From Leptolyngbyaceae cyanobacterium CSU_1_3 (GTDB taxonomy: Bacteria > Cyanobacteriota > Cyanobacteriia > Leptolyngbyales > Leptolyngbyaceae): a DNA stretch of 64,000 bases. Position 1 is the first letter of the stretch, and each line of letters opens with the position of its first letter. Position numbers and translations under genes: made by a program. Under the pieces are notes generated by a model that was given only the letters and a program-made list of their open reading frames with translations, was not told the DNA's origin and ran no database searches. Of the stretch, positions 1-64,000 are shown piece by piece. The DNA is taken from NCBI GenBank assembly GCA_012034655.1, contig JAAUOZ010000004.1:1-64000 (forward strand). The letters are read 5' to 3'.

Positions 1-165
1 CCTCATCCCCCACCCCATCTCCCAGACGTACTAGGGCGATGGGAGAAAATCTGGCCATTAGCCCTCACCCCCGACCCCTGTCCCAGAGCGGGCGAGGGGA
101 GAAAAATGGGCTCCTCTTCTCCCAAAATGGGAGAAGGGGTTAGGGGATGAGGGTCTTAAGCTTAA
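1..165. repeat. dispersed intergenic repeat of the 'gccctcaccc' type
   Basis: The segment is built from imperfect copies of a pyrimidine-rich module (ccctcaccc, tctccca) facing its purine-rich complement (gggagaaggggttagggg), so it can fold into hairpins. Related modules recur near 3855-3970 and 6518-6635. Such repeats are common between cyanobacterial genes. No coding function is visible. Confidence 0.6.
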
Positions 166-180
166 TTCCACCTACCTACT

Positions 181-275
181 TATTAGTAGTGTCAAATAAC
201 ATATTAGTAGTGTCAAATACTAGTAGTGTCTAGTAGTGTCAAATAACATATTAGTAGTGTCAAATAACATACCAA
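181..275. repeat. short tandem repeat, unit around TAGTAGTGTCAAATAACATAT
   Basis: Five copies of TAGTAGTGTC are seen; four are followed by AAATA, and most of those by ACATA, with a truncated unit in the middle. The array lies downstream of the minus-strand flavoprotein gene. The irregular unit length and lack of spacers exclude a CRISPR array. Confidence 0.75.
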
Positions 276-350
276 CGTGAAGGGCATGGCATGGCTATGC
301 CCCCACCAACCATTCATCTTGAGCGGAAACTTTTTTCCCTCCTTCTTCAC

Positions 351-1904
351 CTAAGCATCGATCGTGACAGAATTAACTGGATAAGCAACGCAGGATAGGG
401 CATAGCCTGCTTGTTGCTCAGCGATCGACAAGGCAGTGGGCAGAGTTTGATATCGAACTTGCCCTTGGCGAACTTCAACTTTGCAGGCTCCACAGGCTCC
501 AACTCGACAGGCATGGCGAATGGGGATTCCTTCTAATTCTGCAACCTCTAAAATAGAAGCACTACCATCTACTACAACCTGGCGATCGGATTGAATAAAG
601 TGAACGACAGAATCTCCATTTTTGTAAGTTGGCTGAATAGGAAGTAGATGATCTCCAGGCGAACCTTTACCATTGCGGACGGACAAAGCCGCAGGTGGAA
701 GTGTTTTTACTTTGATCAGAGTGCTATCGGATTGTTCCCTTTCAGGGGCAGGCTGAAGAGAGATGGGCTTAGACGGCTGACCTCCAAAGCTTTCTTCGTG
801 GTATTGCTGCATGGGAAATTTCATGCTTTCTAACAAAGAGCGAATCCCTTGCATAAATCCTTCTGAGCCGCACACATACACCGAACGATCGCACAGATCG
901 GGGGCAACTAGAGGCAACAACGATTGAGAAATGCGCCCGGTCAATCCCATCCAGGTTTGTTTGACGGGCTGAGTAACGGTGATCGCGAGACGCAGGTTGG
1001 GCATTTGGGCGGCCAGTGTTTCCAATTCTGCACGAAACACAATGTCTTCTGGAGAAGAGGCGCTGTATAAGAAAATAATGTCACAGGTTGCCAGCGTGTC
1101 ATATAGCCAACGTAGCATCGACATCATCGGAGTGATGCCACTTCCGGCGGAGATCAACAGCAGTTTGGCGGGCAAATTGGGCAAGCAGGTAAACTGACCC
1201 ATTGCACCGCCGATGATCTTGACGCGATCGCCCACCTTGAGATGATCGTGCAGCCAGTTAGAGACAAGACCGGGGGGCAATTCTGGCTGATTGGCAGGGC
1301 GAGGCACTCGCTTAACGGTGAGACTTAAGTGATAGGGGCGGGTAGGAGACGACGAGATAGAATAGCAGCGCAGAACAGGTTTGCCATCAATTACAACTTC
1401 TAAGGTGACAAACTGGCCTGGCTGATAGCAAAACAGCACTAGTGGATCGGCTACAAAGCAAAAAGTTTTAACATCTGGTGTTTCGTCAATAATGCGACAG
1501 CAACGACAGAGCAAATCTTCTGTTGCCCAGGGTTGAGTCGGTAGCACGATCGCAGTGGCAGTGTTAGAACTCTCATTCTGTAGGGAAACTGACAGCGCTT
1601 CAATATGCAAGAATGTTTCCCCAAGCTGAAGCAAATCACCCGAATGGATCGGCTGCGGCGTATCTGCCAAGACCGTTTCACCGTTGAGTAGCGACCCAGA
1701 TGCGCTGCCTACATCCACAAAGTAGTAGCTGTCGCCTATATAAACAATTCGCCCATGCACGCGACTGACTTCTGGGCTTGTCAATACGAGATCACACGTT
1801 GTATTGCGGCCAATCACCCACTCTGTTTGCCCCGAATAGGAAGCTTTAAGCTGATGAGTTTGAAATTCTTGTTGCTCAAAGTTAACTGACTTCAAGATCA
1901 ACAT
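351..1904 (-). CDS. FHA domain - FAD/NAD(P)H reductase - 2Fe-2S ferredoxin fusion
   Basis: A soluble electron-transfer flavoprotein that should pass electrons from NAD(P)H through FAD to a plant-type 2Fe-2S centre, like the reductases of hybrid-cluster proteins and ring-hydroxylating oxygenases. An FHA phosphothreonine-binding domain occupies about residues 20-100 (GRN near the start, then SRVHGRI). The FAD motif RCYS is at about 179-182 and the nucleotide motif GSGITPMM at about 254-261. The ferredoxin cysteines are at about 466, 471, 474 and 505 (Cx4Cx2C...C). I chose the ATG at 1904 because an AAGGAGG ribosome site lies 9 bases before it; a longer frame to 1925 has none. The 4Fe-4S membrane gene lies 63 bases upstream on the same strand. 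The FHA fusion suggests control by phosphorylation, plausibly by the nearby kinase; that link is inference. Confidence 0.85.
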   Translation of the reverse strand: MLILKSVNFEQQEFQTHQLKASYSGQTEWVIGRNTTCDLVLTSPEVSRVHGRIVYIGDSYYFVDVGSASGSLLNGETVLADTPQPIHSGDLLQLGETFLHIEALSVSLQNESSNTATAIVLPTQPWATEDLLCRCCRIIDETPDVKTFCFVADPLVLFCYQPGQFVTLEVVIDGKPVLRCYSISSSPTRPYHLSLTVKRVPRPANQPELPPGLVSNWLHDHLKVGDRVKIIGGAMGQFTCLPNLPAKLLLISAGSGITPMMSMLRWLYDTLATCDIIFLYSASSPEDIVFRAELETLAAQMPNLRLAITVTQPVKQTWMGLTGRISQSLLPLVAPDLCDRSVYVCGSEGFMQGIRSLLESMKFPMQQYHEESFGGQPSKPISLQPAPEREQSDSTLIKVKTLPPAALSVRNGKGSPGDHLLPIQPTYKNGDSVVHFIQSDRQVVVDGSASILEVAELEGIPIRHACRVGACGACKVEVRQGQVRYQTLPTALSIAEQQAGYALSCVAYPVNSVTIDA

Positions 1905-1967
1905 GATATATAACCTCCTTGACATCGATCGCGATTGTAAGTTCTTTGCTAGCTTTTCTGGAAGTGA

Positions 1968-3659
1968 CTAAGCGTTTGCTTTTTTAGAGCGTTTTGCGAT
2001 CGTTTTTGCCACTGTTTTAGCAACATGAGATTCTTCTGCTGACGACTGTAGAGCCAAAATCTCTGGATTGTTCGCTGCGATCGTCTCAATAGTCGAAAAG
2101 TGTTCAGCGTCGGTTAACTGCAAATCTTGTCTCAGTTGCCGACAAAACTCAAAACTACCCGAAGCACTGATAGCCTGTTGCCGAAGCAGATCGAGGACAA
2201 CACCTGTGTAGGTTTGCAGTCTCATCTGTTGAGAGACCCCTTGCAAGACTTTGACTAGAGTGTAAATTTCATCAGGGGTGAGATCGTTGAGCGATCGTCC
2301 TTCCAATAGAGATAGATCGATCGGCAGCTTTTGCAATTGTTTGCGAAGGCTAGTGGCCATATTCTCGCGTTCATATTGAGTTCGGGTGCGACGCAGGGTG
2401 CGATAGAGCCATAGAGAACCCACTAAAACAATCAGAGCGTTAAATGCAAACAGTGGATACTCAGGGAGTCGATTTAATGAAGGGCGAGCACCATAGGAAA
2501 AGAAAGTCCAGAAAGAAGTCACCGTAAACAGTGTGAATATAATATGCTGCGCCTGTTCTTTAGAGAGAGGGCGACCTTTTCTGACAACCACTCTGCGACA
2601 TAGTTTTTCTAAGATCAGCCCCAATGTAAAAGTGATGGAGATCAATACTGCAAAAGTGATAAAGACTGCAAAGGCTTTAGGAATGGGAATGGCCCGATCG
2701 TAGAGATAGAACCCCGTATCGAAAGCATTGGCAACTTGATCTCGTTCGTGTGTCCATGCGCCTGTGAAGTAATAGTCCCAATTGCCTGCATAGAGAAAGT
2801 AATACAAGTAAAAGGCAATCACCATGCCCAGATAGCCATATTGAATCAGTCGTCGCCCTGGTTTGTTGAGTTCTGCCCAATAGGTTTTTTCGGCATCAAT
2901 ATCAATACAAGCTGCTTTACATCCGACACAGGCGCTTTGTTCGCGCTGGGTTTTGCCATCCGTAGTGCGACACATTGATTGTGTCACCATAGAGGTGGGC
3001 CGCAGATAATTTTGGCTGCCCAGCAGCGATCGCGGCCCAGTATAAACCATTTGCACTGGAGCCATTGGGCAAAAATATTGACACCAACTTTTGCCTGCAT
3101 AGAGATAGCCGATCAACATGGCACAGAAAATAGTAGCAATTAGGAAAATTCCTAGGGCAAGGCGATCGGAATTGACATACAAAATGCGAAGCCCCAACCC
3201 CAACACAAATAACCCAAACTGAACATACAAATGATTGCGCCCTAGCCAAGAGTTTTCACCGATCGTCACGACTTCTCGGCGGGTTTCACCTGTGAGGCGA
3301 TCGACGACTTTTCGTCGTCGCTGAATGCCTAATGCCCGTGGAATCTGCGACAAAAATGAAAGTGGACAGATTCGTCGCCAAAATTCATGCCCAAAGACCA
3401 ACAAAATGAAAATGCCAGTCGGCACAATCATGGCCCACCAGATCAGCGCACTCATCGAAAAAGGTGACTGGGGCAGGCAGGTTTCGCGGATCTTGACGCA
3501 CTGACGCAAATTAACTCGAAATGGACTGCTCAAATTGCTGGGATGTGTCCATGCGATCGTAATGGGATCATAGAAAAGCGAGGCAATGAGTAGCAGCCAG
3601 CCGATGGTTAACAACCAGCGAACCCGGTGCATAGTCTTTTCAGGAACTTGGTACAGCAT
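1968..3659 (-). CDS. polytopic membrane 4Fe-4S protein (NosR/NapH-like)
   Basis: A membrane electron carrier. Hydrophobic segments lie near residues 13-32, 50-75, 150-190, 280-300, 335-360 and 385-425. Cysteine motifs typical of this family are CQYFCP and a ferredoxin-like CVGCKAAC, with an earlier CPLSF after the second membrane segment. The C-terminal 120 residues are helical and charged. The start has an AGAGGT ribosome site. It lies 63 bases upstream of, and on the same strand as, the FHA-reductase-ferredoxin gene, so the two probably form a chain moving electrons between NAD(P)H and the membrane. The exact partner and substrate are unknown. Confidence 0.75.
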   Translation of the reverse strand: MLYQVPEKTMHRVRWLLTIGWLLLIASLFYDPITIAWTHPSNLSSPFRVNLRQCVKIRETCLPQSPFSMSALIWWAMIVPTGIFILLVFGHEFWRRICPLSFLSQIPRALGIQRRRKVVDRLTGETRREVVTIGENSWLGRNHLYVQFGLFVLGLGLRILYVNSDRLALGIFLIATIFCAMLIGYLYAGKSWCQYFCPMAPVQMVYTGPRSLLGSQNYLRPTSMVTQSMCRTTDGKTQREQSACVGCKAACIDIDAEKTYWAELNKPGRRLIQYGYLGMVIAFYLYYFLYAGNWDYYFTGAWTHERDQVANAFDTGFYLYDRAIPIPKAFAVFITFAVLISITFTLGLILEKLCRRVVVRKGRPLSKEQAQHIIFTLFTVTSFWTFFSYGARPSLNRLPEYPLFAFNALIVLVGSLWLYRTLRRTRTQYERENMATSLRKQLQKLPIDLSLLEGRSLNDLTPDEIYTLVKVLQGVSQQMRLQTYTGVVLDLLRQQAISASGSFEFCRQLRQDLQLTDAEHFSTIETIAANNPEILALQSSAEESHVAKTVAKTIAKRSKKANA

Positions 3660-3841
3660 AGGTATTACCTCTTGTCAGAAGGGTCAATGTCATCTCAGCA
3701 AGACACGACAGCGAATACAAAAACCTCTAAAGAGTGTGAATTCAGTCAAATAGCCGAAAACTAGACCTTTGCTCCGGCTTTTTGGGAAGTGGGAAAATCT
3801 GGGGCTTATTGAAGCTACGATCGTGATTTAAGATCGAGCAT

Positions 3842-3972
3842 TCAATAAAACCTGGACTTGCCCTCTCCCTAGCCCTCTTCCTGGGGGAGGGAACTAGAAT
3901 TCTGGCTCCCTTCTCCCCAGGGGAGAATGGTTGGCAAAGCTCTCGCCCCACTTCGGGAGGGGGGTAATCCTC
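3842..3972. repeat. dispersed intergenic repeat
   Basis: The sequence reads as a pyrimidine-rich stretch with 'ccctctccctagccctcttcc' character, then 'ggctcccttctcccc' and a short reverse-complement tail. It is clearly related to the module at 6518-6635 (shared 'ttctggctc', 'ttggc(a/g)aag' and 'cttcg' features). It fills the 410-base gap between the kinase and the 4Fe-4S gene. Minus-strand reading frames across it look artefactual. Confidence 0.6.
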
Positions 3973-4069
3973 CAAGCAGATGCAATTTCCGAAGTGATTG
4001 AATCCACAATCCTTAAACGAGTAACCATGAACAAATGAACATTGGGAACAATGACAACTAGAAGATCGA

Positions 4070-5986
4070 CTAACGAATAGTACCGTCGTTAATCCGCCAA
4101 AAGCGCAAGCGCTGATTTGCACTCCAATTTACCAAATACTCATGGTTGGGGCTGAATGCAACATTATGGGGATGCTCTAGTTTGCCAGCCTCTCGCATAG
4201 ATAGTTTGCCAACTTCTGGACTCCAAATGCGAATGCTGCCGTCATTGTGAACGGTGATGATATTGCGATTGCATTTAGAAACCATCACAGAGTGGGCAGA
4301 TGCCTCTGGCAACTCTTGGGCTAAGGCTTCGCGGTTGAGATCCCACATTAGCCCTCGATCTTCGCCAAAGCTAATCAGCGTGTGATCGTTAACCATTTGT
4401 AAGCCAACGATCGGATTAGCATGTCCCGAAAATGTTCGCTCAAGCTGACCCGTGCGAAGATTCCAGACTTGGAGTTGGCGATCGCGGCTGGCAGTAATCA
4501 GGGTGTCAGAGGTTGCTCCGTAGGAAAGTGCTGTTACGTCTGCTGAAGAATGTTTGAGAGTTTTTAGCAGTGCGCCCGTTTGCAAGTTCCATTGTCGCAG
4601 GGTTCTGTCTTTACTACTACTGACGAGTAATCGCAAATCCGGACTGATCGCGATCGCAGTGACAAACTTTTGATGTCCTGTAAATGTTTGCAGCAACTTT
4701 CCTGAACTAGCATCCCAAAGTTGCAGAGAACCATCTTCTCGACCACTGACCAAAAATTTGCTGTTTCGGCTGATTGCTAACGTCGTGACCGGCGAGTTAT
4801 GTTCCCCCAATGTTCTAATTCGCTGACCCTTAGGCAGTGACCACAGACGCAACAGATGATCGGTTCCCACAGTCACCATGACTCGGTTGTTAGGGGCAAT
4901 CAGCAGTCGATCGAACCTCGGCTGGATTGGCATCTCGCGCATCATCGTCAACTTAACGCTAGATGGGGGGAAAAACTTTTGCTCAAACTGATTGAGTGTC
5001 AGTTTGGCGTGTTGCTCAACGCCCGGAAACCATTTGCCTATTACTCCACCCGATAGCTGTGAGACAATCACCCCTGCCAATAGCAGCGTGCTAGCTGGCA
5101 AAATCATCTGTTGTAAGGTGTGCTGCCAACGACCACTCCCTTCTGGCTGAAAGCATTGGGCTGTGGGTAGCTTCTGCAAGTCGGCCAGCACATCAGAGGC
5201 TTGCTGGTAGCGATCGCTGGCTCGGCTTCGCACCATTCGATTGAGAACCATCACCAGATCTGGGCTGAGCGACTGTTGTAAGTAGCATTGCCAATCGAGT
5301 TCTCCCGCAATCAGATCCTGTTTGAACTGTTGCGGATCAACCCCAGTTAGCAAGTGAATCGCCAAAATCCCTAACGCATACAAATCGCTACTTGCCTGGG
5401 GCATTCCCAAGCGTTGCTCATCTGGCATATAGCCGGGCGTGCCAATCTCAAGGGGTGGCAAGTCGATGCTCTGATTGGTTTCTGATAGATAATGGGCTGC
5501 ACCAAAGTCAATCAAAACCACCTTGCCATCCCGACGGCGCACCAAGTTACCCGGTGTAATGTCACGATGGATCACCTGGTGCAGATGAATATATTCCAAG
5601 ATGGGTAAGACTTCTAGCAACAAGGCGATCGCGGCTTTTTCGGTAAAAGGCTTTCTATGATTCAGCCATTTACTTAAGCTTTCACCTTCGATATATTCTT
5701 GCACTAGATAAATCGAATCTTGCTCCTGACAATAAGCAAAGAGCGTTGGAATTTGAGTGTGTTGTTGCCCAAATTGCTCCAACAAGTGAGCTTCTGTCTC
5801 AAATAATTGTTGGGCTATCTCTGGGGAAATGGTGCTGTGCGAGGGCAATTTGAGATATTTCACCACACATAAGGGGTGTCGAGGAAGATATTTATCACGA
5901 GCCAGGTAGGTTTCGCTAAATCCTCCGGTTCCCAACTTCTCTAAAATCAGATAGCGTCCAGTTAATAGTTGACCAATCATGCTCAC
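4070..5986 (-). CDS. Ser/Thr protein kinase with C-terminal WD40 repeats
   Basis: A eukaryotic-type (Hanks) protein kinase fused to a beta-propeller. The glycine loop GTGGFSETY is at residues 19-27, the ATP lysine at about 43 (VVKYLK), the catalytic loop HRDITPGN at 140-147 and the metal-binding DFG at 160-162, so it should be active. A single hydrophobic segment around 290-312 could anchor it in the membrane. From about 350 to the end WD40 blades repeat (LRLWSLP, LQLWDAS, LRQWNLQ, LQVWNLR, IRIWSPE). The family phosphorylates Ser/Thr of partner proteins. It is the third gene of a same-strand cluster with an FHA-domain reductase, and FHA domains bind phosphothreonine, so it is a plausible regulator of that reductase. 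Confidence 0.9.
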   Translation of the reverse strand: MSMIGQLLTGRYLILEKLGTGGFSETYLARDKYLPRHPLCVVKYLKLPSHSTISPEIAQQLFETEAHLLEQFGQQHTQIPTLFAYCQEQDSIYLVQEYIEGESLSKWLNHRKPFTEKAAIALLLEVLPILEYIHLHQVIHRDITPGNLVRRRDGKVVLIDFGAAHYLSETNQSIDLPPLEIGTPGYMPDEQRLGMPQASSDLYALGILAIHLLTGVDPQQFKQDLIAGELDWQCYLQQSLSPDLVMVLNRMVRSRASDRYQQASDVLADLQKLPTAQCFQPEGSGRWQHTLQQMILPASTLLLAGVIVSQLSGGVIGKWFPGVEQHAKLTLNQFEQKFFPPSSVKLTMMREMPIQPRFDRLLIAPNNRVMVTVGTDHLLRLWSLPKGQRIRTLGEHNSPVTTLAISRNSKFLVSGREDGSLQLWDASSGKLLQTFTGHQKFVTAIAISPDLRLLVSSSKDRTLRQWNLQTGALLKTLKHSSADVTALSYGATSDTLITASRDRQLQVWNLRTGQLERTFSGHANPIVGLQMVNDHTLISFGEDRGLMWDLNREALAQELPEASAHSVMVSKCNRNIITVHNDGSIRIWSPEVGKLSMREAGKLEHPHNVAFSPNHEYLVNWSANQRLRFWRINDGTIR

Positions 5987-6406
5987 TAACCCTTTTCATG
6001 AACCCTCTCGCAGATGCGTCAAATCGCTGTGGTTCGCGTGCGAAACTTGTAGAACAATTCATTGATCGCTTGCCAAGTTCTGGGTCAGACTTGCCGTGAA
6101 CAACGGCGAAACGATGGCAGTATGGACAGCGATCGCCGCCCTATTATTGGGCAGCAGAATTCCCTCAAGACTTTCTAAATTGACCTGTAGAAAGCTGTAA
6201 CCCGTCAAGCGCCAGTGGTAGATGAAACCCAACTTCAAGCTTGCGAATGCCGAACCAAAATGTCTAGCCAATGGGGATCAAAACACACCCTAACCCTGGC
6301 TAACTGACTTTCTGATCATAAGGCTGACTCAATGCCCGTGTAAAGTATAACGATTCATGCAATTCTTGACTACCCAATTTTGAAAAGATGCTCAGAGTTG
6401 GCGGCG

Positions 6407-6448
6407 AATTAATTAGAACCCTATCCGACGCAGTTGTTCTAATTAATT
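6407..6448. repeat. perfect 13-bp inverted repeat
   Basis: AATTAATTAGAAC at 6407-6419 is exactly complementary to GTTCTAATTAATT at 6436-6448, with a 16-base loop. The stem is AT-rich and a short T-run follows, so it could be a weak terminator or a MITE or transposon end. Neither is proven. Confidence 0.6.
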
Positions 6449-6517
6449 TTATAGGGGTGCTGTCAATTTACACGATAACGGGTGGGCAGCGTTGCAGAAT
6501 TAGGGATAAATCGTCAG

Positions 6518-6635
6518 ATTTGCCCTCACCCTAGCCATCTTCCCAAAGGAGGGGGAACCAGACTTCTGGCTCGCTTTTCCCCAGGAAGAAGAAGGGTTGG
6601 CGAAGGCTTCGCCCCCCTTTGCGGGCAGAGCCATT
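6518..6635. repeat. dispersed intergenic repeat
   Basis: This is a second copy of the module seen at 3842-3972: 'gccctcaccctagcc', then 'ggggaaccagacttctggctcgc', a purine-rich 'aggaagaagaagggttgg' and 'cgaaggcttcgcccccctt', the last forming a small hairpin. It is non-coding. Confidence 0.6.
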
Positions 6636-7028
6636 CATCCGTTCATCCAGCAACGCCTGGGTGGGCAACAGGGAAGATTTGCTGCATGATGGGGTAGGGT
6701 GGTTCAGATGCCGACCTATTAAACTGCCCATAACCTGGCGATAATCTGACTAGCGCTTTGGAGGCTCCGCTCAGCAATTGAGACGCTTCTTTTCGTCCTT
6801 CCAGGCAGTGAAGACAATTTGTAGGGCTAGGCACTTGTGACAATCTATCAACAACCCTACCCCAACCGCCAGATGTGACGAATATTAGAGATAAAACATT
6901 GTGACACTTAAAAAACAAGCACAGGCAAGGTTTTTAAGTAGGTCAGAATCAATGAGTCTAAGACGCAGCAATCAGGATTTTTCTATCTACCAGAAATGGG
7001 ACAAAACCACCGGAGGTAAGTTGTTGTC

Positions 7029-7065
7029 CACAAAATAATCTGGTGTTTTGTCAGGTTATTTTGTG
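7029..7065. repeat. 14-bp inverted repeat (13 of 14 paired)
   Basis: CACAAAATAATCTG at 7029-7042 pairs with CAGGTTATTTTGTG at 7052-7065 around a 9-base loop, about 200 bases upstream of the PAS gene. It could be an operator or a transcript hairpin; the sequence does not decide between them. Confidence 0.5.
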
Positions 7066-7267
7066 AGGAAATAGAAGAGACATCGCTACAACAATCAATC
7101 AAAATTAAGTGGATATAGGTCGATCGAGTACAGATTAGATCGAACTGGCGCTGCTCCAAGTTCCCCTAGCCCTTAGAAGATTGACAGACAATTGAATTAC
7201 ACCCGTAAAACACTCGTGTAAATCTGCGATGACATTGCCCCACCTGAAATACAGGCGTTAGTCAAAG

Positions 7268-8812
7268 ATGATTTCTACTTTTTGGAATATTTCTGGAATT
7301 CAATCTCGCAAGTCGTTGGAGTTTTTAGAGCAATCGCTCAACCCCATCTGTGTATACGACGATCGTGGAGAGATGGTTTATGCAAGCCAAAGCTTCTCAG
7401 AATTGCTGCCTGCTCGCGTTGTGCAAACCAATTTCTTTGATTGTTTTCCATCGATCGCGCTCACAGAGTTGAAGAAGTTTTGGAGTCAGGCGTTACAAGG
7501 AGAAAAAATTCAGTTTCTCTCTCAAACTAGAGACGTAGAACAGATGCTTGAAGGTTCCCTGCAATTTGATGCTGACGCAAAGTTGATGTTTTTTAATGTC
7601 AAAAAGATTGATGCAGCCGAAAGAATTCGTAACCTTGCCGAGACCTATGAGCAAGCAATTTCTCGGTCTGCTCATACCCATTTGGCAACGGCATTAATTA
7701 ACCCCGATGGCGGTATTATTCAATGCAATCAAAATCTTCACAAGCTTCTAGGAACAGGCGATCAAGAAGCTCTCAATCTTGAGGAGTTTGTCCACCCAGA
7801 CGATCGATTGATTGATCAACAATTCAAGCAAAATATGCTGAAAGGGAGCATTAATACCTACACCCTCGAAAAGCGCTTTGTCTCAAGAAGTAACGAAGTT
7901 ATTTGGCTAAATATGAGCGTCTCTGCGCTGAAAATTTCAGCTTGTATTCACGGTCATCAACAATATTATGCTGTTCTCCTAGAGGATGTGACAGAGAATA
8001 AAAAAATCTACAGCACACTCGTTAGAACCGAAGAAAAGTGGAAAACACTATTTTTGAATAGCCCCTATTTGTTTATTCAAATTAGCAAAGGCGGGCAAAT
8101 TATTTATGTGAGTCCTGCGGTAGAAGATTTGTTGGGCTATCAGCCAGAAGAGTTGTTGGGTCGGCAGATTAGAGAGCTTCTCCACTCTAGCAATCTGAAT
8201 GAGTTTGAGCTTGCCTTACAATTGTGGGGCAGCACACTGCAAACGCATCAGTCTAATCTCGAATGTTGGTGGCGATCGCAGTCTGATCGATGGGTGGCAT
8301 TGTCGATCCAGGGACAAAGGTTTCCGGCATCGTTAGCGATCGACGGCATCATGATCAGTGGGCACAATATTACCGATCGTAAATGCTTAGAATCAGAACT
8401 GAGAGCCAACGAAGAGAAGTTTAGATCTCTAGTTCTCAACAGCCCAGGCGTAGTATTTCGCTGTGATTCTAGCTACAAAATGGAATCTATCAGTGACTAT
8501 ATTCAAGTCATTACAAATTATCCAGCTTCAGTATTTATTAACAATCAGGTGCGATCGTATCTCAGTATTGTTTATCCCGATGACATTGCTTTGCTAAAAA
8601 ATTCACTAGTTGAGACCATTCTTGACCGCCATTGCAGTTCGATTGACTACCGAATTATTGATGTAAATGGTCGAATTTGTTGGGTGACAGAGCAAAAGCG
8701 GGGAGTCTTTGACCAACACGGCAAGTTGTTGTGGTTAGATGGCGTATTGCTAGATATTAGCGATCGTAAAGGAGTTGAGGCAGACCTACTTCACTGTAAA
8801 GCATTCCACTAA
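7268..8812 (+). CDS. multi-PAS sensor protein, output domain missing
   Basis: A cytoplasmic sensor made of three or four PAS/PAC modules: about residues 20-110 (degenerate), 130-250, 255-375 and 380-510. PAC-type ends are visible as VTENKKIY, ITDRKCLE and ISDRKGVE. No membrane segment, kinase, GGDEF or EAL domain is present. The protein stops at ISDRKGVEADLLHCKAFH, just where cyanobacterial homologues usually run on into HD.LT.LPNR, the start of a GGDEF diguanylate cyclase. I infer that the gene has lost its output domain, and the 3' flank shows no GGDEF sequence in any frame. An unrelated orphan GGDEF half lies at 48.3 kb. Confidence 0.7.
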   Translation: MISTFWNISGIQSRKSLEFLEQSLNPICVYDDRGEMVYASQSFSELLPARVVQTNFFDCFPSIALTELKKFWSQALQGEKIQFLSQTRDVEQMLEGSLQFDADAKLMFFNVKKIDAAERIRNLAETYEQAISRSAHTHLATALINPDGGIIQCNQNLHKLLGTGDQEALNLEEFVHPDDRLIDQQFKQNMLKGSINTYTLEKRFVSRSNEVIWLNMSVSALKISACIHGHQQYYAVLLEDVTENKKIYSTLVRTEEKWKTLFLNSPYLFIQISKGGQIIYVSPAVEDLLGYQPEELLGRQIRELLHSSNLNEFELALQLWGSTLQTHQSNLECWWRSQSDRWVALSIQGQRFPASLAIDGIMISGHNITDRKCLESELRANEEKFRSLVLNSPGVVFRCDSSYKMESISDYIQVITNYPASVFINNQVRSYLSIVYPDDIALLKNSLVETILDRHCSSIDYRIIDVNGRICWVTEQKRGVFDQHGKLLWLDGVLLDISDRKGVEADLLHCKAFH

Positions 8813-9515
8813 CGGTGGTGAATTAAGTAGAGTGGAACGACTATCTCGGCTATTGAAGCCAGGCAGAGCAAGCATCTTGGCTGGCTTTCGGAGTTATTTA
8901 ATCCACAATTCTAAGGGTCGTGAATGGGATAAGACCCAAAGCGGGATGAACCCAACGTTACTTTTCTGACTTTCCTTCTACATCTGGTGGGAGTGGGGAG
9001 TGGGGAGTGGGGAGTGAGGGATGAGGGGCAAGGTTGTATCAGTCAACCCGCCCAAGACCCTTTTTCTACAAGAGCACAAAACCAGACTCTTGCCGATTCT
9101 TCTGGGCGAGGGGGTAGATCTGAACCTTCTCTAATCTCAGTGAAATGCGATTCTAAACAAAGGTATCGCATTTTAAATAGACCTGTTCAAGAATTAAATT
9201 GAGCCAAAGGAAGCAAAACAATTAGCTTCTTGTTCGGATGAAAAGCACTATACGCAACGGACTTGGAATTGTCGATTCAGATGAAACCGTGATTTTATAC
9301 ACAAGCTGGAAAATCTATCTTTTTGTTCTAAACTAACAAGAATGACTTGAAAGCCCCGTATCTCCGTGAAAATGAGCTAAATCATAGATGAGCGTAAAGC
9401 GTTCTCAAAAGCAATCCCAGCCTGCCTCTTAAATTTCTGAATAAGTCTATTGGGCGGGTCATATGTATTCCACCAAACTAACTATCGAACAAGAATCTGA
9501 GGAAAAATCAGCTTT
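8813..9515. other. intergenic region with G-rich short tandem repeat
   Basis: This is non-coding as far as I can see. Around 8986-9022 the unit GGGAGTG is repeated about four times, a common cyanobacterial dispersed repeat that could form a G-quadruplex. Around 8853-8891 GAAGCCAG pairs with CTGGCTTTC, a possible weak terminator for the PAS gene. Confidence 0.45.
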
Positions 9516-9932
9516 TTAAGCAGGATTATGGCTAGATACGGTTACTGAAGCCGTTTCTAGTAGCGAAACATCGGGCGGATCAGATTCGCTCAATTGCCAA
9601 CTTGTTGTGGGACTGACTGCAAAAGTCATGCCCCCCTCCTTCAGCGCAAGTAACACTTGTTTGACCGTCTGCGGTGACACGCCGATCGTTTGAGCCATAT
9701 CCTTTACCGGGATCGGTTGAGGAGCATCACAGCGATCGAGAATGGTCAACGCAAGTTGATACGGACGATCTAAATAGGGTCGGACTTGTACTTGTAAACT
9801 TTGGGGTAGACAGCGACGAAACCAAATGAGAAAAGGGGTAGCTGACTTGATTTTGTCGGAACTGGTTTTATTCACAGGCTCAAGCTCCTTAGCGATCGAT
9901 AGAGGACCTAGACACTTAATGGCATAAACCAT
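9516..9932 (-). CDS. winged-helix DNA-binding protein, function unknown
   Basis: A small (138 residue) likely transcription factor. Residues about 60-115 read as a winged helix: a helix (ALTILDRCD), a turn-helix with IPVKDMAQTIGVSPQTVKQ as the recognition helix region, and a strand pair ending WQL. The N-terminal 50 residues have no recognised domain and the C-terminus is a Ser/Thr/Val-rich tail. The annotated ATG has its AAAGG motif directly before it, so the true start may differ. Upstream, CCTGATAGGG at 9947-9956 and its exact complement at 10068-10077 flank a likely promoter region and could be its own operators. Confidence 0.55.
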   Translation of the reverse strand: MVYAIKCLGPLSIAKELEPVNKTSSDKIKSATPFLIWFRRCLPQSLQVQVRPYLDRPYQLALTILDRCDAPQPIPVKDMAQTIGVSPQTVKQVLLALKEGGMTFAVSPTTSWQLSESDPPDVSLLETASVTVSSHNPA

Positions 9933-9946
9933 CCTTTCGCCTGTCC

Positions 9947-10077
9947 CCTGATAGGGAATGCCTGTATCCCTAAGCTTGAGAATACTAGTTAAGAGTGAAA
10001 AATTAATAGTCTTAGTAAAGTAAAGCCACTAAATTACTGATTTTATTAATTATTGCCAGAAGCATTACCCTATCAGG
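9947..10077. promoter_or_regulatory. paired inverted sites CCTGATAGGG / CCCTATCAGG upstream of the winged-helix gene
   Basis: Two exact 10-bp complementary sites, 9947-9956 and 10068-10077, lie 15 and 136 bases upstream of the winged-helix gene and bracket an AT-rich stretch. Spaced inverted sites like these can bind an autoregulator and loop the DNA. This is inference from symmetry and position only. Confidence 0.35.
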
Positions 10078-10276
10078 AATAAGGTTGATATTAATTCGCA
10101 GCTTTACTTAATCCAAGACTGGTAAGAGTTTGGCATGACGGCGCTAGAGTAGGCTGTATCACGAGTGGCAATAACGCCACCACTCATTCTTACCCTGGCG
10201 GACTGCATCTAAATAATGATTGCTCATACAAACCTCTCAAAATTGTGGGCTTCAGTACTTGATATCTCATCGAGTA

Positions 10277-11629
10277 TTACGATCGACAAGATGAAAGCTG
10301 TGCTGATTCTTGGGGATGATTTTTCAGATAATCACCGAGCCAGGTACAGCCTTGTTTCAGAAGATCATCAGGGTTTAGATTCCAGGAATTGATCTCTGAA
10401 CCGCTGCTGGATAGTAAGCGATCGCTGTTTGGCGTAAAGCTCAGAAATGAGTTAAAGGCTCCACCGGGTTCGATTTGAGTAATCGGTGTGCCGTCGGCTT
10501 GCCAGAGGTGAATCGTACTATCGATTGTTTTAGCAACCAGTAATTGACCATTTGGACTAAATTGAAATTGTCCAATCTGATTGATCTCAAGGGTGCGAAT
10601 CAGCGAACCGTCGGGATTCCAAAGTTTAATCGTTTGATCAAATCCAACAGTTGCAAATTGTTTACCATCTTTGCGATGGGCGATGTCTACGATCGCGCCT
10701 CCATGATTCAAAGTTTTTAGTAACTCGCCGCTTTCAGACCAGATAAACAGCTTTCCATGCTGATCGCCCATCATAAACTGTCCAGTCGGCGAAAATCCCA
10801 TCGAAACGATCTCATGAGAGTGCCCGGAGAGCGTTTTGAGCCATTGCCCCGATCGCGTCCAGAGTTGTGCAGCACGAGTCGGTTTTGGGATGCCAGCAGA
10901 CACGGTGATGTAGGTTTGATTGTTCGGACTGAAGTAAAGTAGTTCAGCCTGATCAATCTCTCTGATGAACTGTCCTTCAATGCTCCAAAGTTGAGTTTTA
11001 TCGGGTTGATTTCCTGCGATCGCAAACATCTTGCTATCCGGACTAAATTCAATTCCTGGCTTGTAGTGATTTACTGCTACTTCTTTGATCAGATCGCCTG
11101 TTGCGGATCGAATTTGGAGTTTTTTCTTCTGAATTGAAAGTAGAACAATCCGAGAACCATCTGGACTGAACTTCACGCTACTTTCTGGGAAGTCCGCTTG
11201 GATTGTTTTAATCAGGCTGCCATCCGATCGATATAGCGTCATTTCTCCATTCAGTTGCATTGCTGCGATCGTTTGACCATCAGGACTTAAAGTGGCATCC
11301 ACAATTCGAGTCCTAGAGTTTGACTTCGCGCCTGCAATGTTCAATTGACCTGCGGGGTTCGCAATCTGTACCCGATTGATGCGTTGCTGATCGCCTGTCA
11401 CAATTCGAGGAGATTGAATCAAAGCTTGCTTTACTTCAGATTCAGCATTCGTTCGCCAAAGTCTTAGCGTGCCGTCTGGATGGCTCGTTGCAATCATCGA
11501 TCCATCAGAGCTAGCACTAAACCCAGAAATGAACATCTGATGCGCTTTAATTTCTGCTCGCAAGGTTCCATCTGAATTCCAGAATTTGAGCGTGTTGAAA
11601 GTGGCTGGTTTCAAGCGCGATCGCATCAT
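10277..11629 (-). pseudogene. WD40 beta-propeller, C-terminal part of a collapsed HTH-NTPase-WD40 gene
   Basis: About 440 residues of consecutive WD40 blades are seen (FWNSDGTL, LRLWRTNAES, LTLYRSDGSL, LFIWSESGEL, IKLWNPDGSL, IHLWQADGTP). Such propellers are usually the C-terminal half of large cyanobacterial NTPases. Here the first blade (TLKFWNSDGT) is joined, in a different frame, directly to the end of an HTH-like segment encoded at 11640-11756. The central NACHT/NB-ARC ATPase expected between them is absent. It may still make a propeller protein, since the WD40 frame is open with an ATG, but the natural gene seems to have suffered an internal deletion. Confidence 0.7.
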
Positions 11630-11756
11630 AGGTCTTTCCTTCCCATGCCCCCTTTAAGACCTGAATCTCTACATCGCTAAGAGGCTTTTGAGTGACTTGT
11701 TGGATTGCCTGATCTACAAGAGATTGAACTTGATTCCACTCAGATTCTGAACTCAT
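11547..11756 (-). pseudogene. N-terminal HTH module of the same collapsed NTPase gene
   Basis: Starting at the ATG at 11756, the product begins MSSESEWNQVQSLVDQAI and contains LSDVEIQVLKGAWEGKTYDAIA. This is the hallmark of the small N-terminal helix-turn-helix domain (L...E..VL.GAWEG.TY..IA) that precedes NB-ARC or vWA/MoxR-type modules in cyanobacterial conflict-type proteins. After ALETSHF the frame shifts and WD40 sequence follows within about 15 bases, so the ATPase core is missing. It overlaps the WD40 reading frame at 11547-11629 in another frame. Confidence 0.6.
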
Positions 11757-12027
11757 AAGCTTTCGTCGATCGCAGCTTCTATCTTCTAACACAGCTTGTT
11801 TGCAAATTGACAAATCACCGGAGTAAACCAGGATTGGATGCTTTGAACCGGATTTTTCAGGAGAAAACCGGAAATGTTCGGCTACAATAACCGGATTTCT
11901 TCCCGCTGACGTTATGAACGGCTCTGAAGCACGATAAGAATACACAGGATTCGTTTCAGAATCTGAATCCTAGCTCTACTCATTGGATTTGTTAACTAAG
12001 CTAAAAACTAATCGTTCCGCGTTTCTT

Positions 12028-13227
12028 ATGCGTCAACACCTTCTCAATTCCACCATGATTCGAGCAATCCTGCTCACCTCTCTAGCCTTTGGTGGTTCTG
12101 TTCTACCCGTTCAATCTACGCCACGTCCAATTATTGATTCATCGTTCAATTCGACAGATTCCAAAACGATCGCTGAGCAAGTTCGTAAAGATGCGATCGT
12201 AAAAGAAAAGCTCGATAAAACTGCAAAAGTAGTTAGAATTGAACGCGCTGGGCGAGATGACGGTTGGATGTATGCCCCCGTCCCCTATTGGAGAATTGCG
12301 ATCGCAGATCAACGCCAAACGCTCGTTTATCTAACGACTCAAGACGGTCGATTTAGAGCTTTGATGCTACGAAATGGGCAACCTACTCACCCAGTTGGGC
12401 AACTTGCTCAAGAAATTGCGCCTGCTGACATGACTACCGCAGCACTGAACCAAGCCATGAAACAATGGAGCTATCCTCCTACTAAAAATCTGCCTCAAAT
12501 CATTTCAGAGAAAGCGACTTGGGCAAGTGGTTGCGAGAATATTTCGGCTCCTTTCCCTTGCGATCCAGTAGTTCGCAAGGGTTGGAAAATCACAGTTCCC
12601 TTGCAACAATCTCGCTGGGTGTTTCGGGGTGAAACTGCACAAGATCTCCAACTCATCGAACGGACATCTAGCATCGAACGCCGATTACCAACTCAAGTGC
12701 GTAATGAAGTTAAACGAATCGCTGGCAATCATTTTCAACTTTCCCCTGCTGTCGTTTTAGTTAGGAATATTGAGCTTCAAACGTTTGGGGATAGTTGTCT
12801 GGGGCTAGGTGATTTAGCAGAAACTTGTGCCCGTCAAGTCGTCAAAGGCTATCGTGTGGAAGTTGCTGGAAAGGCAAATCAGACGCAAATTTACCGCATC
12901 AGCAATGACACAAAGACTGTTAGCGCAGAGCGCAACTCCGAAGGAACCGCAGGTCTACCCGCTCGTACCGATGAACTGCCAACTGCGATCGCGCTGAAAG
13001 TTCTCAGAATGGCTCAAACTGACCTCAAACGTCCGATCGCAAATCTCAAAATCGTGCGGGCTGAACCAACCTATGACTGCTTTCGCAATCCAACTGATCC
13101 GCCGAATAAAGCTTGTTTTCCAACTCAAAAGATCAACGGCTGGAAAGCTCTCGTGACTAACAATCAGCAATTGATCACCTATACCCTTGATCTCAACGGC
13201 AAGCTCTTGAACAAGAAGCCATCCTAA
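12028..13227 (+). CDS. secreted hypothetical protein with repeated Cys-pair modules
   Basis: I do not recognise the family. From the ATG at 12028, or 12055, the product starts with a short basic stretch and a hydrophobic core (MIRAILLTSLAFGG) followed by a probable signal cleavage site after QSTP. The mature part contains three similar units in which two cysteines precede a short strand with Trp or Tyr: CENISAPFPCDP...GWKITV, CLGLGDLAETCARQ...GYRVEV and CFRNPTDPPNKACFP...GWKALV. An upstream in-frame TTG at 11983 is less likely. It is followed after 32 bases by another secreted protein on the same strand, so the two may be co-transcribed. Confidence 0.6.
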   Translation: MRQHLLNSTMIRAILLTSLAFGGSVLPVQSTPRPIIDSSFNSTDSKTIAEQVRKDAIVKEKLDKTAKVVRIERAGRDDGWMYAPVPYWRIAIADQRQTLVYLTTQDGRFRALMLRNGQPTHPVGQLAQEIAPADMTTAALNQAMKQWSYPPTKNLPQIISEKATWASGCENISAPFPCDPVVRKGWKITVPLQQSRWVFRGETAQDLQLIERTSSIERRLPTQVRNEVKRIAGNHFQLSPAVVLVRNIELQTFGDSCLGLGDLAETCARQVVKGYRVEVAGKANQTQIYRISNDTKTVSAERNSEGTAGLPARTDELPTAIALKVLRMAQTDLKRPIANLKIVRAEPTYDCFRNPTDPPNKACFPTQKINGWKALVTNNQQLITYTLDLNGKLLNKKPS

Positions 13228-13259
13228 AAAGCTTTGTAGTCCTTTTTTCTTAGACACCT

Positions 13260-15308
13260 ATGATGTTTTCTCGATCGATTTCGCTTCTCATGGTTGCCCA
13301 ATTATTCTACTCGCTCCCCGCGATCGCAACCTCACCCGCTCTATCCAAAACCTGTCGCGCCGAACTGATCAGCGAAGTTTATCACAGGTGGAATGATATC
13401 AATGGAACCTTGCTCAGTGACACTCTACCCAGGGTTGCAAGAGAACTCGAAAACGCTCGGCGCAGAGAAGATACCGAAATTACACTCAATACGCTAGATT
13501 TCGCAGCAACTTACATTGCAGGTCAGCCAAATTCTCTTTCTCGTCAAGATTATTCAAAACTGTCCGCCATTCTCGATCAGATGGTTAAATTGGCGCGATT
13601 GCTCCCAAGTCGCTATAGCTTAGTCAAAACCAATGTACTGACGAAAACGGGTCAAGCCTATCAGCAAATTGGACAGTCTGAGAAAGCAAAACCAACCTTG
13701 CAACTCGCAGCACAAGCATCCTCTGGAATTCAAGGCAGTCAAACCATTGCTAAGGCTCAAGTTCAACTAGCAGAAGCTTGGATTGCCGCAAAACAATTCC
13801 CAGAGGCAACAACCGCCTTAAATCGTGCCGTTGAACAGACTGTGAAAGCAAAGCAAGATGCCTACTTTCATCGTGAGACGCTCTCCAAGATCGTGACGCT
13901 ATACGTGCAAGCAGAACAACCCACTCGTGCTTTAACAACGCTTAAACTTTTATCTTCCCGCGACTACGATCCTGCGGTTACTCTCCCTGCGATCGCCACT
14001 GCCTATATCAAAACCAAAGATCCGGTTGCTGCAAAACCAATCCTTGATCCGCTCCTAAAGCAAGTTTTGGCAGTCAAAGATATCGAGCAGCGTGAATCCC
14101 AATTGATGTTGATCGTTGTTCACTACGCGCCCAGTGGAGATCTCGTAAAATTGCAGCAAATCGCTGCTCAATTGAAGCGCCCAAACCGCTATCGAGCGAT
14201 AGCTTCGCTCGCGATCGCGGGAGAAGCCCGCAACTTTAATCAAACAAAACTGCGGACTCAAGCACTCTCGCAATTAATTTCAGACATCAAAGCTGCGAAC
14301 ATCGTTGATCAATTTGGTGGACGCTTTGATAACGAGTGGTATGGTGAACTAAACAATCTTGCTAATCTGCGAAATTATCAGCCTGAACTAAAAATAATCA
14401 TTACTGAGCTTCGTCCAATCAATCTACTCGGTATGGTTCTACAGGATTTGATCAATCAAAAACAATTTGAAACGGCTCGGCGAATGGTTCCGAGACCCAT
14501 GCCCGTTCAAATTGATGCAGCCGTCAATGATGAAAGTGAGCTTTGGTTAGATCGAATCGCGATCGCACAATTACAAGCGGGACAACCCAAACCCGCAGAA
14601 ACTAGAATCGCCTCTGAAAACCAGGATGTCCGCCGACTGATCCGATTTGCTCAAGCATTTCACCAAGCTGGAAATCGCCCAGTTGCAACCCAGATCTTTA
14701 ATCGTGCTAGCGCGATCGCGAAATCCATGCCAGAGCAAGCTGCGATCGCGAATGCGCTGAGTCAAGTCGGGTACTCTGCTGATCCAGTTCTCAATGCGTT
14801 AGCCGCCTCGCTCCGAAAGGAATCCGTGATTTCAAAACGAGCAGAATTACTGCTACCCTTAAGTCCAGAGTTTTCAGATGCTCGAAGTGATTACTTTGCT
14901 TTAGCAGAACGCGCAGGACTCACCAATCAAGTCGAATTTATTACCCTAGCTAGAAGGAACGCACTCTCAGAACGTCGAACGGAAGACGCTTATCGGTTGA
15001 TTTCATCTCCAAAGCAGAGTCCCTCAGAGAATTTTGACTTCGTTTTGCAACTGATCGAATTGCATCTGAGCCAAGGTGATTTCAACCGTGCCCGTTCATT
15101 GCTGGATCTTCCAGTTCAAACCTTACTCAATGCGCCTGAGTCATCTAAACCTCCCAAGGTAGAGCGATCTAGTATCTTTCACAGAACTGCATTGAATTTA
15201 GCTCGTGCAGGTGATTCAGAAGCTGCGATCGCACTTGCACAGTACATTACTCCTGCTAAAGAGCGCGAACAATTACAACAACGTCTGCGCTGTTTAACAT
15301 CGCTCTAA
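13260..15308 (+). CDS. secreted alpha-solenoid (TPR-like) protein
   Basis: The 682-residue product begins with a signal-like hydrophobic stretch (SISLLMVAQLFYSLPAIA), then Ala/Leu-rich helical pairs to the end. Many have a TPR-like pattern (AYQQIGQSEKAKPTLQLA, AWIAAKQFPEATTALNRA, LHLSQGDFNRARSLLDL). It probably acts as a periplasmic scaffold for protein contacts; no catalytic motif is visible. It follows the Cys-module secreted protein by 32 bases. A degenerate 41-codon frame beginning with another signal-like stretch (MIKQSLILFGLAPFAI, from 15311) follows directly and may be the broken start of a third gene. Confidence 0.65.
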   Translation: MMFSRSISLLMVAQLFYSLPAIATSPALSKTCRAELISEVYHRWNDINGTLLSDTLPRVARELENARRREDTEITLNTLDFAATYIAGQPNSLSRQDYSKLSAILDQMVKLARLLPSRYSLVKTNVLTKTGQAYQQIGQSEKAKPTLQLAAQASSGIQGSQTIAKAQVQLAEAWIAAKQFPEATTALNRAVEQTVKAKQDAYFHRETLSKIVTLYVQAEQPTRALTTLKLLSSRDYDPAVTLPAIATAYIKTKDPVAAKPILDPLLKQVLAVKDIEQRESQLMLIVVHYAPSGDLVKLQQIAAQLKRPNRYRAIASLAIAGEARNFNQTKLRTQALSQLISDIKAANIVDQFGGRFDNEWYGELNNLANLRNYQPELKIIITELRPINLLGMVLQDLINQKQFETARRMVPRPMPVQIDAAVNDESELWLDRIAIAQLQAGQPKPAETRIASENQDVRRLIRFAQAFHQAGNRPVATQIFNRASAIAKSMPEQAAIANALSQVGYSADPVLNALAASLRKESVISKRAELLLPLSPEFSDARSDYFALAERAGLTNQVEFITLARRNALSERRTEDAYRLISSPKQSPSENFDFVLQLIELHLSQGDFNRARSLLDLPVQTLLNAPESSKPPKVERSSIFHRTALNLARAGDSEAAIALAQYITPAKEREQLQQRLRCLTSL

Positions 15309-15917
15309 ACATGATCAAACAATCTCTTATCCTCTTCGGGTTAGCTCCTTTTGCAATTCGGATAAAGTACAACTCCATCGGAACCATATATTACAGCAGT
15401 TTGCGATCACAACGTGCCACAGTTAGTCTTATCTAATTGACTCAGAAAACAAACCACAATGATTGAACCAAGGGAGCGCATCTTCTTCAGTATCGCTTGA
15501 TCGAGCGCATCCGATGTGCGAGCTTGGGTCGAACGCAGAATCTCCTTCAACTTCGACCCACCTAATGCGACAATGGCTCCAACCCATCACTGGGGTAGGC
15601 GTATTTGCTCAATATGCTATTTGGATTTCTCTGCGGTAGATATCATTTTTCTCCTTCACCAGTTGTTTTAATAATTCTTGTTCTTTGTCTTTGAGCTTTG
15701 ATCGCCGATCCCCTCTATTTGTGAGTTCGATCGTTCCGCGTTTGGTTGGCTGTGATGTTAGTTGATTCGTCGATCGCGCGATCGCAAGTCTGCTTCGAGG
15801 TGTGGGCCGCTGAATTTTGCCGTTATACAGCTCAGTTCCTATTGGAGACGGTACACTTCAGTTATTGGTAAGACGCAATCGTAAATAATCTATAAAATAA
15901 TCCGCTGGAGCAGAATA
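15309..15917. other. intergenic region with degenerate coding remnants
   Basis: A short frame at 15311-15436 starts with a signal-like peptide and then loses sense. On the minus strand around 15625-15745 a 40-codon stretch rich in Lys and Glu (KLKDKEQELLKQLVKEKNDI) looks like the coiled-coil tail of a lost gene. Nothing here is clearly functional. The methyltransferase promoter should lie near its right end. Confidence 0.4.
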
Positions 15918-16652
15918 ATGAAAGAGTGGTACAAGGAAGACCTTGCATACATTCATGATGTTGGTCACAGTGATTATGCTCTCAAGTCGGCCCCTGGCAT
16001 AATCGAAATTTTGGCTCAAAACAACATTCGAGAAGGTTTAGTAGTGGATTTGGGCTGTGGAAGTGGATTATCCGCATTAGCACTCACGAAAGCAAATTAT
16101 CAAGTTCTGGGAGTGGATATTTCTGAGTCTCTTGTTGCAATTGCTCGAACCAGAGTTCCAAATGCTGAGTTTCGAGTTGAATCACTGTTCAAGTTCAATA
16201 TTCCGTTTTGCAATGCTGTTATCTCAATTGGTGAATGTCTCAACTACCTGTTTGACAGCGATAACAATTGTCAAACACTTATTCAACTCTTTAAACGTAT
16301 CTACAACGCATTAGCTCCGGGAGGTGTGTTTATTTTTGACATTGCAGAGCCAGGTCAAGTAATAGAAGAAAGCAGGATTAAAAGCTTTACTGAGGGAGAA
16401 GATTGGATAGTCCTTGTTGAGAAGGAGGAGGATCAAGAGAAGTCAATATTAAGCCGTCGTATTGTCACTCTGCGTAAGGTGGAAGAGTATTATAGACGAG
16501 ATGATGAAGTACATTATTTGCTGTTGTACAAGGCAACAGATGTTATTGAAGAATTGAGACAAGTCGGTTTTAATGTTTGGAGTATGAGTAGTTATGGTCA
16601 TTATAGGCTACCAAAGTCTCATGTTGCTTTTGTTGCACGTAAATCAGTTTGA
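15918..16652 (+). CDS. class I SAM-dependent methyltransferase
   Basis: A cytoplasmic methyltransferase of unknown substrate. The SAM-binding motif VVDLGCGSGLSALAL is at about residues 41-55, the acidic end of strand 2 at VLGVDISESLV (about 67-77), and a later motif in GGVFIFDIAEPG. The 244-residue length is usual for the Methyltransf_25/11 group. A GGAG ribosome site precedes the ATG. The gene stands alone and is followed by an attC-like imperfect inverted repeat, as though it were a captured gene cassette. Confidence 0.8.
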   Translation: MKEWYKEDLAYIHDVGHSDYALKSAPGIIEILAQNNIREGLVVDLGCGSGLSALALTKANYQVLGVDISESLVAIARTRVPNAEFRVESLFKFNIPFCNAVISIGECLNYLFDSDNNCQTLIQLFKRIYNALAPGGVFIFDIAEPGQVIEESRIKSFTEGEDWIVLVEKEEDQEKSILSRRIVTLRKVEEYYRRDDEVHYLLLYKATDVIEELRQVGFNVWSMSSYGHYRLPKSHVAFVARKSV

Positions 16653-16677
16653 TAGGACAAATGAGTAGGCGATCGCC

Positions 16678-16764
16678 ATATAACATTGCGGTGCAGCGGA
16701 CTGAAGGAAGCCACTGGTGCTGGGTGCGAGGTTTTGGCAGCCTTTGACCGTAACCGTTAGACCG
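16678..16764 (+). repeat. attC-like imperfect inverted repeat after the methyltransferase
   Basis: The segment opens with TATAACA, contains GGTGCAGCGGACTG and a mirrored GCAGCCTTTGACCG, and closes with GTTAGAC. The outer boxes fit the integron attC consensus (RYYYAAC ... GTTRRRY), and length and position just after a stop codon also fit. No integrase gene is in the window. It could instead be an ordinary cyanobacterial dispersed repeat. Confidence 0.4.
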
Positions 16765-17031
16765 CTTTTGGTCGTGGGAAATCTGACTGAGTAACTACTT
16801 GAACATTTGAGTAATTAGGTGGTCAGATAGGCGATCGAAGTTATGTAGGCGCTTAACATTCCTTCTGCTACTGTGATCTAAAGCTTGCTCTGCCTTCATT
16901 GCCTGACCAGGGTTAAAACGTTCAGAGTGCCTCATTCTTGCACTATGATCGTTACCACAAGACCTTTTAACCCATCTTAGAGGACGATGTGTGGTGTGCT
17001 TCTTAGTCATCACATTTATGTCAAGCCATCT

Positions 17032-17430
17032 TTATCCTTCTGCGAAAATTGCCAGGGTGGTCAAGGTAATCAAGCAAGCGAATTGAATCGCTAAGCTCAA
17101 TACCCGAAAGTTTGGGTTAAGACCTGCAATGTGAATGACAGAGTGCAGAATCCGAAATCCTATGTAGATCACAACCAACGAGTCGATCGCAATTCCAGCA
17201 GCGTTCCGAGCACTGAGCAGAAATACGACTCCTAGATATAAGGGCAAGTTCTCAACTAAGTTGGCTTGTACTCGATAGAGCCGCCACAGCAAATTTTTAT
17301 CATTTGGGGTAGCGAAATCTTGGATCGAACCTCCCTTCGCGAGATGGCGAATTCTGACCCCAATCAGAAGCGTGACGATCGCTATCGTCCAGACTATGAA
17401 AATTACTAAACCCCAAAGCGGCAGCGTCAT
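17032..17430 (-). CDS. MAPEG family membrane protein
   Basis: A four-helix integral membrane protein of the eicosanoid/glutathione metabolism (MAPEG) family, which in bacteria is thought to act in glutathione-dependent detoxification. The family signature RVQANLVENLPLYLG lies after the first loop (about residues 53-67). Hydrophobic segments are near 5-25, 62-80, 82-100 and 112-130, and the length (132) is typical. The AraC-type regulator gene lies 94 bases upstream on the same strand. Confidence 0.8.
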   Translation of the reverse strand: MTLPLWGLVIFIVWTIAIVTLLIGVRIRHLAKGGSIQDFATPNDKNLLWRLYRVQANLVENLPLYLGVVFLLSARNAAGIAIDSLVVIYIGFRILHSVIHIAGLNPNFRVLSLAIQFACLITLTTLAIFAEG

Positions 17431-17524
17431 CGCGTTGATCCTCCTGAGCTTCTGACCGTAGTTTAGGAAGTCTGTGGTTGAGAATGCTAGAAAGAAATTG
17501 CCTACTTTTGGGACATTCTTGCGA

Positions 17525-18442
17525 TCAACCCTGCTGTAGTTGCTTTGGAGTCACTCCCAGGAGTCGCTTGAAGTATCGGGTCAGATGGCTTTGGTCGCAA
17601 AATCCGACTTGCGTGGCAATCTCTGCAAGGCTGAGTTCAGACTGTTGCAGGAGCACCTTGGCTTGCTCAATTCGACATCGCAAAATATATTGATGCGGCG
17701 TTACCTTCGTCGTTTGCTTAAATAGACGTAAGAAGTAATAGGGGCTGAGTTGAGCGATCGCAGCTAGTTCCGTCAGTTTGATCTCTTGATGGAGATTCTC
17801 GCGAACATACTCTGTGATCTGTTGCAGTTTTAGTTGTGATAATCCTTTTGTCTCGTTAAACTGTTTGGGTTGGGTTGTGCAGTAGTTTCGCAGCAGATGA
17901 ATGGCTAACGCAGTTCTAAGACTATCGACCAATAACGGCCCTCCCATCTTGCTGTTTTCGATCTCTGTTCTTAAAGTCGAAACAATGCCTTGAATGAGCA
18001 AATCTTGCTGAGTCATATAGTAAGGAATCAATTCGATACGATCGGGATTCACCCAATCGTGACCCATCTGCTGAAGTAGAATCGGATCGATCGCGACAAT
18101 CGTAAACTGGGCAGTCACGCTCCAATTACACCGTTGGGCAATGCCTGCGGGGATAATGGCAATATCTCCGCTATGACGGGTTTCTCGTTTCAGTTTGCCA
18201 TCGAGCCAACGCTCTCCAGAGCGCATCTCGTCGTCTACAAAGTAAGAAGTCGGTGGGCAATACGCAATCACATGCCAGTTGGCTTCGTGTTCAGGCGTAT
18301 CAAACTGGGGTTGGTGATGATGTTCAAAATGCAGATACTCCCAGCCAACGCTCTTCAGCACCGCAGGCTGCGGCAGCAGAAAGTCGGAGGTCTGCTGACA
18401 ACTAAAGTCGATAGGCGCGATGGTGCGTTCTGGCTGTCTCAT
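17525..18442 (-). CDS. AraC family transcriptional regulator
   Basis: A DNA-binding activator with an N-terminal cupin-like ligand domain (about residues 40-190, containing HHHQPQFDTPEHEANWHV) and the two C-terminal helix-turn-helix motifs of AraC/XylS. The first is IKLTELAAIAQLSPYYF; the second is LSLAEIATQVGFCDQSH, followed by the signature LTRYFKRLLGVTP. The MAPEG gene lies downstream on the same strand and a VOC-like gene lies divergently, 138 bases away, so one or both may be its targets. The inducer is unknown. Confidence 0.88.
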   Translation of the reverse strand: MRQPERTIAPIDFSCQQTSDFLLPQPAVLKSVGWEYLHFEHHHQPQFDTPEHEANWHVIAYCPPTSYFVDDEMRSGERWLDGKLKRETRHSGDIAIIPAGIAQRCNWSVTAQFTIVAIDPILLQQMGHDWVNPDRIELIPYYMTQQDLLIQGIVSTLRTEIENSKMGGPLLVDSLRTALAIHLLRNYCTTQPKQFNETKGLSQLKLQQITEYVRENLHQEIKLTELAAIAQLSPYYFLRLFKQTTKVTPHQYILRCRIEQAKVLLQQSELSLAEIATQVGFCDQSHLTRYFKRLLGVTPKQLQQG

Positions 18443-18580
18443 CGGGTTGCCCTGCTAGGTCTGTTTTACATGCTTAACGATACTCCGAATAGTCCCCGCA
18501 CGGGTCAGCATATTTAGCAAACTTAGCTCGTGTATTGAATCATTCGCCTCATAGCTTTTGTTTTTTCTTTAGAGGTTTTT

Positions 18581-19078
18581 ATGTTGCACCATCTCTCATT
18601 TGCAGTTCGTGATCCGCTCCATGTTGCTGAAGTGGTTGCCGAATTATGGCAAGGCAAGGCGATTCCTTTTCCGGGTCATTCGGATAGCTTCGTTGCACTC
18701 AGCTTTGATTCCTATGGCTCTGCGATCGAATTTTTTCCCAAGGGAACCGTGCTGCAACCACGATTAGCACAGAGCGCAACTCCGCAGGAACCGCAAGATC
18801 AACCTGTTCAGTTTAGTCACGCGGACTGGACTGTCGCTAACTATACGGCAACTCATGTCAATATGGCAGTGCCGATTAGCGAGGCGCAAATTTATGCCAT
18901 CGCAGAACGAGAAGGTTGGCGTGCGGTTCGATGTAATCGGGAGGGACTCTTCGATCTGATTGAGTTCTGGATTGAGAATGAGGTCATGCTGGAGTTGTTG
19001 CCCCCCAATTTGGTAGAGCAATATCTGACGATCGTACAGCCCGACAATTTGAAGGCGATGTTTAACCTGAAAGCTTAA
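18581..19078 (+). CDS. VOC-fold-like hypothetical protein
   Basis: The 165-residue product opens MLHHLSFAVRDP, like vicinal-oxygen-chelate proteins where His of HLSF binds a metal, and later has ATHVNMAVPISE and FWIENEVMLELLPP, which could supply the second metal His and Glu. No close family is recognised. It is divergent from the AraC gene and is followed 55 bases later by cupin and reductase genes on the same strand, so these three may form an AraC-controlled unit. Confidence 0.55.
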   Translation: MLHHLSFAVRDPLHVAEVVAELWQGKAIPFPGHSDSFVALSFDSYGSAIEFFPKGTVLQPRLAQSATPQEPQDQPVQFSHADWTVANYTATHVNMAVPISEAQIYAIAEREGWRAVRCNREGLFDLIEFWIENEVMLELLPPNLVEQYLTIVQPDNLKAMFNLKA

Positions 19079-19133
19079 TATGTGTTTTGGCAAAAGTAGG
19101 TAGTAATTGTTTACAAACAAAGGAGCATTGATC

Positions 19134-19556
19134 ATGACTCAATCTTTCAATTCAAAGCAGGCTGAAATAATCGTGGTACGCCCTGATCCGCACATCATAA
19201 CGAATCACTCACTTTCCTCTTTTGTGGGTCTCTCTGCCACCACAGCCGGAACCCAAGGAATTGCGATGGAATTCATCATTCTGCCACCTGGAGCGATCGC
19301 TAAGCCTCATCTTCACCCTGAGCATGAAACCGTTCTCTACCTGCTTAAGGGACGAGTCGAGGTATACTATGGCGAGGGATTGCAGCAATGCCAAGTCTGC
19401 AAAGCGGGTGATTTTATCTTTACGCCCCCCGGTGTTCCTCATCAACCGCGCAATCTCAGCACCACAGAACCTGTTTACGCGATCGCGGCTCGTAACCGCC
19501 CCGATGAGCAAGAAGAGAGTGTGCCCTACATTCAACATTCGAGAACTGATGCGTAA
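19134..19556 (+). CDS. small cupin protein
   Basis: A single-domain cupin beta-barrel (140 residues). The metal-binding motif appears as PHLHPEHETVLYLLKG (G(X)5HXH(X)3-4E type) and the second motif as GDFIFTPPGVPHQPRN. Substrate unknown. The start is the ATG at 19134, which follows AAGGAGC. The stop codon overlaps the next start (ATGCGTAA), so it is translationally coupled to the reductase gene. Confidence 0.8.
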   Translation: MTQSFNSKQAEIIVVRPDPHIITNHSLSSFVGLSATTAGTQGIAMEFIILPPGAIAKPHLHPEHETVLYLLKGRVEVYYGEGLQQCQVCKAGDFIFTPPGVPHQPRNLSTTEPVYAIAARNRPDEQEESVPYIQHSRTDA

Positions 19557-20121
19557 ACTCAAATACTATGTTGCCTGTACGCTTGATCACTTTATCGCTC
19601 GTGAAAACGGTTCGTTTGACTTCTTTTTAATGGAGGGAGAGCATGTTGCAGATTTGCTACAGACCTTTCCTGAAACTATTCCTGCTCACGTTCGGAATAT
19701 TCTCGGCATTACATCTGAGAATCAGTGTTTCGATGCCGTATTGATGGGTCGCAGAACTTACGAAGTGGGACTTCAAGAAGGAATTACTAACCCTTATCCT
19801 CAACTAAAGCAGTATGTTTTTTCGCGCACCTTGGAGGAGAGTCCTGACTCAGCGGTTGAGCTAGTTTCGTCCGATGCGATCGCACTGGTTCAAACTTTAA
19901 AACAACAATCTGGGAAAGACATTTGGCTGTGCGGCGGTGGAGACTTAGCTGCAAGGCTGTTTCCCACGATCGATGAAATGATTCTGAAAGTTCATCCCAT
20001 TCTGCTCGGCTCAGGAATTCCGTTGTTTTCAGGCGAGATTCATCAGACTTCACTGGAACTCGTCAACCACAAGATCTACAACAACGGATTTATGCTGTTG
20101 CACTACCAAGTCAAGCATTGA
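19549..20121 (+). CDS. dihydrofolate-reductase-like protein (RibD C-terminal domain family)
   Basis: A 190-residue NADPH-binding reductase-fold protein. It begins KLKYYVACTLDHFIARENGSFDF and contains VLMGRRTYEVG and DIWLCGGGDLAARLF, the conserved features of the RibD_C/YyaP-type family, and ends GFMLLHYQVK. Members reduce deaminated pyrimidine or folate-like substrates, but many are uncharacterised and I cannot assign a substrate. The ATG at 19549 lies inside the end of the cupin gene (8-base overlap), so the two are co-translated. Confidence 0.8.
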   Translation: MRKLKYYVACTLDHFIARENGSFDFFLMEGEHVADLLQTFPETIPAHVRNILGITSENQCFDAVLMGRRTYEVGLQEGITNPYPQLKQYVFSRTLEESPDSAVELVSSDAIALVQTLKQQSGKDIWLCGGGDLAARLFPTIDEMILKVHPILLGSGIPLFSGEIHQTSLELVNHKIYNNGFMLLHYQVKH

Positions 20122-20864
20122 GATTCCTTGTAAAACAACCCTGAAACATGGCAAACATGAAACGTAACTACTCAGGAGGGTAACTGAAAGCGTGAAATGC
20201 CCATTCTGTGGGCATCGTGCTTAATGCACTGAGAGCAAGTGATACTTTGAGAAGGCCAAACAGAAGTAGTAGCATGTAGCGTATTGTTAGTAACGTTCTT
20301 GTTTTGGCGCTAAAAAACGGAATTTACTACCTGTAGTGGTTCAGGAGCTAAAAATTCTAAATCTGGAGTCTGAGTCGTTACATCCCAATAGTGAATCGTT
20401 TCGCCATAACTAACACTGACTAGAATGTACGCTGAAACAATCGGGATGGAAGGTAAGACTGGAAGCCACATCGGTGTGCTCTGTGAACTGGTGGAGACAT
20501 TGCCAAGTGACCGTTTACCAAACTTGAATGGTGCGATCGCGACTGACTGCCAATCATTCACCATCGGGGCTAGAGTGAAGGTTACAAGGGTTAGAACTCT
20601 GGGGAAGTCGTCGCACTAATTGATAGGTGTGGACATGCCAAAGCTGAATGCCTTCCGGGCAACTCGATTAATTGGTTTTGGGTGAGATGGGATCTCAAAT
20701 GCGCTGAACCGGAACGGAGCATAGGCTGTCTGTTGAGTTGCAAAGATTGCCGCCGTCTGGTTAGCTTAAACGTTAGGCTGCTTAGGCTGTTGGTGATGAC
20801 TATCCCGTAAACCTTTTTGAAATCGTGGTAAATTTTGACCTTTCAAAGACTGTCTTTGAGTCCA
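20122..20864. other. intergenic region with a decayed WD40 fragment
   Basis: On the minus strand, about 20310-20660, two frames together encode WD40-like pieces: LWHVHTYQLVRRLPQ...SPDGE in one, and VSYGETIHYWDVTTQTPDLEFL in the other. These are remnants of a propeller gene broken by stops and frameshifts. Near 20750 the plus strand reads AACGTTAGGC, a motif also found at cassette-like gene ends at 61.7 and 62.75 kb. Confidence 0.45.
20310..20660 (-). pseudogene. WD40-repeat gene remnant
   Basis: Two short reading frames on the minus strand keep recognisable WD40 blade ends (LWHV followed by SPDGE, then HYWDV) but are out of frame with each other and have no start or upstream domain. The open frame ends at 20310 with a short tail. 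It is non-functional. Confidence 0.45.
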
Positions 20865-21209
20865 TTAAAATTGACGCAATCGATCGAGCTTTTTCAACTG
20901 TTTCGACTGTTCTTGCAATCGTGCTTCAAGACTCTGACAAACAAGCTCGCATAGGTCAAAAATCATGGGGTCGGTGATTTGATAATAAACGCTGACTCCC
21001 TGAGGCTGCCGTTGAACAATACCTGCCTGGGTTAGAATTTTGAGATGTTTGGAAACGTTGGCTTGTCCTAGCCCAGTTTCTTCAATGATTTCAGTAACAT
21101 TCTTCGCACCCCCCTTAAGGGCACACAACACTTGTAAACGACTAAGCTCGGACAGCACTTTGAAGTAGTCAGCAACTTGAGCCAGGGCTGAAATCGGGAT
21201 CTGAGACAT
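20865..21209 (-). CDS. ArsR/SmtB-family repressor, BigR/SqrR-like persulfide sensor
   Basis: A small winged-helix repressor. The recognition helix region reads TGLGQANVSKHLKILTQAG. Cys29, in VLCALKGG, matches the first sensing cysteine of BigR/SqrR/YgaV proteins, and Cys87 or Cys91 (CELVC) the second; in those proteins the pair forms a polysulfide bridge that releases DNA. It is transcribed away from persulfide dioxygenase, rhodanese and TauE/SafE genes, the usual targets of BigR. A palindrome in the shared promoter region is its probable operator. Metal-sensing ArsR alternatives are less likely given the neighbours. Confidence 0.85.
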   Translation of the reverse strand: MSQIPISALAQVADYFKVLSELSRLQVLCALKGGAKNVTEIIEETGLGQANVSKHLKILTQAGIVQRQPQGVSVYYQITDPMIFDLCELVCQSLEARLQEQSKQLKKLDRLRQF

Positions 21210-21238
21210 ACGTGGAGTTAATTTAATTTATTGGTTAG

Positions 21239-21264
21239 ATTATACTACTATATAGTAATATAAT
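21239..21264. promoter_or_regulatory. palindromic operator between the BigR-like gene and the sulfur operon
   Basis: A 26-base AT-rich palindrome (ATTATACTACTA and its near-mirror TAGTAATATAAT around TATA) lies 29 bases upstream of the repressor start and 26 bases before the dioxygenase start. Its size and position match an ArsR-family dimer site that would repress both directions. Confidence 0.6.
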
Positions 21265-21290
21265 TAATATAGAAATTAGAGGTAAACATT

Positions 21291-21992
21291 ATGTTGTTTC
21301 GTCAACTTTTTGATCGAGAAAGCAGTACCTATACTTATCTGATTGCCGATCGTACCTCTGGTGAAGCGATTTTGGTCGATCCTGTTTTGGAGCAAGTGGA
21401 GCGTGATCTCAAGTTGCTCAAGGAACTGGGTTTGACTTTGCGTTATTGCTTAGAAACCCATGTTCATGCTGACCACATTACGGGAGCGGCACAACTGCGA
21501 TCGGCAACCGGATGCGTGAATGTAGTGCCAGAGCAAGCACAAGTAGACTGTGCCGATCGGTTGATTCGGCATGGTGAAACTTTGCATGTGGGTGAAATAG
21601 AGGTGCAGGCGATCGCCACACCAGGACATACGGACAGTCACATGGCGTATCTCGTCAATGGCACGCACCTTCTGACGGGAGATGCGCTCTTGATCCGAGG
21701 CTGTGGGCGGACTGATTTTCAAAGTGGTGATGCGGGCACGTTATTTGATTCCGTGACTCAACGGGTGTTTACCTTGCCGGATTCCACCTTGATTTATCCA
21801 GCCCATGACTACCGAGGGCAAACCGTTTCTTCCGTTGAAGAGGAGAAACAGTGGAACCCTCGCTTTGTGGGACGCAGCCGCGATCAATTTAGGGAGTTTA
21901 TGAATACCCTGAATTTACCTGATCCACAAAAAATGATGGAAGCCTTACCTGCTAATGAACGGTGCGGCAACCTCGCATCCAGTCCTGCTTAG
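21291..21992 (+). CDS. persulfide dioxygenase-like metallo-beta-lactamase-fold hydrolase (ETHE1/Blh type)
   Basis: The family oxidises glutathione persulfide to sulfite using a mononuclear iron. The metal motif HVHADH is at about residues 57-62, followed by TPGHTDSH and the ETHE1/Blh signature LLTGDALLIRGCGRTDFQ (aspartate and Arg/Asp substrate loop). The length of 233 residues is that of single-domain ETHE1. It is the first gene of the sulfur operon, with rhodanese next, and is probably derepressed by (poly)sulfide through the divergent repressor. Confidence 0.88.
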   Translation: MLFRQLFDRESSTYTYLIADRTSGEAILVDPVLEQVERDLKLLKELGLTLRYCLETHVHADHITGAAQLRSATGCVNVVPEQAQVDCADRLIRHGETLHVGEIEVQAIATPGHTDSHMAYLVNGTHLLTGDALLIRGCGRTDFQSGDAGTLFDSVTQRVFTLPDSTLIYPAHDYRGQTVSSVEEEKQWNPRFVGRSRDQFREFMNTLNLPDPQKMMEALPANERCGNLASSPA

Positions 21993-22017
21993 AATACTTT
22001 TTGTTTGGAATAAACCC

Positions 22018-22572
22018 ATGACCTTAGCAAATGAGAATCAACTCCAAGCAATCGATGCGCAAACCTTAAAACAGTGGATGGAAGCCAATACCGTCTTGTT
22101 AGTGGATGTGCGCGAAGCTGCTGAATATGCCACCGAGCGAATTCCCGGTGCAAAACTGCATCCCCTATCTCAATTTGACCCGCATCAAATTCAACCCATG
22201 CCGGGGCAAAAAGTAGTGCTTTACTGTCAATCGGGAAATCGATCGTCCAAAGCTGCCCAACAATGTTTAAAGGCTGGATTTAATGCTGTGACTCACCTAC
22301 GGGGCGGTATTCCCACTTGGAAAAGTGCAGGCTACACGGTTGAAAAGAGTCAGAACGCACCCATTAGTTTATTTCGACAGGTTCAGATTGTTGCAGGTTC
22401 ATTAGTCGTCATTGGGACGGTTTTAGGAACGATCGTTTCACCTGCCTTTTTACTCCTGAGTGGCTTAGTCGGTGCGGGACTTGTGTTTGCAGGGATTACC
22501 AACACCTGTGCAATGGGAATGCTCTTGGCAAAGCTACCGTACAATCAACAGTCTGAACAAAGCTGGAGATAA
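22018..22572 (+). CDS. rhodanese domain with C-terminal DUF2892 membrane hairpin (YgaP-like)
   Basis: A sulfurtransferase that moves sulfane sulfur via a cysteine persulfide. The rhodanese domain (about residues 10-105) contains VDVREAAEY and the active loop CQSGNRS, with the catalytic Cys at about 73. Two hydrophobic segments follow (about 125-170), ending in ITNTCAMGMLLAKLPYN, the DUF2892 signature. I chose the ATG at 22018; an earlier in-frame start would overlap the dioxygenase. It is 25 bases after the dioxygenase and 3 bases before the exporter gene, a tight operon. Confidence 0.88.
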   Translation: MTLANENQLQAIDAQTLKQWMEANTVLLVDVREAAEYATERIPGAKLHPLSQFDPHQIQPMPGQKVVLYCQSGNRSSKAAQQCLKAGFNAVTHLRGGIPTWKSAGYTVEKSQNAPISLFRQVQIVAGSLVVIGTVLGTIVSPAFLLLSGLVGAGLVFAGITNTCAMGMLLAKLPYNQQSEQSWR

Positions 22573-22575
22573 CCT

Positions 22576-23451
22576 ATGCTCTGGCTCATCGGACACTTTT
22601 TTGCAATTTGCATTGGGGTCAGCTTGGGGTTACTCGGTGGCGGTGGGTCGGTATTGGCATTGCCTGTGCTGGTTTACGTCATGGGGGTTTCACCTAAACC
22701 GGCGATCGCCATGACGCTGATTATTGTGGGAACGGTTAGCTTGTTGGGCAGCATTCCCCATGCTCGACGCGGTAATTTGAATTTAAAGACAGTTGGTATT
22801 TTTGGCACTTCAACCATGTTGGGGACCTACCTGGGAGCTAGGATTGCTACCCTGCCATTTGTGACCAGTGCATTTCAGATGATCCTATTTGGGCTATCGA
22901 TGTTAATTGCCGCAGCTTTGATGATTTACCGCTCTGTCAAAGCCAGTCCCAAACCTGATGAGGATGGAATAGATGGGACTCAATATATCAAACCCGCTTG
23001 TAAATATTGTTGGCTTTGGCTGATGACTGAAGGCATTGCCGTGGGAGTTTTGACTGGATTAGTGGGGGTGGGAGGTGGGTTTGCGATCGTTCCAGCATTA
23101 GTGTTGTTGGGCAACATTCCAATGCGACAAGCAATCGGCTCTTCGCTGCTGATCATTGCGTGTAATTCGATCGCAGGTCTGGTGGGTTATTTAGGGCATA
23201 TTTCTTTAGACTGGACGCTCACCGTTTCGTTTACCTTTTTGGCTGGATGCGGGACAGTCATTGGAGCATATCTTGCTCAATTTGTACCGACACAGCATCT
23301 TCAGAAAAGCTTTGGTTATTTTCTACTAGCAGTTGCTGCATTTGTATTGGTGCAAAATCGAGACAGTTTACAAGGGCTTTGGAAGTCATCTGCTTACCAG
23401 CAACCTAACAAGGGCGTTGCAGCGGTATGTAATGAGGTGTCCGATACTTAG
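22576..23451 (+). CDS. TauE/SafE family sulfite/organosulfonate exporter
   Basis: An integral membrane exporter with about eight transmembrane helices. The two halves carry the family's glycine-rich motifs GVSLGLLGGGGSVLALPVLVY and GVLTGLVGVGGGFAIVPALVLLG. In sulfide operons this protein is thought to export the sulfite made by persulfide dioxygenase, which fits its position as the last gene after the dioxygenase and rhodanese. The C-terminal 25 residues are polar and cytoplasmic. Confidence 0.88.
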   Translation: MLWLIGHFFAICIGVSLGLLGGGGSVLALPVLVYVMGVSPKPAIAMTLIIVGTVSLLGSIPHARRGNLNLKTVGIFGTSTMLGTYLGARIATLPFVTSAFQMILFGLSMLIAAALMIYRSVKASPKPDEDGIDGTQYIKPACKYCWLWLMTEGIAVGVLTGLVGVGGGFAIVPALVLLGNIPMRQAIGSSLLIIACNSIAGLVGYLGHISLDWTLTVSFTFLAGCGTVIGAYLAQFVPTQHLQKSFGYFLLAVAAFVLVQNRDSLQGLWKSSAYQQPNKGVAAVCNEVSDT

Positions 23452-23648
23452 TTCGATGTGACTTGCATCTGCCGAACGCGATTGTTATGCCGATCGCACC
23501 ATTCCTAAAGCCACGGAGTTTTACTCATCAGCATTGCTCACAAGTTCCCCACATTTAAGCCTTACCGTTGAGTAGGAAGAATCTTTTTAACGACAGTTAA
23601 GACATTACTTTTCTACTTAACAGTAACCCATAGCAGAAGGTAAGGCAC

Positions 23649-23981
23649 ATGAATCGGGCAAATGACGGGCGCTTTCTTAGTATCTTGGGATTCCTGGGTT
23701 TTCTGGGTTTTCTAGGGTTTCGAGGCAGCCAACAGTACCCACATCTGGCAAACCTAGCATTTCTGTCGCTGCTATCGTTGGGGGCGCTTTTGGTGTTTCT
23801 ACCCGTCCCAACTTCCAAGGTAAAAGTCACGATCGAGCCAAGTAAAAAAGTCTATTTGGGCTTCCTGGGCTGCTTGGCTTTTCTCGGATTTCTTGGAAGT
23901 GATAACCCAGAGCTAGCAGGGCTAGCAGTCATTGCAATTCTATCTGGTTTGGCAATTCGGACAAGGCGATCGTCACAATGA
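23649..23981 (+). CDS. small membrane protein with LGFLGF repeats
   Basis: A 110-residue hydrophobic protein of unknown role. It has two similar halves: a glycine/phenylalanine hairpin (LGFLGFLGFLGF, about residues 13-24) followed by a Leu/Ala helix, then again YLGFLGCLAFLGFLG (about 68-83) and a second helix ending in a basic tail. The repeat is visible in the DNA as near-identical 9-mers (tttcctgggt-like). DUF3796-type proteins have comparable repeats, but the assignment is tentative. It stands alone after the sulfur operon. Confidence 0.55.
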   Translation: MNRANDGRFLSILGFLGFLGFLGFRGSQQYPHLANLAFLSLLSLGALLVFLPVPTSKVKVTIEPSKKVYLGFLGCLAFLGFLGSDNPELAGLAVIAILSGLAIRTRRSSQ

Positions 23982-24108
23982 TTACTTTTCTAATTTTGGT
24001 ACAACTTGTTTTACCGTTAATGCTCACTTCAAGACATTGGATGAGTCAATTCCACGTTTTCGTGCCGATCGAGGGCAGAGTTACGGCGTTGATATCATCC
24101 AGACCAAT

Positions 24109-24132
24109 CGATACATAGTGCGATACATAGTG
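24109..24132. repeat. tandem 12-mer CGATACATAGTG x2
   Basis: Two exact adjacent copies lie 25-48 bases upstream of the hydrolase start. They could be a promoter-proximal binding site or a simple duplication. Confidence 0.5.
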
Positions 24133-24156
24133 CAATTTACGACAAGGAGCACTGGC

Positions 24157-25704
24157 ATGACTCATTACAATTCACGTCCACGTTATACTGCTCCCATTCA
24201 GCAACGACTGCGCGCACTTTGGCGCGATCGCCGGATGGGTGGTGCGATTGCGACAGCGTTGGCAGCACTGCTAGGTTTGACGATCTCGCATACCATGCCC
24301 CATGGGCCTGCAACCGCGACTCAGGCGTTAATCGTGATGGCAACCAGTTTGATCGCGGGTAGTGCGGCAGGACTGATCGTGCGATCGCGATGGGCTGTAC
24401 CCATTACCGCGATCGCTTACATGATTGCGATTGAAATTGGGCGCTTCTCCGTCATTGGCCCAACCGTCGATGCGCTTCGTCTAAACGAGCCATTTGGGAT
24501 TTTGGCACTGATTCTAGGGCGTGGGTTTCATGGTTTGGTAGGCATATTGCCGATGATGCTAGGAGTCTACTGGGGCATCGCGATCGCTGATCGTCTGACA
24601 GCTACCACGCAACCGATAAAACTTAGTAAGTGGGCGATCGGTGCAACAATTGGACTCGTTATGCTTGCCATACTGATTGCCCTACCAGCTAGTACACCGC
24701 CCATTTTGGCAGCTAATGGCAAACCCCTCTCTGGTAGCATCGCCAGTCTGGAAAAAGTCCGATTGGGAGGTCAGGAACAGTGGATTATGCTGCGGGGTCA
24801 CAGCATCGATAACCCTGTGCTTCTCTATCTTAGCGGTGGGCCGGGACAGAGCGATCTGCCCTACTCACGGGTGTTATTTGATGATCTATCCCGAAATTTC
24901 GTCGTGGTGAGTTGGGATCAGCGGGGAACGGGAAAATCTTACGCGGCACTCGATCCGACTTCCACTCTGACCCTCGACCAAGCGATCGCCGACACGATCG
25001 AACTGACTCAATATCTACGTGAACGATTTGGTGAGAAAAAGATTTACCTACTCGGTGAGTCGTGGGGCAGTACCCTTGGGGTCTTAGCCGTTCAACGCCA
25101 GCCAGAGTTGTATTATGCCTGGATTGGTAGCGGTCAGATGGTCAGCCAGCGTGAAACCGATCGGCGAATTTACCAAGACCTCTTAACATTAGCAGTGCAA
25201 GAAAAAGACACCACGCTGGCGACTAAAATGCGATCTTACGGGGAGCCACCCTATGCCGATAGCCCCTACGCAAATGCCTTCGTGATGGGGCAATACGATC
25301 GCCTCTCTCCGCCTTACACGCCGCCACAATCCTATATCCAGCGTGGCAACGCAGCTAATCTCGGCCCCTGGGGTATTTTTGGCTCCGAATATAATTTCGT
25401 GGAGAAGGTGAATGTCCTGCGGGGGCTGATCGATATGTTTTCAGTGATGTACCCGCAACTACAAACAATTGACTTTCGCCACACCGTCAAGCAGCTTGAA
25501 GTGCCCGTTTATCTGCTCGATGGCGCAGCCGAACTCAAGGCTCGCCGTGACTTAGCCTTGGAGTGGTTCGAGCAATTGAAAGCACCCCACAAACAATGGT
25601 TTAGCTTTAAGAACGCCGCGCATTCCGTCGCCTTTGAACAGTTTGAAGCAGTATCCCGAATGATGGTTGAAACCATTTTGCCCAAAACCTATCCAGCGCG
25701 ATGA
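24157..25704 (+). CDS. membrane-anchored alpha/beta hydrolase (proline-iminopeptidase-like)
   Basis: The N-terminal part (about residues 25-190) holds four to six hydrophobic segments, then an alpha/beta hydrolase domain: oxyanion region LSGGPGQ, DQRGTGKSY, nucleophile elbow GESWGS, and a late His in NAAHSVAF. The fold resembles prolyl aminopeptidases, so peptide or ester cleavage at the membrane is likely; the substrate is unknown. The ATG at 24157 follows AAGGAGC; the open frame to 23932 has no supported start. CPBP protease and other genes follow on the same strand. Confidence 0.78.
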   Translation: MTHYNSRPRYTAPIQQRLRALWRDRRMGGAIATALAALLGLTISHTMPHGPATATQALIVMATSLIAGSAAGLIVRSRWAVPITAIAYMIAIEIGRFSVIGPTVDALRLNEPFGILALILGRGFHGLVGILPMMLGVYWGIAIADRLTATTQPIKLSKWAIGATIGLVMLAILIALPASTPPILAANGKPLSGSIASLEKVRLGGQEQWIMLRGHSIDNPVLLYLSGGPGQSDLPYSRVLFDDLSRNFVVVSWDQRGTGKSYAALDPTSTLTLDQAIADTIELTQYLRERFGEKKIYLLGESWGSTLGVLAVQRQPELYYAWIGSGQMVSQRETDRRIYQDLLTLAVQEKDTTLATKMRSYGEPPYADSPYANAFVMGQYDRLSPPYTPPQSYIQRGNAANLGPWGIFGSEYNFVEKVNVLRGLIDMFSVMYPQLQTIDFRHTVKQLEVPVYLLDGAAELKARRDLALEWFEQLKAPHKQWFSFKNAAHSVAFEQFEAVSRMMVETILPKTYPAR

Positions 25705-25760
25705 CTTGGCTATTCTTTCGGTTCAGACTGCACGACTCGCCAATTTCATGAGAACTTTTT

Positions 25761-26581
25761 ATGAAAATTGCCCCATCAGATGCCAGCCGATATCAGATCC
25801 CCTTCATCGCCCTCGTGCCATTTCTCCTGATGACGTTCGGCTTGGCGTGGGGTCTTTTTGCACTTTTCATCTTGCTCCCTAGTCAGATGGTCGCAATCTT
25901 CGGGGTATTGAGTGGTCGGCATCCACTATTCATCTTGGCGGTGTGGGCACCTGCGATCGCGGCTTTGATCACGGTTCTATACTACGCTGGTATTGCAGGC
26001 TTGTGGCATTATCTAAATCGCTTATTCCTGTGGCGCTGCCCACCTGCCTGGTATGCCTTTTTATTAGTCGGCATTCCGCTCTTGTTTTACAGCGGATCGG
26101 CATTAAAGAACAATCTTTTCACCGAGCCGTTCCCATTTTCCTCGTTTCAATCACTGATTTTAGCTCTGGCTGTGACCTTAGCGATCGGCCCGATCGAGGA
26201 ATTCGGCTGGCGGGGGCTGGCATTACCGTTGCTGCAACGTCGATTCGCTCCCATCTGGGCCGGACTGATCTTGGGTGTGATCTGGGGCATCTGGCACCTC
26301 CCGGCGTTTCTGTTAAGTGGCACACCGCAAAGCGCCTGGTCATTTCCTTCATTTTTGGTTGGCTCTGTTGCAATCAGCGTTATCGTCACGCCGTTATTTA
26401 ATGCATCGCATGGCAGCATCCTACTTCCTCTTCTAGTCCATTTTCAGCTCAACAATCCGCTCTGGCCCGATGCCCAACCCCACGACACCCTCTTTTTGTG
26501 GCTGCTGCTGCTCTCGTCGTTTGGGTCAACCGAAAAACGATGTTCAGTGGAAAATGTGCCGTGACGGTAGTCATTCCTTGA
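25761..26581 (+). CDS. CPBP family intramembrane metalloprotease, C-terminus frameshifted
   Basis: A polytopic Abi/CAAX-type protease. The catalytic motifs EEFGWRG and WHLP are present, with a later HFQLNN near the end of the core. The open frame stops at 26564 with an odd polar tail (SFGSTEKRCSVENVP). A one-base shift near the T5 run at about 26491-26495 would instead give VAAAALVVWVNRKTMFSG...VTVVIP ending at 26581, the usual C-terminus of this family. So the last 20 codons appear frameshifted, either really or by sequencing error. The catalytic core is unaffected. Confidence 0.75.
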
Positions 26582-26648
26582 TCTGACTGCCGTTGAGGAG
26601 GATCTAATCTCTGGATACTGGAAATGCTGAAATTTTAGGAGGCGAGAA

Positions 26649-27512
26649 ATGCCCCAAACAGATTTTATCGGACGCTTTGAGGAACGCAAGTTTCCAGATT
26701 TTCGCAACGCCACGATCGATACCTTGAGGTGGGGTCACAAACGGCATCATGTTCCCATCCTGCTCGAAATAGATGTGACAGTTGCACGAGATACAATTCG
26801 CGACCAGAAGACAAAAACGAGTCAAGGCATCAGTTTTACGGGTTGGATTGTGAAGTGTCTGGCTCAGGCAGTCAGCGAACACCCGTTCATTCATGCACTT
26901 CGCCAGGAAAACCGGCGATTAGTGATTTTTGAGGACGTGGATGTGTCGATTATCGTAGAAAGAGCAGTCGGCCAACCTGGTGCGGGTGAGACACTGCCGA
27001 TGCCTTACATTATTCGCAAAGCAAACGAGAAAACGATTGCTACTATCCACTCAGAAATCCGCGCCGCACAACAACAACCCGTCATAGAAGGAGAAGTGCA
27101 GATTGGTTCAACTCGCACAGCCTGGATGACAAAAATCTATACAATGTTGCCCCAATGTATGCGAGATCTGTTCTTCTGGCAACATCTGTTTCGCAATCCT
27201 TTTTGGGTCAAACGCATGATGGGAACTGTTGCAGTGACAGTTCTGGGAATGGCGGGTCAAAGCGGCATGAGTTGGGGCATTCCCATCGGGATTCATCCCT
27301 TGATTGTTGCGGTAGGTGCGATCGCCAAACGACCTGGAATTATAAAAGAACAGATTGTCGTTCGCGAGTACGTGGGACTGACTGTACTATTTGACCACGA
27401 TGTGACGGACGGTGCGCCAGTGGCGCGTTTTATCAGGCGGTTGCAGGAGTTGATGGCGGATGGCTATGGATTGAGAGAAGCACCAGAGATCGATCCCTGT
27501 GGATCTGAATAA
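26649..27512 (+). CDS. stand-alone E2-type (2-oxoacid dehydrogenase) acyltransferase domain
   Basis: The 287-residue product matches the catalytic core of dihydrolipoamide acyltransferases and chloramphenicol acetyltransferase. It has the core strand VPILLEIDVT, the helix ISFTGWIVKCLAQAVSEHP, and the active motif HDVTDGAPVARFI (HxxxDG, catalytic His at about 261). It lacks the lipoyl and subunit-binding domains of true E2 proteins, so it probably transfers acyl groups from CoA to some small molecule. A GGAGG ribosome site precedes it. It overlaps a 49-codon membrane peptide gene at its 3' end. Confidence 0.75.
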   Translation: MPQTDFIGRFEERKFPDFRNATIDTLRWGHKRHHVPILLEIDVTVARDTIRDQKTKTSQGISFTGWIVKCLAQAVSEHPFIHALRQENRRLVIFEDVDVSIIVERAVGQPGAGETLPMPYIIRKANEKTIATIHSEIRAAQQQPVIEGEVQIGSTRTAWMTKIYTMLPQCMRDLFFWQHLFRNPFWVKRMMGTVAVTVLGMAGQSGMSWGIPIGIHPLIVAVGAIAKRPGIIKEQIVVREYVGLTVLFDHDVTDGAPVARFIRRLQELMADGYGLREAPEIDPCGSE

Positions 27513-27648
27513 AAGAATTGGCAAATTGTTGTATAAACCTGTTACGACCAAAATCATTCTTATCAGGATTGGTGTTCTGCTCGCAATAGTACTGCTCATT
27601 TTGACGATCGCCCAAGTCAGAGCCAATCAGAAAGCGAGCGATATCTGA
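27499..27648 (+). CDS. possible 49-residue single-span membrane protein
   Basis: A GTG at 27499 overlaps the last codons of the acyltransferase gene and opens a 49-codon frame. The product has a basic N-terminus (DLNKRIGKLLYKPVTTK), one clear transmembrane segment (IGVLLAIVLLILTIAQV) and a short polar tail. The topology, the overlap and the absence of stops favour a real coupled gene. No family is recognised and the start codon is uncertain. Confidence 0.4.
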   Translation: MDLNKRIGKLLYKPVTTKIILIRIGVLLAIVLLILTIAQVRANQKASDI

Positions 27649-27703
27649 CGATCGCGTGACCCTGCCCTAATCACCATACCCCAATAGAAAAGAGACTGAC
27701 ACC

Positions 27704-28672
27704 ATGAACAACAATCACACTGCACAGCTCAAAGAACTGATCCGCTATGCCACCCTTGCCCCCTCTAGCCACAACACCCAATGCTGGAAGTTTCGGTTAG
27801 ACGATCGAGCTATTTCAATCTTGCCAGATTTGTCTCGGCGTTGCCCTGTAGTCGATCCAGATGACCATCATCTTTATGTTTCCTTGGGATGCGCTGCCGA
27901 GAATCTCAGTCAGGCAGCTAAAGCACAGGGTCTCTCAGGGCAAATTACATTTAATGCCTCCGGTGACGGGGCGGTGCAAATTGTGCTTGAACCCTCACCA
28001 GCAATTGTAACTCCCCTGTTTGAAGCCATTCCGCACCGACAATGCACCCGTGCCGAATATGACGGCAAGCCACTTAGCCAGGAAGAAATTAAGCTACTAG
28101 AAACGATCGGGCAAGGGGATGGCGTGCGGGTCATGATGCTAACTGAACAATCTGAAATAGAAACAGTTCTGGATTTTGTGGTGCAGGGCAATACAGCACA
28201 GATTAACAACAATGCCTTTATGCGGGAGCTGAACGCCTGGATTCGCTTTAATGACCAGGAAGCCGCCCGGACTGGTGATGGATTGTCTAGTCGGACTACC
28301 GGAAATCCATCGATACCGCGCTGGCTAGGGAACCTGTTATTCAAATTATTAATTCGAGTGCAGCCGGAGAATAACAAAAATGCACGCTATATCCGCAGTT
28401 CCGCAGGCATTGCTGTCTTCGTCTCCGATGTTAATGACAAGGCTCATTGGATCGAAGTGGGTCGCTGTTACGAACGGTTTGCGCTCCAGGCTACTGCTCT
28501 GGGCATCCGCAATGCTTTTGTGAATCAGCCTGTTGAGGAAGCGAGTTTGCGACCTCATTTCGCGAGGGCTTTGGGATTGAAGTCTGGCAGACCTGATCTG
28601 GTGGTGCGTTTCGGGCGAGGATCGGAGATGCCAAAATCCTTCCGACGATCGCTGGAGGCGGTGATTGTTTAA
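27704..28672 (+). CDS. nitroreductase-family protein, Acg-like
   Basis: A flavin-fold protein of the nitroreductase superfamily. It has LIRYATLAPSSHNTQCWKF near the N-terminus (FMN-phosphate loop), SLGCAAENLSQAA, RQCTRAEYDGKPLS, and C-terminal FVNQPVEEASLRP...GLKSGRPDLVVRFGRG. These are the features of the Acg group first described in the mycobacterial DosR regulon, where members may store FMN. Length 322 is usual. It lies 192 bases after the acyltransferase on the same strand; its product or substrate is unknown. Confidence 0.82.
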   Translation: MNNNHTAQLKELIRYATLAPSSHNTQCWKFRLDDRAISILPDLSRRCPVVDPDDHHLYVSLGCAAENLSQAAKAQGLSGQITFNASGDGAVQIVLEPSPAIVTPLFEAIPHRQCTRAEYDGKPLSQEEIKLLETIGQGDGVRVMMLTEQSEIETVLDFVVQGNTAQINNNAFMRELNAWIRFNDQEAARTGDGLSSRTTGNPSIPRWLGNLLFKLLIRVQPENNKNARYIRSSAGIAVFVSDVNDKAHWIEVGRCYERFALQATALGIRNAFVNQPVEEASLRPHFARALGLKSGRPDLVVRFGRGSEMPKSFRRSLEAVIV

Positions 28673-29099
28673 GCTCGATCGCATGATTCAAGTGGCAAAA
28701 CCCGACAGCTATCGAGTTGAAACTTAATGTCGGCTTTTCTCAGTCCCAGAACAGTCGCTTTTTCGATTCATGGAATGGTGCACCCGCCAAAAGTTCGTTC
28801 TGCTTGGTATTCACCCCCAAATGGAATTTCGGTAAAATGCTTATCTTCTGTTTGGTCGCCCCAGCGCAGAATAGAACTCTTGAGCAACTTGCCTTGGAGA
28901 TCGATCCTAAGCATTAGCGTGATTGGCTCATTGTCAAATTTCAGACTGGCTTGAATCAGGTGTTTCAGAACTTCAGTCAGTCAAAAACGATCGGATTTGA
29001 ACATTCTTATCACAGCATTTAGCTTGTTTCTTCGTGCTTAAAGTTTTCTATCAATCAACGAGGAGCCACCAATCCTGTGCTGCACTAGAAACAGGAGCA
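28673..29099. other. intergenic region holding a decayed minus-strand gene
   Basis: Apart from the gene remnant listed at 28768-28965, the gap holds a region just before the flavoprotein gene where its promoter should lie. No repeats are evident. Confidence 0.4.
28768..28965 (-). pseudogene. C-terminal remnant of a DUF6544/DUF6920-like protein
   Basis: One minus-strand frame, without a start, reads LMLRIDLQGKLLKSSILRWGD, then IPFGGEYQAERTFGGCTIP before a stop. The pattern RWG...PFGG...R.F.G.TIP is typical of the C-terminal part of this conserved-hypothetical family. The rest of the gene is gone and the protein stops early. The family assignment is from memory of the motif. Confidence 0.45.
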
Positions 29100-30656
29100 A
29101 TGACAGCATCAACCACTGAAGAGATTACTATGTCAAATGCTGTAGATACGCGAAAAAACATCATCATTATTGGAGCAGGAATTGCAGGACTCGCAGCAGG
29201 ATGCTATGCCCAGATGAATGGCTATCAGACTGAAATTTTTGAGTTACATGATCAACCAGGCGGGCTTTGTACAGCTTGGCAACGCCAGGGCTATACCTTC
29301 GATGGTTGCCTCTACTATTTGTTCGGCTCTGGGCAGGGTCAGCCATTTCATCAGATGTGGGAAGAATTAGGAGCCGTACAAGGGCGAGAATTTGTCCATC
29401 ATGATGAATTTATGCGAGTGGTGGCATCGGATGGGAAAACACTCGTTGTTTATAGCAATCTGGATCGACTCGAAGCACACCTCAAAGCGCTATCTCCGAT
29501 CGATAGTCTACTAATTGAAGAGTTCTGCGATGGACTTCGTGCGTTTACTCGATTTGATATGTCCCTGCTCTATCAAAAACCCCGATCGCTCATGAGCATC
29601 AAAGACTGGATGCAGATCGGCCGGAAATTACTCCCATTCGTTGCTCCATTAGCGAATTGGGGATCAATTTCTGCGGAAGACTTTGCAAACGAGTTCCAAG
29701 ATCCGTTTCTCCGGCGTGCAATTCCGCAGATGTTCTCTTGGAGCAAGATTCCGGTCATGGTGGGAATGTCACTGATTGCTTATGCACATAATCAAAATGC
29801 AGGAGTTCCGATCGGCGGATCACTTGAATTTGCAAAAGCGATCGCACAGCGTTATCTCGATTTGGGAGGAAAAATTCACTACAATGCTCAAGTTGAGAAA
29901 ATTCTAGTCCAGAATCATCAAGCGATTGGCGTTCGACTGTATCGCAACGATGAATATTACGCAGATCGAGTCATCGCAGCTTGTGATGGGCGCGGAGTTA
30001 TCTTTGATTTGCTACGAGATTACTCTGTGGATCATTCCTTGCATCAGCTTTATGACGGTCATTTGCCTGTGCATTCACAGCTTCAAGTCTCACTAGGAGT
30101 CAACCGCGATTTCACTCATCAGCCGCACTGGGTCACTTATTTACTCGATCAACCGATGACGATCGCGGGCGAAACTCATTCTGAAATTAGCGTTAAACAC
30201 TACTGCTCCGATCGCTCTCTAGCACCTCCAGGGAAATCAGTTCTGACCGTGATGTTAACGACATCTTATGACTATTGGCAGCGGATTTATGGGCGATCGC
30301 TTTACCACCATGAAGAAACTCAAGAAGCAAGCCTTCTAATCGGGCAGCTAGAACAGTTTTATCCTGGGATCAAATCAGAAATTGAAGCGGTTGATGTTGC
30401 TACTCCGCTAACCTATGAGCGATATACAGGCAATTGGCAGGGATCAAGCTGTGGTTGGCTTTTGACTAAACAAACATTGCCGCTTCTCATCAAAGGCATT
30501 CCGAAAACCATTTCAGGATTGCATCGGTTCTACATGATTGGTCAGTGGGCTGAACCTGGCGGAGGAGTGCCGATCGTTGCTATGTCAGGACGAACGATCC
30601 TCCAGCAAATTTGCCATGAGGATCGTAAGGTCTTTAGAGCATCATTTCCTTGTTAG
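29100..30656 (+). CDS. FAD-dependent oxidoreductase, phytoene desaturase/carotenoid isomerase-like
   Basis: A flavoprotein of the CrtI/CRTISO amine-oxidase fold. The FAD-binding motif IIIGAGIAGLAAG is near the N-terminus, followed by EIFELHDQPGGLC. The closing FAD motif is FYMIGQWAEPGGGVPIVAMSGR near the C-terminus. Length (about 518) matches carotenoid desaturases, but the substrate is not clear; retinol-saturase-like proteins look similar. Possible starts are the ATG at 29100 (after AGGAG) or 29130; the first aligned residues suit either. It converges with the DUF305-like gene, with which it overlaps by 4 bases. Confidence 0.8.
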   Translation: MTASTTEEITMSNAVDTRKNIIIIGAGIAGLAAGCYAQMNGYQTEIFELHDQPGGLCTAWQRQGYTFDGCLYYLFGSGQGQPFHQMWEELGAVQGREFVHHDEFMRVVASDGKTLVVYSNLDRLEAHLKALSPIDSLLIEEFCDGLRAFTRFDMSLLYQKPRSLMSIKDWMQIGRKLLPFVAPLANWGSISAEDFANEFQDPFLRRAIPQMFSWSKIPVMVGMSLIAYAHNQNAGVPIGGSLEFAKAIAQRYLDLGGKIHYNAQVEKILVQNHQAIGVRLYRNDEYYADRVIAACDGRGVIFDLLRDYSVDHSLHQLYDGHLPVHSQLQVSLGVNRDFTHQPHWVTYLLDQPMTIAGETHSEISVKHYCSDRSLAPPGKSVLTVMLTTSYDYWQRIYGRSLYHHEETQEASLLIGQLEQFYPGIKSEIEAVDVATPLTYERYTGNWQGSSCGWLLTKQTLPLLIKGIPKTISGLHRFYMIGQWAEPGGGVPIVAMSGRTILQQICHEDRKVFRASFPC

Positions 30657-31459
30657 AGTGAGGGTTTCATGGGCTTTACCCCAGGAGAAGGACTCGCTGA
30701 CTTGCTCAATGGATGAGAGACAGGTTTGAGATCTGCTAGTGCATCATGCAGGCTCTTCATTTCCATCCCTTGTTTTTCGATGATGTCCTTTGCCAAAGCT
30801 CTAATTTCAGGGTTTTGAGCATTATCTACAACAAGAAAGGCAAGTTTGACAGCCATTCGCTCGTTTTGAATCATTTCACGTAGAAATGCTCGATTTGTAT
30901 CCTCGTCAAGCTGTAGCTGAACTAAATCTACTTCTAGACGGCTCGAATCAGCTTCGATGCTGTACCAATTTTTGTAAAGCTTATCCAATCCTTCCACCTT
31001 ATTTCCTACGCCCTTCAGAGCATATTTCACGGTGATAGGGTTTCCTTGAGCGTCTTTTACAATCTTGCCCTGATCATCTCTTTTAAAGGTTTCGATCTGA
31101 ATCCGTTCTTGAGTGTTTAAGACAGCTTGTGCTAATTGTTTAACTTGCAAGTCAGATTGTTTATAATCGATAACCTGTTGAGCAATTGCAGTCAGATTCC
31201 TCTCGTATGGAAGTAACAGTTCTAGAAACTGCATATCGGGTCTAGCACTCTCATCTCGTGATAGCTCAATTCGATCGGTGTGCCAAAACGTCGGATCAAA
31301 TTTCCAAAATGATGTTTCTCTAGCATTATAGCGAGCAAAAACGAAAGTCAGAGCGCCTCCTATAACGACTCCAGCAACACCATATCCAATCGCTTTAAAG
31401 TTTCGCTGTTTCTTTGGTTTGGGATCAGAATTTTGAGGGACATTAACATTTTGAGACAT
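30653..31459 (-). CDS. membrane-anchored DUF305-like protein lacking the metal histidines
   Basis: One N-terminal membrane anchor (AIGYGVAGVVIGGALTFVFA) is followed by an extracytoplasmic helical domain. It parallels the DUF305 gene at 33681-34397: FLELLLPYERNLTAIAQQV and FLREMIQNERMAVKLAFLVVDNAQNPEIRALAKDIIEKQ align with that protein's MIPHHEDAVAMAD and MIPHHRMAVMMGQ segments. The paired histidines of MIPHH are replaced by PYER and QNER, so any metal-binding role is probably lost. The ATG at 31459 has an AGGTG ribosome site. It ends an apparent minus-strand operon with the pentapeptide and CBS genes. Confidence 0.6.
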   Translation of the reverse strand: MSQNVNVPQNSDPKPKKQRNFKAIGYGVAGVVIGGALTFVFARYNARETSFWKFDPTFWHTDRIELSRDESARPDMQFLELLLPYERNLTAIAQQVIDYKQSDLQVKQLAQAVLNTQERIQIETFKRDDQGKIVKDAQGNPITVKYALKGVGNKVEGLDKLYKNWYSIEADSSRLEVDLVQLQLDEDTNRAFLREMIQNERMAVKLAFLVVDNAQNPEIRALAKDIIEKQGMEMKSLHDALADLKPVSHPLSKSASPSPGVKPMKPSL

Positions 31460-31499
31460 AGATAGCACCTCACTAATCAGTAAATTCAAAATAGAGTCG

Positions 31500-32363
31500 T
31501 TACTTCTCCAAGGTTGTGCGATCGAGATTCTCGTCAATCACCGTTGCACCTTTGAGAATTGCACCACTAAAATTTGCATCAAGGTCAGTTCCCGTCAAGT
31601 CTGCATCAGCTAGATTTGCGCTGCTAAAATTTGCATCAGTCAACTTCGCGTGAGCTAAATTTGCCCCAGTCAGATTTGCGTGTTGCAGATTCGCTCCGCT
31701 CAGGTCTGCATTGATGAGAAAAGCTCTACTCAAATTTGCCTCGCTCAGATTCGCACCTGCAAGATTTGCATGGCTTAAATCAGCAGCCGTTAAGTTTGCT
31801 TTTCTGAGATCACTGCCTGCTAAATTTGCTTGACCCAGATCCGCTTCTCGCAAAGTTGTCTCCGCTAAATCAACTTGCTCTAAGTCAGCGTGGCTCAAGT
31901 TGATTTCTAAAAGATTTGCTCCTTTGAAAGTTGCCCCGCGCAATTCAGCTTGATTTAGATTTGCTTCAACTAGGATTGCCTGAGTCAAATCTGCACCACT
32001 TAAGTCTGCGTGACTGAGATTCGCTCCTGTCAGATTTGCACTGTTGAAGTTTGTCGCACTCAGATCTGCACTTAACAGATTTGCTCCTTGTAATTGACTA
32101 TGAGCAAAGTCAGCCCTGTAAAGGTGTGCGCTACTGAGATTGGCATCGGTTAATGTGGCATACCGGAAATCTGCTTCAATCAAATCTGCTCCGCAAAGCT
32201 GTGCGCGATCGAGATTCACCTCCCGCAAATTTCCGCTTCTAAATACAAGACCCTGTAATGAAGCTTGGGACAGATTAGGCTTAAAGTCAGGATATTGATA
32301 TCTCCAAGCATTCCAGTCTTCCACACTTTGCTTCATCAGTGCTAGCAATTGTTCGGTAGCCAT
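31500..32363 (-). CDS. pentapeptide-repeat protein
   Basis: From about residue 30 the product is an almost unbroken run of A(D/N)LXX pentapeptides (about 45 copies), which fold into a right-handed quadrilateral beta-helix. The N-terminal 30 residues are helical (LLALMKQSVEDWNAWRYQYPDF). Such proteins are abundant in cyanobacteria; most have unknown function and some mimic DNA. The second of two adjacent ATGs (32363) is preferred because AGGAGG sits 7 bases before it. It is flanked by the CBS gene (50 bases upstream) and the DUF305-like gene (40 bases downstream). Confidence 0.9.
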   Translation of the reverse strand: MATEQLLALMKQSVEDWNAWRYQYPDFKPNLSQASLQGLVFRSGNLREVNLDRAQLCGADLIEADFRYATLTDANLSSAHLYRADFAHSQLQGANLLSADLSATNFNSANLTGANLSHADLSGADLTQAILVEANLNQAELRGATFKGANLLEINLSHADLEQVDLAETTLREADLGQANLAGSDLRKANLTAADLSHANLAGANLSEANLSRAFLINADLSGANLQHANLTGANLAHAKLTDANFSSANLADADLTGTDLDANFSGAILKGATVIDENLDRTTLEK

Positions 32364-32413
32364 CATGATGCCTCCTGAATTTTGTCGATCGCGAATCAAA
32401 GCTCTAGCTTCAG

Positions 32414-33031
32414 CTATCCTCCACACAAGTTGGCGTAGAATTCTGAGTCAGAGCCTTGGGGAAACTCCTCACAATATTCTTCAAAAGTGCGTTTGAGTAG
32501 TGGGTCAATGTTCTGCTCTATCAATTCAGATTGCAATGCTTCTACTGTTTTCCAAGCAGCGATGCAGGTGGGCGATCGCGATCCTTGTTCTGTACAAATT
32601 TGATTGGCTTGCTGACGAGCTTGATTGAGTTCTTCTTCTAAATGAGGTTGGGCAATTGCTGGATGATGTCTCAAGAGATCAGAAACCGAGATCATGCCAA
32701 GTAGCTTGCCTTGAATCACAGGCGCTCTCAGTAATCGATATTTTGCAAATAGATGTGCTACGTCTTCAACGGTCGCTGATGGGCTGACGACAATGCAAGG
32801 TTTAGTCATGACATCGCTAACTAAGACGGTTTCTGGAGGTTTTCCTTGGGCGACGACCTTGTACAGGACATCTGTTTCTGTAAGAATGCCATAATCATCT
32901 TGATCGTTTTGTCGATCGACAATTAGCGATCGACAAGCTCTATCTTTCATCACTTGCACTGCTTCTGCAACTGTTGCTGACCCGCGAATTCTAGCAGTGT
33001 TTGGGTTCATCATATCAATAGCACGTAGCAT
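32414..33031 (-). CDS. CBS-domain-pair protein
   Basis: Two tandem CBS domains (about residues 5-65 and 75-130: SATVAEAVQVMKDRACRSLIV and PSATVEDVAHLFAKYRLLRAPVI) form an adenine-nucleotide-binding Bateman module, followed by a C-terminal 70-residue helical tail with several cysteines. It probably senses cellular energy state, as does Hrp1 of the mycobacterial dormancy regulon. The ATG at 33031 has an excellent AAGGAGG site. It leads a minus-strand operon with pentapeptide and DUF305-like genes. A perfect TTCCTCA direct-repeat site lies about 300 bases upstream. Confidence 0.88.
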   Translation of the reverse strand: MLRAIDMMNPNTARIRGSATVAEAVQVMKDRACRSLIVDRQNDQDDYGILTETDVLYKVVAQGKPPETVLVSDVMTKPCIVVSPSATVEDVAHLFAKYRLLRAPVIQGKLLGMISVSDLLRHHPAIAQPHLEEELNQARQQANQICTEQGSRSPTCIAAWKTVEALQSELIEQNIDPLLKRTFEEYCEEFPQGSDSEFYANLCGG

Positions 33032-33329
33032 AGATTCCTCCTTGGCCGTCTCATCTTCAAGCTGTAAGTTATGCTGCAATATCTTTGGATAATTTCATGA
33101 CAACTTTAGTGTTCTAACGATCTGCAAAATTTGGCATTTCTGTTCGACAGGAACGACAGAGCCGATACAGTATGCCTTGGCAAATATAACGGAGCAGCAG
33201 ATTAGAACAACAGGGGCAAGTAGACATTGTTCTGGACTCCTAAGCGATTGCTCGCACCTCTATCTTTGCTGTGATGAATCGATGACAGCAACCTTATGGG
33301 ACTACAGGATAGAGATTAATCCTAAAATT

Positions 33330-33347
33330 TGAGGAACTTGTGAGGAA
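33330..33347 (-). promoter_or_regulatory. TTCCTCA-CAAG-TTCCTCA direct repeat upstream of the CBS operon
   Basis: Read on the minus strand this is a perfect copy of the shared motif, two TTCCTCA units with an 11-base period. It lies about 300 bases upstream of the CBS start, further than at the other promoters. See the first finding for the whole set. Confidence 0.65.
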
Positions 33348-33368
33348 CTCTATTTTTCAGACAATTCT

Positions 33369-33398
33369 GCAATATTTAGAGATGCAATATTTAGAGAT
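33369..33398. repeat. tandem 15-mer GCAATATTTAGAGAT x2
   Basis: Two exact adjacent copies, AT-rich, lie between the DUF305 gene and the CBS operon. No known function. Confidence 0.5.
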
Positions 33399-33455
33399 GC
33401 ATCGAATTTGAAAGCTATTAAGATGTTGAGTGAACAAAACAAGGATATCATCAAC

Positions 33456-33475
33456 CATCACATCACATCACATCA
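33456..33475. repeat. (CATCA)4 microsatellite
   Basis: Four perfect 5-base units are followed by degenerate copies (cacca, cattacat). It is non-coding and could vary by slippage. Confidence 0.6.
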
Positions 33476-33680
33476 CACCACATTACATCTGAGGATGCCC
33501 TGAGTTGGTTTGCACACTGTGGCTTACTCAGAAGAGGAGGAGAACGATCGTAGCGCCGTTTCTATGTCATCCTGAGCGATCGTAACCAAGGTCTCTGAGG
33601 CTTCAGCAGGCAAACTCGCTGTCGCTTTGGGCGGCCTTCTACGGTTATTCGTTCTAGAATCTTTCTCATATCTATGATCT

Positions 33681-34397
33681 TCAGGATGGATACCAAGCTT
33701 GATACCACTGCTGCATTTGATTAATCTCTGCCGTTTGTGTTTTAATAATCGACTCCGCCAGATTCCGAATTTCAGGATGCTGACTGTTCGTGAGAACCAT
33801 TTGCCCCATCATCACTGCCATGCGGTGGTGAGGAATCATTTCTTCGATGAAGGCTCGATCGAAGTCGGTCGCATTTTGTAGTGCCGTCAGATCTGTTCGC
33901 ATCCTCATCATGCCCCTGTGTCCCCTGCCCATGCCAGAAGTACCAGGCTTTCGAGCAGACGAATTCCAACTACGGTTCATGCCCATTCCGGGCTGCCACT
34001 CAGGAACCTCTGTCCCGTACCATTGCTTGTACCACGTTTGCATGTCCTGAATTTCTCGCGTTTGGGCAGCTTTAATCGATCGCGCTAACGTCTTAAGCTC
34101 AGAATGCTGGGCGCGGTTCAACGCCAAGTCAGCCATTGCCACCGCGTCTTCATGATGCGGAATCATCATCACAATGAAGTGTTGATCTGTCTGCCCCCGC
34201 ATTCCTGGCTTGAAAGGAACTGACGCGGAAGTATTGGGAACAGTCGTTGAGTTAGGAAGAGTGGCGGTCTGGGGTGAATCCGTGCTTTTGGAGGTAGAAA
34301 TTGGAGCGGTTGGTTTAGCGGTGAGCAAAATCAAGGCAGTAATGATGCCGCCTGCGAGGAGACCTGCAAGGCTGTAAACAATCGGTTGACGAGTCAT
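33681..34397 (-). CDS. DUF305 protein with two MIPHH modules
   Basis: An extracytoplasmic four-helix ferritin-like protein anchored by an N-terminal segment (SLAGLLAGGIITALILLTA). Two homologous DUF305 halves are seen: HFIVMMIPHHEDAVAMADLAL...ELKTLARSIKAAQTREIQDMQTWY, and FIEEMIPHHRMAVMMGQMVL...EIRNLAESIIKTQTAEINQMQQWY. The His pairs suggest metal (copper or iron) binding or storage. A low-complexity Met/Arg linker (GMGMNRS, GMGRGHRGMMRMRT) separates them. AGGAGG precedes the ATG. Two direct-repeat sites lie 190-270 bases upstream. Confidence 0.85.
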   Translation of the reverse strand: MTRQPIVYSLAGLLAGGIITALILLTAKPTAPISTSKSTDSPQTATLPNSTTVPNTSASVPFKPGMRGQTDQHFIVMMIPHHEDAVAMADLALNRAQHSELKTLARSIKAAQTREIQDMQTWYKQWYGTEVPEWQPGMGMNRSWNSSARKPGTSGMGRGHRGMMRMRTDLTALQNATDFDRAFIEEMIPHHRMAVMMGQMVLTNSQHPEIRNLAESIIKTQTAEINQMQQWYQAWYPS

Positions 34398-34584
34398 AAA
34401 AGTTCCTCCTGTTAGACGAGGACAATGAAGCGAATTTTAGAGTTAAGGCATCAGCAGAGGATGAGGCGGTACGATCGCTGGATGTCCTACTCTCAGATTA
34501 GCTGATAATTTGAGCGATGTATGCAATATCTCGCAGGATTACGAAACTGTGTCTTCATATTGCAGAAATTCATCCTTTCAAGGT

Positions 34585-34602
34585 TTCCTCGTAAGTTCCT
34601 TA
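34585..34602 (+). promoter_or_regulatory. degenerate TTCCTC(G)-TAAG-TTCCT(T)A direct repeat
   Basis: This differs from the consensus at three positions but keeps the 11-base period. It lies 52 bases from a better copy (34654-34671), so the divergent region may bind several regulator dimers. Confidence 0.45.
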
Positions 34603-34653
34603 GATTTGGAAAGTAGTCTTTCTTGTGTTGTCCGCTTCCAGAGTTTCCAGTAT

Positions 34654-34671
34654 CGCCTCACAAGTTCCTCA
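34654..34671 (+). promoter_or_regulatory. (CG)CCTCA-CAAG-TTCCTCA direct repeat
   Basis: A near-perfect copy of the shared motif, 56 bases before the secreted-protein start and 257 bases upstream of the DUF305 start. Confidence 0.65.
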
Positions 34672-34727
34672 AACAATTGTTCTATAACCAAAATTGAGTC
34701 GTCGATCGCATCTGAGGAGTTGAGACG

Positions 34728-35273
34728 ATGCTCCATAGATTGTTCAAACTTGCTTTCGTATTGGTGTCCTGGATTGTAGAGTTCTCAACACTTCATTCTC
34801 TTCATGCACAATCTGCTAGGTTGTCTAGCTTGAGCAATGGAAATCACCAAATATGCAGTCAACCGCCGCCTCGCGACTGGCAGCAAGGAGCAGGGGTTTG
34901 TTTGGTATTTAGGAAACAAAACAACCGCATTGAGGGCTACTATGGCTATCCGCATTCGGATGCGTTTGTGTGCCTGCGTGGAGTGATTAACGGAACACAA
35001 ATAGTTGGACAAGGTTATCTCGTTTCTTGGGAAGGCAGTCGCTGGGACACTTTTCCAAATAAACCGTTCTTTTGGGATGGTGAAAAGCAACTCCAGTTAG
35101 CGCAAGGCAAACGAATTCGGAGCCACCCGCCAAGTCAAGATTGGATTTTGTTTCAAAAAGCGACCTTAAATTTTCAGTCATTCTACCTTTATCAAAAGCC
35201 TCAAATGACTTCACCCAAACAATTGTGTGATTGGCGTTTTGAAAAAAAGAATAACCTGATGTTCACAGCTTGA
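34728..35273 (+). CDS. secreted hypothetical protein
   Basis: The first 28 residues form a signal peptide (LFKLAFVLVSWIVEFSTLHSLHAQS, with cleavage likely after HAQ). The mature domain has PPPRDWQQGAGVCLVFRK, IEGYYGYPHSDAFVCLRG and later CDWRF, a small beta-rich domain with cysteines that may pair. I recognise similar cyanobacterial hypothetical proteins but no defined family. It sits just downstream of a direct-repeat regulatory site, so it probably belongs to the fermentation/hypoxia regulon. Confidence 0.55.
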   Translation: MLHRLFKLAFVLVSWIVEFSTLHSLHAQSARLSSLSNGNHQICSQPPPRDWQQGAGVCLVFRKQNNRIEGYYGYPHSDAFVCLRGVINGTQIVGQGYLVSWEGSRWDTFPNKPFFWDGEKQLQLAQGKRIRSHPPSQDWILFQKATLNFQSFYLYQKPQMTSPKQLCDWRFEKKNNLMFTA

Positions 35274-35299
35274 GTAGAACCATACGACGCTACATCCAC

Positions 35300-36613
35300 C
35301 TATCTGGATCGTTCTTCTGGGAGAGCCTCGGTATTGTAGAGCATCGCATCGGTGCGACAGCCTCGATAAGCTAGGATGTAAAGCTCCTTGAGGTCGCGAA
35401 TGAGCGGATAGCGAGGATTAGCCCCTGTACACTGATCATCGAAGGCTTGATCTGCCATCGCCTCGACTTGTTCATAGAATTGCTTGTCATCTTCAGAAAG
35501 CGTTTCTCTAATAGTCTGTGGAATGTCAAGCTGACGCTTGAGATCTTCGATCGCTTCTACTAACTTCTCGATTTTCTCTGATTCACTGTTACCTCCTAAG
35601 CGCAAGTAATCGGCAATTTGAGCATAGCGCCATTTTGCGTTGGGATATTTGTATTGTGGAAAGATCGCTTGCTTAAACGGAATATCAGTGGCGTTGTAAC
35701 GGATGACGTGAGAAATTAACAATGCATTCGCTAATCCATGCGGAACATGAAACGTTGAGCCAAGTTTATGGGCGAGGGAATGACAAACTCCCAGAAATGC
35801 GTTGCCAAACGCCATACCCGCGATCGTTGCTGCATAGTGGACTTTCTCCCGCGCTTTCGGATTGTTTGCACCTTCTTGATAAGCAGCAGGTAAGTATTTC
35901 ATCAACAGCCGAATTGCTTCGAGCGCTAGTCCATTCGTGAATTCAGATGCGAACACGGAGACGTAAGCTTCAAGGGCATGAGTGAGTGCGTCAATTCCGC
36001 CATAAGCAGTCAGCTTTCTAGGCAAGTTCATGACTAGTTCGGGATCAACGATCGCCATATTGGGCGTGAGGGCATAGTCTGCAAGCGGATACTTGATTCC
36101 ACTGTGTTCATCGGTGACAACGGCAAATGGAGTCACCTCCGAACCTGTGCCGGATGTCGTTGGAATCGCTACCATATAGGCTTTCTGTCCAAGTGGCTGC
36201 ACTTCGTAGACTCGCTTGCGAATATCCATAAATCGCGTGGCTAGCCCTTCAAAATCAGTGTTTGGCTGTTCATACATCAGCCACATGACTTTAGCTGCAT
36301 CCATCGGAGAACCGCCCCCGATCGCAATGATCACATCCGGGTTAAACAGATTGATTTCTGCCAGTCCTCTCTGAACCGTTGCTAAGGAAGGTTCCGGTTC
36401 AACATCAAAGAAAATCTGGTGCGTGATGCCAATTTCGTCGAGCACCTCAGTCACTGGCTCTGTGATTCCTAAATCAAACAGAGGCTTATCAGTGACGATG
36501 AATGCCCGTTGTTTGCCAATCAGTTCTTTCAACGCAAACGGCAAGCAACCATAGCGGAAATAAACCTTGGGTGGAATCCGAAACCAGAGCATATTTTCTC
36601 GTCGCTCTGACAC
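35300..36613 (-). CDS. adhE: AdhE C-terminal half: iron-dependent alcohol dehydrogenase
   Basis: This half reduces acetaldehyde to ethanol with NADH. It has the nucleotide motif GGGSPMDAAK and the iron ligands in LTHALEAYVS and the HSLAHKLGS...VPHGLANA segments. The open frame begins at a GTG within the typical AdhE linker (VSERRENMLWFRIPPKVYF). Upstream codons in the same frame (LNIKT) continue that linker, showing that this is the second domain of a bifunctional AdhE cut from the first by a one-base deletion near 36628-36630. It could still be expressed from the GTG as a separate enzyme. Confidence 0.85.
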   Translation of the reverse strand: MSERRENMLWFRIPPKVYFRYGCLPFALKELIGKQRAFIVTDKPLFDLGITEPVTEVLDEIGITHQIFFDVEPEPSLATVQRGLAEINLFNPDVIIAIGGGSPMDAAKVMWLMYEQPNTDFEGLATRFMDIRKRVYEVQPLGQKAYMVAIPTTSGTGSEVTPFAVVTDEHSGIKYPLADYALTPNMAIVDPELVMNLPRKLTAYGGIDALTHALEAYVSVFASEFTNGLALEAIRLLMKYLPAAYQEGANNPKAREKVHYAATIAGMAFGNAFLGVCHSLAHKLGSTFHVPHGLANALLISHVIRYNATDIPFKQAIFPQYKYPNAKWRYAQIADYLRLGGNSESEKIEKLVEAIEDLKRQLDIPQTIRETLSEDDKQFYEQVEAMADQAFDDQCTGANPRYPLIRDLKELYILAYRGCRTDAMLYNTEALPEERSR

Positions 36614-36624
36614 GGTTTTGATGT

Positions 36625-37989
36625 TCAGTAATGATGCGGCGCGACGTTTGCAGAAATGGTATTACCGCCCCAACTTCCACAGCCCAGCGTGAGGGATGGA
36701 TCAAGACGGAAGTTATAAAGATCCCCGATCGCACCTTGCGAAGCGGGCATATTAATCAACACTCGTGACGTTTTCAGCTTAGATTCAAACGCTTGAATAT
36801 GCTCAGTATTGAAGGCTGACGTATAGAGAACGGAGGTGTGACCTAATCCACCAAATTCTACGATTTGCTCGGCTTTAGCAACCGCTTCAGGAAACGTTTT
36901 TGCGCGATACATTGCCAAAACAGGCATCAGTTTCTCGTAGGAAAACGGCTCATTTACTCCGACTTGCTCGACTTCGGCAATAAGAACTTTGGGAACGGTT
37001 GGAATTGGGCAATATGCGATCGCACTATCATCTTCTCCAGGTTCATAGCGCTCAAAATCAATGCCTGTGATCTGAGCAATGGTTTCAACCGATTGTCCGA
37101 CCAGGTTGGGATTGAGATGTCCATCTTTGAGAAGGGTGCTACGGAGCTTGTTCGCTTCTTCTGCGGTGAGAAAATAAGCACCACGATCGATAAACTCTTG
37201 CTTCACAGCTTCGTAGACTGGATCGGTCACAATCACAGACTGCTCACTCGCGCAGATCATGCCATTGTCAAAGGTTTTACTGAGTAAAATCGACGAAATT
37301 GCCATTCTAAGGTCTGCTGTCTCATCAATCACCGCAGGCGTGTTCCCGGCTCCTACACCCAACGACGGATGCCCTGATGAATAAGCGGCTTTGACCATTC
37401 CTGGCCCTCCCGTCGCGATGATCAACTTAATATCAGGATGCTGCATCAACGCTTGCGAAAGTGCCACAGTTGGCTCGTCAATCCAGCCGATGATGTTTTG
37501 GGGTGCGCCTGCGGCAACGGCAGCTTTAAGGATAATTTTCGCGGCTTCGATCGTGCATCGTTTCGCTTTGGGGTGAGGAGAAAAAATAATTGCGTTGCGG
37601 GTTTTGAGGGCAATCAGGGCTTTGAAGATCGTAGTAGAAGTTGGGTTTGTCACCGGAACAATTCCTGCCAACACACCAACAGGTTCAGCGATCGTTTGAA
37701 ACCCAGAGGATTTGTCTTCCTCCAAAACACCGCAGGTTTTTTCGTGCTTGTATTTGTTGTAAACGAACTCAGAGGCAAAGTGATTTTTGATCACTTTATC
37801 TTCGACTAGTCCCATCCCTGTTTCAGCCACGGCTAGTTTTGCTAGGGGAATACGATCGTCGTTTGCTGCCTGAGCCGCTTTCTTAAAAATCTGATCAACT
37901 TGTTCTTGAGTGTAAGTTGCGAAAAGGGTTTGAGCCGCTTTGACTCGCTGAATCAGCGCTGCGAGTTCTTGTGGGTTAGTCACTGCCAT
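36625..37989 (-). CDS. adhE: AdhE N-terminal half: CoA-acylating acetaldehyde dehydrogenase
   Basis: This half converts acetyl-CoA to acetaldehyde with NADH. It starts MAVTNPQELAALIQRVKAAQ, as cyanobacterial AdhE does, and has the catalytic Cys in DNGMICASEQS. It ends SWGGNTISANVAPHHY, where intact AdhE continues HLLNIKT; a missing base turns this into a stop (36625-36627). I chose the ATG at 37989; an in-frame TTG lies two codons earlier. A perfect direct-repeat site (38041-38058) lies 52 bases upstream, linking ethanol fermentation to the regulon. It works with PFL, which supplies acetyl-CoA. Confidence 0.88.
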   Translation of the reverse strand: MAVTNPQELAALIQRVKAAQTLFATYTQEQVDQIFKKAAQAANDDRIPLAKLAVAETGMGLVEDKVIKNHFASEFVYNKYKHEKTCGVLEEDKSSGFQTIAEPVGVLAGIVPVTNPTSTTIFKALIALKTRNAIIFSPHPKAKRCTIEAAKIILKAAVAAGAPQNIIGWIDEPTVALSQALMQHPDIKLIIATGGPGMVKAAYSSGHPSLGVGAGNTPAVIDETADLRMAISSILLSKTFDNGMICASEQSVIVTDPVYEAVKQEFIDRGAYFLTAEEANKLRSTLLKDGHLNPNLVGQSVETIAQITGIDFERYEPGEDDSAIAYCPIPTVPKVLIAEVEQVGVNEPFSYEKLMPVLAMYRAKTFPEAVAKAEQIVEFGGLGHTSVLYTSAFNTEHIQAFESKLKTSRVLINMPASQGAIGDLYNFRLDPSLTLGCGSWGGNTISANVAPHHY

Positions 37990-38040
37990 AACCAATGTTC
38001 CTCATCGCGTAACTCTATGTTTAAGCTTATGTGCCAGAGT

Positions 38041-38058
38041 TGAGGAACTTGTGAGGAA
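38041..38058 (-). promoter_or_regulatory. TTCCTCA-CAAG-TTCCTCA direct repeat upstream of adhE
   Basis: A perfect copy on the minus strand, 52 bases before the adhE ATG. A further half site (TGAGGAA) lies just upstream of the start codon. Confidence 0.75.
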
Positions 38059-38091
38059 GTTCGTGCGAATGATTCACCAACTTTCCAACGG

Positions 38092-38405
38092 TTAGATTTC
38101 AATCTTTTCCGATGGATTTTCTGAGTCCTTGTGAATCAGGCAAGCCTCGATCGTTTTCTTCAAACCGTTGCGATGGCGGCTATCTAATTCGGTTGGCAGA
38201 TGTATGTGAATCTGGATATCATCCAGTCGAACTGGCATATCTGCTGCCTTCTGTGCGGAAACATCAACACTGAGACTCGTTGCATCTAGCTCTCTCGCTT
38301 GGCAGTATTTCACAGCATAGAATCCAATGCAGCTACCCAGTGATGCAAGAAACTATTCTGGCGGTATCATTCCAGTGTCTTCTCCGCCATTGTCTTTGGG
38401 TTGAT
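38092..38405 (-). pseudogene. OsmC-family protein remnant with nonsense codon
   Basis: In one minus-strand frame the sequence reads DQPKDNGGEDTGMIPPE, then a TAG stop (38353-38355), then FLASLGSCIGFYAVKYCQARELD to the end. This matches the peroxidase-like OsmC domain (GGEDTG.TP.EL.LASLGSC.G), where the stop replaces a Leu codon (TTG to TAG). The N-terminal third is missing because the adjacent membrane-protein gene begins to overlap. An internal ATG at 38313 could make a 73-residue fragment lacking the first catalytic Cys. Confidence 0.65.
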
Positions 38406-38412
38406 CACTTCA

Positions 38413-38880
38413 TCACTGCTTGGAATGCATTGGATCTAACCTTTTTAGCTTTGCAGCCAAAATAGGTCCCAGGGTCAAAATTAATAGGCCGATTGGCATC
38501 AGTCCACCTTGAAGCAGATTGTAGTCCGACAAAATCCTTTGCCATGAAAGCTGCATCACAAGCCGTCCTAGCAGGATCTCAAAGCCGACCGTGAGAACGA
38601 GCCAGAGCAATCCGACCTGTAGCAATTGAGCAGCAGAAGTGGCGCGAATCCAGCGAATGAATATTAAAGCGATCGCTAAAATCATCACTGATCCTGTAAA
38701 GACCGAGATTTGCCGCGCTCTAAAATCACCCACTAGTGGTTCAAGCCAAATAATTCGCGCTGTTCCATGCAGAAATTCTGCAAAGATAATTACAAGCCAA
38801 ACGATAAACCCTCTGAGCAATACTGAGTAATCTCTTCGAGTTACCCGCAAGGGATCGGTAAACTGTCTTCTTTTCAGCAT
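38413..38880 (-). CDS. four-helix membrane protein, function unknown
   Basis: The 155-residue product has a short basic cytoplasmic start (MLKRRQFTDPLRVTRRDY) and four hydrophobic segments (about 24-40, 56-75, 85-105, 125-145). I do not recognise the family. It sits 11 bases downstream of the flavin-nucleotide-binding protein gene on the same strand, so the two are probably co-transcribed. Confidence 0.6.
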   Translation of the reverse strand: MLKRRQFTDPLRVTRRDYSVLLRGFIVWLVIIFAEFLHGTARIIWLEPLVGDFRARQISVFTGSVMILAIALIFIRWIRATSAAQLLQVGLLWLVLTVGFEILLGRLVMQLSWQRILSDYNLLQGGLMPIGLLILTLGPILAAKLKRLDPMHSKQ

Positions 38881-38891
38881 TCTTGCCTCAT

Positions 38892-39338
38892 TTACTTACT
38901 TTCGCTACTCGTCATCCGTCCTGTCATTTCTGTGGAATGAATGCAATAGATAGTAATGACTTCAGCCCGTCCTTGAGCATCGATCCAGGTGCGATTGATT
39001 GCAGGCGATAGGGTTGGGTTCCGCGCTTTGACTAATTGCATTATTTGGTCAATCTCTGACTGATCTTTGAGTCGCTCCGCCTCACCTGTGACGATCGCGC
39101 TTTGCCAATGCTCTAAATCGTGAACGTCTTCAACCTGCAAACAGACCGCTGGGTTTGCATCGATATCCTGGGTCTTCATCCCTTCGGTTGTAAACAAATA
39201 AATGACAGAATCTTTGAGGTGATACTGCATCGGAATGATGTAGGGTTTTCCTTCGTGAATGCAGCCCAAATGCCCGTATCCAACTTTCTGCAAGAGTTCT
39301 AAAATCTCTTTTGAACTCATTTCGTCGATGTCTATCAT
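38892..39338 (-). CDS. pyridoxamine 5'-phosphate oxidase-like flavin-binding protein
   Basis: A split-barrel protein that binds FMN or a related cofactor. It begins with an EILELLQKVGYGHLGCIHEGKPYIIPMQY motif and later YLFTTEGMKTQDIDANPAVCLQVEDV. This is the group that includes small flavin-nucleotide-binding proteins of dormancy regulons. The ATG at 39338 is chosen; another in-frame ATG lies three codons earlier. It lies 41 bases after the GerMN gene. Confidence 0.78.
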   Translation of the reverse strand: MIDIDEMSSKEILELLQKVGYGHLGCIHEGKPYIIPMQYHLKDSVIYLFTTEGMKTQDIDANPAVCLQVEDVHDLEHWQSAIVTGEAERLKDQSEIDQIMQLVKARNPTLSPAINRTWIDAQGRAEVITIYCIHSTEMTGRMTSSESK

Positions 39339-39379
39339 AATGACCATCCTACTTTTGTCGAATGCAGCACCAGCCAAAT

Positions 39380-40072
39380 CTAATGAACAATGTCTTTAAA
39401 TTCTGCCGCAAATTGCTGGCGGGTGAGGGGTGACTGCAAGATCACACCTTCGCCACCCAGTGGATGATTTTCATCCAGAAGCTGCCCTTCTACAGAAAGA
39501 TAAACCTTAGCTGTTGGATCAAGGCTGGTGGCTGTGTAGAGCACCTGAGCAACGCGATCGACCATCGATTCACTCCCTCCCCCTTGAGTAAACTCACGCG
39601 AGAGATCCACGTAAATTCCTTGTGAAGCAACTCGCAAGCTCAACAATCGGGTTCCCGACGGAATCGTACTGTTCAGGTCTGCCGTTTGCCCATTTGCGAG
39701 GAGTTCGTCGATCGCTTGGGTGAGGGCAACATTCGAGGGAACCCCTGGAGCAAGCGCGATTCGAGTCGGCGCTAACCGCACTTGATTGTTCTCCACTCGA
39801 AGTCGGTAGACTTCTGGTACTCGTGCGATCGCGGATGGACTTTTAGAGGGAGCGGTTTGAGATTGCAAAGGCGCTTTTGCGGGCGGACTCGTTGGTTGTA
39901 CCTGGGATGGCGCAGACGGCCGGACGGTTGGCATCGATGTTCTCGATAGCTCTGCTACATGAGGACGTGCTCGCCAAACCATCCACCCGCCTACACCCGT
40001 CCCTGAGAGTAAGAGCAGCACCACACCAATAAACACTCCTTGACGATTGGAACTCATAAATGAGTTTTTCAT
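39380..40072 (-). CDS. GerMN-domain protein with membrane anchor
   Basis: An N-terminal membrane anchor (GVFIGVVLLLLSGTGVGGWMVW) and a Pro/Ser/Ala-rich linker (about residues 45-85) are followed by a GerMN domain (about 90-230: RVENNQVRLAPTRIALAPG, SLRVASQGIYVDLSREFTQGGGSESMVDRVAQVLYT, VEGQLLDENHPLGGEGV). Its role in cyanobacteria is unknown; in sporulators GerM is in peptidoglycan remodelling. It lies 71 bases after the hsp20 gene on the same strand. Confidence 0.75.
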   Translation of the reverse strand: MKNSFMSSNRQGVFIGVVLLLLSGTGVGGWMVWRARPHVAELSRTSMPTVRPSAPSQVQPTSPPAKAPLQSQTAPSKSPSAIARVPEVYRLRVENNQVRLAPTRIALAPGVPSNVALTQAIDELLANGQTADLNSTIPSGTRLLSLRVASQGIYVDLSREFTQGGGSESMVDRVAQVLYTATSLDPTAKVYLSVEGQLLDENHPLGGEGVILQSPLTRQQFAAEFKDIVH

Positions 40073-40143
40073 AGCTTACTCCTACAACTTCGGTGACGAT
40101 AAGAATGAGTCATTAAACAGCTTTACCAGGTCGATCGAGCCAT

Positions 40144-40695
40144 CTATTTAGCTGCGACTTCTTCAGCAGCGCGGCTGTGGGCTGTATCTTGCAGATGCTG
40201 TTCGCGTTGCCGTTGCTCAGTCACCGCTGCTCGTGTTTTTTCTTCCAAATCAATTTTGACGACATTGCGACGGGCTGACTCAACTTTAGGCAACGTTAAG
40301 GTCAGCATTCCGTCTTTGAATTCTGCCTGCACCTGATCGTTTTTCACGCTGACTGGCAGTGGAATAACTCGTTGAAATTGCCCATAGCGCAACTCAGAGC
40401 AAACAATGCCTTTGTCTTCTGTTTTATGTTCTTCGTGATGAGCGCCCACAATAGAAATGGCATTCTCGCTGACTTGGACATCCAAATCTTTAGCTGCGAC
40501 TCCTGGAACTTCGGCTTTCAGCATCAAATCAGTATCGGTTTCTGTTAGCTCGATCGCAGGAATCCAGTCTACCTGATTCGATCCGGATAATTGACTCAGT
40601 TCATGGTCGCCGTGCGTCAGATCGTCAAACAGACGATTCATTTGCTGACGGAGCAGGTCGAATTCTTTCAGCGGTTGCCAACGAATTAAAGACAT
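40144..40695 (-). CDS. Hsp20/alpha-crystallin small heat-shock protein
   Basis: A cytoplasmic ATP-independent chaperone. The alpha-crystallin domain (about residues 45-150) has WIPAIELTETDTDLMLKAEVPGV at its start and ADGMLTLTLPK-type motif FKDGMLTLTLPK near its end. The N-terminus (MSLIRWQPLKEFDLLRQQMNRLF) and Gln/Glu-rich tail (REQHLQDTAHSRAAEEVAAK) are usual. A GGAGG ribosome site precedes the ATG. The direct-repeat motif at 40786-40803 lies 90 bases upstream, placing it in the same regulon as adhE, like HspX in DosR regulons. Confidence 0.9.
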   Translation of the reverse strand: MSLIRWQPLKEFDLLRQQMNRLFDDLTHGDHELSQLSGSNQVDWIPAIELTETDTDLMLKAEVPGVAAKDLDVQVSENAISIVGAHHEEHKTEDKGIVCSELRYGQFQRVIPLPVSVKNDQVQAEFKDGMLTLTLPKVESARRNVVKIDLEEKTRAAVTEQRQREQHLQDTAHSRAAEEVAAK

Positions 40696-40785
40696 AGAAT
40701 CCTCCTTTGAGTGAAAGCGATGGGAGTAGAGCCAAGTGAAGAAGCGATCGCACTCTAGCTCTACTTTCAGACTAGAAAAAGAACT

Positions 40786-40803
40786 TGAGGAACTTGTGAA
40801 GGT
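40786..40803 (-). promoter_or_regulatory. TTCCTCA-type direct repeat upstream of hsp20
   Basis: Read on the minus strand the sites are ACCTTCA-CAAG-TTCCTCA with the 11-base period. An additional TTCCTCA (complement at 40803-40809) lies next to it. Confidence 0.6.
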
Positions 40804-40838
40804 GAGGAAACATATACCTTTAAGTCCTCCCTTTTTCC

Positions 40839-40856
40839 ATCCTCACAAGTTCCTCA
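40839..40856 (+). promoter_or_regulatory. (A)TCCTCA-CAAG-TTCCTCA direct repeat upstream of the DUF2949-pfkA operon
   Basis: A near-perfect copy, 45 bases upstream of the DUF2949 ATG, facing the hsp20 site across a 35-base spacer. Confidence 0.75.
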
Positions 40857-40900
40857 GATTGTTTGCTTATTTTCTTTATGTAGCAATTGAGAATTTCCTC

Positions 40901-41110
40901 ATGGAACGCAAGAAATTCACCCGATTCCTCCGTTTTTTGCGTCAAGAATTAGCCATTCCTGCGGCAGATTTGCGCCTAGCGCTGAGACATCCTGAGCAAG
41001 TGCCCAATTTGCTGCCCATGATTCTTTGGCAATATGGACTCGTGACCTTGAGCCAGTTGAATCAAATTTTCGACTGGTTAGAGCAAAGCGCTGTGGGTAA
41101 AGTGCAATGA
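40901..41110 (+). CDS. DUF2949 family protein
   Basis: A 69-residue cytoplasmic protein found in cyanobacteria. It reads FTRFLRFLRQELAIPAADL followed by the family signature LPMILWQYGLVTLSQLNQIFDWLE. The ATG at 40901 is used; the frame extends upstream into the regulatory site. Its stop overlaps the pfkA start (GCAATGAT), so the two are translationally coupled. Function unknown; its position suggests a link to glycolytic flux in anaerobiosis. Confidence 0.75.
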   Translation: MERKKFTRFLRFLRQELAIPAADLRLALRHPEQVPNLLPMILWQYGLVTLSQLNQIFDWLEQSAVGKVQ

Positions 41111-42178
41111 TACAGCGACTAGGCATTTTAACGAGCGGTGGTGACTGCCCTGGCTTAAATTCAGTCATCCGAGCGGTGATCAGTCACGCCACCCTTACCT
41201 ATGGCTGGCAGGTGCTTGGGATTCCCTACGCGACGCAAGGCTTGTTGGAGCGCAAAGCGATTCCTCTTAGCCTTCACGGGCTAGATCTACGCGGCATTGA
41301 TCCTCTACTCTGCATGGGCGGAACGATTTTAGGCAGCATCAATAAAGGCGATACACTCACTCATATCGAAGAGATTTTAGCCAGCTATCAGGCGTTAGAA
41401 CTCGATGCCTTGATTGGCATTGGCGGAGATGGCAGTCTCAAAATTCTCAATCAGTTGGCGGTGCAAGGAAACTGGCGGATGGTTGCGATTCCCAAGACGA
41501 TTGATAACGATGTGGCGCTTACAGAACGATCGATTGGATTTGATACTGCCATTAACACGATTACCGATGCCCTCAACCGCCTAACCTATACCGCCGCGAG
41601 TCACGATCGGGTCATGGTGGTTGAAGTTATGGGTCGAGAAGCGGGACATTTAGCTTTGCAATCGGGCATTGCAGGCGGCGCGGATGTGATTCTACTGCCA
41701 GAAATTAGCTACTCAATTGAGGCGATTTGTCAGCATCTAACGGAGTTGCGCGATCGCTGGGGGGCGGCGGTTTGCGATCGTCCTGGTAGCAGAAGGTGCT
41801 CGTCGTGCCGAAGATGTTGATCCAGCTTGTCATGCTTCGCCCTGCGGCATCGGTCATTGTATTGCTGAGGAAATTCTGCGCTGTAGTTCAATTCCACTGG
41901 ATGTCAGGGTTTCAGCATTAGGTCATGTTCAGCGAGGTGGGCTTCCATCGGCACTCGATCGCTTAGTTGCTAGCGCGTTTGGTAAAGTTGCCGTTGATCT
42001 GGTGGCTCAAGGGCAAATTCGCCAGATGGTGGCTTGGCAGAATGGGCAGGTTGTGGGGGTTCCGCTAGAAGCTGTTCTGGCTGAGAGTCCGTTGTCTGTT
42101 CATTCAACTAGCGCTCTCGTACAAACCGCTTGTGCTTTAGGAATTTATGTGGGAAATGTTGCTAGAAACCTTTCTTAG
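41107..42178 (+). pseudogene. pfkA: ATP-dependent 6-phosphofructokinase, frameshifted
   Basis: This gene encodes the enzyme that phosphorylates fructose-6-phosphate. Motifs are LTSGGDCPGLNSVIR (ATP), GIGGDGSLKI, PKTIDNDV (catalytic Asp) and MGREAGHLAL. The first frame runs to 41820 but departs from the family after LRDRWG. At 41759-41764 there is a run of six G; with five G the reading continues ...RRFAIVLVAEGARRAEDVD... through VRVSALGHVQRGG to a stop at 42178, as in the family. So it is a one-base insertion in a homopolymer, either a true mutation, phase-variable slippage or a sequencing error. It overlaps DUF2949 by four bases. Confidence 0.85.
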
Positions 42179-42242
42179 CTGGGAATGACAAGGCTCAATG
42201 ATTGTTATTAAGAAGATGATTGTTTTTAAGAACAGAGAGCTT

Positions 42243-42260
42243 TTCCTCACAAGTTTCTCA
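42243..42260 (+). promoter_or_regulatory. TTCCTCA-CAAG-TTTCTCA direct repeat upstream of ppsA
   Basis: The motif lies 34 bases upstream of the ppsA start, differing from consensus at one position. Confidence 0.7.
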
Positions 42261-42294
42261 ACTTGTTTGTTTATAACCAAACTAAGAGAGCTAA

Positions 42295-44798
42295 ATGCTG
42301 AACAATATGGTTGAGGAAAACAACACGATGGTCAACACTTCAGGCAACCAAACCGTCAATCTTTTAGAACTTAGCGCCGACGATCGTCGAGTCACCAAAG
42401 CGCAGGCGTTCATCCTAACCTTTCACGAAGTCGGAATTACTGATATTCCGCTTGTGGGCGGGAAGAATGCTTCCCTTGGGGAAATGATTCAGCAACTCGC
42501 GCCAAAAGGGATCAAGGTTCCTTCTGGATTTGCCACCACTGCGACTGCTTACCGCTACTTCATTCGCTCCGCTGGACTTGAATCCCAACTGCGTCAGATC
42601 TTTGCTGACCTTAATGTAGAGAATGTCGAGAGTCTCAGACGGTGCGGAAAACAGGCGCGATCGCTAATGCTCCAAACGCCGTTTCCAAGTGATTTAGAAC
42701 AGGCGATCGCAGATGCCTATCGATCGCTTTGCCAACAGTATGGAACTGATACCGATGTAGCCGTCCGATCCAGTGCGACGGCTGAAGATTTGCCCGATGC
42801 TAGCTTCGCCGGACAGCAAGAAACCTATTTAAATGTTCACGGTTTGAGCGGTGTATTAGAAGCTTGTCACAAATGCTTTGCGTCAATTTTTACCGATCGT
42901 GCTATCTCCTATCGCCAACAGCGAGGCTTTGATCATTTTGAGATTGCCCTTTCGGTGGGGGTTCAAAAGATGGTGCGATCGGATCTTGCTACGTCGGGGG
43001 TGATGTTCTCGATCGACACAGAAACCGGGTTCAAAGATGCTGCACTGATTACGGCTGCCTACGGTTTGGGTGAAAATGTGGTTCAGGGAGCCGTTAACCC
43101 GGACGAGTATCTGGTGTTCAAGCCGACCCTAAAGCAAGGATTTCGCTCAATTCTCGACAAGCGCCTCGGCAGCAAAGAGATCAAAATGATCTACGACGTG
43201 GGTGGCTCGAAGTTAACTAAAAACGTTTCGGTGTCTTTGGAGCAGCGGCAAAAATTTGCCCTCAATGATGATGAAATTCTTCAACTAGCACAGTGGACTT
43301 GCTTGATTGAAGAGCACTATTCCCAGGTGCGCGGAATGCCTACGCCAATGGACATTGAATGGGCAAAAGATGGCACTACAGGCGATCTCTTCATTGTTCA
43401 AGCCCGACCGGAAACCGTGCAATCCCAGAAGTCGCAAAACTTGTTGCGAAGCTATCACCCTGACCTTACCTAACCATCCTTCAATTTGGTGTCAGGCGGG
43501 CAGTCGGTGAACTGATTGGACAAGGGAAAGCCAGAGTAATTCTGGATGTGCATGACCTCGATCAGTTTCGAGCGGGGGAAGTGCTAATCACCAACCGCAC
43601 CGATCCTGATTGGGAGCCAATCATGAAGAAAGCAAGCGCGATCGTTACCAACCAAGGCGGACGAACTTGCCACGCCGCGATCATTGCTAGAGAAATCGGC
43701 ATTCCTGCGATCGTGGGCTGTGATCATGCGACTTCTAGGGTGCAGACTGGGCAGGACGTGACTGTATCCTGTTCAGAAGGCGAGGAAGGTCATGTTTATC
43801 AAGGACTGTTGCCGTTTGAAGTGCAGGAAACCTTGCTCGAAGACCTGCCTGCGACCCGAACCGAAATCCTGATGAATGTGGGCAATCCTCAAGAAGCCTT
43901 TGGATTCGCTGCAATTCCGAATGACGGAGTTGGGTTAGCGCGATTGGAATTCATCATTGCCAATCAGATTCAGGTGCATCCGTTAGCATTGATCAATTTT
44001 GGAGAGTTAGACGATCGCCTTGCCGAAGCTCTCATTGACAACCTCACGGCACAATACGACCATAAACCGCAGTATTTTGTCGATAAGCTAGCGCATGGCA
44101 TTGGCACGATCGCAGCCGCCTTCTATCCGAAGCCCGTGATTGTTCGACTATCCGATTTCAAGAGCAACGAATACGCGAATCTCTTGGGCGGACGGCAGTT
44201 TGAACCTCGCGAAGAAAACCCAATGATTGGTTGGCGTGGTGCTTCAAGGTATTATGACGATCGCTATCGGGAAGGCTTTGCGCTGGAATGTCAGGCAATG
44301 AAGCGAGTCCGGGATGAAATGGGCTTAACCAATGTGATTTTGATGATTCCATTTTGCCGCACACCCGATGAAGGGCGACGAGTATTAGCGGAGATGGCGC
44401 AGCACGGCTTGGTCAGAGGGGAAAACGGTTTGCAGGTCTATGTGATGTGCGAATTGCCGAGCAATGTAATTTTGGCGGAGCAATTCTGTCAGGTGTTTGA
44501 TGGGTTCTCGATCGGCTCAAACGATTTAACTCAATTGACCTTGGGACTCGATCGCGATTCCTCACTCGTGGCGCATTTGTTTGATGAGCGCAATGATGCC
44601 GTGAAACAACTGATCAAGCTGGTAATTACCACCGTCAAACAACAGGGACGCAAGATTGGCATTTGTGGTCAAGCGCCCAGTGATTATCCAGAATTTGCGC
44701 GATTCTTAGTCGAACAGGGCATTGATTCGATCAGTCTCAACCCCGATTCTGTTCTCAAGACACGGCTAGAAATTGCTCAAGCAGAGGCAGAATCCTGA
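42295..44798 (+). pseudogene. ppsA: phosphoenolpyruvate synthase, frameshifted
   Basis: PpsA interconverts pyruvate and PEP using ATP. The N-terminal nucleotide-binding domain (VGGKNASLGEMI, VRSSATAEDLPDASFAGQQET) runs to a stop near 43473. The swivel phospho-His motif GGRTCHAAI and the PEP-binding barrel (FSIGSNDLTQLTLGLDRDS, ICGQAPSDYPEFARFL) continue in another frame to 44798. Adding one base at about 43470 would join them (DLT, then LTILQFGVRRAVGELIG, matching the family's VRGRAVGE.I). The C-terminal part can also initiate at 43548. It sits 30 bases after a direct-repeat site. Confidence 0.85.
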
Positions 44799-44844
44799 AG
44801 CTCCAAAATTCAATGTCGTTCAATGTTAATTTGAGGTCAAAATT

Positions 44845-45375
44845 ATGGTTCACAAGATTCTAGTTGCGCTTGATCAATCTGAAATGAGTACACAAGTTTT
44901 TGAGCAAGCCATTTCCCTTGCCAAGGACACTCATGCCTCATTGATGTTGCTGAATGTGTTATCTCCGTTTGAAAAAGCTTACTCTAGCGCCAGTTATCCA
45001 GGCAGCAATGGTGTATTTTTTGGAGCCAGTGAACAAACGGTGCAATTCTACGTGGAGCATTGGAAGCGCCTGGAACAAGAGAGCATAGAGTGGTTGAGAT
45101 CTCTAGAAGCCAAAGCTATAAAAGCAGGGGTTGAACCGGAATTTACACACAGTGTTGGCGATCCGGGTTCTGTCATCTGCGCCCTAGCTCAAACTTGGGA
45201 GGCTGATTTAATCATTATGGGTCGTCGAGGATTGTCTGGACTGAGTGAATTGTTTCTCGGCAGTGTGAGCAATTATGTGTTGCACCATGCTCCTTGTTCT
45301 GTTTTAACCGTGCAAGAGCCGCGCCCGTCCAGTCAGGGAACCACACAGACAACACAGACAGCAACAACGTCCTAA
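44845..45375 (+). CDS. universal stress protein (UspA family)
   Basis: A cytoplasmic adenine-nucleotide-binding protein. It begins VHKILVALDQSEMSTQVFEQA and contains the ATP-binding motif GRRGLSGLSELFLGSVSNYVLHHAPCSVLTV (G2xG9xG(S/T)) near the C-terminus. USPs are part of low-oxygen dormancy regulons. It starts 46 bases after ppsA and ends 19 bases before the acyl-CoA synthetase gene, so all three are probably one operon. The Ser/Thr-rich tail is short and unstructured. Confidence 0.9.
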   Translation: MVHKILVALDQSEMSTQVFEQAISLAKDTHASLMLLNVLSPFEKAYSSASYPGSNGVFFGASEQTVQFYVEHWKRLEQESIEWLRSLEAKAIKAGVEPEFTHSVGDPGSVICALAQTWEADLIIMGRRGLSGLSELFLGSVSNYVLHHAPCSVLTVQEPRPSSQGTTQTTQTATTS

Positions 45376-45394
45376 ACGTTAGAAAGGTTTAGCT

Positions 45395-48142
45395 ATGCTT
45401 CAAGAATCGATTTCTTGTGTTAGCGATCGTGCCTACGACATCCTCCGCCTTGAATCTCAACCGCTGGATGCTATTTTTGCACCCAACACGATCGCGGTCA
45501 TTGGTGCAACCGAACGTCAGAGTAGTGTCGGACGAACAGTGCTCTGGAATCTGGTGAGCCATCCGTTTGGAGGGACGATTTATCCTGTCAATTTACAGCG
45601 AAAAAGTGTCTTGGGGATCAAAGCTTATCCCACGATCGCGAATGTTCCCGAAGCAATAGATCTCGCAATTATTGCGACTCCAGCATCCACAGTTCCAGGC
45701 ATTATTGGAGAGTGTGTGGATGTGGGAGTGAAGGGCGCGATCGTGCTTTCTGCGGGATTCAAAGAAGCGGGAATCTCAGGAGTCGAATTGGAGCACCAGA
45801 TTCAAGCACAGTTACAGCGTGGCAAATTAAGGCTAATTGGCCCAAACTGCTTAGGAGTCATGAATCCGCGTCTCGGTTTGAATGCCACGTTTGCAAATGC
45901 GGTGGCACAACCAGGGAGTGTCGGGTTTATTAGCCAGAGTGGAGCGCTCTGTAGTGCGATTCTTGACTGGAGCTTTCATGAGAATGTCGGTTTCAGTGCG
46001 TTCATTTCTGTTGGCTCAATGCTCAATGTCGGATGGGGAGATTTGATTGATTATTTGGGAGACGATCCGCACACTCAGAGTATTGTGATTTACATGGAGT
46101 CGATCGACAATGCCCGATCCTTTCTCTCTGCGGCGCGAGAAGTTGCTCTCACGAAGCCGATCATTGTGATGAAAGCAGGTCGTACCGAAGCTGCTGCCAA
46201 AGCTGCTACTTCACACACTGGAGCCTTAGCAGGCAGTGATGCGGTATTTGATGCAGCCCTAAAACGCTGTGGAGTTCTGCGAGTAAACAGCATCTCTGAC
46301 TTGTTTAATATGGCAGAAGTTTTATCCAAGCAGCCGCGCCCAAAAGGATCACGCTTGACCATGATTACGAATGCAGGTGGACTCGGCGTGATTGCGACAG
46401 ATGCCTTACTTGCGGGTGGGGGACAACTTGCAAATCTATCACCAGAAACTGAAGCGGCGTTGAATGCCTGTTTGCCGCCGCAGTGGAGTCATGGAAACCC
46501 GATCGACATTCTCGGTGATGCCACGCCCGATCGCTATGCCAAAACGCTAGAGATTGTTGCAAAAGATCCGAACAGTGATGGACTAATGGTGATTTTGACT
46601 CCACAAGCGATGTCAGATCCGACTCGCACCGCGAAACAACTAAAACCTTTCGCCAAATTAGGGAAGCCGATTCTCGCAAGTTGGATGGGTGATACCGAAG
46701 TTGAGGCGGGTGCGGAAATTTTGAATCAGGCCAGCATTCCGACCTTTCTCTATCCCGACACCGCAGTTCAATTGTTTAACTATCTATGGCGCTATAGCGA
46801 GAATCTACACGGACTGTATGAAACACCGATCGCAACTGCAACGACAACACCGAATCGAACAATTGCAGAAACGTTGATTCAGACGGTGAGAAGCACAGGA
46901 CGGACATTACTGACAGAGATTGAATCTAAGCAACTGCTGGCCGCGTATCACATTCCAGTGGTAGAAACCCGCATTGCAAACAGTGCTGAAGAAGCTGTTA
47001 CGATCGCAGATACGATCGGCTATCCCGTTGTGTTAAAGCTGCTCTCTAAAACAATCACTCATAAAACAGAGGTCGGAGGTGTGCAGTTAAATTTGAGGAC
47101 TGCTGCTGATGTTCGGGCTGCTTACACTGCAATTTTGACGACTGTCAAGGAGCGAGTCGGAGCGAGTCATTTTGCTGGAGTCACCGTTCAACCGATGATT
47201 CAGACACAAGGCTATGAATTGATCATTGGCAGTAACGTTGATCCGCAATTTGGGGCTGTGATTCTGTTTGGTTCTGGCGGACAGCTAGTAGAAGTATTTC
47301 ACGATCGTGCGCTTGCTCTCCCTCCGCTCAACACGACACTGGCGCGACGGATGATCGAACAGACTCAAATCTACAAGGCGCTTCAAGGTATTCGCGGCAG
47401 AAACGCGATCGACCTTCCGGCATTAGAACAACTCTTGGTACGGTTGAGCCAATTGATCATCGAACAACCTTGGATCAAAGAAATTGATATCAATCCGTTG
47501 TTAGCCTCGATCGGAGGTTCTGAGAGGCCGCTGATCGCGCTCGATGCCCGAATTGTTCTACAGCCTGCCGAACTTTGCAAAGATCAAGTTCCAAAGCCTG
47601 CGATTCGTCCCTATCCGATTCAATATATCTCTCGATGGACAATGCGAAATGGATCTGAAATTACCTTGCGTCCGATTTGTCCAGAAGATGAGCCACTCAT
47701 GGTTCAATTCCACAAAACACTATCAGAAGAAAGCGTTTATTTTCGCTACTTTCACTTGATCAAATTGAGTCACCGAACCGCACACGATCGTCTCACACGC
47801 CTTTGTTTCATCGACTACGATCGAGCAATGGCAATGGTTGCAGACGCTCAAAATCCTCAAACCGGAGCACATGAAATTTTCGCGGTTGCCCGTTTGACAA
47901 AGTTACACGGCACGACTGAAGCAGAATTTGCACTGTTAGTGAGCGATCGCTACCAATGCCAAGGATTAGGAACTCAATTGCTCAAACAATTACTCCAAGT
48001 CGGACGCAATGAGCATCTGAGCCATATTCATGCCGAAATTCTAGTCGAAAACTTAGCCATGCAGCAAGTCTGTAAAAAGCTAGGATTTCAAATCGATCAA
48101 GTGAGTGATCCTAAGATAGTGAAAGCGAAGATTAATCTGTAG
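45395..48142 (+). CDS. ADP-forming acyl/acetyl-CoA synthetase fused to a GNAT acetyltransferase
   Basis: The enzyme makes acetate and ATP from acetyl-CoA, giving energy in fermentation. Domain order: CoA-binding Rossmann ([19 protein letters not shown], about residues 31-49), succinyl-CoA-ligase-like ([14 protein letters not shown], phospho-His at about 270), ATP-grasp (about 500-740: [23 protein letters not shown]), and a C-terminal GNAT domain (about 755-915: [21 protein letters not shown]). The same fusion (Pat/PatZ) acetylates lysines of CoA-using enzymes, so it may also act as a regulator. It follows the USP gene in the fermentation island and complements PFL. Confidence 0.88.
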
Positions 48143-48255
48143 TCGTCTCTACTCAGCACTAAAGTGACTGAAGCTCTGCCGACGTATCAGAAGTTCCTTG
48201 CCATAAATCAAGTCAAATCCTTGCTGATTTTCTCCAATAGGCAAAGAAACATCAC

Positions 48256-48690
48256 CAGCCTGTTGCGATCGCGCTCCTAGACTTGAACCAATTTGGCAAC
48301 ATCAATCACCACTACGGTCATGATGCTGGAGATGCCGTTTTGCGGCAATTTGGGCAGCGACTGCGACAAGCTTTTCAAAGCGAGGATTTGGTGTCGCGTT
48401 GGGGCGGTGAGGAATTCGCGATCGGCATGTATGGGATGACGCAGGAGGAGGGCGTTCAACGGTTAAATGCAGTGCTAGATCTGCTTCAGCAAGAGCCGTT
48501 CACCATTTCTGACCCTGGTTCATTGAGTGTGACATTTTGTGCCGAAGTTGCCCAATATCCTGAAGATGGGCTGGAGGTACGATCGCTCTATCTTGCTGCT
48601 GCCGCTGCATTGGATCAAGCAAAACAGGCGGGTAGCAGTCCCATACGTTTAGCTCAACCTCAAAAAAGTTTAAGCATTTATGCCTCCTGA
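48256..48690 (+). pseudogene. orphan C-terminal half of a GGDEF diguanylate cyclase domain
   Basis: In frame, starting upstream of an ATG at 48283, the sequence reads VAIALLDLNQFGNINHHYGHDAGDAVLRQFG, then the signature WGGEEFAI, and ends with VTFCAEVAQYPEDG and a C-terminal helix. This is a nearly complete GGDEF fold, but the N-terminal half with the first strand and any sensor is absent. The signature WGGEEF would be catalytically competent (GGEEF), though without the missing strand the fold is probably not stable. A remnant of a multidomain PAS-GGDEF gene is the simplest explanation. Confidence 0.6.
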
Positions 48691-48835
48691 TCACAGTGAA
48701 TCTGTGAAGCAAATTTGTGTGGCACAAACTTGAATGCAACAGACACCAGTGAAGCATTCCTAACGGGAACGATCATGCCATAGAAGAACACTCAAAATGA
48801 AGTGAAATTGATGATTTGGAGCAAGGCAGCGAGCA

Positions 48836-48853
48836 ATCCTCACAAGTTCCTCA
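48836..48853 (+). promoter_or_regulatory. (A)TCCTCA-CAAG-TTCCTCA direct repeat upstream of pflB
   Basis: A near-perfect copy, 60 bases upstream of the pflB start, linking pyruvate formate-lyase to the regulon. Confidence 0.75.
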
Positions 48854-48913
48854 CCTTCTGGCGCTACAACAAGAAGTATCAGGAACTAGAGGTTAGATCG
48901 GGAGATTAGAGCA

Positions 48914-51144
48914 ATGTTGATGCAACAATGGCAAGGCTTTAACCCAGGCAATTGGATGAAGGAAATCGATGTTCGCAACTTCATCCAAACAAACTACACC
49001 CCATACACTGGAGATGAGTTGTTTCTTGTCAATGCTACTGAGCGCACTCAACAACTTTGGGATCACGTCAAAGATCTCATGAAACTGGAGCGAGAGAAAG
49101 GAATATTAGATGTTGATACGGAGATCGTTTCAACCATCACGGCTCACTCTCCTGGCTACATCGACTCCACCCTCGAACAAATCGTCGGATTGCAGACCGA
49201 TCGCCCCCTGAAACGAGCAATCATGCCATTCGGCGGGATTCGGGTTGTGAAAGCGTCACTAGAAGCTTACGGCTATCACCTTGATCCGAACACTGAAGCC
49301 ATCTTCACTCACTATCGAAAAACCCATAATGATGGTGTGTTTGATGCCTACACTCAAGAAATGTGCCTCGCCCGACATTCTGGAATTATTACAGGCTTGC
49401 CAGATGCCTATGGTCGAGGTCGCATTATTGGCGACTATCGGCGAGTGGCACTCTATGGAGTCGATCGCTTAGTTGAAGATAAGAAAGCCCAACTCGAATC
49501 ATTAGAAGTGGATGCTGTGGATGAGCCTATGATTCGCTTACGGGAAGAAATCGCCGAGCAGATTCGGGCGCTGTTTGAACTGAAGGAAATGGCGACTCGT
49601 TATGGCTTTGATATCAGCCAGCCTGCCCAGACGGCAAAAGAAGCGGTGCAGTGGCTCTATTTTGCCTATCTCGGTGCTGTGAAAGAGCAAAACGGGGCAG
49701 CCATGTCGATCGGGCGCATTTCCACATTCCTCGATATTTATTTTGAGCGCGATCGCGCCCAAAACACCACGACCGAATCCGAACTTCAGGAGTTGATCGA
49801 CCATCTCGTCATGAAACTGCGATGGTACGATTTCTCAGAACTCCGGACTATAACGAACTCTTTTCTGGCGATCCGACCTGGGTGACAGAATGCATTGGAG
49901 GCGTGGGAGAAGATGGTCGCCCATTGGTGACCAGGAATAGTTTTCGCATTTTGCAAACACTCTACAATCTTGGCTCTGCACCAGAACCAAACTTAACGGT
50001 GCTGTGGTCAGAGCGGTTGCCCAGAGCATTCAAAGAATTCTGTACGAAAACGTCGATCGCAACCAGTTCGATTCAGTATGAAAACGATGATTTGATGCGT
50101 CCGTATTGGGGCGATGACTATGCGATCGCGTGTTGCGTTTCGGCTATGAGAATTGGCAAACAAATGCAGTTCTTTGGCGCACGAGTCAACCTGGCAAAAT
50201 GCCTGCTCTACGCTATCAATGGTGGGAAAGATGAAAAATCAGAAGAGCAGATTGCCCCGCCCTTCGCACCTGTCACGACAGACGTTCTGAATTATGACGA
50301 TGTAATGGCGAAGTTAGCGCCAATGATGGCATGGCTAGCAAAGACTTACATCAATACGCTCAATGTTATCCACTCCATGCATGACAAGTATTGCTATGAA
50401 CGATTAGAAATGGCATTACACGATCGAGATGTGTTCCGCACTATGGCCTGTGGGATTGCTGGTCTATCGGTTGTAGCAGATTCGCTCTCTGCTATTAAAC
50501 ACGCAAAAGTGAGTGTGATTCGGAATGCTCAAGGTCTTGCCGTAGATTACAACATTGAAGGTGATTTTCCCAAGTACGGCAACAATGACGATCGTGCAGA
50601 TGAGATCGCAGTACACCTGGTAAAAACCTTCATGGCGGAATTGCGAAAACACAAACCCTACCGCAACGCAGTCCCCACTCAATCGGTTTTGACCATTACC
50701 TCAAATGTGGTGTATGGCAAGAAAACAGGCAGTACACCGGACGGTCGTAAAGCTGGAGAACCGTTTGCACCGGGCGCGAATCCAATGCATGGACGTGATA
50801 CCAAGGGCGCGATCGCTTCTCTGGCATCCGTGGCAAAAATTCCTTACAAGGAGGCGCAAGATGGCATCTCAAACACATTCTCCATTGTTCCATCCGCTCT
50901 GGGTCGAAATGATCGCGATCGTATTAGCAACCTGGTTGGCTTACTGGATGGCTATTTCCGTGATGATGGACATCACCTCAACATCAATGTCATGAATCGT
51001 GAAACGCTCCTAGATGCGATGGATCATCCAGAACTCTATCCCCAACTGACGATTCGCGTATCGGGCTATGCAGTGAACTTTATCAAGCTAACGCACGAAC
51101 AACAGTTAGACGTGATTAAGCGAACGTTCCACGATCGGTTTTAG
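48914..51144 (+). pseudogene. pflB: pyruvate formate-lyase, frameshifted
   Basis: PFL cleaves pyruvate with CoA to acetyl-CoA and formate. The first part starts MLMQQWQGFNPGNW and the frame continues to 49885, but after DHLVMKLR the family sequence ([23 protein letters not shown]) is in another frame, open from 49822 to 51144. One added base at about 49820 would restore the gene. Motifs present are the catalytic cysteine pair ([12 protein letters not shown]) and the glycine-radical loop (RVSGYAVNF) at the end. It is followed by the activase gene 13 bases later. Downstream the fermentation partners are AdhE and the ADP-forming synthetase. Confidence 0.88.
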
Positions 51145-51157
51145 AGAGGTTCGGTAA

Positions 51158-51919
51158 ATGATGAACCATTCCAATACGCGGGTTGATGCCACTTCTTTAG
51201 GTTATATTCACTCGATCGACACCTGCGGGGCGGTCGATGGTCCAGGTCTACGCATTGTGATTTTCACAGCAGGTTGTCCGTTGCGTTGTCTTTATTGTTG
51301 TAATCCAGATTGTCGATATTTAGAAAATGGCAAACTCACCACCGTTGACGAGTTGATTGACGAAATCCAGAAGTATCGATCGTACATCGAGGCCTCTGGC
51401 GGCGGCGTGACGATCAGTGGTGGAGAGCCTCTGTTTCAGCCGCAATTTGTCCGCGAACTCTTGCGGCGCTGCAAGGCATTAGGAATTCACACTGCCCTCG
51501 ACACCTCTGGATTTTGCGACTTGAGTACAGCTCAATCAGTGTTAGAATTCGTCGATCTCGTGCTGCTCGACATCAAATCGTTTGAGCCTGCGACCTATCA
51601 GAAAGTGACTGGCGTTGATCTCGCGCCCACCTTAGCCTTAGCCAACTACCTCAACCAAATTCATAAACCCACCTGGATTCGATTTGTATTAGTTCCAGAG
51701 TTAACCGACCAGCCTTCTAACATTGAAGGTTTAGCCAATTTCCTTGCACCACTCACCAACATTGAAAAAGTAGATGTCTTGCCCTTTCACAAAATGGGGG
51801 AGTACAAATGGCAAGAGCTTGGCTACGAATACACGCTCAAAGAGACCCCGATTCCAACTGCTGAGCAATTGCAAAGCGCGATCGCAGTGTTCAAAAGTCG
51901 AGGCTTGAGCGTGGAGTAG
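51158..51919 (+). CDS. pflA: pyruvate formate-lyase activating enzyme (radical SAM)
   Basis: This radical-SAM activase makes the glycyl radical of PFL. The 4Fe-4S motif is in TAGCPLRCLYCCNPDC (CxxxCxxC) and the family signature is GGGVTISGGEPLFQPQF. Length (253) is typical. It is intact, although its substrate gene is frameshifted, which argues that the pflB indel is recent or an artefact. It lies 13 bases downstream of pflB in the same operon. Confidence 0.9.
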   Translation: MMNHSNTRVDATSLGYIHSIDTCGAVDGPGLRIVIFTAGCPLRCLYCCNPDCRYLENGKLTTVDELIDEIQKYRSYIEASGGGVTISGGEPLFQPQFVRELLRRCKALGIHTALDTSGFCDLSTAQSVLEFVDLVLLDIKSFEPATYQKVTGVDLAPTLALANYLNQIHKPTWIRFVLVPELTDQPSNIEGLANFLAPLTNIEKVDVLPFHKMGEYKWQELGYEYTLKETPIPTAEQLQSAIAVFKSRGLSVE

Positions 51920-51952
51920 CAATCTCTATAGCAATCCTACAACGGTTATTGA

Positions 51953-52381
51953 ATGACTAAGCCACAATCTGCTAGCCTGAGCAAGTTCCTAAAGTCTGTC
52001 GGCCCGCTTAATTATCGATCGCATCACCGTTTCTTGCTCATCGGTGTAATCGGACGTGCGCTCTGGATAAAACGCAGGCGGCTGACCGAATCGGCTCTAG
52101 GCTATCGCTTGGTTGTGGCAGACTACTCTCAGATTGAACTGCGGGCGGCAGCAGAACGGAGTGGCGATCGCCGCATGATTGAGGCATACCAGAATGATGA
52201 AGACTTGCACCGACTAACCGCTGCCCTGATTGCTGATAAATCGTTGGATCAAGTTGAGAAATCGGAGCGACAGGCAGCCAAAGCCATCAATTTTGGGCTG
52301 ATCTATGCGATGGGTGCTAAAGCTGAGTACGCCTACAACAACTTTCATTGTAGGAGTTGTGGCTCAAATTTGTCGAGGTAG
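51953..52381 (+). pseudogene. fragment of family A DNA polymerase (polA-like)
   Basis: Two polymerase A motifs are visible: LVVADYSQIELRAAAERSGD (motif A, catalytic Asp) and RQAAKAINFGLIYAMGA (motif B, O-helix). The N-terminal 35 residues do not resemble the family, and the frame ends 20 codons after motif B (NNFHCRSCGSNLSR), so palm motif C is missing. It is a relic of a full DNA polymerase I gene, possibly of plasmid or phage type. It lies directly upstream of the Cmr CRISPR operon (33 bases to Cmr1). Confidence 0.7.
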
Positions 52382-52414
52382 GCTATAGTCGGCAAGGTGC
52401 GCTGCTTAGGAAAA

Positions 52415-53581
52415 ATGGAAATTAACATTAAGGCATTAACTCCCCTCTGGACTGGCGGCGTGGAATCTGGCAAGTGCGATCGCATCCACGAAACGGGCAT
52501 CCTCGGCAGCCTGCGCTGGTGGATGGAAGTGCTGGTACGGGGAATGGGAGGCAATGTTTGCGATCCAACTGAGCAAAAATGTTCTTACAAAAACGGACTT
52601 TGCGAGGTCTGCAAAATTTTCGGCGCAGAAGGTCAGAAACGCCGATTTCGGTTAGAAGTGGTTCAGGATAACACCAAACCTGACAAAAATGTCTCACCAA
52701 AAATCGAGCTTCAGCCTTATCAATACCAATACAAAGATCAACAAGGTCGAGAAAAAACTGGAACTCGCACACCAACTTGGTATTTCCCTCAAAATGAGGA
52801 AGATAAGCCGAGATCAAGCACCTTCACTGTTCAGATTCAAAGTCTGCATCCAAACTTTACGCCAGAAGTTATCGGTGGATTAATTCAATTCATCGCTGAT
52901 TGGTCGGCATTGGGAGCGCGACCTCAAATGGGTTTTGGTGTAATACAGGTAGAGGGAAGTCGCATTGATACGCAACCCCTCCATGACTGGCTCGTAACCA
53001 CAGCCGGAAGTGATACTTACTCAGACCTGCCTTCGTTACAGAACATCTTTCTGGCAAAGATCCAACCCAAAGCCTCAACTCCTCCGTTTAAGGAGCAAGA
53101 CACCTTCAATTTGAAGTACGACCTTCGCAAGCTTTTTAGAACAGATGTAGAAGCTAACGATGGGAAGGACGGAGATGGGAAGTCACGTCCTAAGAAAAAG
53201 GATAGAGATAAAGACTTACGCCACTTCATCATGGGTGCAGTATCGGACGATAAGAACAATAAAAGAGATGATAAGACGGAAGATAAAAGCATGGCTGCCA
53301 AGATCAAAATCTCCCGCCCTTACAATGAAAATGGAACCACGGTAATGCGTGTTTGGGGCTGGATTCCTAAGGAAGATGATTGTAAAAAAGATCTATATAA
53401 AAATGGTTGGAACAGAGAAAAGGTCGTAGAGGTTATTTATCAATATCTGACAGCAAACTATACCTTGCACGATTGGTGTGAAATGAGTTTAACGAGAGAT
53501 ACCGAAGCAAAGAATATCAGTGACGCAAAGGTATTTCTGCATAGTCTATTGAAATTGCAGGAGACCAGCGATGCAGTATGA
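52415..53581 (+). CDS. cmr1: type III-B CRISPR RAMP protein Cmr1
   Basis: A subunit of the Cmr effector complex that binds the target-RNA end of the crRNA-target duplex. It opens MEINIKALTPLWTGGVESG and continues RIHETGILGSLRWWMEVLVRG, the Cmr1 N-terminal RAMP signature, with a Cys pair in KCSYKNGLCEVCKIFG. The middle has a charged low-complexity insert (about residues 245-300). ATG at 52415 after AGGAAAA. It overlaps the following RAMP gene by 11 bases. Confidence 0.85.
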   Translation: MEINIKALTPLWTGGVESGKCDRIHETGILGSLRWWMEVLVRGMGGNVCDPTEQKCSYKNGLCEVCKIFGAEGQKRRFRLEVVQDNTKPDKNVSPKIELQPYQYQYKDQQGREKTGTRTPTWYFPQNEEDKPRSSTFTVQIQSLHPNFTPEVIGGLIQFIADWSALGARPQMGFGVIQVEGSRIDTQPLHDWLVTTAGSDTYSDLPSLQNIFLAKIQPKASTPPFKEQDTFNLKYDLRKLFRTDVEANDGKDGDGKSRPKKKDRDKDLRHFIMGAVSDDKNNKRDDKTEDKSMAAKIKISRPYNENGTTVMRVWGWIPKEDDCKKDLYKNGWNREKVVEVIYQYLTANYTLHDWCEMSLTRDTEAKNISDAKVFLHSLLKLQETSDAV

Positions 53582-54770
53582 CTACTATGCCTTTCGGAGA
53601 GAGCAGTTGGGTGATCCGCTGAATGAACTTGAGCAAGCAAAGCAACAAAAGGATAAAAATGCCCGTAACCAAGCAATAGAGCAAGCTGCTAAAAAAGCGA
53701 TTCAGCTTGAACCTCATCTATCCTATCTGTGGTACGAAGCTCAAGGTTCTGAACTCAAAAATCCCATTCGCGATGCTTGGCAAAAACGCTTGACTGCCAA
53801 CTCTATTCCAAGTGAATTTCAATTTCTGCCAAAACTCTCTGACCTCGATCGCCTTCCCTCTCTCAGTTTTATGCTACGGGTTCCTTTCAAACTGCGGAAA
53901 CCCTACCTGAGCAAAGACGATCGCACCTTTCACCTGCTCGATAACCCCGTCCGCAAAGACAAGGTGTTTCAAACTCCAATGGTTGCCTCAACCAGTTGGA
54001 AAGGGGCATTACGCGCAACATTATGGCAATTAGGGTATCAAGAGAACAATGAACAAATAATTCGTCTCTTTGGTAATGAGCGTGAGGAAGAAAATCATGA
54101 AAATCTGCAATCAGGACGACTCTATTTTTACCCAACTTTCTTCAGCAATATTGATGAGAAAGAACGGCTGGAAGTGATTAACCCGCACGATCGCGCAAAA
54201 GGTACATCCAAACGAGGTCCTATCCCACTGGAGTGTGTTCCAGTGGGAGCAACGGGCGAACTGGTGATTCTCTATGTTCCCTTTGTCCAAGTTGGGAAGG
54301 AGGAAAAGGAGGAAATTGCTCAAGATCTGGAATTGGCTGCTAAAGGAGTAGAAGTCATGCTCACGGTCTATGGCTTTGGAGCCAAGACCAGTAGCGGTTT
54401 TGGGGTTGCAGAGTTAAACGGCAAAATAGAATTTGGGATTCGAGCAGATTGGTCGTGTTTAGAGGAAATTTCAACTTCAAACCAAAAGCTGGAATTTTTG
54501 AATGACGATGGAACTTTGAAGCAAGAATTTCTGAATCCTGACGGCAGTTTGAAAACTGAAAAACAATACAAGACTTTTCTGCAAGGTCAAGGAAGAACGC
54601 ATAACAAAAAACTACATCAAGATGCTAAAAAATGGTGGGAAACTAAAAATGATAAGCCTGAATTACCGGAGTCATTTAAAAAGAGAGAGTTTATATCATT
54701 TGAATCCCTGATAACAACAGCAGAGGAATGTTGCAACCAACAGATTAAAGGAGGTATAAGCGATGCTTGA
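53571..54770 (+). CDS. RAMP protein, Cmr6-like
   Basis: A Cmr-complex RAMP subunit. The N-terminal 90 residues are helical and charged. Then SFMLRVPFKLRKPYLS, VASTSWKGALRATLWQLG (RAMP glycine/basic loop), then RLFGNEREEENHENLQSGRLYFYPTFF, EVINPHDRAKGTSKRGPIPLE, and a late GFGAKTSSGFGVAEL. Order and wording match Cmr6 (loop, FG, G.L.FFPA, NPH, PIP), although length and the N-terminal extension are unusual. It overlaps Cmr1 by 11 and the nucleotidyltransferase by 8 bases. A Cmr3 identity is less likely. Confidence 0.65.
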   Translation: MQYDYYAFRREQLGDPLNELEQAKQQKDKNARNQAIEQAAKKAIQLEPHLSYLWYEAQGSELKNPIRDAWQKRLTANSIPSEFQFLPKLSDLDRLPSLSFMLRVPFKLRKPYLSKDDRTFHLLDNPVRKDKVFQTPMVASTSWKGALRATLWQLGYQENNEQIIRLFGNEREEENHENLQSGRLYFYPTFFSNIDEKERLEVINPHDRAKGTSKRGPIPLECVPVGATGELVILYVPFVQVGKEEKEEIAQDLELAAKGVEVMLTVYGFGAKTSSGFGVAELNGKIEFGIRADWSCLEEISTSNQKLEFLNDDGTLKQEFLNPDGSLKTEKQYKTFLQGQGRTHNKKLHQDAKKWWETKNDKPELPESFKKREFISFESLITTAEECCNQQIKGGISDA

Positions 54771-55125
54771 ATTAGATTCAGACGAATCTATAAAATTGGC
54801 GATCGCCCTCCCAATTGATACCATTCAAGCCTTCTGTCAACGCTGGCAAATTGCAGAACTGGCAGTATTTGGCTCGATTTTGCGCGATGATTTTCATCTC
54901 GATAGCGATGTTGATTTCTTATATGTCCTTGAGCCGAATACACATTGGAAATTGAGTGATCTGATCCATGCTGAGGAAGAATTGACTCAATTGCTGGGTA
55001 GAAAAGTTGATTTAGTCGGAAAAGCCAGCATTGAACAAAGTCACAACTGGCTGCGAAAACGCAACATTCTTTCATCAGCAAGGGTGATTTATGGCGGGAC
55101 TCTTGGTTATTCAAATAGAGGTTAA
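54763..55125 (+). CDS. MNT-fold nucleotidyltransferase embedded in the Cmr operon
   Basis: A 120-residue minimal nucleotidyltransferase like the antitoxin MntA. Motif FGS (Gly37, Ser38), then DSDVDFLYVL with Asp49 and Asp51 (GSx10DxD), and a third acidic residue Asp83 in LGRKVDLVGKAS: all three metal-binding positions are present, so it should be active. MntA adenylylates a partner HEPN toxin, but no HEPN protein is adjacent. It overlaps the Cmr6-like gene by 8 bases and ends 2 bases before the Cas10 start, so it is co-translated with the effector. A role in modifying a subunit, a nucleotide signal or a linked toxin elsewhere is possible. Confidence 0.85.
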   Translation: MLELDSDESIKLAIALPIDTIQAFCQRWQIAELAVFGSILRDDFHLDSDVDFLYVLEPNTHWKLSDLIHAEEELTQLLGRKVDLVGKASIEQSHNWLRKRNILSSARVIYGGTLGYSNRG

Positions 55126-55127
55126 GC

Positions 55128-58067
55128 ATGAGTAAATCATTCTGGCGACCAACTGATGACCAGCGACGCACAATTTTATTGATGGAAGCTCTTGGGCTAA
55201 TTCACGACTTGGGTAAAATGAGCGATCGCTTCCTCGAAAGCCAAGAACCTCCTAAGCCAAACGAACCCAATGTGGAATATAAAAATACTCTATTATCTGA
55301 TCCACGTACTATCAACACCTATAAGAACCATACGAGCATACCCCAAGATCCCAGTGCAAAATTTGTGCAGAAGATTCTGAATCAAGATGCAACTACACCC
55401 TGTGCGTTCAGTGAGAGAGAAGATTTAACTGAATTGCTTAAGGAAATTGAATTGATATGGATTGCTGAGCAATATAGCTTTGCTGAGTTAATGCCACTTT
55501 TAACCAATGCTGGATTGGTAAAGCAAAGCAACTGGAATGGTGTAGTTGGCAAATCGATGCAACCTGGGCTGCTTGTAGGCTATCTGCACGGCATTGCTCA
55601 TATTGAGAAAGAAGGAGATCCTGACCAACACAAGCAACCTTATCATAAGGTCTTCCGTGCAACGCCGTTTGGTAATGAGGAGCAAATAAGTACAGGCAAT
55701 TCAAAGGAATTGAACTTTAAACTCTGGAAATTATTACCTAAGAGCTATTTTGTTTATATTTATGAACTGACAACTATACTACAGATTTTACCACTAGCCA
55801 CTATTAAAGAAATTACTACTTCTCAAAGATCAGAGTGGTTGGAGCAAATGATGGTATTGATGAAGCGAGGTTTAGCCGATAATCGTCGCCCTCATAACGA
55901 AATCTCTCTCTGGGACTGGGGCTATACTGTTGCTACGTTCACCAAAGCGGCGGCTGTTTATATCTTCAAAAATGGTTGGCTCCCTGATGTCGAAAATCTG
56001 CCCTTCTGCACCCTGAGAATTAACTTAGATATTCTCGATCGCTACACTCATAGCGATAAGATCAGTGATTTATTAGGAATCCAACAAGTTCTGAATGATA
56101 GGTTCAAAGGTGTACAAACACTGCTTGAAGAAACTTACGCTTTTGGAAATCAATTTTATCGAGATGAAACGGGTGCTTATTATCTACTGCCTGCTATTTT
56201 TGACTGCATAGAGCAGACCGCACTACGAGAAGAAATTCAGGCATTATTTCCATCCGATTTACGTCCACAAATTTATTTCAGCTATCCTCCAACTACAGCG
56301 GGTTATTTAGATAATGACAAATCGCGTTCACGAGAATTAGTCGCTGAGCCGCGTAAGAAGGCGTTGAATCAAGAATCAATAAATGCTGATAACAATCTCT
56401 ATCTATTTGAAACGGAGTGGAAAGAAGGTCGTCCTAGAAATGCTGAGATTTGCACTGTTTGTGGAATGCGACCTGTTGGCTATCCGCGTCACGGTTCTCA
56501 ACCTGAAGTAGAGAAAACGCTATCCGTTTGGGCAAAAGAGGAGAAAGGAAAGCAACGCCAAATTTGCCGTGTTTGCTTAGATCGGCGCGGGCGACGCTCG
56601 GAACAATGGATTAACGACGGCTTGCAGCAGACTATTTGGACAGATGAAGTCGCTGATGATAATGGTCACTTGGCACTCTTTGTCGGCAAGCTAGGGTTAG
56701 AGGGCTGGCTTGATGGCACATTGCTCTCCACCATTCAAGTCACTAGCACCACTACCAAAAATCCCTCTCCGGCTCGGCTCTACCGCATTGCTGAAACAGC
56801 CCGCGCATTCTGGAAGAAAGTTACAGATGAATTGATGCCTAATGTAATTGGGCAGTTCTCTTTTCGCTTGGAGCTATATCCCGAAAGGGATAGCAATCTA
56901 GAAGACTTGGGTGATTACCATGCCTACGATCTAGGTATTGATGGTGTAATACTCAGTGTCGTTTGGGATAAACCACGCAAGCGTTTTCTGACAACAGATA
57001 ACTTGAACTACTTTGCTGCCCAACTCCTGGATACACCAGACAATCTAGTTCACAAATTAAAAGGAAAAACATTTCAGATTCTTGAACCCTCAATCTTTTT
57101 GAAGTCCAGCCAAAAAAAGGCTGAAATAACGATTAAAGAAGTCAGCAAGACTGCTGGATATCAACCTGCCATATCCTTGTTGACAGAGCCAAGCCTATGT
57201 TTGATGCTGATTCCTGCTGATAAAGCACTAAAGTTGGCACATCAAGTCAAAGCTGAATACGAACAACAAATGGAGCGAGTGCGCGATCGCTTCCCCTTAA
57301 ACATCGGAATAGTCTTTTGTAAACGTCGTACTCCCATTCGGACTGTGCTAGAAGCAGGTCGGGCAATGCTCAATCTATCAGGGCAGTTCGATATGACTGA
57401 GGGGAAAGGCTGGGAAGGCTGGCGATTGATGCAAAAAGAGTGTTCTGGTGGTTTTGTTAAGTTACAGTTTGATAACGGTATCACTTGGAATATACCTGTG
57501 GTCACTGGTGACAGCAATAAAAAGGATGACTGGTATCCCCGACTTTATCAAGGCGATCGCTGGGAGCAAAAGCAACCAAAACACGCTTGCGATTTAGCAG
57601 TACGTAACCCCAAAATACCGCCAGATAAAGGTGCAAAGTTGTGGGTTAGACCAAGCCGCTTCGACTTTGAATTTCTCGACAGCACCGCCCGTCGCTTCGA
57701 GATTTACTACGACGAAAACGGTCGCCGTCCCCGCCACACCCGTCCCTTCTACCTGGAAGACCTCGATCGATTCGATACACTGTGGGAGATTCTGAAAAAA
57801 CTCGAAACCTCGCAACGCCATCAAGTGATTTACACGATCGAAGCCACCCGCGAAACCTGGTATGGACAAGATGAGCAAGAATCATTAACCGATTCCGTGT
57901 TTAGCCAATTCGTCACTGATACATTGGCTAACGCAACCTGGACTAAAGACTATAGAAAATGGACAGATATTCCTCTAGACCAACGTCAGCAACTCATTGA
58001 TGCTGGAGTACGAGGCGAACTGGCTGACCTGGCAGAACTGCATATGGAAATCTTGAAGGAGCGGTAA
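55128..58067 (+). CDS. type III CRISPR Cas10-family large subunit (Cmr2/Csx11-like), GGDD missing
   Basis: This is the large subunit of the Cmr complex (979 residues). An HD-type motif (LGLIHDLGK, His26-Asp27) is at the N-terminus, and a four-cysteine zinc site lies at Cys442, 445, 480 and 483 (ICTVCG, ICRVCL). The palm domains follow, but the second palm, where GGDD should be, reads LLTEPSLCLMLIPADKALKLA with TEPS at 686-689, and the first palm's DGD is also absent (VGKLGLEGWLDG). So no cyclic oligoadenylate should be made. Csx11-group large subunits of type III-B variants have similar features. RNA-guided single-strand DNA cleavage by the HD domain remains possible, though its later LWDWG lacks the usual His. 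Confidence 0.85.
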   Translation: MSKSFWRPTDDQRRTILLMEALGLIHDLGKMSDRFLESQEPPKPNEPNVEYKNTLLSDPRTINTYKNHTSIPQDPSAKFVQKILNQDATTPCAFSEREDLTELLKEIELIWIAEQYSFAELMPLLTNAGLVKQSNWNGVVGKSMQPGLLVGYLHGIAHIEKEGDPDQHKQPYHKVFRATPFGNEEQISTGNSKELNFKLWKLLPKSYFVYIYELTTILQILPLATIKEITTSQRSEWLEQMMVLMKRGLADNRRPHNEISLWDWGYTVATFTKAAAVYIFKNGWLPDVENLPFCTLRINLDILDRYTHSDKISDLLGIQQVLNDRFKGVQTLLEETYAFGNQFYRDETGAYYLLPAIFDCIEQTALREEIQALFPSDLRPQIYFSYPPTTAGYLDNDKSRSRELVAEPRKKALNQESINADNNLYLFETEWKEGRPRNAEICTVCGMRPVGYPRHGSQPEVEKTLSVWAKEEKGKQRQICRVCLDRRGRRSEQWINDGLQQTIWTDEVADDNGHLALFVGKLGLEGWLDGTLLSTIQVTSTTTKNPSPARLYRIAETARAFWKKVTDELMPNVIGQFSFRLELYPERDSNLEDLGDYHAYDLGIDGVILSVVWDKPRKRFLTTDNLNYFAAQLLDTPDNLVHKLKGKTFQILEPSIFLKSSQKKAEITIKEVSKTAGYQPAISLLTEPSLCLMLIPADKALKLAHQVKAEYEQQMERVRDRFPLNIGIVFCKRRTPIRTVLEAGRAMLNLSGQFDMTEGKGWEGWRLMQKECSGGFVKLQFDNGITWNIPVVTGDSNKKDDWYPRLYQGDRWEQKQPKHACDLAVRNPKIPPDKGAKLWVRPSRFDFEFLDSTARRFEIYYDENGRRPRHTRPFYLEDLDRFDTLWEILKKLETSQRHQVIYTIEATRETWYGQDEQESLTDSVFSQFVTDTLANATWTKDYRKWTDIPLDQRQQLIDAGVRGELADLAELHMEILKER

Positions 58068-58075
58068 AGAAAACA

Positions 58076-59176
58076 ATGGCAACGTATAAACGGCAACGCT
58101 ATCTATTTATGACCCTCGACCCCGTGCATATCGGTACGGGCGGCTATCGCCTGGGACGGGTAGACAACAGCATTGTGCGAGAACCAGGAACTAAAATCCC
58201 TAAAATTCCCGGTACAAGTTTGCATGGGGCAGCGCGATCGTATGCCGCACAGTTGTATGAAACCCCAGAAGCCGCAGGACAAGATCAGAAAGGTATTACC
58301 AATCCTGAAACCAATCCAGTTTGTTACACCTTTGGCTATTTGAATTCGGGTGATGGTGACAATCCGTCAGATAGTAATCAGACCAAGCCAAAGAAGAAAG
58401 AAGTCGCTTATTCCGGTGTAGTCAATATCTTTGATGCCCATGTGCTGCTGTTTCCCGTACATTCAATGGTAGGTGCAGTTTGGGTCAGCACAGTTGAGCG
58501 ATTGAAAGAAGCAGGCTTTACGGGTTTACCTGATGATTGGGATGACGTTAGCACGGCGGTTTTAACTTGGGATAAACCTGATAAACGACTCAATCTCGGT
58601 TGGTTGATGGTCAATGTTGCTGATCAAAAAGTAGAGGTGAAAACACCTTCAAAATGGCAAAGTGGAGATCGCCAGAAAGCTCTTGATCAAGCTATCAAAA
58701 AGATTGTTCTGATCAAAGATGCACTCTTCAGCCAAATCGTGAACAGCAACCTGGAAGTGCGGACATCAGTAGCAATTAATCCTGACACTGGCGCAGCCGA
58801 AGAAGGGGCGCTATTCACCTATGAAGCCATTCCCCGCGCCACATTCCTCACCGCAGAGGTTGTACTCGATGATTATCGTAGAGAAAAAGAAGAATGGCAT
58901 TTGGGGAAGATTAAAGAAACAGGTAAAAAGAAAGAAGATGGCACACCAAAGCAATTACCAGGAGATGCTTGGAGCGATCCACTAGACGTGGTGAAAGCAG
59001 GGTTTCGCATGATTGAATGGCTGGGAGTCGGTGGCATGGGCACACGCGGCTTTGGACGCATGGCAGTGGTTGGTGAGCCAACAGAGGTAACGTTGAAAAA
59101 CTGCTGGCAAGGTTCAGAAACATCCTCACCTACGGAGCAACCTACCACAACTGCTGACAAAGGAGGCAACTCATGA
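58076..59176 (+). CDS. cmr4: type III-B CRISPR RAMP protein Cmr4 (backbone, target-RNA nuclease)
   Basis: A backbone subunit that cleaves the target RNA at 6-base intervals. It has LDPVHIGTGGYRLGRVDNSIVRE, with Asp30 in the position of the catalytic Asp of Cmr4 (V-D-x-x-I-x-R-E), then KIPGTSLHGAARS, VNIFDAHVLLFPVHSMVGAVWV, and C-terminal MIEWLGVGGMGTRGFGRM. The active Asp is retained, so target-RNA cleavage should work even though the Cas10 cyclase is absent. A Lys-rich insert (KPKKKEV and KKKEDGTPK) is present. It starts 8 bases after Cas10. Confidence 0.82.
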   Translation: MATYKRQRYLFMTLDPVHIGTGGYRLGRVDNSIVREPGTKIPKIPGTSLHGAARSYAAQLYETPEAAGQDQKGITNPETNPVCYTFGYLNSGDGDNPSDSNQTKPKKKEVAYSGVVNIFDAHVLLFPVHSMVGAVWVSTVERLKEAGFTGLPDDWDDVSTAVLTWDKPDKRLNLGWLMVNVADQKVEVKTPSKWQSGDRQKALDQAIKKIVLIKDALFSQIVNSNLEVRTSVAINPDTGAAEEGALFTYEAIPRATFLTAEVVLDDYRREKEEWHLGKIKETGKKKEDGTPKQLPGDAWSDPLDVVKAGFRMIEWLGVGGMGTRGFGRMAVVGEPTEVTLKNCWQGSETSSPTEQPTTTADKGGNS

Positions 59177-59595
59177 GTGATAAACCAATAAACCTCGATC
59201 GCCTCGCCGCCCAACACGCCCAAGCACTAATTAAGAGTGCTAAAGATGATATCGAAACCACCGTCACTAAAACATTAGGCGTATTGCAAGAAGATGGCGT
59301 GTACGCCTGCTTCCTGTACCTATTGGCAAAAGAGAAGGAAAATGGGAAAGCAACTGTTGCAGAGATGCTTAACTTGCTTGATGGGTTGAAATTTGGTTGG
59401 GGCAAACCAGCGAGTAACAAACCTGAAGACATCCTCTCGCACATTACCGAAAAAGTCACCGTTCATCTGGAACGGCTCCTATTGGCAAAAGAAACATTAG
59501 AACAGATGCTAATTTATGCTCGTTATGGGGCAAAGGCACGGAAAGATGCAGAGCCAGAGAAGGGGCAGTCAGATAGTCAGGAGAATCAGTCGTGA
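59173..59595 (+). CDS. cmr5: type III-B CRISPR small subunit Cmr5
   Basis: An all-helical small subunit (140 residues) that sits on the target strand. It begins INLDRLAAQHAQALIKSA and contains YLLAKEKENGKATVAEMLNLLDGL and HLERLLLAKETLEQMLIYARYGAKARKDAE, typical of Cmr5. It overlaps the end of cmr4 by 4 bases (ATGA) and the next gene by 4 bases. Confidence 0.82.
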   Translation: MSDKPINLDRLAAQHAQALIKSAKDDIETTVTKTLGVLQEDGVYACFLYLLAKEKENGKATVAEMLNLLDGLKFGWGKPASNKPEDILSHITEKVTVHLERLLLAKETLEQMLIYARYGAKARKDAEPEKGQSDSQENQS

Positions 59596-60431
59596 CGTGG
59601 AAAGCCTATCGAGTCGTGTTTAAGCTAAAGTCCCCCGTGCACATTGGCTGCGGCAAAGTGGGTAACGTGCAGCGCACCCGTCCTTACGTCACTGGGCGAG
59701 TATTTTGGGGTGCTCTTACCATGCGATTGACCCGCGATGCCATAAGTGGAACTGCGACAGACTCCAGCCAGTACAAGACTTTTGGAGATAAGGTCAATGA
59801 GCAGTTAGCCTATACCTACTTTTATCTCGCTACAAAAGAGAATGGAGTTTATCAAATTCAGTGGCCGTGGGGAGATGAGGAGAGCCTCTTTCGCCGCCGT
59901 TTTCTCAGCAGCTATACCAGTACTGCATTGATGTATCTGCAACAAGCCGCCGATGAAGGGCTACTCCATGAAGTAGAGTTTCTCTCACCTCGCACATTGG
60001 ATGAAGGGGAACAGGTTTATCTAGTTGGCTACGTGTTTGAGAAAGAGGGCTGTGATCTCAAATGGCGAGATGCCTGTAAACATCTGCAATTGGGTGGTGA
60101 ACGCGGCTATGGTTGGGGAGACGTTAAGTGTGTTGAGATTAAGCCCCTAGAGAATCATGATTTGTTTGAGGAGCAGGTAACTTTTAACGGTGACGGGGAT
60201 AGTCCTACCATTCAAGCAAAACGATTGCTAGCTCATGCCTCGTCAACAGGTATAACGGCAACGGGTGAGATAGAACCATTAGTTGGTCGAGAATGGCGAT
60301 CGAACGAGTCAACCAATAAATATGCAGGGCAATATGTAGCATTTTCTGATCTTTGCTGGGTTCCAGGAAGTGTCGTCGAGCGATCGCTTTTTGTGATTAG
60401 AGATTTTGGTATTTGGCATTTATCGGACTGA
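59592..60431 (+). CDS. RAMP protein, Cas5/Cmr3-like
   Basis: The last gene of the operon encodes a 279-residue RAMP. It starts YRVVFKLKSPVHIGCGKVGNVQRTRPYVTGRVFWGALTMRLTRD (a Cas5-group beta strand and GALT helix), and later LQLGGERGYGWGDVKC, the glycine loop. In Cmr3 and Csx10 the same positions have G.T..GALR and GG...RG(W/F)G, so it most likely takes the Cmr3 place that binds the crRNA 5' tag. Sequence similarity is too loose to be certain and a Cmr6 identity is not excluded. No CRISPR array follows. Confidence 0.65.
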   Translation: MTWKAYRVVFKLKSPVHIGCGKVGNVQRTRPYVTGRVFWGALTMRLTRDAISGTATDSSQYKTFGDKVNEQLAYTYFYLATKENGVYQIQWPWGDEESLFRRRFLSSYTSTALMYLQQAADEGLLHEVEFLSPRTLDEGEQVYLVGYVFEKEGCDLKWRDACKHLQLGGERGYGWGDVKCVEIKPLENHDLFEEQVTFNGDGDSPTIQAKRLLAHASSTGITATGEIEPLVGREWRSNESTNKYAGQYVAFSDLCWVPGSVVERSLFVIRDFGIWHLSD

Positions 60432-60555
60432 CTTTCTGCCAAACTACACCTCTAATTCCTCTCGGCTCAACTTGTACAAAGAAGAATACTAAACTTGATC
60501 ACGCAAGATTAAAACTGCTGCTCTCTGAGACAGGGTTTATTCTTGATCAAGATAG

Positions 60556-61024
60556 CTAAAACCCTCCCCATAACTCAAGATGACCACTCTTTTTTCTGAC
60601 TATGAGATTCGACGCAAGGGTTTGACGTGCTGCCGTTGCTGTGAGGTCGAATAATGCACCAACAAAGACTAATAAGAAAATGACGATCGGCGACACTGAG
60701 TTGAACTTGAGAAATACAATTGGCAACAACAGAACTGAAACGCTACTCAATACATCAGCCGTCACACTTACTCGCCATGCGCCAAAGTAATCGATCGCTC
60801 TACTCCCCACAAAAGCAGCTAATACTATCGGAATGATGCTGCCTGCGCCAGCGATTCCAGTCGCGATTACCCAAAGGGGAACTTGCTTCGCAAACCGCAG
60901 AGTGAGTAAATTGCAGCACCAAAATTGGAATTGCGATCGCAGCAATTTGATTGCCGATTTGACAGAGAAATTCAGCCGCAATCAGGCAAATGAGGGGCAG
61001 CGATCGAGGTGTCAATTTCCTCAT
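60556..61024 (-). pseudogene. MFS transporter N-terminal fragment, frameshifted
   Basis: The minus-strand gene starts MRKLTPRSLPLICLIAAEFLCQIGNQIAAIAIPILVLQFTHS, an MFS first-helix sequence. After a frameshift near 60900 it continues in another frame: VPLWVIATGIAGAGSIIPIVLAAFVGSRAID...RVSVTADVLSSVSVLLLPIVFL, helices 2-4. It then ends in a non-family tail (KKSGHLELWGGF). At least two thirds of the 12-helix transporter is missing. Its ATGA overlaps the stop of the GNAT gene, showing past translational coupling. Confidence 0.65.
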
Positions 61025-61641
61025 TTCGCAGGTTCAGGCTGCCAATCGGATCGAGTGAGACAATAAACAAAGCAATCATCGTCGCCGAATCGTCGAGGCT
61101 CGACAAATTGAAAGCCCAGACGTTCGTAGAAGCGATGGGCGCGGGTATTGTTAGCCAGTGGATCGATCCAGACAGCCGTAACTTGCGGGTCAGCAAAACA
61201 ACGAGCTAAGGCAAGCTGCATCATGGTTGTGCCATAGCCTTTGCTCAAATCCGTCTCTTCGCCGATCCAGATGTCGATCGCGCGGAGGTTCATTGGAGCA
61301 TCACCCCAATAGTGACTCTCCTCAAGTGCTGGATCAATGATTTGGATAAACCCGATCGGACGACCTTCAAATTCAGCAATCAATTGTTCTCGCCAGTCTG
61401 GAGTACGATCGAGTTCTACTTCCCAGTGCCAATCATCATTTGGGTCTGAGTCAACGACGTGAGGTTGCTCATCCCAATGTTGCAGTAGATTCAAATCAGC
61501 GGAGGTAGCCGAGCGGAGGTTCAGCATCATTTCATCGCCCTTTGGGTTTGGCATATGTTTGGCATTAATTACATGAAGTTGCTTATCCCAGTGCTGTAGC
61601 AACTTCAAATCATCAGAGTTCGCAGGGCGTAGATTGATCAT
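61021..61641 (-). CDS. GNAT acetyltransferase, AAC(6')-like, with duplicated N-terminus
   Basis: An acetyl-CoA-dependent transferase resembling aminoglycoside 6'-N-acetyltransferases. The core is IAEFEGRPIGFIQIIDPALEESHYWGD, AIDIWIGEETDLSKGYGTTMMQLAL (CoA loop) and VTAVWIDPLANNTRAHRFYERLGFQ. The first 37 residues (INLRPANSDDLKLLQHWDKQLHVINA) are a near copy of residues 39-65 (LNLRSATSADLNLLQHWDEQPHVVDS), so the N-terminus was duplicated in tandem. A start at 61530 or 61527 would give the normal length. Antibiotic resistance is possible but not shown. It is coupled to the MFS remnant. Confidence 0.78.
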   Translation of the reverse strand: MINLRPANSDDLKLLQHWDKQLHVINAKHMPNPKGDEMMLNLRSATSADLNLLQHWDEQPHVVDSDPNDDWHWEVELDRTPDWREQLIAEFEGRPIGFIQIIDPALEESHYWGDAPMNLRAIDIWIGEETDLSKGYGTTMMQLALARCFADPQVTAVWIDPLANNTRAHRFYERLGFQFVEPRRFGDDDCFVYCLTRSDWQPEPAK

Positions 61642-61679
61642 GACTTTTTTCGATAAACTTGCCTGACCTTTGATTGCTT

Positions 61680-62081
61680 TTATTGCCTAACGTTAGGCTG
61701 AACAGGGTGCTTACGCCAAGACGCAACAATTTCATTCACTGCAACAAGCAGCACCAGCCAAAATCCAGTATCAACATCAAGGACAATACAAAAAACTGAA
61801 AATATTAGAAGGCTCCACCCTGCAAACGACGGTAAAGGTTGGTTGAGTTGATTTTCAATCCAGTAGCAGAGAAACCCATAGAGTGTCATCAGAAATCCTA
61901 ACGCTAGGAACCAGTAATATCCCCAAATTCGGAGAGAGTCTGGCTTAACTACATCTAATACTCCAGCCTCAATGATGTCTTGCCAGATGCCACTAAATCC
62001 GATCGCTCCTGGTATTACTAATGCAACCAGGCTATGAAGCAGTCCAAAGACAATTAAGGCAAAACCGTTAATCTTTCCCAT
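61680..62081 (-). CDS. four-helix membrane protein (DUF6463-like)
   Basis: A 133-residue integral membrane protein from the ATG at 62081 (AGGGAGA upstream). Hydrophobic segments (GFALIVFGLLHSLVALVIPGA, YYWFLALGFLMTLYGFLCY, FAGWSLLIFSVFCIVLDVD, FWLVLLVAVNEIVASW) fit four helices. It resembles DUF6463 proteins, tentatively. A decayed paralogue lies at 63269-63673. The gene ends in CAGCCTAACGTTAGGCAATAA, so its final codons form the palindrome GCCTAACGTTAGGC (61685-61698). Confidence 0.6.
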   Translation of the reverse strand: MGKINGFALIVFGLLHSLVALVIPGAIGFSGIWQDIIEAGVLDVVKPDSLRIWGYYWFLALGFLMTLYGFLCYWIENQLNQPLPSFAGWSLLIFSVFCIVLDVDTGFWLVLLVAVNEIVASWRKHPVQPNVRQ

Positions 62082-62227
62082 GCTGATTCTCCCTTGATGG
62101 CACATAATATCCCCTTAAATCTCCTTGTAGATAGGAATAACAGGGTTGGACCCAATAGGGTTCATATATTTTTCTGCTGCCTTATGGTGATGTTACTTCT
62201 GAAAGGTGAGAATGACCTCTACTACCT

Positions 62228-62623
62228 TTATGAGTCTGACGGGGAAGTAACCCACTGGACGAGTTGAATAACCACGCCGTTGGGGTCTGTGACTTGAAAG
62301 AATCGCTCGCCCCAGGGTTCAGTCTCGATCGGTGTAGTAATCGTCACCCCTTCTGATTGCAATCGAGCATATTCACGATCGATATCGTCCACAACAAAAG
62401 CAACCAGCAGACCGTCTGCTCGATGCCCGCGCATGTGAATTGGTTTAAAGGTTTCCAGCCCAATTTTCAGAAAAACAAGGTTAAAGCCAGCATCTGGTCT
62501 AGAGAGCGATACGAAACCTTCGGCTGACATCTCTTCGCTGAAGCCAAAATATTGTTTGACGAAATTAGCGGATGCTGTGACATCCCCAACATTGAGCGAA
62601 AGTGCTGAAGCGGTAATTTTCAT
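62228..62623 (-). CDS. VOC family protein (glyoxalase/bleomycin resistance fold)
   Basis: A metal-binding single-module VOC protein of 131 residues. It begins MKITASALSLNVGDVTASANFVKQYFGF and has AFVVDDIDREYARLQSEG and TDPNGVVIQLVQW, where a Glu metal ligand of the last strand is replaced by Gln. Substrate unknown. The ATG at 62623 is used. Confidence 0.78.
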   Translation of the reverse strand: MKITASALSLNVGDVTASANFVKQYFGFSEEMSAEGFVSLSRPDAGFNLVFLKIGLETFKPIHMRGHRADGLLVAFVVDDIDREYARLQSEGVTITTPIETEPWGERFFQVTDPNGVVIQLVQWVTSPSDS

Positions 62624-62668
62624 AGGGTTCTCGCACGAAAGATAAACTGCATTCGATCGCTGATTATG

Positions 62669-62758
62669 GCTCAACCAGAATCTAGAAAGATTGTAAAAAA
62701 TTGACTCGATCGCTAGTATATTCTTCTCGAAAAGCCACCACTCAGATGGGTGTTAGGC
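62669..62758 (-). repeat. attC-like end of the AAC(3)-I cassette
   Basis: On the minus strand the segment begins GCCTAAC (overlapping the stop codon) and ends GTTGAGC 90 bases on. Both fit the outer boxes of attC (RYYYAAC, GTTRRRY). The inner boxes are not clear to me, so this is only attC-like. Confidence 0.35.
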
Positions 62759-63223
62759 ATTGTCATTGCCGCGATCGACTGCGATGTCGAAATGCAACAC
62801 GTCTTTGCGATCGCCCAGCTTTGTATAAAGTTCAATGGCTGGATCGTCACCGATATCCGCCTGGACGAAAATAGCATAAGCTCCACATGCTGCTGCTACT
62901 TCCTTCAGCTTCTGAATTAATGCGGTTGCGATTCCCTCCCGTCGGTGTGCTGCGGCAACAGCTAGATCGTAGATGTAAATCTCACTGCGCTCCTGCTCGA
63001 ACTTTTTAAGCTCATAGGCCGTGAGACCGCCAACAACTTCACCTTCTTTCAATGCGGCGATCGCAATGAAGTAGCCGCTCTTGAGCAGTTGCTGTAGGTA
63101 GTTTGCACTGGGACGATTCCCGCGATAGGTCTCAACCTCATCGAACGCCTCACCAAAGGTCGCTAATAGAGCTTCCATTAATGCAACATCCTCCGGCACA
63201 ATCTGTTGAATGGTTAAGTTCAT
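62753..63223 (-). CDS. AAC(3)-I-like aminoglycoside 3-N-acetyltransferase family GNAT
   Basis: The product closely follows the AAC(3)-I group: [73 protein letters not shown] (acetyl-CoA motif RREGIA), [20 protein letters not shown] and the C-terminal VLHFDI. The family inactivates gentamicin-type drugs; environmental relatives may act on other amines. AGGAG precedes the ATG. Its stop codon lies inside GCCTAAC (62752-62758), typical of an integron cassette gene fused to attC. Confidence 0.85.
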
Positions 63224-63268
63224 GGGTATCTCCTAAGCTACGTTTCTGCTGAGCGGACACGAGTAAAG

Positions 63269-63673
63269 TTACCATACAACCAGGATCTCTTGATAGTTCA
63301 CTCCAGCAGAATTTAATAAGCTAAGTATGGCTGCTTTTGAACGGAATCTAGCGAGGGTTCGTGCGACGCATCCAGTATCGATATCCAACACAATGCCGAA
63401 ACCCGCAGCTAGAAACAGTCCCCAGCCAGTAAACCAGAGTGAAGAGGCATTCAATTGATTCTCTACTGGGTTGAGAATCATGATGAATCCCGGCATCAGG
63501 AACCAGTAATATCCCCAGATTCGCAAAGAATCCGACTTGACGGCATCGATTACACCGACATCAACAATTTCCTGCTAGATGCCACTAAAATCGATCGCTC
63601 CAGGCAGCAACAATGCAAGTAGGCTGTGAAGTAGTCCAATCATAATTAGTGCAAGACCGCTAATCTTCTTCAT
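63269..63673 (-). pseudogene. decayed paralogue of the DUF6463-like membrane protein
   Basis: The minus-strand sequence starts MKKISGLALIMIGLLHSLLALLLPGAIDFSGI, matching the intact gene's MGKINGFALIVFGLLHSLVALVIPGAIGFSGI. Codon 33, Trp in the intact copy, is TAG here. The frame then reads QEIVDVGVIDAVKSDSLRIWGYYWFL and a few dozen residues further keeps GIVLDIDTG, then departs. A short internal frame starts at 63526. It is a non-functional duplicate. Confidence 0.75.
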
Positions 63674-63706
63674 CCTGTTTCCTCCATTATTGAGGTTAAC
63701 TTTCTC

Positions 63707-64000
63707 CTATGACTCAGTTGCGGGTGCAAACATTGCAAAGACTTCTGCTCCAGTCATATTTTGCGTTTCATTAGAAAAACAATAATATTCAGGTTTTTCA
63801 TCTATAAAAATTTGGTGATCAAAAATAAATTGCTCAACATTATCAAAAATACCAACAGGCATAAAGTATTGGTTCCGTGCTTTCAATCGATAAAATAGAT
63901 GGCTGCCGCACTTCTTACAAAATCCACGTTCAGCCCACTCCGAGGAATTGAAAGCAGCCACATTTTCTTTGTCTTGAAAAGATACATCGCTTCCACAGTC
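63707..64000 (-). CDS. GFA family protein (glutathione-dependent formaldehyde-activating fold), partial
   Basis: The C-terminal part of a small zinc-binding protein running off the window edge. It reads SEWAERGFCKKCGSHLFYRL, the CxxC of the second zinc site in GFA proteins, followed by YFMPVGIFDN and HQIFIDEKPEYYCFSN (family strand). Upstream codons to the edge (DCGSDVSFQDKEN) are in frame. Substrate unknown; members of this family act in formaldehyde or thiol adduct chemistry. Confidence 0.75.
   Translation of the reverse strand, partial: DCGSDVSFQDKENVAAFNSSEWAERGFCKKCGSHLFYRLKARNQYFMPVGIFDNVEQFIFDHQIFIDEKPEYYCFSNETQNMTGAEVFAMFAPATES

Follow-up and report, generated by a model that had tools for sequence, protein, structure and literature searches.

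Type III-C is a rare CRISPR subtype, the large subunit of which was described in a 2011 study as an 'inactivated Cas10 (Csx11 subfamily)' (PMC3150331). Later work treats the III-C Cas10 as cyclase-inactive across the whole subtype (PMC11229360, PMC12669027), and the 2025 classification places III-C among the subtypes with an inactivated cyclase and reports that most III-C loci are without arrays (PMC12669027). No known effectors were found at III-C loci in a published survey (PMC11229360), and an HD domain has been reported in about half of III-C. A Methanosarcina mazei system that carries the label III-C in one review table is listed there with cyclic oligoadenylate (cOA) signaling, an entry that counts against the interpretation favored here. 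The locus described below lies in a 64-kb stretch of DNA, referred to as the window, from a Leptolyngbyaceae cyanobacterium.

The operon and its large subunit

Seven genes make up the operon, in the order cmr1, cmr6, MNT nucleotidyltransferase, csx11, cmr4, cmr5 and cmr3, with the following coordinates in the window:

52397..53581, + strand: cmr1 (NCBIfam TIGR01894 cas_TM1795_cmr1, 73.9 bits, above cut-off; PADLOC Cmr1)
53571..54770, + strand: cmr6 (PADLOC Cmr6, E = 5e-74)
54763..55125, + strand: MNT nucleotidyltransferase, an MntA-like antitoxin without a HEPN toxin partner (Pfam NTP_transf_2, 62 bits; MntA-like, under the equivalog cut-off)
55128..58067, + strand: csx11/cas10c, large subunit, with E687-P688-S689-L690 replacing GGDD (TIGR02682; PADLOC Cas10c; alignments)
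58076..59176, + strand: cmr4, predicted Cas7 backbone RNase with Asp30 intact (TIGR02580, 113 bits, above cut-off; GRVDN motif)
59173..59595, + strand: cmr5, small subunit (PADLOC Cmr5, E = 3e-45)
59592..60431, + strand: cmr3, Cas5-group subunit (PADLOC Cmr3, E = 2e-93)

The fourth gene of the operon is a 979-amino-acid ORF on the forward strand that spans exactly 55128-58067. It matched the NCBIfam Csx11 model TIGR02682 with 357 bits (cut-off, 249), and the PADLOC Cas10c model (III-C; PDLC01314) scored 548 bits on it, whereas the next Cas10 model outside III-C scored 29 bits; from these scores it was identified as a type III-C Cas10. A Pfam Cas10-Cmr2_palm2 match to residues 692 to 749 was sub-threshold. 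Membership of III-C is also reflected in the Cmr-like backbone, of which cmr1, cmr6, cmr4, cmr5 and cmr3 were all found, Cmr5 being present. The closest relative was 78% identical and located on a Leptolyngbyaceae contig, and plasmid matches were identified in Nostocales and Thermus. Two scans of viral contigs returned no relatives, and phage records gave no match.

Both borders of the operon carry gene fragments. Immediately 5′ of cmr1 is a 142-amino-acid ORF corresponding to part of a family A DNA polymerase gene, polA (51953-52381; PF00476, 91 bits). Arrival of this fragment with a Csx11 plasmid was considered but found no support, as no polA-fragment match was present among the plasmid loci. 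Directly downstream of cmr3, on the reverse strand, a 141-amino-acid fragment of a major facilitator superfamily (MFS) transporter was identified (60556-60981), which suggests a broken gene at the operon border.

Related operons showed further variation. In G516, an inserted transposase-like ORF divides csx11 into two parts (L023:7946-11900), and an IS3-like insertion likewise splits csx11 of the Thermus relative (L019). Between cmr1 and cmr6, three loci carry a gene of ∼195 amino acids that resembles a Uma2-type putative endonuclease (L003:303-902, L020:7354-7953 and L022:13575-14156); this gene is absent from the window operon. A second, partial III-C operon was identified on another contig of the same assembly (C321; L011:1-2891). 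Its csx11 end shares ∼80% identity with csx11 of the window, and its cmr4 and cmr3 each fall into two ORFs. Such a copy is either a paralog or derived from a contaminating, related strain.

The former cyclase palm of Csx11

No GGDD-type motif was found in the 979 amino acids of Csx11, including at the palm 2 position where type III-B carries it. The cyclase site was mapped from sequence alone. E687-P688-S689-L690 was placed opposite the GGDD of active Cmr2 in three alignments, namely, a weak single-sequence phmmer comparison with Pyrococcus furiosus Cmr2 (E = 0.03), a search of PDB chains with a profile of six sequences (E = 0.0023) and an hhalign profile-profile comparison of the palm region with cyanobacterial GGDD Cmr2 (E = 2.8e−5). 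Whole-length hhalign of Csx11 and Cmr2 was weak overall, and the alignment was useful in the palm region only. There, K521 and a gap in Csx11 lined up with DGD ('FAILMMDGDNMGQW'), the second acidic motif, which active enzymes carry where the cyclase palm starts. The first-pass annotation had thus correctly read the GGDD as missing, and the first-palm acidic motif that it noted as missing is taken here to be DGD; the residues it had assigned to the GGDD position, TEPS at 686 to 689, were one residue early, since the three alignments place E687 to L690 there.

The loss extends beyond the window. Across the eight aligned sequences (the window and seven relatives), the GGDD position was occupied by EPSL, EPRT or EPST, or by SPLR in Thermus, and none of the eight had an acidic pair at this position. 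DGD and GGDD were both missing in the seven relatives as well, some of which have a Csx11 only ∼40% identical. As a like replacement recurs in all seven, the EPSL pattern is not attributable to chance. That the Csx11 complex would make no cOA, as first proposed for this protein, is a well-supported prediction, and it matches the expectation for the subtype (PMC11229360, PMC12669027).

The protein is maintained, in agreement with the earlier reading. Zinc ribbon residues C442/C445 and C480/C483 were invariant in an alignment of six cyanobacterial Csx11 sequences (A1), and the cysteines were present in all eight sequences when L023 and the Thermus relative were included. Relative to the 78%-identical sequence, csx11 of the window had a dN/dS of 0.17, and its former cyclase palm gave 0.09 in one half and 0.12 in the other, which contains the former GGDD; cmr6 and cmr4 gave 0.16 and 0.23, respectively, and all genes tested fell within 0.11 to 0.23. 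Given this purifying selection and a motif loss common to the relatives, the loss of the cyclase is old and tolerated rather than a sign of recent decay.

Proposed function and alternative explanations

The locus is very probably a complete type III-C (Cmr-like) effector operon under selection, a grading that applies jointly to the remainder of the favored interpretation: an anciently inactivated cyclase, an RNA-cutting complex with Csx11 as its scaffold and crRNAs provided in trans. Csx11, the large subunit, would have a mainly structural role in the complex and would bind crRNA and target. The complex is predicted from motif conservation to cut target RNA, guided by crRNA, at Asp30 of Cmr4, which is the RNase site of canonical Cmr4. 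The GRVDN motif containing Asp30 was intact in the window, as first noted, and also in relatives.

The HD region of Csx11 is more equivocal. It had been described as preserved, and this stands insofar as H26-D27-K30, H154 and H158 were invariant in A1; however, the region scored below threshold in both Pfam (13.5 versus 23.1 bits) and NCBIfam (13.4 versus 43.5 bits), and the domain is recognizable by the dyad and nearby histidines only. DNase activity may be absent given these scores, and target-activated cutting of single-stranded DNA at this divergent site is tentatively possible.

The 64-kb window yielded no CRISPR array, and the ORF list for its 40- to 64-kb portion showed no cas1, cas2 or cas6. 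Other contigs of the assembly hold arrays, Cas6, Cas1 (on four contigs, C278 and C42 among them) and GGDD Cas10s, and arrays at other genomic sites would probably supply the crRNAs. Completeness of the assembly is 93% and its contamination is estimated at 4%, which leaves some doubt over the ownership of these contigs. At least three other GGDD Cas10s were identified (C234, C278 and C42). The C234 Cas10 reads as two ORFs; its context is that of type III-D and comprises Csx10, Csx19, a CARF-RelE-like protein, Cas6 and an array. With these Cas10s in the genome, the cell can probably signal with cyclic nucleotides, and such signaling, if used, would originate from them and not from the III-C complex. 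The additional effector that the first-pass annotation invoked beside RNA cleavage is consequently not needed for this locus.

The same genomic context bears on an alternative that we consider unlikely, in which the complex would only bind or compete, either lacking DNase activity and cutting RNA slowly or modulating the cell's active type III systems through shared crRNAs and targets. The sub-threshold HD scores and the other GGDD Cas10 loci are consistent with such a role, as is relative G396, where ∼10 kb separates the III-C operon from an operon that has a GGDD Cmr2 and CARF-like genes. However, retention of H26/D27/K30, H154 and H158 in cyanobacterial relatives suggests that the HD site still matters, and Asp30 of Cmr4 has also been kept. 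G396 additionally carries a short four-copy CRISPR array within its III-C operon, between cmr4 and cmr5 (L020:15961-16222); a 16-base piece of its repeat was not found in the genome from which the window derives.

The gap between cmr6 and csx11 harbors MNT or MNT/HEPN genes in five related III-C operons (54763-55125 in the window; L003:2063-2738; L020:9273-10014; L022:11257-12445; L023:7098-7842). It contains MNT and HepT in L003, another MNT and HEPN pair in G396 and G516, and in G550 an MNT, a truncated HEPN and then a second MNT; G550, too, has lost the matching HepT. The window has MNT alone, and two Nostocales plasmids have nothing at this position. The window MNT carries the GS-x10-DxD motif, as read from its sequence, and is under purifying selection (dN/dS, 0.11 to 0.17). 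No HepT gene or remnant was found in the 64-kb window, so that of a MntA-HepT type VII toxin-antitoxin system the MNT motif is there and the adjoining HEPN (RX4HXY) toxin gene is missing. The simplest account is a toxin-antitoxin insertion point followed by loss of the toxin. As an observation, the recurrent MNT/HEPN genes may be newer than the loss of the cyclase. An unsupported possibility is that the CRISPR complex has recruited MNT. As an antitoxin without its toxin, the non-Cas gene of the operon is not a demonstrated effector, and it is very unlikely that the MNT/HEPN cassette serves as the effector for a type III system that makes no cOA, with the toxin-less MNT of the window being a nucleotidyltransferase that acts with or on the III-C complex.

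Cyclase or nucleotidyltransferase activity, and hence a signal, could in principle arise from a relocated acidic site in Csx11, for example DEVAD (506-510), E687 or FDFEFLD (845-851). The acidic residues of these segments were largely invariant in the six sequences of A1, and the structure predictions, with a pLDDT of only 35 for whole Csx11 from one sequence and 37 for residues 501 to 770 with one relative, leave room for such a site. Nevertheless, both canonical metal-binding motifs have been lost, the Thermus relative has Ser at E687 and III-C loci have no known effectors (PMC11229360), making this explanation highly improbable. Equally little credence is given to a decaying or dead operon in which loss of GGDD is one part of general decay, an explanation prompted by the missing HepT gene beside MNT and the polA fragment just upstream, as all six effector genes are intact, the tested genes are under the selection described above and the motif loss is shared with distant relatives.

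Comparison with known type III systems

The favored interpretation, a III-C operon with an inactivated cyclase and a predicted RNA-cutting complex, adds a well-conserved cyanobacterial example to III-C, a subtype for which the literature searched contained no biochemical study. It also illustrates that several GGDD Cas10 loci and a cOA-less type III operon can be present in the same genome. Type III-B Cmr systems have Cmr1, Cmr3, Cmr4, Cmr5 and Cmr6, the palm helices, the zinc ribbon and the Cmr4 Asp in common with the window operon; however, Cmr2 has DGD and GGDD where Csx11 has K521/gap and EPSL. Other subtypes for which loss or inactivation of the Cas10 cyclase has been reported (PMC12669027) have different subunit sets, and their likeness to this locus reflects convergent loss rather than family membership. 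With type III-C (Csx11/Cas10c), the operon shares the large-subunit family, the Cmr-like subunits, the inactivated cyclase palm and the lack of an adjacent array, and the sole difference, the MNT gene between cmr6 and csx11, is incidental. Since surveys of 2011, 2024 and 2025 already call the Csx11/III-C Cas10 cyclase-inactive, the absence of GGDD is a correct reading of a known III-C property and not a new one, and the known picture of the subtype is unchanged.
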